Assembly (NCBI GenBank): GCA_016882305.1
Contig: VGQX01000018.1
Location: forward strand, 1 to 33,587
Direction: 5' to 3'
Length of the DNA: 33,587 nucleotides
Source: Cyanobacteria bacterium K_Offshore_surface_m2_239
Lineage (GTDB): Bacteria; Cyanobacteriota; Cyanobacteriia; PCC-6307; Cyanobiaceae
The notes below the pieces were generated by a model. That model did no database searches. It was not told where the DNA came from and was given only the letters and a program-made list of their open reading frames with translations. The position numbers were made by a program, and so were the translations under genes. Each line of letters starts with the position of its first letter. Within the stretch, counting starts at the first letter, position 1. Shown here piece by piece: positions 1 to 33,587 of the stretch.

Positions 1-1261
<1,261 letters not shown>

Positions 1262-1341
1262 GGGAAGGAGGAGCAAGGGTTGCAGAGAGGGATCCCTGAA
1301 CCGGTGTGAGCTCATCCTCAAGCGCATGATCCGATCAGGGA

Positions 1342-1359
1342 ACACTGCGCGCGCAGTGT
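1342..1359. promoter_or_regulatory. 18-bp perfect palindrome between luxR-type gene and chitinase
   Basis: ACACTGCGCGCGCAGTGT is fully self-complementary. It lies 8 bp past the stop of the LuxR-type gene and 80 bp upstream of the chitinase ATG. No T run follows on either strand, so an ordinary intrinsic terminator is not well supported. An operator or a stem of 7 bp with a GCGC loop both fit. Confidence 0.5.
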
Positions 1360-1367
1360 CTTTCCGC

Positions 1368-2066
1368 TCAGCCGTGGAGGCCCAGCCGCAGGGCCAGGGC
1401 CGCCGCCGCGTTCCGATCGGGCAGCTCCAGCTTCCGCAGGATGCGTTGCACGTGATCGCGAGCCGTCACCTCCGCCACCACGAGCCGCTCAGCGATCTGG
1501 CGGTTGGTGAGGCCCTCCACCACCAGGGCCAGCACATCCCGTTCCCGCTCGGTGAGGGGGGCGACGATGGCCTGCGCCTCCTGGATCCGTCGCTGGGCGT
1601 CCGGATCGAGATGGGCCTGGCCCTCCCGCAGGCGCTCCACCGCCCGCAACAGCCCTCCCTTCCCCACCATTCCCTCCCCGACGATCGCCACCCTCGGCGC
1701 GCCGAGCAACGCCATCAGGGGCAGAGGCGGGGCCTCCTCCTGCAGGAGCACCAGCAGGGACGGCGGATCCGGCCGACGCAGCCAGTCGGCCAGCAGGGGA
1801 ACGCAGTCGCCATCTCGGAGCCGGCTCGTGGTCGCCACGAGCACATCCGCGGCGGAGTCCGGCAACAGAGGCCGAAGGTCAGCGACCGTGGAGGCCATGC
1901 CCAGCAGTCGGGGAGGCAGGACCGCCGGGTCCTGGCTGAGCAGGTTGCTGCGCAGCATGGTGGTGTAGGCGGGAGAGGGGTTGCCCACCAGCAGCCGCAC
2001 GCCACTGAGCAAGCGACGGAGGGTGGCGTCGATTCGAGGAAAGTCGGCGGCCCCGGAATGGGTCAT
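1368..2066 (-). CDS. LuxR-family transcriptional regulator with degenerate receiver-like N-terminus
   Basis: 232 residues. The C-terminal ~65 residues are a classic LuxR/FixJ helix-turn-helix: LTERERDVLALVVEGLTN, then RQIAERLVVAEVTARDHVQ and RILRKL. The N-terminal ~140 residues look like an alternating strand/helix receiver fold (segments LLVGNPSP, VLVATTS, LLVLLQ, VAIVGEG) but lack an evident phosphoacceptor aspartate pocket. Phosphorylation-independent control is therefore likely (inference). The ATG at 2066 is preferred over an upstream in-frame start at 2150, which would overlap grrM. It starts 16 bp after the grrM stop, so it is probably co-transcribed with the grr cassette. The chitinase lies downstream on the same strand. 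Candidate targets are the grr operon and the chitinase. Confidence 0.85.
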   Translation of the reverse strand: MTHSGAADFPRIDATLRRLLSGVRLLVGNPSPAYTTMLRSNLLSQDPAVLPPRLLGMASTVADLRPLLPDSAADVLVATTSRLRDGDCVPLLADWLRRPDPPSLLVLLQEEAPPLPLMALLGAPRVAIVGEGMVGKGGLLRAVERLREGQAHLDPDAQRRIQEAQAIVAPLTERERDVLALVVEGLTNRQIAERLVVAEVTARDHVQRILRKLELPDRNAAAALALRLGLHG

Positions 2067-2082
2067 CGTTGGCGGGAAGGGA

Positions 2083-3315
2083 TCAGGGCCGCGACGGAAG
2101 CGGCGCCTCCGCCAAGCCCAGAGACCGCTCCAGACCGGAGAGCACCACATCGGCCACGACCTTCACACGCCAGCGACACGCCTGGGTTTCGCCGCAAGCC
2201 AGGGTCCCCGACTCCCAGTATTTGTTGCTGCCCGCGCCGCCTCCGCAGAGGGCGAAGTGTTCACAGGACTGGCGGCACATCTCCACACCAGCGGCCATGT
2301 CAGCGGCGATGCGTTGAAAGGCTGGCGTGGCCATCGCCTCCACCAGGGAATCCCGCCCCACCTGCCCCAGGAGGAAGTCGCCGTAGCGCTCGGTCCGCAC
2401 GCCCAGCAACTCCGGATCAAAGGTGGAGAAGCGCCCCTCGACATCCACGCTCAGGATCACGAAGGGTCGGTTCATGTCGGTGTGATCGACGCGGGCGCCA
2501 CCCGCCACCTGGCCGCAAAGGGTTTCGAATTCCCGCAGGCGCAGGGCGCCGGGATGCTGGGCGCAGAGCTGCCAGAAGCGCTCCAGGAAGGCGCGCCAAC
2601 GTCCCTCCAGCTCGGGCCGATCGAGGCTGGAGAGCGTGTTGGCGCCTTCCGTCTCCTCCATGTTGAAGCCCACGTCGCGGATGTCGTGCTCCAGGTAGAA
2701 GTCGAAGAGCGCGTCGGCGTGATCGAGGGAGGCGGCGGTGAGCACGGTGATCGCCTGAAACGGCAGGCCATGGCGCCGCAACTGGGCGATGCCCCGCATG
2801 GTGGCGGCGTGGCTGCCGAGACCGGTGCGGGTGCGACGGTGGGCGTCATGCAGAAACGCCGGACCATCCACGCTCACCCCCACCTGGATGGCATTGCGGG
2901 CAAAGCAGTCGCACCAGCGGTCATCGATCACCATGGCATTGGTCTGAATCGCCTGCTGGATGCGCAGATCGCCGCGGCCATGGCGCGCGAGGGCGGCGGC
3001 GATGCGATGGCTCGCCTCGTCATAGAAGGCGGGCGGCGCCATCAGGGGCTCGCCGGCATGCCACAGGAGCGTGAAATCTCCCGCCACGAAGGGGCTGCTC
3101 AGCACCGTGTCGAGGATCGGATCCAGCAGGGCCGGTTCTAGGCGGCGACGGTCGCGGCGATCGGGGAGATAGCAGTAGTCGCAGTCGAGATTGCAAAAGG
3201 GCGTGGCCTGGACCACCAGCAGGTCCAGGGGACCGGCGACATCCCCGGGCAGGGGACCGGCATCGTCCTCAGCGGCGGCCGCGGAAAGGGAAGGGGACAG
3301 CACCACGCGACTCAC
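2083..3315 (-). CDS. grrM: GrrM/OscB-type radical SAM/SPASM cyclophane-forming peptide maturase
   Basis: About 410 residues from the GTG at 3315. The radical SAM cluster motif is CNLDCDYC (Cys41, Cys45, Cys48), followed by the SAM-binding segment LLWHAGEPL. A C-terminal SPASM domain carries Cys at about 347, 351, 357, 374 and 380 for auxiliary iron-sulfur clusters. The family installs three-residue cyclophanes that link an aromatic ring to the beta carbon of a residue two positions on; its substrate here would be GrrA. The GTG start overlaps the grrA stop as GTGA, typical translational coupling. A start at 3375 is open but would overlap the grrA core by 64 bp, and its duplicated MGQLP N-terminus is simply grrA's repeats read in another frame. 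Identification rests on the SPASM cysteines together with the grrP-grrA context. Confidence 0.88.
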   Translation of the reverse strand: MSRVVLSPSLSAAAAEDDAGPLPGDVAGPLDLLVVQATPFCNLDCDYCYLPDRRDRRRLEPALLDPILDTVLSSPFVAGDFTLLWHAGEPLMAPPAFYDEASHRIAAALARHGRGDLRIQQAIQTNAMVIDDRWCDCFARNAIQVGVSVDGPAFLHDAHRRTRTGLGSHAATMRGIAQLRRHGLPFQAITVLTAASLDHADALFDFYLEHDIRDVGFNMEETEGANTLSSLDRPELEGRWRAFLERFWQLCAQHPGALRLREFETLCGQVAGGARVDHTDMNRPFVILSVDVEGRFSTFDPELLGVRTERYGDFLLGQVGRDSLVEAMATPAFQRIAADMAAGVEMCRQSCEHFALCGGGAGSNKYWESGTLACGETQACRWRVKVVADVVLSGLERSLGLAEAPLPSRP

Positions 3316-3785
3316 CAGTTGATGAAGCGGGGACCATTGCGGAAGTTGCCCCATCCGGGGCGGAAGTTGGCCCACACGGGAGGGCGGTAGACGGCGCCGC
3401 CATGGATCCGATTGGGCCAGGTGCGATTGGCCCAGCCGCGGTTGTTGCCGTTCAGCCAGGCCCCCGCCAGCAGCCAGGGCTCCCCCTCCTTCCGCCCGTC
3501 GGGCAGCCCGTCCGGCAGGCCAGCCTCCACCGCCCCGGCCCGCGCGCGGATCTCCTCCGAGAGGCGCCGCAGGCGGGCCTCCATGGCCTCCGCCGGGGAC
3601 GGCGCGGCGGCCTCCCCCCGGCCGGGGAGGGGCGGCGCCTCGGCGGCCGCAGGGGTGCTCGCCTCCGGTGGGTTGTCCGGAGGGGTGGCGGAGACGGCCG
3701 CCTCGGCCGGAGGGGCGGTTGAAAGCGCGAGGGAGGGCAGGGAGAGCAGGAAGGCCAGCAGGCCGGCGGAAGGGTTCGAAGGCAT
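3312..3785 (-). CDS. grrA: GrrA/OscA-type RiPP precursor with seven aromatic-X-Asn tripeptides
   Basis: 157 residues. Residues 1-30 are a signal peptide (hydrophobic LLAFLLSLPSLAL, then an Ala-rich cleavage region). Residues 31-100 form a Pro/Ala/Glu-rich leader. The C-terminal ~48 residues are a Gly/Asn/Trp-rich core. It contains WLN110-112, WAN118-120, WPN123-125, WAN138-140, WGN145-147, FRN148-150 and FIN154-156, the aromatic-X-Asn form that three-residue cyclophane synthases modify. The peptide ends on Trp157. It is encoded directly upstream of the maturase with a 4-bp overlap and 12 bp downstream of grrP. The mature product is presumably exported and cross-linked; its biological activity is not known to me. 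The number of rings actually formed is inference. Confidence 0.85.
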   Translation of the reverse strand: MPSNPSAGLLAFLLSLPSLALSTAPPAEAAVSATPPDNPPEASTPAAAEAPPLPGRGEAAAPSPAEAMEARLRRLSEEIRARAGAVEAGLPDGLPDGRKEGEPWLLAGAWLNGNNRGWANRTWPNRIHGGAVYRPPVWANFRPGWGNFRNGPRFINW

Positions 3786-3797
3786 GGCAGCAGACGA

Positions 3798-4847
3798 TCA
3801 GGGGCGGGTGGAGGCCGCTGGCGCGGCGGGAGCGGGAGCAACGGAGGCCGGAGCGGCGGGAGCGGGGGCGGTCGCCCCCGGGGCCAGCCGTTCATGGGTG
3901 AGCAGCACGGCCTCGAAGTAAGCGCGCACCATGTCGCTCGGCAGCTGCACGATCCCCTGGGGACCAAACCAACGGTTCACGGCCGCCACCGAAGCCGGCT
4001 CGTCATCCAGGTAGCCCTGGAGCATGCCGATGATGGCCAGATTCGCCAGGTTGCGGAAGGTGGAGTTGTTCTCCGGCACGATGCAGCCCACCGCGTAGCG
4101 GCCATAGGCCTCCCGCGGCACCAGCTCGTAGGCCTGAGCGGTCTTGAACTGCTTGGCGTAGGGGGCGAGCGCCCCCGCCAGCAGGATCGAATCCCCCGCC
4201 ATGCCATCCAGGCGCCCCTGGATCACCTGGGCCACGCCCGTCTCCAGATCCTTCTGGGGCACGCGCACGGCGGCCGGCTGCAGCGTTCGGATCGTCGCCT
4301 CCCCCAGCGAGCCGGGAATCACGCCGATGCGCTTGCCCACCAGGGCCTGGGGCGTGGCCTGCACGCCTCCCTTGGTGAGCAGGCGAATGCCCGAGAGGCT
4401 GAAGGGCACGCTGTAGTCGACCACCATCTCCTGCTGCCAGGTGAAGGGGAGGCCACAGGCCAGGTCGACATCGCCGCGACTCACCATTTGGTAGAGCGCG
4501 TCCGTGGTGTCCACGGGTCGGAACTCAAGCCGCACCGGCTTTTCGAGGTAGCGCGACACCTCTGCGGCGATGCGTTGCGCCACATCCACCGACACCCCCA
4601 CCAACTGCTGCTGGCCATCGACGTAGGCGTAGGGGATCAGGTTGGTGCGCGTGCCGATGGTGATCACTCCCGTGCGGGCGGCGCGCTCCACCACGGTTTC
4701 CGCCCGGGCGGCGGGGGCTGCCGCCAGCAGGGCGCCCGCCACCAGGCCCAGGGCCGCCCACCAGGGCTTGCTCCGGCGGCGACGGGCGACGGGCGACGGG
4801 ATGGCGGGGTCCAGCGAGGGCTGGTGGGGCGCGGCGGGCTGAGGCAA
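3798..4847 (-). CDS. grrP: GrrP: periplasmic substrate-binding-like protein of the GRRM cassette
   Basis: 349 residues. A basic run (RRRR, residues 22-25) precedes a hydrophobic segment WWAALGLVAGALLAAAP and a cleavage-like ARAE. The body is a type II amino-acid-binding-protein fold: TGVITIGTRTNLIPYAYVD, then VSVDVAQRIAAEV and GDVDLACGLPFTW. The tail is Ala/Pro-rich low complexity. GrrP proteins are solute-binding-like orphans with no ABC permease beside them, found next to grrA and grrM. A role in sensing or carrying the peptide is a guess. First gene of the minus-strand cassette, 12 bp before grrA. The ATG at 4847 gives an unusually long n-region; a GTG just before RRRR is an alternative start. 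Confidence 0.85.
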   Translation of the reverse strand: MPQPAAPHQPSLDPAIPSPVARRRRSKPWWAALGLVAGALLAAAPAARAETVVERAARTGVITIGTRTNLIPYAYVDGQQQLVGVSVDVAQRIAAEVSRYLEKPVRLEFRPVDTTDALYQMVSRGDVDLACGLPFTWQQEMVVDYSVPFSLSGIRLLTKGGVQATPQALVGKRIGVIPGSLGEATIRTLQPAAVRVPQKDLETGVAQVIQGRLDGMAGDSILLAGALAPYAKQFKTAQAYELVPREAYGRYAVGCIVPENNSTFRNLANLAIIGMLQGYLDDEPASVAAVNRWFGPQGIVQLPSDMVRAYFEAVLLTHERLAPGATAPAPAAPASVAPAPAAPAASTRP

Positions 4848-4887
4848 GCGCGGGAAAGGGGGCTGCCTGGATCATGGCCAGCGATGG

Positions 4888-4907
4888 GTCAGCGGTCAGC
4901 CGCTGAC
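4888..4907. promoter_or_regulatory. Inverted repeat in the divergent grrP / acyltransferase promoter region
   Basis: GTCAGCGG (4888-4895) and CCGCTGAC (4900-4907) flank a 4-base TCAG centre, within the 140-bp divergent intergenic region. It lies 40 bp upstream of the grrP ATG and 80 bp upstream of the acyltransferase ATG. The position suits an operator for one or both genes; a hairpin in the leader is the alternative. Confidence 0.45.
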
Positions 4908-4987
4908 GGCGGGAGCGTGGGACTTCTTCATCTGCGCCGCCGCGTCGTGTCGTGCCGTCCGCGCCGCCGCCTTTCTAGGCCGGAGGG

Positions 4988-6367
4988 ATGCCCGCCGCCG
5001 CCCCCCTCACCTTTCTGCCCCCCCGCCTGGATGGGCGGGTGTTGACGCTCAGCCGCTGGTTGCTGCCCCTCTGGCTGCGCCACCAGAGCCAGCTGACGCG
5101 GCTCACGGTGCGCCATGCCGAGCGCCTGCTGGAGGCCATGGAGCGCTTTCAGGCGGGAGAGGCGCGCCTGCTGATCGCCTTCCGCCACCCGAGCGTGGAT
5201 GATCCGGCCGCCATGGCCCATCTGTTCTGGAAGGCCCTGCCGCGGGAGGCCCGGCGACGGGGGGTGCGGCTGCGGCCCTCGCCCCATGCCCAGTTCCTCT
5301 ACGACCGGGGGATTCCGCTGTGGGCCGGCCCGCGGGTGGGCTGGCTGCTCTCCCGCCTCGGGGGCTGCTCGATCCAGCGGGGCAAGCTGGACGCCCCAGC
5401 CCTGCGCACCGCCCGCCAACTGCTGTTGGAGGGTCCCCATCCGTTGGCGGTGGCGCCGGAGGGCGCCACCAACGGCCACAACGAGCTCGTCAGCCCCCTG
5501 GAGCCCGGCGTGGCGCAGCTGGCGTTCTGGACGGCGGAGGACCTGCGCAAGGCCGGCCGCCCCGAGCGGATGGTGATCGCGCCGGTGGGGTTGCAATACA
5601 GCTTCAGCCAGCCGGTGTGGCCCGCCATCGACAGCCTGTTGCGCCAGCTGGAGCGGGAGGCGGGCCTGGACAGCGCTCCCGACCCCGATCCGAGCGAGGA
5701 GGCGCTCTACGAAAGGCTGCTCGCCCTGGCAGAGCGCATGCTCACCCTGATGGAGACGTTTTATCGGGACGCCTACCATCGCCCCCTGCCCGTGGCCGGC
5801 CCGCTCCCGGCGGGGGACGCGGGGCAGGCGGCCCTGGGCGACCGGTTGGGGCGGTTGCTGGAGACGGCCCTGGAGGTGGTGGAGAGCTCCTTCGGGCTGC
5901 CGGCCCGAGGGGAACTGGGCAGCCGTTGCCGCCGGTTGGAGCAGGCCGGCTGGGAGCGCATCCATCCGCCGGGCGGCAACGGCGTCCGGCGCTCCGCCCT
6001 GGAGAGGGGCCTGGCGGACCGGCTGGCGGAGGAAACGGAGCGGCGCCTCTGGCACATGCGCCTGGTGGAGGCCTTTGTGGCGGTGAGCGGCGGCTACGTG
6101 CGGGAGCGCCCCAGCCAGGAGCGCTTCGCCGACACCCTGCTGCTGCTGTGGGACACCCAGTGCCGCCTGCTCGGCGGCACCCCCGTGGACCGCCCCCGCC
6201 TGGGCCCGCGGCAGGCGTGGATCACGATCGACACCCCCATCGCCGTGGAGGAGCGCCTGGAGGCCTATCGGGCGGACCGGAAGCGGGCGGTGGCCGACCT
6301 GACCGCTGAACTGCAGCACCGCCTGCAGGGCCTGATCCTGCCCACCGATCTGTCAGCACCGGAGTGA
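4988..6367 (+). CDS. PlsC-like lysophospholipid acyltransferase family protein
   Basis: 459 residues. The N-terminal ~240 residues carry acyltransferase motifs: HPSVDD, an HX4D catalytic motif at His67/Asp72; LYDRGIPLWAG near residues 100-115; and VAPEGATNG near 155-165, matching the glycerophosphate-binding xPEGTxS motif. Family members transfer fatty acyl groups to lysophosphatidate or related acceptors at the membrane. The C-terminal ~210 residues are helical and Glu/Arg-rich with no motif I recognise. The ATG at 4988 has a good GGAGGG Shine-Dalgarno directly upstream. Transcribed away from the grr cassette. The substrate cannot be told from sequence. Confidence 0.75.
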   Translation: MPAAAPLTFLPPRLDGRVLTLSRWLLPLWLRHQSQLTRLTVRHAERLLEAMERFQAGEARLLIAFRHPSVDDPAAMAHLFWKALPREARRRGVRLRPSPHAQFLYDRGIPLWAGPRVGWLLSRLGGCSIQRGKLDAPALRTARQLLLEGPHPLAVAPEGATNGHNELVSPLEPGVAQLAFWTAEDLRKAGRPERMVIAPVGLQYSFSQPVWPAIDSLLRQLEREAGLDSAPDPDPSEEALYERLLALAERMLTLMETFYRDAYHRPLPVAGPLPAGDAGQAALGDRLGRLLETALEVVESSFGLPARGELGSRCRRLEQAGWERIHPPGGNGVRRSALERGLADRLAEETERRLWHMRLVEAFVAVSGGYVRERPSQERFADTLLLLWDTQCRLLGGTPVDRPRLGPRQAWITIDTPIAVEERLEAYRADRKRAVADLTAELQHRLQGLILPTDLSAPE

Positions 6368-6446
6368 CCAAACAGGACGATGATGGACAGTTCAGGGGAA
6401 CGAATGAATGGCGGTTGGCGGCTGGCAGGAAGCCGGCGACGCAGGT

Positions 6447-7766
6447 TCAGCCGCTGGAACTTGGGACCACCAGACCATGGGAGCGGAAGCCGTCGCGCAG
6501 GAAGGTGGCTAAAGGGGCAGGGTTGGAAAGACTGAAATGGGGCGAGGTATCAACGAAGAGGAGATTGCCATCCAAGGTTGGAAAACAAGAATCTTTCTCG
6601 CAAAGCAAAGGCAGCGGATCGAGATATGCAATTCGGGAATTATCCCTAGCAAAATTCTGCAAGATTTTTGATAAAGGAGCTCGATTGGCCAATATCAACG
6701 ACTTTGAAACGCGACAGCCTCGCCCTCCTGTCAAGAGAAAACTTCGTTTGAAATCTTCTTCAGAGCATGTGTGAGGGATGTCATCCATCAACACGATGGC
6801 CGCGATCCTGGGCAATGCATCGTTGCTCAACTGTTGGATCTGATTTTGGACGCCGAGGAATCCCTCCTTCGTTTCTGGAACACGACGAGAATAAACGATG
6901 ACATCCTTGGGTTGAAGATTCTGGATAAACCGTTGATAAACCTGGCTATTGTTCCAGAAATTGGCCGCAGCGATGGTGTCTTTCGTATGAAATGGGTGAG
7001 CCATTGCATTGGTGAGATAGCGCACACCAGCGAAACTGGTCTGCACCGCTGCCGACTGCACACTGGGGACAAGGTTGCTGGCATGGCTATCCCCAAGGAC
7101 AAAGACGTAGGGTTCCTTATTGGAGCGATCGAGACAGGTACTCCACTGGCTGCGATCCAGCTTGATGCTCATCAACTCACAGGGCATTTTGGATTGAACA
7201 TAGACAAAGTCCTCAGCCTTAAACTTTCCAAGATACATTTTGCTCCCGAGACCTTTGCCGATCCCCACGAGCAAAACAGCCGCCAGAATCAAAGCCATGA
7301 TCCCTATGGCAATGCAGTGCACATCACGAAGGGATGGCCTGGGCTTTCGGAAGGGGACCTCAATGAATCGATAAGAGAATACGGAGAGAACTACAATCAA
7401 AAGACACTGAAAGGGGATGGTCCACCAATGAATACCGATTGACAGGCGGCTGAGGGCAATCACACCCCAGTGCCAGAGATACAATGAATAGGAAATCAAA
7501 CCAATCCACACCAATCTTTGGTTCGTGAGCAAGCCGTAGGCCCAGGTCCGTTCGCGCAGGGCCAGGAGAAGGATCAGCGTTGCCAGAACAGCCGCGATCG
7601 TCGCCGGCACCGCAAAGGCAACGGGCAAAAAAAAAGCAAGCCCAAGCACAACCATGCTGATCGTCACCGCGATGGCGGGAATTGATTTATCTCTACCCCA
7701 GCCAAGACGCGCCCAGACGAGAAAAAGCAAACAGCCAGCGCCCATCTCCCAGAATCGAGATGGCAT
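6447..7766 (-). CDS. C-terminal half of a frameshifted OafA/YrhL-type acyltransferase, with SGNH domain
   Basis: 439 residues from an ATG that overlaps the stop of the N-terminal half (TGATG). It starts in the middle of the family's eighth transmembrane region (MPSRFWEMGAG, equivalent to the usual TRAWELLLGA). It continues through the last membrane helices (YSLYLWHWGVIAL, RFIEVPFRK) and ends in an SGNH esterase-like domain with GDSHASN (nucleophile Ser) and a terminal DTSPHFS (catalytic Asp/His). Such proteins O-acetylate surface polysaccharide or peptidoglycan. As a separate polypeptide it lacks the N-terminal catalytic half. Base composition is visibly more AT-rich than the flanking genes, suggesting acquired DNA. 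Confidence 0.75.
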   Translation of the reverse strand: MPSRFWEMGAGCLLFLVWARLGWGRDKSIPAIAVTISMVVLGLAFFLPVAFAVPATIAAVLATLILLLALRERTWAYGLLTNQRLVWIGLISYSLYLWHWGVIALSRLSIGIHWWTIPFQCLLIVVLSVFSYRFIEVPFRKPRPSLRDVHCIAIGIMALILAAVLLVGIGKGLGSKMYLGKFKAEDFVYVQSKMPCELMSIKLDRSQWSTCLDRSNKEPYVFVLGDSHASNLVPSVQSAAVQTSFAGVRYLTNAMAHPFHTKDTIAAANFWNNSQVYQRFIQNLQPKDVIVYSRRVPETKEGFLGVQNQIQQLSNDALPRIAAIVLMDDIPHTCSEEDFKRSFLLTGGRGCRVSKSLILANRAPLSKILQNFARDNSRIAYLDPLPLLCEKDSCFPTLDGNLLFVDTSPHFSLSNPAPLATFLRDGFRSHGLVVPSSSG

Positions 7767-8380
7767 CAGGAAGTAAGCAGCCGCATGATTTTAGTGTATA
7801 AGAAGATAAATAGTCCCAGCGAGACAAGCGACAGGATACTGATGAACACCGCCAGGTTGCGCGTGCCTCGCGCCGAGGAATGCGGAAATCCAGTAGCAAG
7901 CAAGAGGAAGGGGAAGATGAAATAAAATTGTTCCTCCACCCCAAGAGACCACGTATGCGTGTAAGGATTGGGTTTTGCCGATTCCGAAAAGTATTGCACC
8001 GCATCCCGATAAAGCTGGATATTGGAAAGCCCAAAAAGAGCTCGGCGCCCGATGCCAAGCGTAACGCCTGGATCTGGAACCAGGAAGCAAATAACAATGG
8101 CAATGCTGACAATGAAGAGCAAAAGCGCAGGCAACAGGCGACGAACTCTCCTGGCATAAAAGCCAAAAAACATCTCGCCAAAAGAGCTGTTTGGCCGGCT
8201 GGCCAGCGAGGCCATGATGACGAAACCGGAAATAACGAAGAAAACATCGACACCTAGATATCCACGAGGCAATAGTTTATCGTTGAAGTGATTAACAATT
8301 ACCGCCAGCACTGCAACGCCTCTCATCCCATCAATTTCGGGCCGATGCCCCATCCGCAGCGGGGCGGTCCATTTCGTCAT
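7766..8380 (-). CDS. N-terminal half of the frameshifted OafA/YrhL-type acyltransferase
   Basis: 204 residues. It begins MTKWTAPLRM, then HRPEIDGMRGVAVLAVIVNHF, the hallmark acyltransferase-3 start, followed by GYLGVDVFFVISGFVI, RRVRRLLPALLL and THTWSLGVEEQFYFIFP. The frame breaks after LFIFLYTK: the next residues IMRLLTS and a stop are out of frame. Inserting one A in the AAAA run restores TKNHAAAYFLMPSRFW and joins it to the downstream half. Either a true one-base deletion (pseudogene), a phase-variable or slippage-expressed gene, or a sequencing error. Together the two halves would give a normal ~640-residue OafA/SGNH protein. Confidence 0.78.
   Translation of the reverse strand: MTKWTAPLRMGHRPEIDGMRGVAVLAVIVNHFNDKLLPRGYLGVDVFFVISGFVIMASLASRPNSSFGEMFFGFYARRVRRLLPALLLFIVSIAIVICFLVPDPGVTLGIGRRALFGLSNIQLYRDAVQYFSESAKPNPYTHTWSLGVEEQFYFIFPFLLLATGFPHSSARGTRNLAVFISILSLVSLGLFIFLYTKIMRLLTS
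7789..7792 (-). other. Probable frameshift position (A4 run) inside the acyltransferase gene
   Basis: On the coding strand ACT AAA ATC becomes ACT AAA AAT CAT if one A is added, which fuses the two reading frames exactly at a conserved point of the family. Four As is a short run for strong slippage, so a fixed mutation or a read error is at least as likely. Confidence 0.65.
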
Positions 8381-8602
8381 GGGAGAGGGGATGAAGGGTT
8401 AGACAATGCTGAATTCTCAGCAGCCGCCTACTGAATGTGGAGGTCTCAAGGACACTTCCCCATGCGACACGCGAGACAGCAGTGGGTTCCATGGGCGGAT
8501 CAATGCCTTCACGGAAGCGAAATTCATTTTAACTCTACTTGGAAATACACCCCGATCTCCGCCAGGAATCGCTCTCACCAGACCACCTCAGCGTCTCGAA
8601 GA

Positions 8603-8652
8603 GTTGCGGATGTCCCGCAACCTTCTGTCCTGTGCACCGCGCTGTGCACAGG
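8603..8652. other. Two adjacent stem-loops in the 8381-8695 gap
   Basis: First stem GTTGCGG (8603-8609) / CCGCAAC (8615-8621) with a 5-base loop. Second stem CCTGTGCAC (8629-8637) / GTGCACAGG (8644-8652) with a 6-base loop. They sit 44-93 bp past the stop of the oxygenase gene read from the right. No T run follows, so they are terminator-like at best. The rest of the gap shows no convincing gene. Confidence 0.45.
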
Positions 8653-8695
8653 CCCTAACCGCGCAGGGAACAGAGGGGGGAGCGCAGGAACCTCG

Positions 8696-9337
8696 CTACA
8701 CCGATAGGGACGAATCGGATCGAAGCCGCTCGAGAAAGCCCTCCAGGGTGCCGGCATTGATCCAGCCGGTGGCGATCGTTTTGCTGTGGGTCTGGCTCAC
8801 CTGGCCGCGGTGGATGTGGGAGAGGCCGGCGGGAAAGATCAGCAGCTTGCCCTTCTCGGCCTCCTCCTGATGGTCCTGCCAGTGAAAGGCGGTGCCCCCC
8901 GCCGGCAGCGTGTTGCAGTAAAGGATCCAGGCCAGCACGCGGCGCTGGGGTTCGGTGGCCTCGTCCTCCAGGCTCCAGTCGCAGTGCCAGCTGTAGAAGC
9001 CCTCCCCTGGCGCGTAGCGCTGCAGGTTGAAGAGGGGGCAGACGAAGAGGGAGCGCTCCGGGCAGCACTCCAAGAACAGGGGCCGCTCCGCCAGCCAGCG
9101 CTTGAGGCCGGCGGACACCCCCCGCAGGATCACCTCCGCCAGACCGTGGGCCTCCGGATCCGAGCGATCGAACGCCACCAGGCTGATGTCCGTGGACACC
9201 TTGTCGGGGCGGCCGTCGGCGGCGTTGCCGAAGGCCGTCCCGGGCCGCCGCAGGTCGACCCGGCGGTCGAAGAAGCCCATCACCGCGTCGGCCAGGGCGT
9301 GGTAGCCACGGTCGTGGTAAGCGCCGATCAGTCGCAT
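8696..9337 (-). CDS. 2-oxoglutarate-Fe(II) oxygenase, prolyl 4-hydroxylase-like
   Basis: 213 residues. The core reads NLQRYAPGEGFYSWHCDWS with iron ligands His118 and Asp120, then RRVLAWILYCNTLPAGGTAFH. Next come FPAGLSHIHRG, where His174 is the likely third ligand, and SKTIATGWI, where Lys186 is the likely 2-oxoglutarate binder. This is the compact 2OG-Fe(II) dioxygenase type also common in marine cyanophages and picocyanobacteria. It would hydroxylate an unknown substrate, possibly protein prolyl residues. Its start overlaps the upstream hypothetical by 10 bp, so the two are probably translated together. A hairpin pair lies downstream. Confidence 0.82.
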   Translation of the reverse strand: MRLIGAYHDRGYHALADAVMGFFDRRVDLRRPGTAFGNAADGRPDKVSTDISLVAFDRSDPEAHGLAEVILRGVSAGLKRWLAERPLFLECCPERSLFVCPLFNLQRYAPGEGFYSWHCDWSLEDEATEPQRRVLAWILYCNTLPAGGTAFHWQDHQEEAEKGKLLIFPAGLSHIHRGQVSQTHSKTIATGWINAGTLEGFLERLRSDSSLSV

Positions 9338-9885
9338 GGAGCCACCTGCCTCCGCCAGGGGAGGGCGATCAGGGACTCATGGTGGCGCCACTGGTCGGGC
9401 GCCGCCACCCGCTCCAGCAGCCCCACCCGCTCCAGGCCCGTTTGCACGGCGGCGGGATCCAACGTCCCCTCCAGGGCGTCGAGGGGGAGGGCCAGGGCCT
9501 GGTCCTCGGCGGGATCGGCCAACAGGCGGAGGTTGAGCTCCTCCAGCTCGCGGGCGAAGAACACCTGCCGCAGGCGCTGAGACAGGCCCGGGCCGAGGCC
9601 GGCGGCGAAGCTCTCCAGCGCGGCCTGGTCGGTGGAGCAGCCAGAGCTGAGGGCCAGCCAAATCAAGAGCTTGGCCCAGCTGTCCACGGTCCACAGGGGC
9701 TGAAAACGCTCCCGCTGCAGGCGCACCAGCTCGGTGATGGCAAAGGTGAACAGGGCGGGCTGCCAGGCAGGCACCGCCCCGACACTGACCGGGGGGGAGG
9801 GGGCTTCGGGCACGGCGGAGCAGGCCACACAACCCCAGCCTGCCCGAAGGCCCGCCTTTGGGCAGACTGCAGAAGCAACGTCCAA
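9328..9885 (-). CDS. Conserved hypothetical protein upstream of the 2OG oxygenase
   Basis: I do not recognise a named domain. The body from WQPALFTFAITELVRLQ through LWTVDSWAKLLIWLALSSGC is well formed and helical, with an acidic, Leu-rich second half (ARELEELNLRLLADPAED). The C-terminus overlaps the oxygenase start by 10 bp. The outermost start is a TTG at 9885, but this N-terminus would span a hairpin and the leader of the divergent gene at 9900. A GTG at 9828 or 9813 is more plausible, giving about 160-166 residues. A role as partner or substrate of the oxygenase is speculation from coupling. Confidence 0.65.
   Translation of the reverse strand: MDVASAVCPKAGLRAGWGCVACSAVPEAPSPPVSVGAVPAWQPALFTFAITELVRLQRERFQPLWTVDSWAKLLIWLALSSGCSTDQAALESFAAGLGPGLSQRLRQVFFARELEELNLRLLADPAEDQALALPLDALEGTLDPAAVQTGLERVGLLERVAAPDQWRHHESLIALPWRRQVAPCD
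9841..9864. promoter_or_regulatory. Imperfect hairpin in the divergent region before 9900
   Basis: TGCCCGAAGG and CCTTTGGGCA pair over 10 bp with one G-T pair around a CCCG loop. It lies 36 bp before the ATG at 9900, between divergent genes. It could be a leader hairpin or an operator. Confidence 0.35.
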
Positions 9886-9899
9886 GGAGACGCCCCCCG

Positions 9900-10157
9900 A
9901 TGGCCCTGGATCTGAACGACCCGGAGCTCGAGTTCGCCGACCTCGTCACTGCTTATCAGAGCTGGGTGATGGCCGTGATCAATGACGAGAAGCTGGACGG
10001 CGAGGAGAAGCTGCTCACCGACGAGATCGCCGAAGACGCCTTCAACGCCATGCGTTTCCTGCCGGATGTGGTGACGAGCGCGATCGAAACCACCCTCGCC
10101 AGGGTGTACGACGTCGATGAGGAGGAGCTCAACTCCCTGCTCTACCCCGAGGGCTGA
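9900..10157 (+). CDS. Small acidic conserved hypothetical protein
   Basis: 85 residues, strongly acidic, predicted all-helical: MALDLNDPELEFADLV, AVINDEKLDGEEKLLTDE and YDVDEEELNSLLYPEG. No signal peptide or membrane segment. The ATG at 9900 is chosen for an AAGGAG Shine-Dalgarno at about 9884-9889. Its stop is 5 bp before the lipoprotein gene, so it heads a three-gene operon with that gene and the MscS channel. The function is not recognised. Confidence 0.75.
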   Translation: MALDLNDPELEFADLVTAYQSWVMAVINDEKLDGEEKLLTDEIAEDAFNAMRFLPDVVTSAIETTLARVYDVDEEELNSLLYPEG

Positions 10158-10162
10158 GGGGG

Positions 10163-11398
10163 ATGGGCGCCTCCAAGCCCCTGCGACGCCTGGCCGTTCT
10201 GGTGGCGGCCTTGCTGACGGGGGGCTTGGTCGGTTGTGGTGTCCTGGCGCCCTCCCGCCGGTCCCCCGGCGACAACGAGCTGCGGGGCGTGGTGTTCCTG
10301 GCGATGGGGATCCCCAACGACGAAACGATCGACACCGAACTCATGGAGGGCCTGAAGGTCCGACTGGCCATGACGCTGCAGGAGTTTCACCGGATCCACC
10401 CGCAGGCGCAGGTGCAATTGCAGCTCTATTCCGAGGATCGATTGCCGCAGGAGGCGCGGCTGCGCGGCGCCGCCGGCACGTCCCCGGATCTGCTCCTCGT
10501 GAACGACAGCACAGCGGCCGACCTCCATCAGATGGGGCTGACGCGCAAGGTGCGCATGCCCGTCGAGCTGCTGCGACGCCTCGACCACGCCGCGGTGCGG
10601 CGGCATCAGTCCCCCACGGGGGAGGTGAGCAGCCTGCCGGTGCTGCTCCTCCCCCAATTGGCCTGCTTCGACCGTCGGCGCCTGCCGAGGGCGCCAGAAA
10701 CGCTGGATGCCCTCCTGGCCGATGCCGGGAGGGGGCTGCGGGTGGGGCTGCCGCTGGATGGTTTCAACCTGGCCTGGACCTTCGGCAGCCTGGGCGTGGC
10801 CAGCAGCGTGGAGGAGCTGTTCGCCGGCCAGCCCGCCACGACGGAGCGGCGCGCGGCCCTGGGGCGCTGGCTGGACTGGTTGAAGCGCGCGGATCAGGTG
10901 CCCGACCTGAATTTTCAACTGTCCCAAAGCCAGCTGGTGAACGACCTGGGGGAGGGACGCCTGGATTGGACCAGCTGCCGCAGCACCCACCTGGCCCGCC
11001 TGCGCCAGGACCTGGGGGAGCACCTGGGCATCGCCCCGCTGCCGGCGGGTCCGGGCGGCCTGCCCACGCCCCTGAGTCGGCAGCGGGTGTTGGCCTTCGG
11101 CCGCGACTCCAGCCTCGAGCAACAGAGGGTCGCCGAGGCCTTCGCCCGCTTCGTCGTCAGACCCCTCACCCAGCGCAACCTGGCGCTGCAGCGGGAGGAG
11201 GTGGTGCCGGTGATCAGTTCCCTGCGGCTGCCGCCGGGGCGCAAGGGAACCCTGCGACTCCTAGAGTTTCGCAGCGGCGATCTCCAGGGGGAGGCGATGG
11301 GGCGGGTGGTGAGCCGCTTTCTCTATGGCGACCTGGACCAGGAGGGCGCCATCGACGGGTTGGTGCGCACGATCCAGGCCAAGCCTCTCCGCCCATGA
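10163..11398 (+). CDS. Lipoprotein extracellular solute-binding protein
   Basis: 411 residues. An N-terminal lipoprotein signal (LRRLAVLVAALLTGGLVGC) has its lipobox cysteine at Cys25, so the protein should be anchored on the periplasmic side. The body resembles family 1 sugar-binding proteins: LQEFHRIHPQAQVQLQ, GTSPDLLLVNDST, LPVLLLPQLACFDRR and LGIAPLPAGPGGLP. The C-terminal lobe has helices typical of the fold. No ABC permease or ATPase is adjacent; the next gene is an MscS channel, 24 bp downstream. It may serve a transporter encoded elsewhere or act as a sensor. The ligand is unknown. Confidence 0.75.
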   Translation: MGASKPLRRLAVLVAALLTGGLVGCGVLAPSRRSPGDNELRGVVFLAMGIPNDETIDTELMEGLKVRLAMTLQEFHRIHPQAQVQLQLYSEDRLPQEARLRGAAGTSPDLLLVNDSTAADLHQMGLTRKVRMPVELLRRLDHAAVRRHQSPTGEVSSLPVLLLPQLACFDRRRLPRAPETLDALLADAGRGLRVGLPLDGFNLAWTFGSLGVASSVEELFAGQPATTERRAALGRWLDWLKRADQVPDLNFQLSQSQLVNDLGEGRLDWTSCRSTHLARLRQDLGEHLGIAPLPAGPGGLPTPLSRQRVLAFGRDSSLEQQRVAEAFARFVVRPLTQRNLALQREEVVPVISSLRLPPGRKGTLRLLEFRSGDLQGEAMGRVVSRFLYGDLDQEGAIDGLVRTIQAKPLRP

Positions 11399-11422
11399 TG
11401 GAGCGGCAGGACGGAGCCGTTG

Positions 11423-12679
11423 GTGGATGAACTGCTGCGGGAGATGATCGCCTGGCTGGGCTTCCTCAGCCGCGGGCCGGTGCTGACGCAATTGCTGGCG
11501 GTGCCCGCGCTGTGGCTGCTGCCGGGGGCGCTGGCGCGCTGGGGCTGGCTCCGGGGCCCCCTGCGCCGTCGGCCCTGGCAACGGGGCCTGGCGCTGCTGG
11601 CCATGGCGTCCCTGGCCCTGGCCCTGCACGCAGGGGGTCAGCCGTCGGCCCTGCTGGCGATCCTCGCCGGTCTGCTGGCCGGCTGGCAGGCGCTGGCGCT
11701 TGTGCCACAGCTCCTGGCTCCCCACGTGGAGGCCCACGCCGTGCAGGTGCTGACCACCCGGCTGCTGCGGCCCCTCTTTCTTGTGGTCGCGCTGCTGCTG
11801 CTGGTGCGGCTGCTGGACAATCCCGCCGTGCTGGGGCTGATCCCCCTGGGAACCTGGGTGGGCAGCGCGATGACTCTCGGCTCCCTGCTCGGCGCCTTGC
11901 TGTTGCTCTATGTGCTCATCATGGGCATGGAACCGCCGACGGCGGCGGTGGCCTGGCTGGCGCAGCGGTTTTTGGGGATCAGCGACGGCAGCCGCCGAGC
12001 CATGGCCGTGATCCTGCATTACGCCGTGGTGGGTCTGGGGCTGCTGTGGATTCTCGATCGCCTCGGCGTGAACCGCACGGCGCTGGTGGCGGTGGCCGGG
12101 GGCCTCTCCGTGGGTGTGGGGTTCGGCATCAAAGAGGTGGTGTCCAACTTCATCAGCGGGCTGTGGCTGCTGATCGAGGGCTCCGTTCGCCCCGGCGACG
12201 TGCTGATCGTGGATGGCGAAGCCTGTCAGGTGCGCCGCCTCGGCCCCCGCGCCGCGATCCTCTGGCGCGACCGCGACAACGCCGAGCTGCTCATCCCGAA
12301 CCAGACCTTTTTCACCAACGCCACCGTCACCTACACCCACACCGATTCCCTGCGGCGCTGCCAGGTAACGGTGGGCGCCGCCTTCCGCCACCCCCCCGCC
12401 AAGGTGATCTCCCTGCTGGAGCGCACGGCCGCCAGCGTGGAGGGTGTGCTGCCCGCGCCGCCCGCCCGCGCCTTCCTGTTGAGCTATGGCGATTCCGCCA
12501 TCCAATACGCCGTGCGCTTCTGGATCGCCAGCGCCCTCGACAACACCTCCACCAGCAGCGCCGTGCAACAGGCGATCTGGCAAAGCTTCGGCGACAACGG
12601 CATCGAGATTCCCTATCCCCATCAGGTGGAAATCTCCCAGCGGGGGCAGGAACCGCCGGGCTCGGCACCCGGGCGCTGA
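11423..12679 (+). CDS. MscS-family small-conductance mechanosensitive channel
   Basis: About 418 residues. The N-terminal ~220 residues contain several hydrophobic helices. The pore-lining TM3 and the start of the beta domain are at about 205-260 (ALVAVAGGLSVGVGFGIKE, then VVSNFISGLWLLIEG and SVRPGDVLIVDGE). The cytoplasmic alpha/beta part follows (LIPNQTFFTNATVTYTHTD, then IEIPYPHQVEIS at the end). Such channels release solutes during hypo-osmotic shock. The GTG at 11423 is chosen because GGAG at 11413-11416 is spaced 6 bp before it; a TTG at 11420 is the alternative. Last gene of the operon with the lipoprotein. Confidence 0.9.
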   Translation: MDELLREMIAWLGFLSRGPVLTQLLAVPALWLLPGALARWGWLRGPLRRRPWQRGLALLAMASLALALHAGGQPSALLAILAGLLAGWQALALVPQLLAPHVEAHAVQVLTTRLLRPLFLVVALLLLVRLLDNPAVLGLIPLGTWVGSAMTLGSLLGALLLLYVLIMGMEPPTAAVAWLAQRFLGISDGSRRAMAVILHYAVVGLGLLWILDRLGVNRTALVAVAGGLSVGVGFGIKEVVSNFISGLWLLIEGSVRPGDVLIVDGEACQVRRLGPRAAILWRDRDNAELLIPNQTFFTNATVTYTHTDSLRRCQVTVGAAFRHPPAKVISLLERTAASVEGVLPAPPARAFLLSYGDSAIQYAVRFWIASALDNTSTSSAVQQAIWQSFGDNGIEIPYPHQVEISQRGQEPPGSAPGR

Positions 12680-12810
12680 ATCATCAGTGGGGTTCAGCCT
12701 GCCTCGACACACATTGGATCGTGGCGTTCTAGGGCCTGAGCGACCAGTCAGCCGAGATTCGCTCCTCATGGGAGACGTGGGAGAACAAGGAGCCGTCGCG
12801 ATCCTGTTGA

Positions 12811-12975
12811 CCTCGCCTCACGGTCGGGCAACTGAACCACGAACGCCGGGATGAACGGCTTTTTCAGCAAGAGTTGCGTCTGCCCGAGGAGCGGTTGGAC
12901 AACACCAGCCGGCTGGACGGCAGCGAGCTGGCCGAAGGGCTGGCGCTCGCTCTTGAGGAACTCTGGGCCGCGTGA
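12811..12975 (+). pseudogene. Possible remnant of a coding region (54 codons, no start)
   Basis: Bounded by in-frame stops at 12808 and 12973. The translation is protein-like (QLNHERRDERLFQQELRLP, then ELAEGLALALEELWAA) with high G/C at third positions, but it has no ATG and no Shine-Dalgarno. It may be the C-terminal tail of a lost gene. The rest of the 12680-13124 gap shows nothing clear, apart from an AT-rich stretch just before the next gene that may hold its promoter. Confidence 0.3.
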
Positions 12976-13124
12976 GCGCGACTGGAGACCCCGGGGCAAA
13001 TGCTGAACTGATCAGCAGGCTCACTGAGACGCATCAATCACATTGGCCTGCGTGATGATTGCCACATCCACTGAAAACGCAATTAACGTAAAAAAGGAAT
13101 TAATTTTCACCCTTGCGTCTCAAT

Positions 13125-14321
13125 ATGACGTCGAGATCTCTTCCGAGCGGCTTCTTTTCTTCCCTGGCCTCCCGCGCAAGCCGCACCGCCATTCTGGCCG
13201 GCTTGGTTGTTCTGCCGGCCGCCGTCCAAGCTGCACCCATGTACACGGGCCAGGTGGTGGTGAACGGCTTGCTCAACCCTCGCGGCGTGACCGTTGACCC
13301 CTTGGGACGGATCCTGGTCAGCGAGACGGGATCCGGGGGAAGCACCTGTGATGTCCCCGGCGCCCCTCCCGGACCGCCAACGGCCCTGCGCTGCTGGGGC
13401 CAAACCGGTGCGGTGGTTCGGTACGACCCCAGCACCAACACCCACAGCCGTCCCTGGAGCCTGCTGGATTCCATCGCCAAAAGTTCTGATCCCAACGACC
13501 TTTCCCCCGTCGCGGGCCTCCAGGACCTGACCTACACCAACGATGGTCGCCTGCTGGGCGTGTTTGGCTTCCGGGGAGATCCAGCCACCCGGCCTACGGG
13601 GACCACCTTTGCCACGTTGGTGCAATTCGACTCGTCAAGCAGCACACCGATTGTGCTCGCCGATCTGGGCGCGTTTGAGACAGCCTTCCCCAGTCACACC
13701 CCGCCCTTTTCCAATCCCTTCTCACTGGCCTGGCAGGCCGGGGTCAGCTACATCACAGACGCAGGCGCCAACCGATTGCTCAAGGTCAACGACGCCTCCA
13801 GTGTTGTGGAGAAACTGGAAGACTTTCCCAGCTTTTTGACCACAACACCACCAGCGGAAGCCGTTCCCACGGGCTTGGCCGCCAGCCCAGGGGGCACCCT
13901 TTACAACACACAACTGCCCGGCTTCCCATTCACTCCCGGCACGGCCTCCATTTTTGCGTCCACTGGAACGCCCAACTCAGCCGCCACGATCGCCAGTGGT
14001 TTCACCAATGTCATGGATCTGTCCCTCGGGGCTGACGGCTGGCTCTATTTGGTGGAATACGCCCAAGATTTCTTCAGCCCCGTGGGAACAGGCAGCTTGA
14101 GACGTTTCAACCCGGCCACCCTGGAGCGGCAGCTCCTGGCCGACAGCATCGATCGCCCCACCGGGGTGCTGGCCCTGCCGGATGGCACCGTCTATGTGGC
14201 AACGGGAGGAAGCACCACCAGCGGCGCGTTGGTGCGCTACACGCCAGGACCATTGCCGATCGCCGGAGCCGTGATCGCCTGGCGGCAAGCCAGGATGTTG
14301 CGACGGCGGGTGAAGGGCTGA
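13125..14321 (+). CDS. ScyD/ScyE-like secreted beta-propeller with PEP-CTERM-like C-terminus
   Basis: 398 residues from the ATG at 13125; an upstream TTG at 13113 is less likely. The signal peptide is FFSSLASRASRTAILAGLV, with cleavage after AVQA. NHL/SMP-30-like propeller blades follow: GLLNPRGVTVDPLGRILVSE, LTYTNDGRLLGVFGF, SLGADGWLYLVEY and TGVLALPDGTVYVATGG. This layout matches the ScyD/ScyE family, named for the scytonemin cluster but widespread outside it. The last ~24 residues (PGPLPIAGAVIAW, then RQARMLRRRVKG) are a short helix followed by a basic tail, like the cyanobacterial PEP-CTERM sorting signal. It is probably exported and processed. No scytonemin genes are nearby, so the pathway is unknown. 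Confidence 0.7.
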   Translation: MTSRSLPSGFFSSLASRASRTAILAGLVVLPAAVQAAPMYTGQVVVNGLLNPRGVTVDPLGRILVSETGSGGSTCDVPGAPPGPPTALRCWGQTGAVVRYDPSTNTHSRPWSLLDSIAKSSDPNDLSPVAGLQDLTYTNDGRLLGVFGFRGDPATRPTGTTFATLVQFDSSSSTPIVLADLGAFETAFPSHTPPFSNPFSLAWQAGVSYITDAGANRLLKVNDASSVVEKLEDFPSFLTTTPPAEAVPTGLAASPGGTLYNTQLPGFPFTPGTASIFASTGTPNSAATIASGFTNVMDLSLGADGWLYLVEYAQDFFSPVGTGSLRRFNPATLERQLLADSIDRPTGVLALPDGTVYVATGGSTTSGALVRYTPGPLPIAGAVIAWRQARMLRRRVKG

Positions 14322-14943
14322 CGCCCCCCCGCACCATCCCTCGGCGCGGCATTCGGCTGCGCCGAAGCCTTCCAGCAACTGGATGACGACCCAGCGACCG
14401 GCACCTGTTCTTGCCCAGCAAACAGAACCACGGCAACCGCAACGCCCGGGCCGCTGACCAGGGCCAGGGCGAACAGCGGGCAGGCGTCGGCGATGACGAT
14501 GGCAAGCACGGCTCCAGGGTGTGGAGTTCGGCGTTGGTTTCGGCTGCCGTGAACCGGATGGCAGCCATGCCAAGACGGTCGAGATGGGCGGCACGCACGA
14601 GGGAGCGCTCACCGTCCCGGAACAGGGCGGTGGCTGGCGGCTCACAGCGGACACCACCCAGCCTGAAGGGCCCCTGGTGCTGGTCTGCCAGAGGGCAACC
14701 CTCCAGCTTGGAGAAGGCCGGGATGCCGTTGCGCAAGCTGCAGGGCGCGCCGCTGCCGTTGATGCGGCAGGCCCAGATCACCGGCGGCTCCCTCGCGCGG
14801 GCGGCGGGGCGTGGATCGGCGTCCCGCTGTCGGCCCTCGAAGCCGGGGGCTGCATCCTGCCGCGACCGAACCGAACCGAAGAGAACGCACCCCAAGTCGG
14901 AGTCACTTCGGGTTAGGGTGGGGATCTGTTCCTTCTCCACCCC
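14322..14943. other. 622-bp gap with weak coding signal on the minus strand
   Basis: No confident gene. On the minus strand about 14515-14810 reads as protein-like sequence (VIWACRINGSGAPC, GIPAFSKLEGCPLADQH, RLGMAAIRFTAAETNAELH) with third positions rich in G/C but no clear start. In the next frame, 14440-14509 encodes a hydrophobic stretch (MLAIVIADACPLFALALVSG). A decayed or frameshifted small membrane protein is possible. The promoter of the peroxiredoxin gene must lie near the right end; TTAGGGT near 14913 is a weak -10 candidate. Confidence 0.3.
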
Positions 14944-15516
14944 ATGGCCTTCCTCGATCGCGTCCCCGAGGTCACCTTCCACACCCGTGTCCGGGACGAC
15001 TCCGTGCCCGGCCCCAACCCCTTCCGCTGGCAGGACCTCACCAGCGCGGAGATCTTTCAGGGCAAAAAAGTGGTGCTCTTCGCCCTGCCCGGCGCCTTCA
15101 CCCCCACCTGCTCCTCCAACCATCTCCCCCGCTATGAGGAGCTCCACGACGAGTTCCGCGCCCACGGCGTCGATCAGATCATCTGCCTGTCCGTGAACGA
15201 CGCCTTTGTGATGCTCCAGTGGGGCAAGGCGGTCGGCGCCAAAAACGTGTTCCTGCTGCCCGATGGCAACGGCGAGTTCACCCGCAAGATGGGCATGTTG
15301 GTCGACAAGTCGAACCTGGGCTTCGGCATGCGCTCCTGGCGCTATTCCATGCTCGTCGACGATGGCCGGATCACGGCGCTGTTCTGTGAGGAAGACTTTG
15401 GCGACAACTGCCCCGTCGATCCCTTCGCCGTGTCGGATGCCGACACCATGCTCGCCCACCTCAAGGGTCAGCCCCCCGGCGGCGTGAGCCAGCCGGTGCG
15501 CGCCTTCGAGGGTTGA
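14944..15516 (+). CDS. Type II (Prx5-like) peroxiredoxin
   Basis: 190 residues. The peroxidatic site is [19 protein letters not shown] with Cys56; a second cysteine (Cys81, in IICLSVND) is 25 residues on, the spacing of the resolving cysteine in type II peroxiredoxins. The Arg of the active site is present in the later [13 protein letters not shown] region. Family enzymes reduce peroxides using glutaredoxin/glutathione or thioredoxin in the cytosol. The next gene, 96 bp downstream on the same strand, is glutathione reductase, which supports a glutathione-linked system. The ATG at 14944 follows a leader rich in C and T. Confidence 0.9.
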
Positions 15517-15612
15517 TTCCCGGCGGAGTCCCCTCTCCCCGGCAGGATGACGGCGGGCGGACGCCCCCTCCCGACCCCTTGCCTTGATCTTCACGCCCCC
15601 CTCCGTTGCGCC

Positions 15613-16977
15613 ATGACCTCCAGCTTTGATCTGATCGTGCTCGGCGCCGGCTCCGGCGGCCTGGCAGCCGCCAAGCGGGCCGCCTCCCATGGGGCGAAGG
15701 TGGCCATCGTCGAAGGTGATCGCGTCGGGGGCACCTGCGTGATCCGCGGCTGCGTGCCCAAGAAACTGCTCGTCTATGGCTCGGCCTATCGCCACCTGCT
15801 GGCGGATGCCCCCAGCTATGGCTGGGATCCGGGCGAGGTGCGGCTCGACGCCTCCCGCCTGCTGGCCAACACCCGCGCCGAAGTGGATCGCCTGAACGCG
15901 CTGCACATCGGCTTTCTGGAAAAAGCGGGGGTGGAGCTGGTGCGGGGGTGGGGACGTTTCCTCGGCCCCCACCGGATCGGGGTGACCGGCGCCGATGGCG
16001 AGGAGCGCGCGCTGGAGGGCGAGCGCCTCCTGATCGCCGTCGGCGGCCGGCCCCACCGGCCCGCGATTCCCGGCGCCGATCTCGGCTGGGTGAGCGACGA
16101 CATGTTTGAGCTGGAGACGCTGCCGGAGGAGATGGTGGTTGTCGGCGCCGGCTTCATCGCCTGCGAATTCGCCTGCATCCTCAACGGTCTGGGCGTGCGG
16201 GTGACCCAGCTCGTGCGCGGCGACCATCTGCTGCGGGGGTTCGACCGGGAGGCCAGCGAGGCGGTGCGCGCCGGCATGGAGGCCGATGGCATCGCCATCC
16301 GCTTCGCCCACTCCCCCGCCGCCATCACCGGTGACTGCGCCCCGGGCGAGCTCACCGTCACCACCCAGAGCGGCGAGGCGATCGCCTGCGGCGGCGTGCT
16401 GCTCGCCACGGGTCGCCGTCCCTTCCTGAAGGGTCTCAACCTGGAGGCGGCGGGGGTGGCCGTCGAGGGCCATCGCGTTCCCGTCAACGCCGACCAGCGC
16501 ACCAACGTTCCCCACATCTTCGCGGTGGGAGATGTCACCGATCGGATCTGCCTGACGCCAGTGGCGGTGGATGAGGGCCGCGCCTTCGCGGACACGGTCT
16601 ATGGCGGCAAGCCGCGCCAGGTGAATCATGATCTGGTGGCCAGCGCGGTGTTCAGCCAGCCGGAGCTGGCGAGCGTCGGCCTGACGGAGGAGGCTGCCCG
16701 CGCGCGCCACGGCGCGGAGGGCATCGCGGTGCACCGCGCCCGCTTCCGCCCCATGAGCCAGGCCCTGCCCGCGCGGGATCCGAAGGTGCTGCTGAAGCTC
16801 ATCGTGGAGCGCGCCAGCGGGCGGGTGCTCGGCTGCCACATGGTGGGCGAGCACGCGGCGGAGATCATTCAGATGGCGGCGATTCCCCTGGGGATGGGCG
16901 CCACCAAGGCGGACTTTGACCGCACCATGGCCCTCCATCCGTCTGTGGCGGAGGAATTCGTCACGATGCCCGGCTGA
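15613..16977 (+). CDS. gor: Glutathione reductase (NADPH)
   Basis: 454 residues, normal for the family. The FAD-binding start is FDLIVLGAGSGGLAAAKRAA. The redox-active disulfide is GGTCVIRGCVPKK (Cys42 and Cys47). The NADPH-binding Rossmann segment is MVVVGAGFIACEFACILNGLG. The second FAD motif is NVPHIFAVGDVTD. The dimer-interface catalytic motif is HPSVAEEFV, four residues from the stop region. It regenerates reduced glutathione in the cytosol. The ATG at 15613 is chosen because MTSSFDLIVLG begins the fold exactly; an in-frame start at 15547 would add an unrelated 22-residue extension. It pairs with the upstream peroxiredoxin. Confidence 0.93.
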   Translation: MTSSFDLIVLGAGSGGLAAAKRAASHGAKVAIVEGDRVGGTCVIRGCVPKKLLVYGSAYRHLLADAPSYGWDPGEVRLDASRLLANTRAEVDRLNALHIGFLEKAGVELVRGWGRFLGPHRIGVTGADGEERALEGERLLIAVGGRPHRPAIPGADLGWVSDDMFELETLPEEMVVVGAGFIACEFACILNGLGVRVTQLVRGDHLLRGFDREASEAVRAGMEADGIAIRFAHSPAAITGDCAPGELTVTTQSGEAIACGGVLLATGRRPFLKGLNLEAAGVAVEGHRVPVNADQRTNVPHIFAVGDVTDRICLTPVAVDEGRAFADTVYGGKPRQVNHDLVASAVFSQPELASVGLTEEAARARHGAEGIAVHRARFRPMSQALPARDPKVLLKLIVERASGRVLGCHMVGEHAAEIIQMAAIPLGMGATKADFDRTMALHPSVAEEFVTMPG

Positions 16978-17017
16978 GCACCGCACCCGCCTTCCCCGTC
17001 ATGCCCCGGCTGTCGCC

Positions 17018-17461
17018 ATGACCCCCTCGATCGACCACGCCCTGCGTCTGCGGCAGCTCTGGCTGACCTACCTGCTGGCCATGCTCTTTCATGTGGATCT
17101 GGGGCTGATGCCCCTCTTCCATGGCGTATCCCCGGAGATTGAGAGCCACGTCAACCCCAGCCGGCTGCCGTTGGTCTACTGGGGGATGCTGATCGTGTTC
17201 CTGCTTCCCCTGGTGGCGATCCTGCTGATCACCTGGACCGCCAGCGACCCGGCCACGGCGGGACGTTGGCGTTGGTGGCGGCGCGTTCACTTCTGGTTGA
17301 GCGTGGTCTACACCGTCACCAACGTGCCCCACCTGATCGCCGACATCGTCGTGCCGGATTCCCGGGGCGACCAGGTGTTCCTGATGGTGGTGCTGCTGGT
17401 GATCGGCCTGCTGATCAACGTGGAAGGGTGGCGCTGGTGGCGTCAACCCTCAAGCGCTTAG
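17018..17461 (+). CDS. Small four-helix membrane protein, conserved hypothetical
   Basis: 147 residues from the ATG at 17018. There are four hydrophobic segments: near 10-30 (LWLTYLLAMLFHVDLGLMP), 50-70 (YWGMLIVFLLPLVAILLI), 90-110 (FWLSVVYTVTNVPHLIADI) and 118-138 (VFLMVVLLVIGLLINVEGW). Histidines in or near the membrane (FHVD, VPHL, RVHFW) might bind metal or heme, but this is not a motif I can name. It lies 41 bp after gor on the same strand. Its 3' end overlaps the convergent sigma gene by 12 bp. Confidence 0.65.
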   Translation: MTPSIDHALRLRQLWLTYLLAMLFHVDLGLMPLFHGVSPEIESHVNPSRLPLVYWGMLIVFLLPLVAILLITWTASDPATAGRWRWWRRVHFWLSVVYTVTNVPHLIADIVVPDSRGDQVFLMVVLLVIGLLINVEGWRWWRQPSSA

Positions 17462-18331
17462 CGAGTCGCGCATCAACCGCCGGAGGTTGGGATGGAGACT
17501 GCCCCGCAGATCCCGCAGGGCCCGCTGCTCCAATCCCTGCACCGTGCTTTTGGTCAGCCCCATGCGCTCCGCCACCTGGCTGAGGGAGCGAAGCCCATCG
17601 CCGCCGTAGCGCAGAGCCAGCACGCGACGGGCCTGATCCGGCAGCAGGGCCAGCCCCTGGTGCAGCCAGCTGTAATCGTCGTGCACCCGGGGAACGCGCC
17701 CATCACTGAGGCGATCCACAAGCGCCCCCTCCTCTTCCGACCCCGTGGACTGATCCAGAGAGATCACACGAGCGCTCTCACTCACCTCCAGCACATACGC
17801 CAGGCGAGAGGGAGGGGCGCCGAGCTGGCGGGCAAGGGCTTCGAGGGAGCGATCGGGATCGTTCTGGCGCAGGGTCTGAACGTCTCGCGCCAGTTTGCGG
17901 ATGCTCTCCGGCACGCGCAGGACCTGCCCCAGCTCCGACTGGCCACGGCGCACCGCCTGACGAATCCACCAGTAGGCATAGGTGGAGAAGCGGTAGCCGC
18001 GGGTGGGATCAAAGCGCTCCACAGCCCGAATCAAGCCGATGTTGCCCACCTGGATCAGATCGAGCAGATCCACGCCCGCCGGCTGTCGCGCCTCGTGCTT
18101 GCACACCGACACCACCAGCCGCAGATTGGCCCGCACCATGCGGTCCAGCGCCCGGCGGCCCGAGCGGACCTCCGCCGCCGTGGGCGTGGCGGCCAGTCGC
18201 CAGCGGCGCACGATCGTGCCGAGATGCACCTCCTCAGCGGCGGTGAGCAAGGGGATGGTGGCGATCTGCTTGAGATAGGCCTGCACGGCCTCCTCCGGTC
18301 CCGTGCGAGCCGCTGCATGCCGGTCGTCCAT
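17450..18331 (-). CDS. Group 2 sigma-70 family RNA polymerase sigma factor
   Basis: 293 residues from the ATG at 18331; an upstream in-frame start at 18394 would give 314 and crosses a hairpin-bearing spacer. Region 1.2 is EEAVQAYLKQIATIPLLTA, followed by AAEEVHLG. Region 2 is ANLRLVVSVCKHEARQP and DLLDLIQVGNIGLIRAVERF, then the -10-recognising YRFSTYAYWWIRQAVRR. Region 3 starts at LRVPESIRKLARDVQ. Region 4.2 is LSQVAERMGLTKSTVQGLEQ. There is no long region 1.1, so it is an alternative (group 2) sigma of the kind cyanobacteria use for light, nutrient and circadian control. It is in line with the peroxiredoxin-like gene upstream, 101 bp away. Confidence 0.9.
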   Translation of the reverse strand: MDDRHAAARTGPEEAVQAYLKQIATIPLLTAAEEVHLGTIVRRWRLAATPTAAEVRSGRRALDRMVRANLRLVVSVCKHEARQPAGVDLLDLIQVGNIGLIRAVERFDPTRGYRFSTYAYWWIRQAVRRGQSELGQVLRVPESIRKLARDVQTLRQNDPDRSLEALARQLGAPPSRLAYVLEVSESARVISLDQSTGSEEEGALVDRLSDGRVPRVHDDYSWLHQGLALLPDQARRVLALRYGGDGLRSLSQVAERMGLTKSTVQGLEQRALRDLRGSLHPNLRRLMRDSLSA

Positions 18332-18398
18332 GGCTGTGCCTTTCAGGCCAAGGTGTCCTTGATCAGCCTTCGCCAAGAGGGCGGAGCACGCCATCGCC

Positions 18399-18416
18399 TG
18401 CGGCGGAACCGCCGCA
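18399..18416. terminator. GC-rich inverted repeat after the peroxiredoxin-like gene
   Basis: TGCGGCGG (18399-18406) and CCGCCGCA (18409-18416) form a strong stem 16 bp past the stop at 18433 and 67 bp before the sigma ATG, reading on the minus strand. No T run, so terminator activity is uncertain; it may separate the two genes. Confidence 0.35.
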
Positions 18417-18432
18417 CGACCGTCATGGTGCG

Positions 18433-18993
18433 TTACGTCTGGCCGGCAACGCCTCCGCCCGGCTCCTGGAGCCAGGGATCCAGGACGCTCAGAGGCCGCG
18501 CCATGGTGGCCGAGAACCCCAGCAGGCCCCGATCCTGAAAGCTGTAAAGCAGGCTGTCGTCGCGATCCAGCAACCAGGTGCCCCCGCGCTGGGTGAGGAA
18601 GTCGTCGCGGGGCACGGATGTGCGCCAGTGGCTGAGCACTTCCACCATGTTGCGCAGCCGCACGGTCGCCAATTCAAAGGGCCGTTGGAAGCCCTCGCCC
18701 CCCGCCAGGGCGAAGAGGGGACTCTCCAGCCGCGGCGGCGCGGCGCGATCGCCCCTGTAGCCCCGCCAGACCTCCGCCAAGGTGCCGGGCGACCCCACAC
18801 CGGCGCACATCAACAGCAGGCCCGTCCATGGACCTCCGGGCGCCTTCAGCCCCCCGTAGAGCGCCAGGGCCTCGTGGAGCCGATCGCCAGCAGGCGGATC
18901 CCCGCCGTCCGCAAGGCGGGCAAGGCGCCGCTGGCCGCGCTCCAGGCCCGGCACGGTGCCGAGGTGTCGGCGGAGCGGATCGGGAGCTTGCAT
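18433..18993 (-). CDS. AhpC/TSA-like (peroxiredoxin-like) family protein
   Basis: 186 residues from the ATG at 18993; an ATG at 19020 would add 9 residues. The sequence follows the peroxiredoxin-like thioredoxin fold: WTGLLLMCAGVGSPGTLAEV early, then GDRAAPPRLE, then TWLLDRDDSLLYSFQDRGL with GFSATMARPLSVLDPWL at the end. The normal peroxidatic CxxC is not obvious; one Cys lies in LLLMCAGVG. Peroxidase activity is therefore uncertain. Read divergently from the AraC regulator. The start-to-start distance is only about 30 bp, so the two must share or overlap promoter sequence. Confidence 0.55.
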   Translation of the reverse strand: MQAPDPLRRHLGTVPGLERGQRRLARLADGGDPPAGDRLHEALALYGGLKAPGGPWTGLLLMCAGVGSPGTLAEVWRGYRGDRAAPPRLESPLFALAGGEGFQRPFELATVRLRNMVEVLSHWRTSVPRDDFLTQRGGTWLLDRDDSLLYSFQDRGLLGFSATMARPLSVLDPWLQEPGGGVAGQT

Positions 18994-19025
18994 GGAACAG
19001 CGGAATATCTGGGGCATCATGAGGG

Positions 19026-20075
19026 GTGATCCTTTGTTCGGACATCGCCGGCTGGATGGAGTCGCTTCTCAAGCCCGGACTGCTCTCCCTTCCCCTGCTA
19101 GGCCATGACTGGCTGCGTCAGACCTCGCGTGATCCCCAGGCTTGGGCGAGGGCGGTGGCCGCGATCGCTCCCGTGCGGATCTGCGAGCCGCTGTTTCCCT
19201 CCCTGGCCTTCCAGAGCGACACGGCGGTGATCAGCCTGGGGGAGATGACGGTGCTCGCCACCCAGGGCTCCGCCATCAACGTGACGACCGATCACCATCC
19301 CTTCGCCCAGCTGATGCTGCCCTATCGCGGCTGGGGAGTGTTTCACGTGGAGCGTCAGCGCTTTGAGAATCCCGTGGGTGATTCGGTGCTGTTTCTGCCG
19401 CCAGCGCCGATGACTCTGGAGAACAACATCACCTGCGGGGTGGCCCTCAACATGAATCCGGCGATCCTCATCGAAACAGCCTTGACCATGGCCGGTCCGG
19501 AGGGGCTCCCGCCCGAGCGGCTCAATGTGTTCCAGCGGCCCCAGCTGCTGCGGCTTCACGATCCGAACTGCGGCCATCTCATCAACGGGATCTACGCCCA
19601 ACTGCTGACCCTTCATCACCTCTGCGCGCCACCGGGATCCGATCCATCCGCGCTGCGGCTCGATGACGTACTGGTGCGCATGATCGTGCTGCTGCTCGTG
19701 CCGGAGCTGCAGCGCATGGATCCTCTCCCCGACACGCCCATGGCCTCGCTGGCGGCGAAGGCCAAACTTGAATCCCTGGTCGACTGGATCGAAACCCACC
19801 TGGAGAATCCCATCAGCCTGAGCGAGCTGGAAAACCAGGTGCACTGGTCGCGTCGCAGCCTGCAATACGCCTTCCGCGACGCCTATGGCTGCAGCCCGAT
19901 GCAGTGGGTGCGACGCCGCCGGCTGCACCGGGCGATGCAACGGTTGACCAACCCCCAACCCGGCGACAATGTGGCCTCCATCGGCCGCTCCTTCGGGTTT
20001 CCCAGCCCCGTGGCCTTCAGTCGCGAGTTTCGCCGTCAATACGACTGCACACCGTCGTCGGTGTTTCACGCCTGA
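19026..20075 (+). CDS. AraC-family transcriptional regulator
   Basis: Up to 349 residues from the GTG at 19026; the ATG at 19056 is an alternative start. The N-terminal ~230 residues form a cupin-like ligand domain (VTTDHHPFAQLMLPYRGWG and VGDSVLFLPPAP). The C-terminal ~100 residues are two helix-turn-helix units: WIETHLENPISLSELENQV, then SRRSLQYAFRDAYGCSPMQW, RRRRLHRAMQRL and the signature IGRSFGFPSPVAFSREFR. It is a DNA-binding activator or repressor. It is divergent from the peroxiredoxin-like gene, its likeliest target (inference). The ligand is unknown. HIP1 octamer at 19161. Confidence 0.88.
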   Translation: MILCSDIAGWMESLLKPGLLSLPLLGHDWLRQTSRDPQAWARAVAAIAPVRICEPLFPSLAFQSDTAVISLGEMTVLATQGSAINVTTDHHPFAQLMLPYRGWGVFHVERQRFENPVGDSVLFLPPAPMTLENNITCGVALNMNPAILIETALTMAGPEGLPPERLNVFQRPQLLRLHDPNCGHLINGIYAQLLTLHHLCAPPGSDPSALRLDDVLVRMIVLLLVPELQRMDPLPDTPMASLAAKAKLESLVDWIETHLENPISLSELENQVHWSRRSLQYAFRDAYGCSPMQWVRRRRLHRAMQRLTNPQPGDNVASIGRSFGFPSPVAFSREFRRQYDCTPSSVFHA

Positions 20076-20080
20076 GCGAC

Positions 20081-20097
20081 GCCGCCGGGGAGGCGGC
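20081..20097 (+). terminator. Stem-loop after the AraC regulator
   Basis: GCCGCC (20081-20086) and GGCGGC (20092-20097) with a GGGGA loop, 5 bp past the regulator stop. No T run; a weak terminator candidate. Confidence 0.35.
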
Positions 20098-20122
20098 ACG
20101 GCAGGGGTCCTGGTCCGGAACG

Positions 20123-20151
20123 TTGACGGTGTCCCCGGCCGCGTCTAGCGA
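20123..20151 (+). promoter_or_regulatory. Candidate promoter of the aldolase gene
   Basis: TTGACG at 20123-20128 and TAGCGA at 20146-20151 are separated by 17 bp, upstream of the aldolase ATG at 20182. The -10 is a poor match, so this is tentative. Confidence 0.35.
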
Positions 20152-20181
20152 TGGGAGGACTTTCGCCCCCCGCAGCGGTCC

Positions 20182-21270
20182 ATGACCCTCGACGCCCATC
20201 GCGACGACCTGGCCGCCACGGCCGCCGCCTTGGCGGCCCCGGGCACGGGCCTGTTGGCCGCCGATGAGTCCACCGGCACTATCGGCAAGCGCTTCGCCGC
20301 CATCGGCGTTGAGAACACCGAATCCAACCGCCGCGCCTATCGCAGCCTGCTGGCCACGACCCCCGGCCTGGCGGCCTCCATCAGCGGCGTGATCCTCTAC
20401 GAGGAAACCCTCTTTCAGGACAGCCTCACCCCTGCGGGCGAGCCGGGCCCCCCCATCGTGGAGCTCTTCGCCGAGCGGGGCATCGTGCCCGGCATCAAGG
20501 TGGATCAGGGGGTGGAAGCCCTGGCGGGCGGCCTGGGAGGGGAAACGTGGTGCACGGGCCTGAAGGGCCTGGCGGAGCGGGCGGGGCGGGCCTACGAACG
20601 GGGCGCGCGCTTCGCCAAATGGCGGGCGGTGCTGCGCATCAGCGGCGAGGGTTGCCCCTCGGAGCTGGCGGTGCGGGAGAACGCCTGGGGGCTGGCCCGC
20701 TATGCCCGCGCGGTTCAGGAGGCGGGGCTGGTGCCGATCGTGGAGCCGGAGATCCTGATGGATGGCGACCACGACATCGCCACCACGGCGTCAGTGCAGG
20801 AGTGGGTCCTGCGCACGGTGTACGAGGCCTTGGCCATGAACGGAGTGTTCCTTGAGGGCAGCCTGCTGAAGCCGTCGATGACAACCGCCGGAGCCGATTG
20901 TCCCGACCGTCCGAGCCTCGAAGAGGTGGGGAGCTTCACCGTGCGCACCCTCAGCCGAGCGGTGCCGGCGGCGGTGCCAGCGGTTCTGTTCCTCTCCGGC
21001 GGCCTCAGCGAGGAGGATGCCAGCCTCTGCTTGAACGCCATCAATGAGGCGGCCGCCCTGGGATTCGCGCCGTGGCACCTGGGCTTTTCCTTTGGCCGCG
21101 CCCTGCAGCACTCCTGCCTCAAACACTGGGCCGGCCACGACGTGAACGCCGGCCAGGACGCTCTGCTGGCCAGGGTCCGCGCCAATGGCGCCGCCAGTCG
21201 CGGCGCCTATGTGGCAGGTGGCGAACCCTCCGATGACGCCAGTCTGTTCGTGGCGAATTACAGCTACTGA
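20182..21270 (+). CDS. Class I fructose-bisphosphate aldolase
   Basis: 362 residues, normal for the family. Class I hallmarks are GLLAADESTGTIGKRF at 24-39, GVILYEETLFQ, PGIKVDQGVEAL, and the Schiff-base region VFLEGSLLKPSM with Lys230. Later come VLFLSGGLSEEDAS and PWHLGFSFGRALQ. It cleaves fructose 1,6-bisphosphate (and, in cyanobacteria, probably sedoheptulose 1,7-bisphosphate) reversibly in glycolysis and the Calvin cycle in the cytosol. The ATG at 20182 gives the expected N-terminus. Single gene with its own upstream region. Confidence 0.94.
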   Translation: MTLDAHRDDLAATAAALAAPGTGLLAADESTGTIGKRFAAIGVENTESNRRAYRSLLATTPGLAASISGVILYEETLFQDSLTPAGEPGPPIVELFAERGIVPGIKVDQGVEALAGGLGGETWCTGLKGLAERAGRAYERGARFAKWRAVLRISGEGCPSELAVRENAWGLARYARAVQEAGLVPIVEPEILMDGDHDIATTASVQEWVLRTVYEALAMNGVFLEGSLLKPSMTTAGADCPDRPSLEEVGSFTVRTLSRAVPAAVPAVLFLSGGLSEEDASLCLNAINEAAALGFAPWHLGFSFGRALQHSCLKHWAGHDVNAGQDALLARVRANGAASRGAYVAGGEPSDDASLFVANYSY

Positions 21271-21302
21271 AGACGCCCGCGCGGCTGCGGACTCCCGGCC
21301 AT

Positions 21303-21318
21303 GGACGCACCGGCGTCC
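21303..21318. terminator. Stem-loop between convergent aldolase and doxX-like genes
   Basis: GGACGC (21303-21308) and GCGTCC (21313-21318) with an ACCG loop, in the 61-bp convergent gap. It could serve both directions. No T run. Confidence 0.35.
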
Positions 21319-21331
21319 GAGACGTCTCCGC

Positions 21332-21985
21332 TCAGCGGGAGGGGCGACCGGACTCGACAGGCACGAGCACGGGAACCTGGCCGTCGTCGAGCAGCCCATC
21401 GTCGCCTTCCGCCTCTGGCGTATCACGACGCGCCAGGAGTGTGGCGAGCAGCCCCGCGTCAAAGGAGCAGCGGCCGGGGCCAACGAGCAGGAGGGCCAGG
21501 CTGCCGCCCAGATAGAGCACCACGAGCTCCAACACGTAGATGTTGAGGCCGGCGGTCAGGATGTGCTGGTAGGCGGCCACGGCCATGGTGCCGGTGAGGG
21601 CCAGGGCGCCGAGGGGGGTGAACAGCCCCAGGATGACGAGCCAGCTGCCGATCAGCTCGGACAGGCCTGCGGCGTAGGCGAAGACCAGGGGGAAGGGCAG
21701 GTGGAGGGAGGCGACGTAGGTGGAGGCGAACTGCTGCGGATCAGCGAGCTTCTCCTGGCCGTGGTGGATCATCATCACGCCCACGCTCAGCCGCAGGAGC
21801 AGCAGGCCGAAGGAGGCCAGCCAGCCGGGGGAAACGACCTGGGCGTGAAGGGCGGGGAGGAGCGCGGCGGCTCCGCGACGCAGTGCGCGAGCGGAGACTG
21901 GAGCCGTTCGAGCGCTGACGTACCAGAGCGCGATGGAAGCGGCCATGAAGCCCCCCAGCAGCTCAAGAACGACGGTCGTGGTCAT
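21332..21985 (-). CDS. DoxX family membrane protein
   Basis: 217 residues. The core begins near 55 with the DoxX pattern LLLRLSVGVMMIHHGQEKL, followed by AYAAGLSELIGSWLVILGLF, LALTGTMAVAAYQHIL and VLELVVLYLGGSLALLLVG, giving four membrane helices. A preceding N-terminal helix (TTTVVLELLGGFMAASIAL) and a charged C-terminal tail flank it. DoxX proteins are inner-membrane proteins tied to quinone-linked redox and sulfur or oxidative stress; the exact activity varies. Convergent with the aldolase gene. Confidence 0.85.
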   Translation of the reverse strand: MTTTVVLELLGGFMAASIALWYVSARTAPVSARALRRGAAALLPALHAQVVSPGWLASFGLLLLRLSVGVMMIHHGQEKLADPQQFASTYVASLHLPFPLVFAYAAGLSELIGSWLVILGLFTPLGALALTGTMAVAAYQHILTAGLNIYVLELVVLYLGGSLALLLVGPGRCSFDAGLLATLLARRDTPEAEGDDGLLDDGQVPVLVPVESGRPSR

Positions 21986-22132
21986 GACGCGAGATCAATT
22001 CTCATCATCCTGGCAAGGCGCGTAAAGAAACGTGAAGCGCATCAGAGACAGGCCTGGGCCAGTGGCCACAAGGGTGTTGCCGCGCCGGGCCGCTGGCGCC
22101 AACCGCGCGGCCGACGGCTTCAACCTTCAGAA

Positions 22133-22150
22133 TGTAATGACTTTGTTACA
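22133..22150. promoter_or_regulatory. TGTAA-N8-TTACA inverted repeat just before the 22162 gene
   Basis: TGTAA (22133-22137) and TTACA (22146-22150), 11 bp before the ATG. It stands out as AT-rich in GC-rich DNA. The GTA...TAC spacing is 10, not the 8 of an NtcA site. A repressor site or a promoter element is possible. Nothing else is clear in the 21986-22161 gap. Confidence 0.4.
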
Positions 22151-22161
22151 AGCCCCCCCCC

Positions 22162-22416
22162 ATGACCGTCGGCGAGCTGTTCCTCGAATCCCTCAGCTCC
22201 GGGGTGATCACCCCCGCGGAGATCGACTGGCTGCTGGCGCGGCACAACACCCTGACGCGCCCCGAACAGGCGGCGGCCCTGCGGCTGGGGCGCCTGCTGG
22301 ATCAGGGCGCGATCCAGCTCGGCTGCCGCCTCTCCCGCCAACGGCTTCACCACCGCCTGGTGGCCAACGAGTGGATCGAGCCCCTCGGCCGCCGTCGCCA
22401 CGGCCGGCACCCTTGA
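22162..22416 (+). CDS. Small conserved hypothetical protein
   Basis: 84 residues: MTVGELFLESLSSGVITPAE, then EIDWLLARHNTLTRPEQAA and LRLGRLLDQGAIQLGCRL, with a basic tail ending RRRHGRHP. It is helical with no membrane segment. It looks like the short cyanobacterial proteins with a T-x-x-E-I-x-W-L motif, but I cannot assign a function. The start is the only ATG in frame and follows the inverted repeat directly. Confidence 0.65.
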   Translation: MTVGELFLESLSSGVITPAEIDWLLARHNTLTRPEQAAALRLGRLLDQGAIQLGCRLSRQRLHHRLVANEWIEPLGRRRHGRHP

Positions 22417-22510
22417 GGGCGGCCTCCGCCCCCCCCCTGTTGAAGGGCGCTTGAACCTCGGCTTCCACACCGCAGCTATCGCCAGACAGCCTTGGCCTTT
22501 CCCCCTTGAC

Positions 22511-22570
22511 GGAGTCTTCTCCCCTGCGGGAGTCTTTCTCCTGCGGGAGTCTTTCCACCTCGGGAGTCTT
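22511..22570 (+). repeat. Four direct repeats of GGAGTCTT upstream of the methyltransferase-like gene
   Basis: GGAGTCTT occurs at 22511, 22529, 22546 and 22563, at 17-18 bp spacing; the middle copies share a longer CTGCGGGAGTCTTT unit. The array ends 23 bp before the ATG at 22594. The spacing places the copies at somewhat under two helical turns, suiting cooperative binding or local duplication. Confidence 0.6.
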
Positions 22571-22593
22571 CATCCAAGCCGGACGGTTCTCCC

Positions 22594-23130
22594 ATGACGG
22601 ACTCCACCCCCCGCCTGCTCCACCGCTGGGGCTTCACCCGGGAGGGTTGGCGCAACAACCGGCGCGGGGAATGGTGGCTGCTCGCCCAGGGGGTGCTGAT
22701 CGTCGCCCACCTGCTGCCCCCCACCCCGCCCCCGAGCGCTCTGGGGCTGGCCTGGCCCCCGGGGTTGCGCCTGCTGGGCTGGGGCGTTTTTGCCCTGGGC
22801 CTGGCCCTGGCGGTCCAGGCGGCCCTCAACCTCGGCGCCAGCCTCACGCCCCTGCCCGAACCGATGGTGGATGCCGCCCTGGTGACCAGCGGCGCCTACA
22901 GCCGCTGCCGCCACCCCCTGTATCAAGCCGTCGTGCTCTGCTCGCTGGGGGTGGCGGTGGCCCTGGGCAGCCCGCTCCACCTCGCCCTGCTGCTGAGCCT
23001 GTCAGCGGTGCTCAGCGGCAAGGCCCATCGGGAGGAGCGGCGCCTGCTGGAGCTCCACCCCGACTACACCACCTATCGCGCCAGCACCCCGGCCATCCTG
23101 CCGGGCATCCCCGGGCTGGACTGGCGCTGA
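22594..23130 (+). CDS. Isoprenylcysteine carboxyl methyltransferase (ICMT)-family membrane protein
   Basis: 178 residues. Hydrophobic helices span 28-45, 55-80 and 110-140. The C-terminal ICMT/PEMT signature is SGAYSRCRHPLYQAVVLCSL, then KAHREERRLLELHPDYTTYR, the SAM-binding part (RHPxY and ExxLxxxxPxYxxY). Such enzymes methylate lipid or isoprenoid-type substrates at the membrane; the substrate is unknown in cyanobacteria. The ATG at 22594 is preceded by the GGAGTCTT array. It stands between two unrelated small genes. Confidence 0.8.
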   Translation: MTDSTPRLLHRWGFTREGWRNNRRGEWWLLAQGVLIVAHLLPPTPPPSALGLAWPPGLRLLGWGVFALGLALAVQAALNLGASLTPLPEPMVDAALVTSGAYSRCRHPLYQAVVLCSLGVAVALGSPLHLALLLSLSAVLSGKAHREERRLLELHPDYTTYRASTPAILPGIPGLDWR

Positions 23131-23169
23131 GGCTCGCGCGGGCCGATCCCCGGGCTGACGCCACCGCCC

Positions 23170-23628
23170 TCAACGACGACAGCGCTGGCGCAGGGCCTGA
23201 AGCAGGCGCGGCACCGCGTCGGGCTGCCCCTGAACGCTGAAGGCTTCCCGCTCCACCTCCCGGTTGGTGGGGTAGCCATGGAACAGGATCGCCTGAATGC
23301 CGCGCTCCACGGTCGGGTCGAGGGGCAGGGTCCAACCGATGGGACGCACCACCCCGTCCGGACAGCTCTGCACCGCGTGCACCGCCTCATGGAGGAACGT
23401 CTGGCGGCCGATGCCGAGCTCAAAGCTCAGTGGCGAGATCCAGAGGGTGCGGCGGCGGGGATCGAACTGGCCGTAGGCGCCCCCGCGCGGGGGCAGGGCG
23501 ATGTGCACCGTGAAGCCATGGGCCTGAAGGGCTGTCGCCAGGGGGGGCAGATCAGCGGGCAGAGCGCTGAGGGGGCGGGGGTCAAGCTCCCCCGCGGCAA
23601 GGAGCAGCGGCGCCAACACCGTCACCAT
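23170..23628 (-). CDS. Putative secreted zinc metallopeptidase-like protein
   Basis: 152 residues. It has a short hydrophobic N-terminus (VTVLAPLLLAAGEL), possibly a signal. The motif FLHEAVHAVQ contains HExxH (His80, Glu81, His84), the zinc-binding and catalytic signature of gluzincin-type peptidases. A later Glu in REVEREAFSVQ could be the third ligand. The remainder fits no family I can name. Substrate unknown. Divergent from the Dabb-domain gene, whose ATG is 50 bp away. Confidence 0.55.
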   Translation of the reverse strand: MVTVLAPLLLAAGELDPRPLSALPADLPPLATALQAHGFTVHIALPPRGGAYGQFDPRRRTLWISPLSFELGIGRQTFLHEAVHAVQSCPDGVVRPIGWTLPLDPTVERGIQAILFHGYPTNREVEREAFSVQGQPDAVPRLLQALRQRCRR

Positions 23629-23678
23629 GGCACGGGAGGAGGGGTCTGCACCGATGATCAGGCCACCGCTTGCGCGCC

Positions 23679-23996
23679 ATGGTCCACCATCTGGTTCTCT
23701 TCCGCTTTCGCGACGACCTTCCCCCGGAGGCCATCCCAGCCGTGTTTGCGGAGCTGCGGAGCCTTCGGGAGCAGATCCCGGGGATCACGGGCTTCAGCGG
23801 TGGCGTCGATGGCTCGCGGGAAGGGTTGACGCGCGGCTTCACCCACGGCTGCCAGATGACCTTCGTCGATGCGGCCGCCCGCGACGCCTACCTGCCCCAT
23901 CCCGAGCACCAGCGCGTGGTGGAGCGGCTGCTGCCGCTGCTGGAGGGGGGCCTTGACGGAGCGTTGACCTTTGACTTCGAGGATGGGGTGGTTTGA
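23679..23996 (+). CDS. Dabb (stress-responsive A/B barrel) domain protein
   Basis: 105 residues from the ATG at 23679. MVHHLVLFRFRDDLPPEAI starts the fold, followed by LREQIPGITGFSGGVDGS and the conserved HPEHQRVVERLLPLLEG, then ALTFDFEDG. This is a small dimeric ferredoxin-like barrel. Members are stress-linked or enzymes of polyketide-type cyclisation; the function cannot be read from sequence. Confidence 0.87.
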   Translation: MVHHLVLFRFRDDLPPEAIPAVFAELRSLREQIPGITGFSGGVDGSREGLTRGFTHGCQMTFVDAAARDAYLPHPEHQRVVERLLPLLEGGLDGALTFDFEDGVV

Positions 23997-24050
23997 GGGC
24001 GGCGGGCGTTGCGGAGAGGCGCGCGGCGGAAGACGCTCGGGCGGGAGCCC

Positions 24051-24866
24051 TCAGGGGAAGGCGGGGGAGCGCTCAGGGCCCCGCAGCGCCTCACGAAACG
24101 CGGCGGCGTCCAGGATCGGGGTGTTGTGGTCCAGCTCGGGCACGAGGGTGAGTGTCGCCACGCCAGGGGCGAAGGCCCGGTGGAGGGCCTCGGCATGACG
24201 CGGGGGAACCACCAGATCCCGACCCGCAGCCACAATCGTGGTGGGCGCCCGCACCTGCGGGGCCTCCGCCGCCGCGTCCCAGCGATCCCGCAACAGCAGA
24301 TCGATCGGCAGCCAAGGCATCGTGCGGCGGGCCACGGCCAGCAGGCTGTCGAAGGGCACCAGCAGCACCAGGCGACCCACGGGGCCGGTGGCAGCCAGAT
24401 GCACCGCCGGGCCGGTTCCCAGACTGCGTCCCGCCACGGTGATGGCGCTATGGCGCGCGGCGACATGGGCGTGCAGAGCCCGGGCGTCGGCGCGAATGGC
24501 CGCTTCGCTCGGGGTGCCCTCGCTGCCGCCGTAGCCACGGTAGTGGAGAAGGTAGAGGGCGGTGTCAGGAAGGAGGGAGGCGAGCTGGTCGCGGGTCAGC
24601 GAGACGTCCTCGGCGTTGCCCCCGAAGTAGATCAGCGCCTTGGGGCCCGGGAGGGGTCGCTGAGCCACCCGCACCCGGGTGCCCGCCACACGCAGCACCA
24701 ACGGGTCGCCGGGATCGGCAGCGGGCCGCGGGTGGTAGATGAACGCGCGCTGGGCGAGGGCCATCAGCAGGCAGAGCAAGCCGTAGCCCAGGACCGGCCA
24801 GGCGAGCCACCTCAGCGCGCCTCCCAGCGCCAGGGGAGCCACTCGCGGTGGCAGAGGTGCAGTCAT
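24051..24866 (-). CDS. Alpha/beta hydrolase of BEM46/YfhR type, membrane-anchored
   Basis: 271 residues from the ATG at 24866; an open extension to 24992 is unlikely. An N-terminal hydrophobic anchor (LAWPVLGYGLLCLLMALAQ) is followed by FIYHPRP. The oxyanion strand is LIYFGGNAEDV. The nucleophile elbow is GRSLGTG with Ser148. The remaining triad is Asp217 in AAGRDLVVP and His247 in ELDHNTP. A serine hydrolase of unknown substrate facing the cell envelope. Divergent from the CHAT protease gene, with 163 bp between the starts. Confidence 0.86.
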   Translation of the reverse strand: MTAPLPPRVAPLALGGALRWLAWPVLGYGLLCLLMALAQRAFIYHPRPAADPGDPLVLRVAGTRVRVAQRPLPGPKALIYFGGNAEDVSLTRDQLASLLPDTALYLLHYRGYGGSEGTPSEAAIRADARALHAHVAARHSAITVAGRSLGTGPAVHLAATGPVGRLVLLVPFDSLLAVARRTMPWLPIDLLLRDRWDAAAEAPQVRAPTTIVAAGRDLVVPPRHAEALHRAFAPGVATLTLVPELDHNTPILDAAAFREALRGPERSPAFP

Positions 24867-25029
24867 GAAGAAGGACGTGGAGGGGTAGACATCCGGCCGG
24901 AAAGAATCAAGAGACAAGGACGTTTGACCGGTGGCGCCGTTGTGCCGACAGGGAGTGTTTTTGCGCTGAACCCAGATATCGCATTGCAGCAAGATCTCTT
25001 ACGATAACCGTTAGCCTGGATGGGTGTCG

Positions 25030-28000
25030 ATGGAGGAAGCCACTGCGCTGGAGGCCTGTCGACAACGGCTCCGTCGGGGCGCCTACGGGCAAGCCATCCA
25101 GGCCTTGGCCGCCCTGCCGCCGGGGCTGCTTCAGGCGCCACGGGTGGCTCTCGCCAGAACCCGAGCCCACCTGCTGCAAGGTCGGATCGCGGACGCGGAG
25201 AGCGCCCTGACCAGCGCCGATCTCCAGCGGGCCTCAGCGGGAGAGCGCCTCATCCTCTCGCTGGAAGCCGCCTCCGTGCGGATGATGCGGCACGTCGCCA
25301 TCCAGGCCGCCCTGGAATCCGCCGAGGCCGCCCTGGCGGTGGCCCGCGACCAGCCCTTGGATCCGGTGGATCGCGCGGAAGCGGATCGCGTGTGGTGTCG
25401 ACTGCTGCTGACGGCAGCCGTCTATCGCGAAGTTCCGCCAGAAGCCACGGCCGCCGTGGGGGATCGATTGCTCGCCTGCGCGGAGATCCTGGAACAGGCG
25501 GGTCGGCTGGATGAAGCCTTGGCCGCGCGATTCAGCCAAGCGGACAATCTGCCCGACATGGCGCAAAAACCCGAGGCCCTTGCCGCCCTGGCGGACAAGG
25601 CCATTCAGCTCGGGATCCCATCGGTCGCCGGCGAAGCCCAGAGGACAAGGGCGGAGAAACTTCTGGCCCTGGGCGCCTCCAGCGAGGCGATTCAGGCGGC
25701 GCTGGACCAAGCCGCGGAGTTCTACACGCGGGCCCAGCACGAGCATGGCCTGATTGACATTCAACTCGTGCGCGCCAAGCTGGCCAGTGAGCGGGAGCTG
25801 GCAGGGCCCGAGAGCCTTGCTCACTGCCTGGGTCTCTATCGGCAGATTGACACTCCGAAAGGAAGTCTCAATGCGCTGATGGAGCTGTCCCAATTGGCCC
25901 ATGACCGCGGGGATACCCAGCAGGCGGCCAACTATCGACAACAGATGATCCAATTGGCCGATGATGTCGGCATGGGCATCGCGAAGGACAGCTACGAAAC
26001 AGCCCAGATTGATCTGCTCATGCGCAATAGCGCCTTTGGCGAAGCCATTGAACGCTGCCAGGCTGCCATTGATTCCGATCGACCCGTCTTCAGCAAAGCC
26101 GGCTATCAAACCTTGCTTGCTTCAGCCTATTCCTTTCTCCGCAATTATGACGAGGCTCACGCGCATGGAACCAAAGCCATCGAGATGTATGAGGCCAAAG
26201 GCGATCTCGATTCCGCCTCGGACACCGTCACCCTTGTAGCCAGCAATCTCTCCTCCTGCCACAGCGAGGAGAAGTGGCAGGAAGCAGAGGACCTTCTGCA
26301 ACGCTGGATCGAAAGGGACAAGCAACGACAAGACCTCGCCGCCGCCATCAACAAATACGAAGTCCTCATACAGATGGATATTGAGCGGTACCACTACGCA
26401 ACCTGGCAGAGCGAGCCAAGTCATCTCCTGTTTCAGGCTGAGCAATTGATTCAGTCCGCGCAGGCCCTTGCCACCGACCTTCCCAAGCGCAGTGCCGCCA
26501 AACAACAGGGAAGTTTATTACAACTTCGAGGACAAGTCTGCCAAGCCAGAGGAGACGAGGACGGCGTGATTCAAGCCTGGCGAGATGCCCTGGCGTTGTA
26601 TGAGGAAGCCGGATTGGCAATGAGCATCGCGAACTGTCAATTCATTCTGGGAGTCATCTTTCTGAACAGAGCTAACCGAAGCTTCCAAGATAACTTTCCC
26701 GCGTCCGAAAGCAATCTCCAGAAGGCCCTTGAATTCTATGCCTCAACGGCCATGCGCAGTCAATCAGCGGATACGCGCTATATGATTGCTCGCCTTTACA
26801 CCAACGCCACAGCACAAGTCAAGGGCGAGTTACGCGACCAACTGCTGGATGCATCCCTGGAGCAATTGGAGCAAGGAGAGCTGGAATACGATGCGGCAAG
26901 ACGAGAATTTACCGTTGGCGACTCGGTGCTTGAAGTTCAAAGAGGAAAAGGATCCTTCATTGAAAAGAGTCAGCGCATTTATGAACTTGCTCTGGAGATT
27001 CACAGCCTGCTGCGCCCCAATCCTCCAGAGGCCTGGAGCTGGGCCCAGCAGGCCAAGGCGCGTGGCTTGTCGGATGTTCTTGGTCTTGGCTCCATCCCCC
27101 CCACACGGCTGATCTCCCAACTGGCGGACCAGCCCGCCTCTTTGGCGCTGCTGTTGCGGGAGCGTGAACTGGTCTCTCGCATCCAGAAAGTCTCCCCCGA
27201 GGAGAAGATCGGCCTCCGCGACGCTCTGGATCAACTGTGGCAAGAAATGAAACAGGACGACCACCTGGCGGACTATCTCGAACTGCGTTCAGCGACAGCC
27301 CTTGATGCCACTGAGCTTTCCAACCTGATTCGCCAGCAGACGTCGCGGGAGCAACCGATCGTCTGCCTCGATTGGATCGCGGTGAATGGCCAGCTCTTGC
27401 TGCTTGCTTTACGTGCCGATCAACCGGCGCAGCTGTTTCCACTGGCGCTTCGCCAACCTGCCGTCAGCCAATTCATCGACAGTCATTTATCCGCCGAGGC
27501 CTTTCGTTCCACGCTGCGCGACACGCCAGAGGTTTTGCGTGAGCTGGATCCCCTCATCGCTCCCCTCGCCGACATCGCGGCGCCTGAAGAGCTTCTGATC
27601 TTCTCACCAACAGGACCGTTGCATGGACTTCCCCTCCATGCGCTGGAACTCAAGGGACAGACCCTGTTGGAACGGCATCCCATCGTCTATTGCCCAAGTT
27701 TGAGCGTGCTGCGCCATTGTTTGTCGCGTCGCCGCCAGCGCCAGCAACCGCCTGTCGTGGGCCTGTTCGGCGATCCCAATGGCGATCGACCAGCAGCGGC
27801 AGCGTTGGTGCGTGAGCTGGAAAGGCATTTCGGGACAACCGCTCTGGTGAACGGCGCGGTGACGCGCAAAGCGGTTTCAGAGGCCTTGCGCCGCTGTGAA
27901 CTCGTTCACTTTCAAGGCCACGCCATTCACTTGCCTCAGACTCCCTTGGACTCCCACCTTGCCCTGGCGACCCATCCAGACACCGGCCATGCCGATCGGC

Positions 28001-28347
28001 TGACGGCGCAGGATATCTTCACCCACCATGAACTGCAGGCGGAGCTGGTCACGCTGGCCGCCTGCGAAAGCGCGGCGAATGTGATTGAAACAGGCGATGA
28101 GCCGTTCGGATTGATTCCAGCCTTTCTCTATGCCGGAGCCAACGCCGTGCTCGCGACCCTATGGAAAGTCAATCAGACATCGGCGGCGGAAACCATGCGC
28201 CATTTTTATCACGCCTTCACAGGCTCCGATCCGCCGATGAGCAAAGCCCGCGCGCTGCGGCAAGCCATGTTGACCGTGCGGGAGACTCCGGGGTGTGAAA
28301 CTCCTTATCATTGGGCACCCTTTGTGCTTTATGGAGACTGGTCCTGA
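25030..28347 (+). CDS. TPR-repeat CHAT-domain (caspase-like) protease
   Basis: 1105 residues from the ATG at 25030; a GTG at 25024 would add two. Residues ~1-680 are helical TPR-like repeats (ALESAEAALAVARDQ, ANYRQQMIQLADDVGMG, AYSFLRNYDEAHAHGTKAI). Residues ~760-1105 are a CHAT domain: LLIFSPTGPLHGLPLHAL, catalytic His964 in LVHFQGHAIHLP, Cys1012 in LVTLAACESAANV, and GANAVLATLWKVN. The family are caspase-related cysteine peptidases, often cleaving a partner in defence or cell-death modules. There is no signal peptide, so it is probably cytosolic. The stop abuts the next ATG. A possible promoter with TACGAT at 25000 precedes it. The middle of the gene is noticeably less GC-rich than its neighbours. 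Its trigger is unknown. Confidence 0.9.
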   Translation: MEEATALEACRQRLRRGAYGQAIQALAALPPGLLQAPRVALARTRAHLLQGRIADAESALTSADLQRASAGERLILSLEAASVRMMRHVAIQAALESAEAALAVARDQPLDPVDRAEADRVWCRLLLTAAVYREVPPEATAAVGDRLLACAEILEQAGRLDEALAARFSQADNLPDMAQKPEALAALADKAIQLGIPSVAGEAQRTRAEKLLALGASSEAIQAALDQAAEFYTRAQHEHGLIDIQLVRAKLASERELAGPESLAHCLGLYRQIDTPKGSLNALMELSQLAHDRGDTQQAANYRQQMIQLADDVGMGIAKDSYETAQIDLLMRNSAFGEAIERCQAAIDSDRPVFSKAGYQTLLASAYSFLRNYDEAHAHGTKAIEMYEAKGDLDSASDTVTLVASNLSSCHSEEKWQEAEDLLQRWIERDKQRQDLAAAINKYEVLIQMDIERYHYATWQSEPSHLLFQAEQLIQSAQALATDLPKRSAAKQQGSLLQLRGQVCQARGDEDGVIQAWRDALALYEEAGLAMSIANCQFILGVIFLNRANRSFQDNFPASESNLQKALEFYASTAMRSQSADTRYMIARLYTNATAQVKGELRDQLLDASLEQLEQGELEYDAARREFTVGDSVLEVQRGKGSFIEKSQRIYELALEIHSLLRPNPPEAWSWAQQAKARGLSDVLGLGSIPPTRLISQLADQPASLALLLRERELVSRIQKVSPEEKIGLRDALDQLWQEMKQDDHLADYLELRSATALDATELSNLIRQQTSREQPIVCLDWIAVNGQLLLLALRADQPAQLFPLALRQPAVSQFIDSHLSAEAFRSTLRDTPEVLRELDPLIAPLADIAAPEELLIFSPTGPLHGLPLHALELKGQTLLERHPIVYCPSLSVLRHCLSRRRQRQQPPVVGLFGDPNGDRPAAAALVRELERHFGTTALVNGAVTRKAVSEALRRCELVHFQGHAIHLPQTPLDSHLALATHPDTGHADRLTAQDIFTHHELQAELVTLAACESAANVIETGDEPFGLIPAFLYAGANAVLATLWKVNQTSAAETMRHFYHAFTGSDPPMSKARALRQAMLTVRETPGCETPYHWAPFVLYGDWS

Positions 28348-29121
28348 ATGACAAACAGCGCTGCTTCAAGCGACAGCCACCTGGCGGATGATCTGTTGAT
28401 CGATCCCGCAGATGAGCTGTTGATCGATGCCCCCCTCATCGCCGATCCAGACGCGGATGAGGAAATGGGCCCCTCCGATCTGGCGGCGATCGCCGATGAG
28501 GATTTGAAAGGGAGTCGCCTGCTCGTGGTGCGCCGCGCTGTTGAACCCGTCGATCTGGGCGGGACCGCCGGTGGCCTGGTGCAACTGGCGTGCACCTTTC
28601 AGCCCGCCGAGCGGACCCGCTTCACGTCCGCGCATTTTCGCCTGCGGGTGACAGCGCCGCCGGAGGCGCGGATTGTGGATCTGGCACCCAGGGTGATTCA
28701 AGATTCCAATCCGGTGGAATTCACCTTCGACAACACGGGCAAGCTCGGCATCCAGTGGCCGCTTGTAGAGAGCAATGTGGAGAGCAGCTCGCAAAAGAAA
28801 TATACAACTTACCATTGCCGTGTTCAAGGATCAGGAGAAGGAACCACCATGGCCCGCTGGGACTTCCGAGAAGATCCCGATCGCCAGGATGGTCTGGGCC
28901 AAGAACAGGTCTTGAATTTCACCCTGCCCGTCACAGGACCCATCACCGGCAGCGTGATCGTCAGTGCGCGACTGGCGCGCTCCGGGGTTCAAGGGAAGCT
29001 GGAAGCCATTCGCGATCTTGTTCTGGGTTCGTCTCCGGTGGAACGGCAATACGCCATCGCCTTCACCATTCCTCCATCGCCAAGCTCCCTGGGCCTGGCC
29101 CGCTGGTTCCGCCGTCTCTGA
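28348..29121 (+). CDS. Unrecognised beta-rich partner of the CHAT protease
   Basis: 257 residues; the ATG follows the CHAT stop with no gap, so translation is coupled. Residues 1-55 are acidic and likely disordered, with a duplicated DDLLIDPAD / DELLIDAPL unit. Residues ~56-245 are a strand-rich fold of alternating hydrophobic segments (LLVVRRAVEPVDLGGTAGG, SAHFRLRVTAPPEARIVDL, QVLNFTLPVTGPITGSVIV). The C-terminus is a short amphipathic end, SLGLARWFRRL. No family is recognised. By position it is the obvious candidate substrate, inhibitor or effector of the protease, but no cleavage site can be proved. Comparison with bacterial gasdermins by length and context is only suggestive. Confidence 0.8.
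   Translation: MTNSAASSDSHLADDLLIDPADELLIDAPLIADPDADEEMGPSDLAAIADEDLKGSRLLVVRRAVEPVDLGGTAGGLVQLACTFQPAERTRFTSAHFRLRVTAPPEARIVDLAPRVIQDSNPVEFTFDNTGKLGIQWPLVESNVESSSQKKYTTYHCRVQGSGEGTTMARWDFREDPDRQDGLGQEQVLNFTLPVTGPITGSVIVSARLARSGVQGKLEAIRDLVLGSSPVERQYAIAFTIPPSPSSLGLARWFRRL
28387..28431 (+). repeat. 24-bp-period direct repeat in the N-terminus of the CHAT partner
   Basis: Two 21-bp units (28387-28407 and 28411-28431) match at 19 positions and encode DDLLIDP and DELLIDA. An internal duplication of an acidic-leucine motif. Confidence 0.7.
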
Positions 29122-29174
29122 AACCCCTTCCCCGTTCACGGCGTCCACGCTCCCGCCGAACGCCCCACAGCCCC

Positions 29175-30092
29175 TCAGCCCCGCAGCAAGCGCCGGGCGA
29201 TCTCCGGCAACAACGTCTCATCCACCGCGCAACGTTTGCCCTCGCTGAAGGCCACCAGCAGGCAGGGCGCCACCCCCTCCGCCTCCAGGTAGGCGGCATC
29301 GTGGCGAGCCTGGCTCATCCAGCCGGCTTTGCTCCACAGCAGCCCCCCCGCCGGCAGGCCCGCGCCGAGAAAGCCATCCACCTGGTTTTCGGGGTCCGCC
29401 GCCCGTCGCGCCGGGTCGAGGGAGCGGGCGAGAAGCTCTTGCATGCGGCGGCTGGCGGGGGGGGAGACCATGGCCCCGGCCATCACCGCCTGCAACATCC
29501 GGGCGGTGCCCTCCGTGTTCAGGCGATTGCGGTTGGCGTTCTCGGCTCCGTAACTCTGACGCTCCCGGCCGTAGGGACCATCTCCCCAGGTTTTCTGGCA
29601 GGCGTTGCTGCCCTCCAGCTCCGGCCAGCCGAGCTGCGCCAGCCAGCGGTTCACCACCTGGCGGTCCTCGCTCCAGGCGGCGAAGGCGGCGGGGGGAAGT
29701 TCCACGCCGCTGGTGGTGCCGCTGAGGAGATCCAGAACGTAACCGGTGGCGTCATTGCTGGAATCGCGCACCATGTCGGCCAGGGCCCGGCTGAGCTCCT
29801 CGCCGCGACTGAGCCACTGGCGCTGGATCCAGGCCTCCGCCGCCACCAGATAGATGAGCTTCACCACGCTCGCCGGATAGCGCTGCCGCAGGCCCTGCCA
29901 GTGGGCGCCCGCCCCGGCCTGCTCCAGGGGCTCCCCCCAGCCCTCCTCGCTCCAGGAGCGCAGGGAGGCGGGATAGCGGATCCAGGTGAGCGACAGGCGG
30001 GCGGCCAGCCCGGGACGGCCCTCCGCCTCCAGGTCGGCCACCAGGGCCGCCAGCCGTTCCTGCATCCCCCCATCGGCGCGGTAGAACGCCAT
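29175..30092 (-). CDS. Beta-lactamase-fold serine hydrolase
   Basis: About 305 residues from the ATG at 30092 (GTG at 30098 possible). Class A-like motifs are SVVK (Ser75, Lys78), SSN at 111-113 in VRDSSNDATGY, and KAG at 255-257 in WSKAGWMSQ, in place of KTG. These are the nucleophile, second and third motifs of penicillin-recognising enzymes. No clear signal peptide is visible. It could be a peptidase or esterase rather than a lactamase; no resistance role is implied. Divergent from the NlpC/P60 gene with about 20 bp between starts, so the promoters overlap. Confidence 0.78.
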   Translation of the reverse strand: MAFYRADGGMQERLAALVADLEAEGRPGLAARLSLTWIRYPASLRSWSEEGWGEPLEQAGAGAHWQGLRQRYPASVVKLIYLVAAEAWIQRQWLSRGEELSRALADMVRDSSNDATGYVLDLLSGTTSGVELPPAAFAAWSEDRQVVNRWLAQLGWPELEGSNACQKTWGDGPYGRERQSYGAENANRNRLNTEGTARMLQAVMAGAMVSPPASRRMQELLARSLDPARRAADPENQVDGFLGAGLPAGGLLWSKAGWMSQARHDAAYLEAEGVAPCLLVAFSEGKRCAVDETLLPEIARRLLRG

Positions 30093-30112
30093 CCGCACGG
30101 CCCCTCCATGTG

Positions 30113-30895
30113 ATGGCGACCCTAGGAACAGGCCCCACGGCCCGCCAAGGCATCACCCTGCATCCCCTGCCAACGCGAGAGCAGAACGGGTCCCATCCCG
30201 CCCCCGGCAGCCTCTGGCGCCTGCTCCAGCCCCTGGATGCCTACAGCCGGTCCCGCAGCGATGGTCTGGCCACCCAGGTGGCCGCCGGTCGCCACCTGCG
30301 GGTGCTGGAGCTCGCCCCGACCCGCGTGCGGGCGCGCCTGTGGGAGGACGGCTATCCCTGCTGGCTCGACCGCGCGGCCCTGCTGGCCCACGGCCAGCCG
30401 GTGGCGACAGCGCCCCCGCCCCGGGCCTGGGATCGCGAGGGGATCGCGGCCCGCCTGCCGGCCGTTCTGGCCTTCGCCGAACAGGCGCTGACCGTGCCCA
30501 ACCGCTACCTCTGGGGCGGCACCCTGGGGCCCGATTTCGATTGCTCCGGCCTGGTGCAGACGGCCTTTGCCCGGGAAGGGATCTGGCTGCCGCGGGATGC
30601 CTACCTGCAGGAGCGCTTCTGCCAGCCCGTGGCGGCGCGGCCGGGGGAGCTCAGCCTGCTGCGACCGGGCGATCTGGTGTTCTTTGGCACGGCGCGCCGC
30701 TGCACCCATGTGGGCCTGCACCTGGGCGGCGGCCGCTATTTGCATAGTTCCGGCCGGGAGCACGGCCGCGATGGCCTGGGCATCGATGACCCGCACCCCA
30801 CCAACCCCCACCCCGTCGCCCGCCACTACCGCGAGGAATGGCGCGGCGCCGGCCGGGTGATGCACAGCCATGACGGCAGTCCCCTGCCCCCTTAA
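30113..30895 (+). CDS. NlpC/P60 family cell-wall peptidase
   Basis: About 260 residues. The N-terminal ~100 residues look like SH3-like beta sequence (LRVLELAPTRVRARLWEDG). The C-terminal catalytic domain has DFDCSGLVQ (Cys144), CTHVGLHLG (His199) and YLHSSG (His211), the Cys-His-His triad. It would cleave peptide stems of peptidoglycan. No clear Sec signal is visible. GTG at 30110 or ATG at 30113; the ATG is preferred. It is 27 bp before the glycosyltransferase and probably co-transcribed. Confidence 0.87.
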   Translation: MATLGTGPTARQGITLHPLPTREQNGSHPAPGSLWRLLQPLDAYSRSRSDGLATQVAAGRHLRVLELAPTRVRARLWEDGYPCWLDRAALLAHGQPVATAPPPRAWDREGIAARLPAVLAFAEQALTVPNRYLWGGTLGPDFDCSGLVQTAFAREGIWLPRDAYLQERFCQPVAARPGELSLLRPGDLVFFGTARRCTHVGLHLGGGRYLHSSGREHGRDGLGIDDPHPTNPHPVARHYREEWRGAGRVMHSHDGSPLPP

Positions 30896-30922
30896 GGTCG
30901 GACCGAGTCCGCCACCGCGGCC

Positions 30923-31966
30923 ATGGCGCCCGCCGTCCGCCCCACGCCCAGCTCCGGCCCGCTCCATGGCAGCGCCAGCGATCACGCTCCCCCCGGCCTC
31001 GCTGACGCCACGCCGGCGCTGTCGGTGGTGGTGCCCCTCTACAACGAAGAGGCCAGCGTGCGGCAGCTTGTCGCCCAGTTGCTGGAGGCGTTGCGGCCGC
31101 TGGGGCTGGCCTTCGAGCTGGTGCTGGTGGATGACGGCTCCCGGGACCGCACGCCGGAGCTGCTGCGGGAGCTGGCGGCGGAGGTGCCGGAGCTGGTGGC
31201 CGTGCTCCTGCGCCGCAACTACGGCCAGACGGCGGCGATGGCGGCGGGATTCGACAGCGGCCGGGCGCCGATCATCGTCACCCTCGATGGCGATCTGCAG
31301 AACGATCCCGCCGACATCCCGCTGCTGCTGGACACCCTGGAGGAGGGTTACGACCTGGTGAGCGGCTGGCGGCACGAGCGCCAGGACGGCGCCATCAACC
31401 GCCTGCTGCCCTCCCTGATCGCCAACCGCCTGATCGCCCGCGTCACGGGGGTGCGCCTCCATGACTACGGCTGCTCCTTGAAGGCCTACCGGCGGGAGGT
31501 GGTGGCGGACATGAATCTCTACGGGGAGCTGCACCGTTTTCTGCCGGCGCTGGCCTTCATCGAGGGCGCCCGCATCGGCGAGGTGCGCGTGCGCCACCAC
31601 CCGCGCCGCTACGGCAAAAGCAAGTACGGCATCGATCGCACGTTCCGCGTGTTGATGGACCTGCTGACGGTGTGGTTCATGAAGCGCTTCCTCACCCGCC
31701 CGATGCATGTGTTCGGCCTGGCGGGGCTGGTCACCCTGGGGATCGGCCTGGCGCTGGCGCTGTGGCTGGCGGGGGAAAAGGTGCTGCTGGGGGTGGACAT
31801 CGGCAATCGCCCCCTGCTGCTGATGGCGGTGCTGGCGATCCTCAGCGGCGTGCAGTTGTTCTGCTTCGGCCTGCTGGCCGAGCTGCAGATGCGCACGTAT
31901 CACGAGAGCCAGGGGCGTCCGATCTACAGGGTGCGGACCACGGTGCGAGGCGCGGCTTTGGCCTGA
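30923..31966 (+). CDS. Family 2 glycosyltransferase, polyprenyl-phosphate type
   Basis: 347 residues. The GT-A fold runs LSVVVPLYNEEASVRQLV, then VLVDDGSRDRTPELL, with IIVTLDGDLQNDP as the metal-binding aspartate region. The acceptor region is GVRLHDYGCSLKAYRREV; RRYGKSKYGIDRTFR is typical of the DPM1/GtrB group. Two C-terminal transmembrane helices follow (HVFGLAGLVTLGIGLALAL and LLLMAVLAILSGVQLFCF). It transfers a sugar from a nucleotide donor to a lipid phosphate at the membrane for envelope glycan synthesis. Its 3' end overlaps the convergent HEAT-like gene by 43 bp. Confidence 0.88.
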   Translation: MAPAVRPTPSSGPLHGSASDHAPPGLADATPALSVVVPLYNEEASVRQLVAQLLEALRPLGLAFELVLVDDGSRDRTPELLRELAAEVPELVAVLLRRNYGQTAAMAAGFDSGRAPIIVTLDGDLQNDPADIPLLLDTLEEGYDLVSGWRHERQDGAINRLLPSLIANRLIARVTGVRLHDYGCSLKAYRREVVADMNLYGELHRFLPALAFIEGARIGEVRVRHHPRRYGKSKYGIDRTFRVLMDLLTVWFMKRFLTRPMHVFGLAGLVTLGIGLALALWLAGEKVLLGVDIGNRPLLLMAVLAILSGVQLFCFGLLAELQMRTYHESQGRPIYRVRTTVRGAALA

Positions 31967-32520
31967 GCCGAGCGGATCGCGGCTCTCGGCTGAAGGGAGC
32001 GTGTTCCGGAAAGGGGACCGTCTGCGGATGGTCGTCCCCGGAAGGCCTCCATCGCCAGCGCCGCCTCCCGCACCACCGCCGGATCGGTGTCGCGCAGGCC
32101 GCGCCGGAGCAGGGGGAGGGTGTCGCGGCTGCCCCAGGCGCGGGCGCGCCGCATCGCCGCCAGCCGCATGGGACCACCGGCCCGCTCATGGCGCCGCAGC
32201 TCTCGCAGCCAGGCCTGCCGTTGCGCGGGGCTCAGGCGCGCGGAGGACAAGGGTGCCAGGGGTTGGGCCGGCGCCCAGCCGTCCTCCAGCGCCTCCCCTG
32301 CACGACGGAGGCCGCCCGTGCCCCCCGCGGAGGCGTTGGCGGAATCCTCGGCGGGGGACGCCTGGCGGGCCTTCCAGACGAGGGTGTTCTGGGCCCGGTT
32401 GAGGGCGGCCACCTCGCGGGTGTCCGTGCTTTTGAGCAGGGGGCGGGGGCGGCGGCCGGCCAGCCACAACCCGGAGGCCAGGGCGAAAGCCGCCAGGACA
32501 CCAAGGAGGGAGGGGTTCAT
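31924..32520 (-). CDS. Membrane-anchored HEAT-repeat-like protein
   Basis: 198 residues. The N-terminal helix SLLGVLAAFALASGLWLAG is an anchor or signal. A Ser/Ala-rich linker follows, then HEAT-like helices (MRLAAMRRARAWGSRDTLPL and LRRGLRDTDPAVVREAALAM). Function not recognised. It converges on the glycosyltransferase with a 43-bp overlap, so antisense interference is possible. Confidence 0.65.
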   Translation of the reverse strand: MNPSLLGVLAAFALASGLWLAGRRPRPLLKSTDTREVAALNRAQNTLVWKARQASPAEDSANASAGGTGGLRRAGEALEDGWAPAQPLAPLSSARLSPAQRQAWLRELRRHERAGGPMRLAAMRRARAWGSRDTLPLLRRGLRDTDPAVVREAALAMEAFRGRPSADGPLSGTRSLQPRAAIRSAQAKAAPRTVVRTL

Positions 32521-32624
32521 GCTGCCGCGCGCCGCTGCTGAATTTTTATGTCACCCCCAGCCCGTGCCCGGGGGCGCGGCGGAAAGGCCTCCGTACACTA
32601 CCGGCGGTTGTTACTGGCCTTGCC

Positions 32625-32741
32625 ATGACTGGAAGCTTTGCCGCCTCTTGGATGCCCTCCGTGTTCATCCCCCTGGTGGGAATCCTCGGGCCCGCTGTGG
32701 CCATGGCCCTGCTGTTCAACGTGATCGAGGCCCGCGACTGA
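32625..32741 (+). CDS. psaI: Photosystem I reaction centre subunit VIII
   Basis: 38 residues: [20 protein letters not shown], then [18 protein letters not shown]. One transmembrane helix with the conserved PSxFxPLVG start and PAxAMA core. PsaI sits in the thylakoid membrane and helps bind PsaL for photosystem I trimer assembly. It lies 49 bp upstream of psaL on the same strand, the common cyanobacterial order. TACACT at 32594-32599 could be the -10 of the shared promoter. Confidence 0.93.
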
Positions 32742-32790
32742 CCGCGTCGCCGTTGCCAGTCCATCCGCCGACCCCCATCCCCCTTCCGTC

Positions 32791-33282
32791 ATGACCGTGA
32801 CCCCCGTGGCCGACCCCTGCGTCGGCAACTTGGCGACGCCCGTCAACAGCAGCTACTTCACCAAGGCCTTCCTGAATGCCCTGCCGGCCTATCGCCCCTC
32901 CCTGTCGCCGAACCGGCGCGGTCTGGAAGTGGGCATGGCCCATGGCTTCTTCCTGTTTGGCCCCTTCGCCCTGACCGGTCCCCTGCGCCTGACCGAGTAC
33001 GCCAACACCGCCGGCCTGCTGGCCACGATCGGCCTGGTGTCGATCCTGACGGTGTGCCTGTCGATCTATGGCACCGCCGGCCGCGGCCCCAACGTGCAGC
33101 CCCCGGACGCCACCATCGACAATCCCCCTGCCGACCTGTTCACCAAAGCCGGCTGGGCGGAATTCGCCAGCGGCTTCTGGCTCGGTGGATGCGGCGGCGC
33201 GGCCTTCGCCTGGTTCCTCTGCAGCACCACCATCGTCTCCCCCCTGGTGAAGATCGCCGGTGGCGTCTGGAGCGTGAGCTGA
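32791..33282 (+). CDS. psaL: Photosystem I reaction centre subunit XI
   Basis: 163 residues, normal length. Characteristic PsaL sequences are [60 protein letters not shown] and [16 protein letters not shown]. It has three membrane helices. It forms the trimer interface of photosystem I in the thylakoid and follows psaI. A strong intrinsic terminator lies 32 bp past its stop. Confidence 0.96.
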
Positions 33283-33314
33283 ACCGGCCCCCAGACCTCA
33301 GACCTCACCTCATG

Positions 33315-33340
33315 AGCCCCGGTCGAGCCGGGGCTTTTTT
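33315..33340 (+). terminator. Intrinsic terminator of psaI-psaL
   Basis: Stem AGCCCCGG (33315-33322) / CCGGGGCT (33328-33335) with loop TCGAG, followed by a T run to 33340. Confidence 0.93.
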
Positions 33341-33587
33341 GTGGGGGGTGGGGTGGGGGATGGGCGCGACCGCGAATGCGCCGAAAACTCCCGAGGCAGC
33401 TGGAAGCGTCGGGCCTGATTGGCCGCCTGTCCATCCTGGGCAGCGACCGCGTCGCCACTGAATCAATCATCCGCGATGCCGCGAAATTTACAGAAGACCA
33501 GTGATCTGGACTTTTGGGATTCAATGCGATCGTCTGCGTGGCATACTCGATGGCCTTGGCAGAGACTTCCGCCTGCCACCAACTCAT
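33341..33587. other. Right-end stretch without a supported gene
   Basis: A minus-strand frame open from 33587 reads SWWQAEVSAKAIEYATQTI, then NPKSPDHWSSVNF, and may be the end of a gene or remnant entering from outside. It runs on antisense to the psaL terminator and gene, which argues against it as annotated. The composition from about 33440 is less GC-rich than upstream. Nothing can be assigned. Confidence 0.3.

Follow-up and report, generated by a model that had tools for sequence, protein, structure and literature searches.

A complete grrP-grrA-grrM cluster with a glycine-poor, irregular precursor core in a cyanobacterium of the family Cyanobiaceae

The closest described relatives of the gene cluster reported here are the triceptides of the GrrA/OscA1 and GrrM/OscB type (TIGR04260, TIGR04261 and TIGR04262), with which it has in common the gene set, the leader helix, the tripeptides, the maturase family and a GrrP that appears to be an orphan. 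For OscB (Nguyen et al. 2020), the available excerpt of PMC11002830 reports that C7 of tryptophan is joined to the beta carbon of an asparagine or aspartate two residues on, and C4 of phenylalanine to the beta carbon of an asparagine two residues on. Residues of these kinds, as the earlier note on this DNA had pointed out, are present in the window, i.e., the whole stretch of 33,587 nucleotides that was analysed (contig VGQX01000018.1 of Cyanobacteria bacterium K_Offshore_surface_m2_239). The comparison with OscB covers these residue kinds together with the shared NCBIfam name GrrM/OscB.

Unlike the GrrA/OscA1 triceptides, the precursor of the window has a core that is poor in glycine (fraction 0.146), irregular and dominated by tryptophan, with five Trp and two Phe sites. 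In a scan of named genomes for GrrM, the top two rows were Synechococcus sp. CCY 9618 and Cyanobium sp. CACIAM 14 (L144 and L145; both clusters are of type II, as described below), whose maturases are 64% and 66% identical to that of the window in the best segment and lie in the same P-A-M gene order, whereas their cores are glycine-rich series of F-x-N with a YYGG segment. The window GrrM (P0002) reaches 550 bits against TIGR04261 (cut-off 310) and retains the radical SAM motif CxxxCxxC. Profiles of further radical SAM maturases that form cyclophanes, among them AmcB, FxsB, YhhB and XyeB, match it as well, but with scores far under their curated cut-offs (AmcB, 279 of 425 bits).

The window contains a complete cluster in which grrP, grrA and grrM follow each other in this order, all encoded by the minus strand (Table 1), and genes, order and families were all established by computation. 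The grrA start codon lies 12 bp past the grrP stop, and the GTG that we take as the start of grrM overlaps the grrA stop (GTGA); the mechanically listed open reading frame of grrM starts at 3375. GrrP scores 256.8 bits against TIGR04262 (cut-off 190). GrrA reaches 30.9 bits as a protein against TIGR04260, 0.1 bit under the cut-off of 31, and 34.1 bits in the whole-genome search. These family matches bear out the earlier description of a GrrA-type precursor beside a GrrM/OscB-type maturase. The two flanking frames were considered as conserved cluster members and rejected: in the first locus set the LuxR-type frame was matched once, distantly, in L042 (34%), the acyltransferase-like frame nowhere outside the window, and across loci L144 to L292 neither had a match except the window's own.

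Table 1. Positions of the grr genes, precursor segments and flanking frames in the window
Feature	Position	Strand	Remarks
grrP	3798..4847	-	First gene of cluster; 349 aa from TTG as mechanically listed, start provisional
grrA precursor	3312..3785	-	157 aa; ATG at 3785, stop 3314-3312
Hydrophobic export-type N-terminus of GrrA, residues 1-30	3696..3785	-	By hydropathy
Leader helix of GrrA MEARLRRLSEEIRAR, residues 68-82	3540..3584	-	By motif pattern
Core of GrrA, residues 110-157	3315..3458	-	48 aa, W110-W157
Site 1, WLN, W110-N112	3450..3458	-	Aligned W/F-x-N in 27/28 type II relatives
Site 2, WAN, W118-N120	3426..3434	-	Aligned W/F-x-N in 28/28 type II relatives
Site 3, WPN, W123-N125	3411..3419	-	0/28 aligned in type II relatives
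Site 4, WAN, W138-N140	3366..3374	-	0/28 aligned in type II relatives
Site 5, WGN, W145-N147	3345..3353	-	0/28 aligned; abuts site 6, no spacer
Site 6, FRN, F148-N150	3336..3344	-	25/28 aligned in type II relatives
Site 7, FIN, F154-N156, then C-terminal Trp	3318..3326	-	27/28 aligned in type II relatives
grrM, radical SAM maturase	2083..3315	-	410 aa; GTG start at 3315 inferred from sequence
LuxR-type regulator frame, just downstream of grrM	1368-2150	-	PF00196
Acyltransferase-like frame, upstream of cluster	4988-6367

Within the known RiPP family to which it belongs, the locus is somewhat divergent. We are largely confident that it represents a complete cluster of the GrrA/GrrM (OscA/OscB) triceptide family with an irregular, type II precursor that would acquire up to seven cyclophanes, be exported and have GrrP as its partner. 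According to this proposal, GrrM would be translated right after GrrA by translational coupling, dock on the leader helix of the precursor and join the ring of each Trp or Phe to the beta carbon of the asparagine two residues on. The product would carry up to seven three-residue cyclophanes, with 14.1 Da lost if all of them form. The stapled peptide would then leave the cytoplasm by way of its hydrophobic N-terminus and could meet the solute-binding-type GrrP outside the inner membrane.

Both leader features of TIGR04260, a hydrophobic N-terminus and, by pattern, a helix with the motif E-x-R-[LI], are present in the window GrrA. The former consists of 11 residues with a mean hydropathy of 2.2, in agreement with the exported peptide proposed earlier; 169 of the 180 leaders examined contain a stretch of at least 1.8. 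No basic residue precedes it in the window sequence, which is unusual for a Sec signal. Cleavage near PPAEA-AVS is possible. The helix motif was found by pattern matching in 169 of 183 leaders in a loose form and in 142 of 183 in a stricter one, and residues 68-82 are the probable recognition element for the maturase. Translation of the DNA confirms the seven tripeptides that had been read in a core of about 48 residues, at exactly the coordinates given and on the minus strand, which had been left unstated: between W110 and W157 there are exactly seven [WF]-x-N tripeptides, WLN, WAN, WPN, WAN, WGN, FRN and FIN. Aromatic-x-Asn tripeptides are more frequent in the core than expected by chance, since 200,000 shuffles gave a mean of 1.65 sites and seven or more in three cases, with a slight bias in favor of the core, which had been cut at its own first site.

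How ordinary such a core is was judged against the family. The fetched loci yielded 186 distinct GrrA C-termini, of which the 183 with at least three sites were compared; two of the three that were dropped are cut by contig ends. In the later loci, matches to the GrrA profile below 30 bits were dropped with the exception of L192, kept by hand at 19.8 bits, and the set is free of GrrAs in open frames of more than 330 residues, one of which (L189) was spotted by eye. Because these sequences stem from related genomes, and some are almost identical, the counts are not independent. The register of the asparagine is fixed throughout: at two residues after W or F it was found in 1512 of 1647 cases, with aspartate in 78 and another residue in 57, while at six of seven other offsets its share is at most 12.1%; the 41% at -3 result from the five-residue repeat. 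The number of W/F-x-N sites per core has a median of 9 and a range of 2-17; 112 cores exceed seven, 33 including that of the window equal it and 38 fall below. As many as 162 of the 183 cores contain both Trp and Phe sites, and OscB is reported to act on both residues in the excerpt of PMC11002830. The number of sites and the Trp/Phe mixture, which the earlier note had singled out as deserving characterization, are therefore ordinary, and neither can be upheld as unusual.

The window core is unusual in other respects, namely its low glycine content, its irregular spacing and the spacer-less WGNFRN. Its glycine fraction is the lowest of the 183, the next lowest being 0.165 and the median 0.38. 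The glycine-rich repeats after which the TIGR04260 family was formerly named are thus missing here; we regard glycine richness as descriptive rather than defining, because the crosslink as reported in the excerpt of PMC11002830 involves only an aromatic residue and Asn or Asp. The sites are spaced by 8, 5, 15, 7, 3 and 6 residues, the commonest spacing in the family being 5. Abutting pairs of W/F-x-N amount to six, in four of the 183 cores. W-P-N occurs in 15 cores including that of the window, and proline holds the middle position in 15 of 1512 sites. A contig labelled Candidatus Eremiobacterota (L192:1-1554, GC 0.62) encodes a GrrM together with the GrrA core that has the most sites among the 183, an irregular one with 17 of the W/F-x-N/D kind; transfer or mis-binning could account for it.

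Two types of cluster can be told apart. Type I precursors, encoded in many clusters of this cyanobacterial family, have regular repeats resembling GGFRNGGWGN, and their maturases form one clade (SH-aLRT 98). Many of these clusters lie between nadC, seen upstream in 42 loci, and argS, seen downstream in 31; the two genes were recognized by eye in a neighborhood clustering in which antisense and shifted frames prevailed, and are the only ones used from it. Type II precursors have irregular cores, often with a YYGG segment, and their GrrMs form a grade around the type I clade; irregular cores were likewise seen in less closely related cyanobacteria. The GrrM of the window falls outside the type I clade and stands beside two type II GrrMs (SH-aLRT 86; quick search, no bootstrap). 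In an earlier FastTree calculation without those two sequences it was placed next to L043/L044 with a support of 0.70. Its GrrP groups with the type II GrrPs of five congeners (0.983; 57-60% identity). The window cluster is thus of type II, with a nearest neighbor that is unsteady and differs between the two GrrM trees and the GrrP tree, and the idea that its grrM is the type I gene of the congeners is rejected by both GrrM trees. The genome of the window carries argS with no grr gene in the approximately 2.3 kb present upstream of it, and its nadC runs off the contig; a further, type I cluster at that place is unlikely, the genome having a single GrrM match.

Alignment with 28 type II cores divides the seven sites. 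Conservation among homologs, which the earlier note had named as a test, is evident for WLN, the first WAN, FRN and FIN (25-28 of 28) and absent for WPN, the second WAN and WGN (0 of 28), which fall in a gap-filled, unalignable middle part; the YYGG segment of the type II relatives is missing. The three middle sites may be unused. The main alternative to our proposal follows this split: rings would form only at the four conserved sites, and the Trp-rich middle would be a diverged linker that has kept the motif by descent or chance. The four-to-three division itself, the rarity of WGN abutting FRN without a spacer and the uncommon proline in the middle position all favor this view. However, aromatic residues lacking Asn or Asp two residues on are so rare (57 of 1647 across the family) that the asparagines at all three middle sites suggest that these are used, and with three of 200,000 shuffles reaching seven sites, chance alone is unlikely. 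We regard a four-ring product as possible, if doubtful.

The proposal of a functional type II cluster with up to seven rings has also to be weighed against decay. The window GrrM has a long end branch (0.68), and among 94 columns that are more than 97% conserved in 86 other GrrMs it departs at two; in one of these an alanine replaces the glycine present in all 86 others, two residues before a conserved C-terminal cysteine. Together with the glycine-poorest core, the long branch and the Ala-for-Gly exchange make relaxed selection possible. On this basis the gene might be a copy that is losing its function, which would account for low glycine and long branches alike and would suit the low GrrA score as well. 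Against this stand three intact and closely packed frames, the 92 columns that GrrM keeps, and a GrrP that retains both invariant cysteines along with R155 and D219. Moreover, this grrM gave the single match in the whole genome, and 41 of 42 genomes of the genus carry one over the cut-off. Decay therefore appears improbable. That GrrA is a surface protein rich in Gly, Asn and aromatic residues, without any relation to RiPPs and merely located beside a radical SAM gene, is hardly credible: its hydrophobic N-terminus, low complexity and lack of an assigned function would fit, but grrP, grrA and grrM all have family matches, the +2 register of Asn holds across 183 cores and the reported chemistry of OscB (excerpt of PMC11002830) speaks against it.

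The genome to which the window belongs (contig C18) comprises 3.5 Mb and is 95.6% complete. A class I aldolase on the same contig is 85% and 77% identical to its counterparts in two congeners and 85-86% to those in two other genera (81 genomes), which suggests that the contig fits the family and leaves the genus unfixed. Two abutting frames at 6447-8380 on the minus strand have a third-position GC of 0.56-0.58 compared with about 0.9 nearby. They resemble what we take to be a single membrane acyltransferase of the OafA type split in two frames, a gene that is probably foreign and possibly broken. Low-complexity frames of Pro-Val repeats (VPVPVPVP) occupy positions 63-1052 of the plus strand. 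GrrM over the cut-off was found in 78 of 201 family genomes and 54 of 386 phylum genomes (overlapping draws), and a GrrP match in all 42 genomes of the genus. When 251 genomes of the family were searched for GrrA, no congener gave a match. Viral contigs gave one weak partial match (24% identity), and in phage records nothing matched GrrA at E 1e-5; GrrM matches occur in 128 plasmid records, all below 60% identity and the best among the matches listed at 38.2%, and the one Streptomyces plasmid region examined has no annotated GrrA. In the open-licence literature searched, no statement on what GrrA or GrrP does came up; on the OscB chemistry, the excerpts of PMC10885120 offer citations only and those of PMC8326336 nothing.

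GrrP matches SBP_bac_3 (PF00497), and its predicted model (mean pLDDT 91.5) finds its best solved matches in Glu/Asp-binding and other amino-acid-binding proteins, such that profile and predicted fold agree on a type 3 solute-binding protein. Among the neighbors scanned (grrA, grrM, the LuxR-type and the acyltransferase-like frame) there is no ABC permease or ATPase. Cysteines 131 and 255 are present in 131 of 131 aligned rows, R155 in 129, D219 in 120 and R67 in 14. In an alignment with the Glu/Asp-binding protein 2ia4/2vha, R155 and D219 fall at the presumed contacts to the alpha-carboxylate and alpha-amino groups, and R67 at a presumed contact with the side chain.

Family-wide, the presence of grrP follows that of grrA and not that of grrM. 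Among the 94 loci in which grrM is flanked by 2.5 kb or more on each side, both genes were found in 80 and neither in 14, and in no case was one found alone. The scan of named genomes, in part overlapping with the genomes behind this count, gave both in 55 of 60 loci (out of 80), grrP only in one, grrA only in two and neither in two; the grrP-only locus, L189, contains a grrA on inspection. The loci without a detected grrA or grrP are L063, L083, L119, L121, L123-L126, L130-L132, L134, L135 and L137. In L134, a GrrA-like frame missed by the GrrA profile precedes grrM (3359-3820 of the grrM-oriented strand); it ends in the sites W-E-D, W-I-N, F-N-D, W-S-D and F-S-N and could be an Asp-rich variant. 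Pairs of grrP and grrA are doubled in 11 tandem clusters of the genus, in L201 and in L050, the first grrA frame of the last lacking the start of the leader. A strict pairing is contradicted by 17 loci (6 and 11 in the two sets) that hold two or three grrA genes per grrP.

The tandem clusters (L065, L071, L079, L090, L093 and L268-L273), carried by 11 of the genus's 42 genomes, have the order grrP-grrA (type II), grrP-grrA (type I) and a single grrM. The ten of their GrrMs that were placed in the tree all belong to the type I clade. Whole-genome searches revealed one GrrM over the cut-off in each of the 11 genomes and no type II GrrM among the matches. Matches below the cut-off reached 65.6 bits in G198 and 20.8 bits in G545, and an extra match in G113 is a contig-end scrap identical over 32 residues to its own type I GrrM. 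In G132, a fragment of a second GrrM (L300:336-1028) is 77% identical to the resident type I GrrM and lacks the N-terminal part; it may be a remnant or an assembly piece. G562 differs in encoding two full-length GrrMs, which lie next to a type II and a type I grrA, respectively. Since each of the 11 tandem genomes has one GrrM over the cut-off, a single maturase probably processes two unlike cores there, and such sharing would fit recognition through the leader.

A more far-reaching reading is that GrrA is an exported ligand matched to GrrP as its receptor or carrier and that the two diversify as a unit, served in several pairs by a promiscuous maturase, with the core of the window as a diverged ligand and GrrP, despite its build as an amino-acid-binding protein, recognizing the stapled peptide or a terminus of it. 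In view of the 17 loci with surplus grrA and of L134, we consider this unlikely. The tandem clusters and the coupling of grrP with grrA are nevertheless the part most worth following. They narrow the role of GrrA, in that grrP accompanies grrA and two precursor types, each with its GrrP, precede a single grrM, and they make two claims testable, namely that GrrM recognizes its substrate by the leader and not by the core, and that GrrP is the functional partner of GrrA. Such tests could draw on the window, whose core has less glycine than any other in the comparison.
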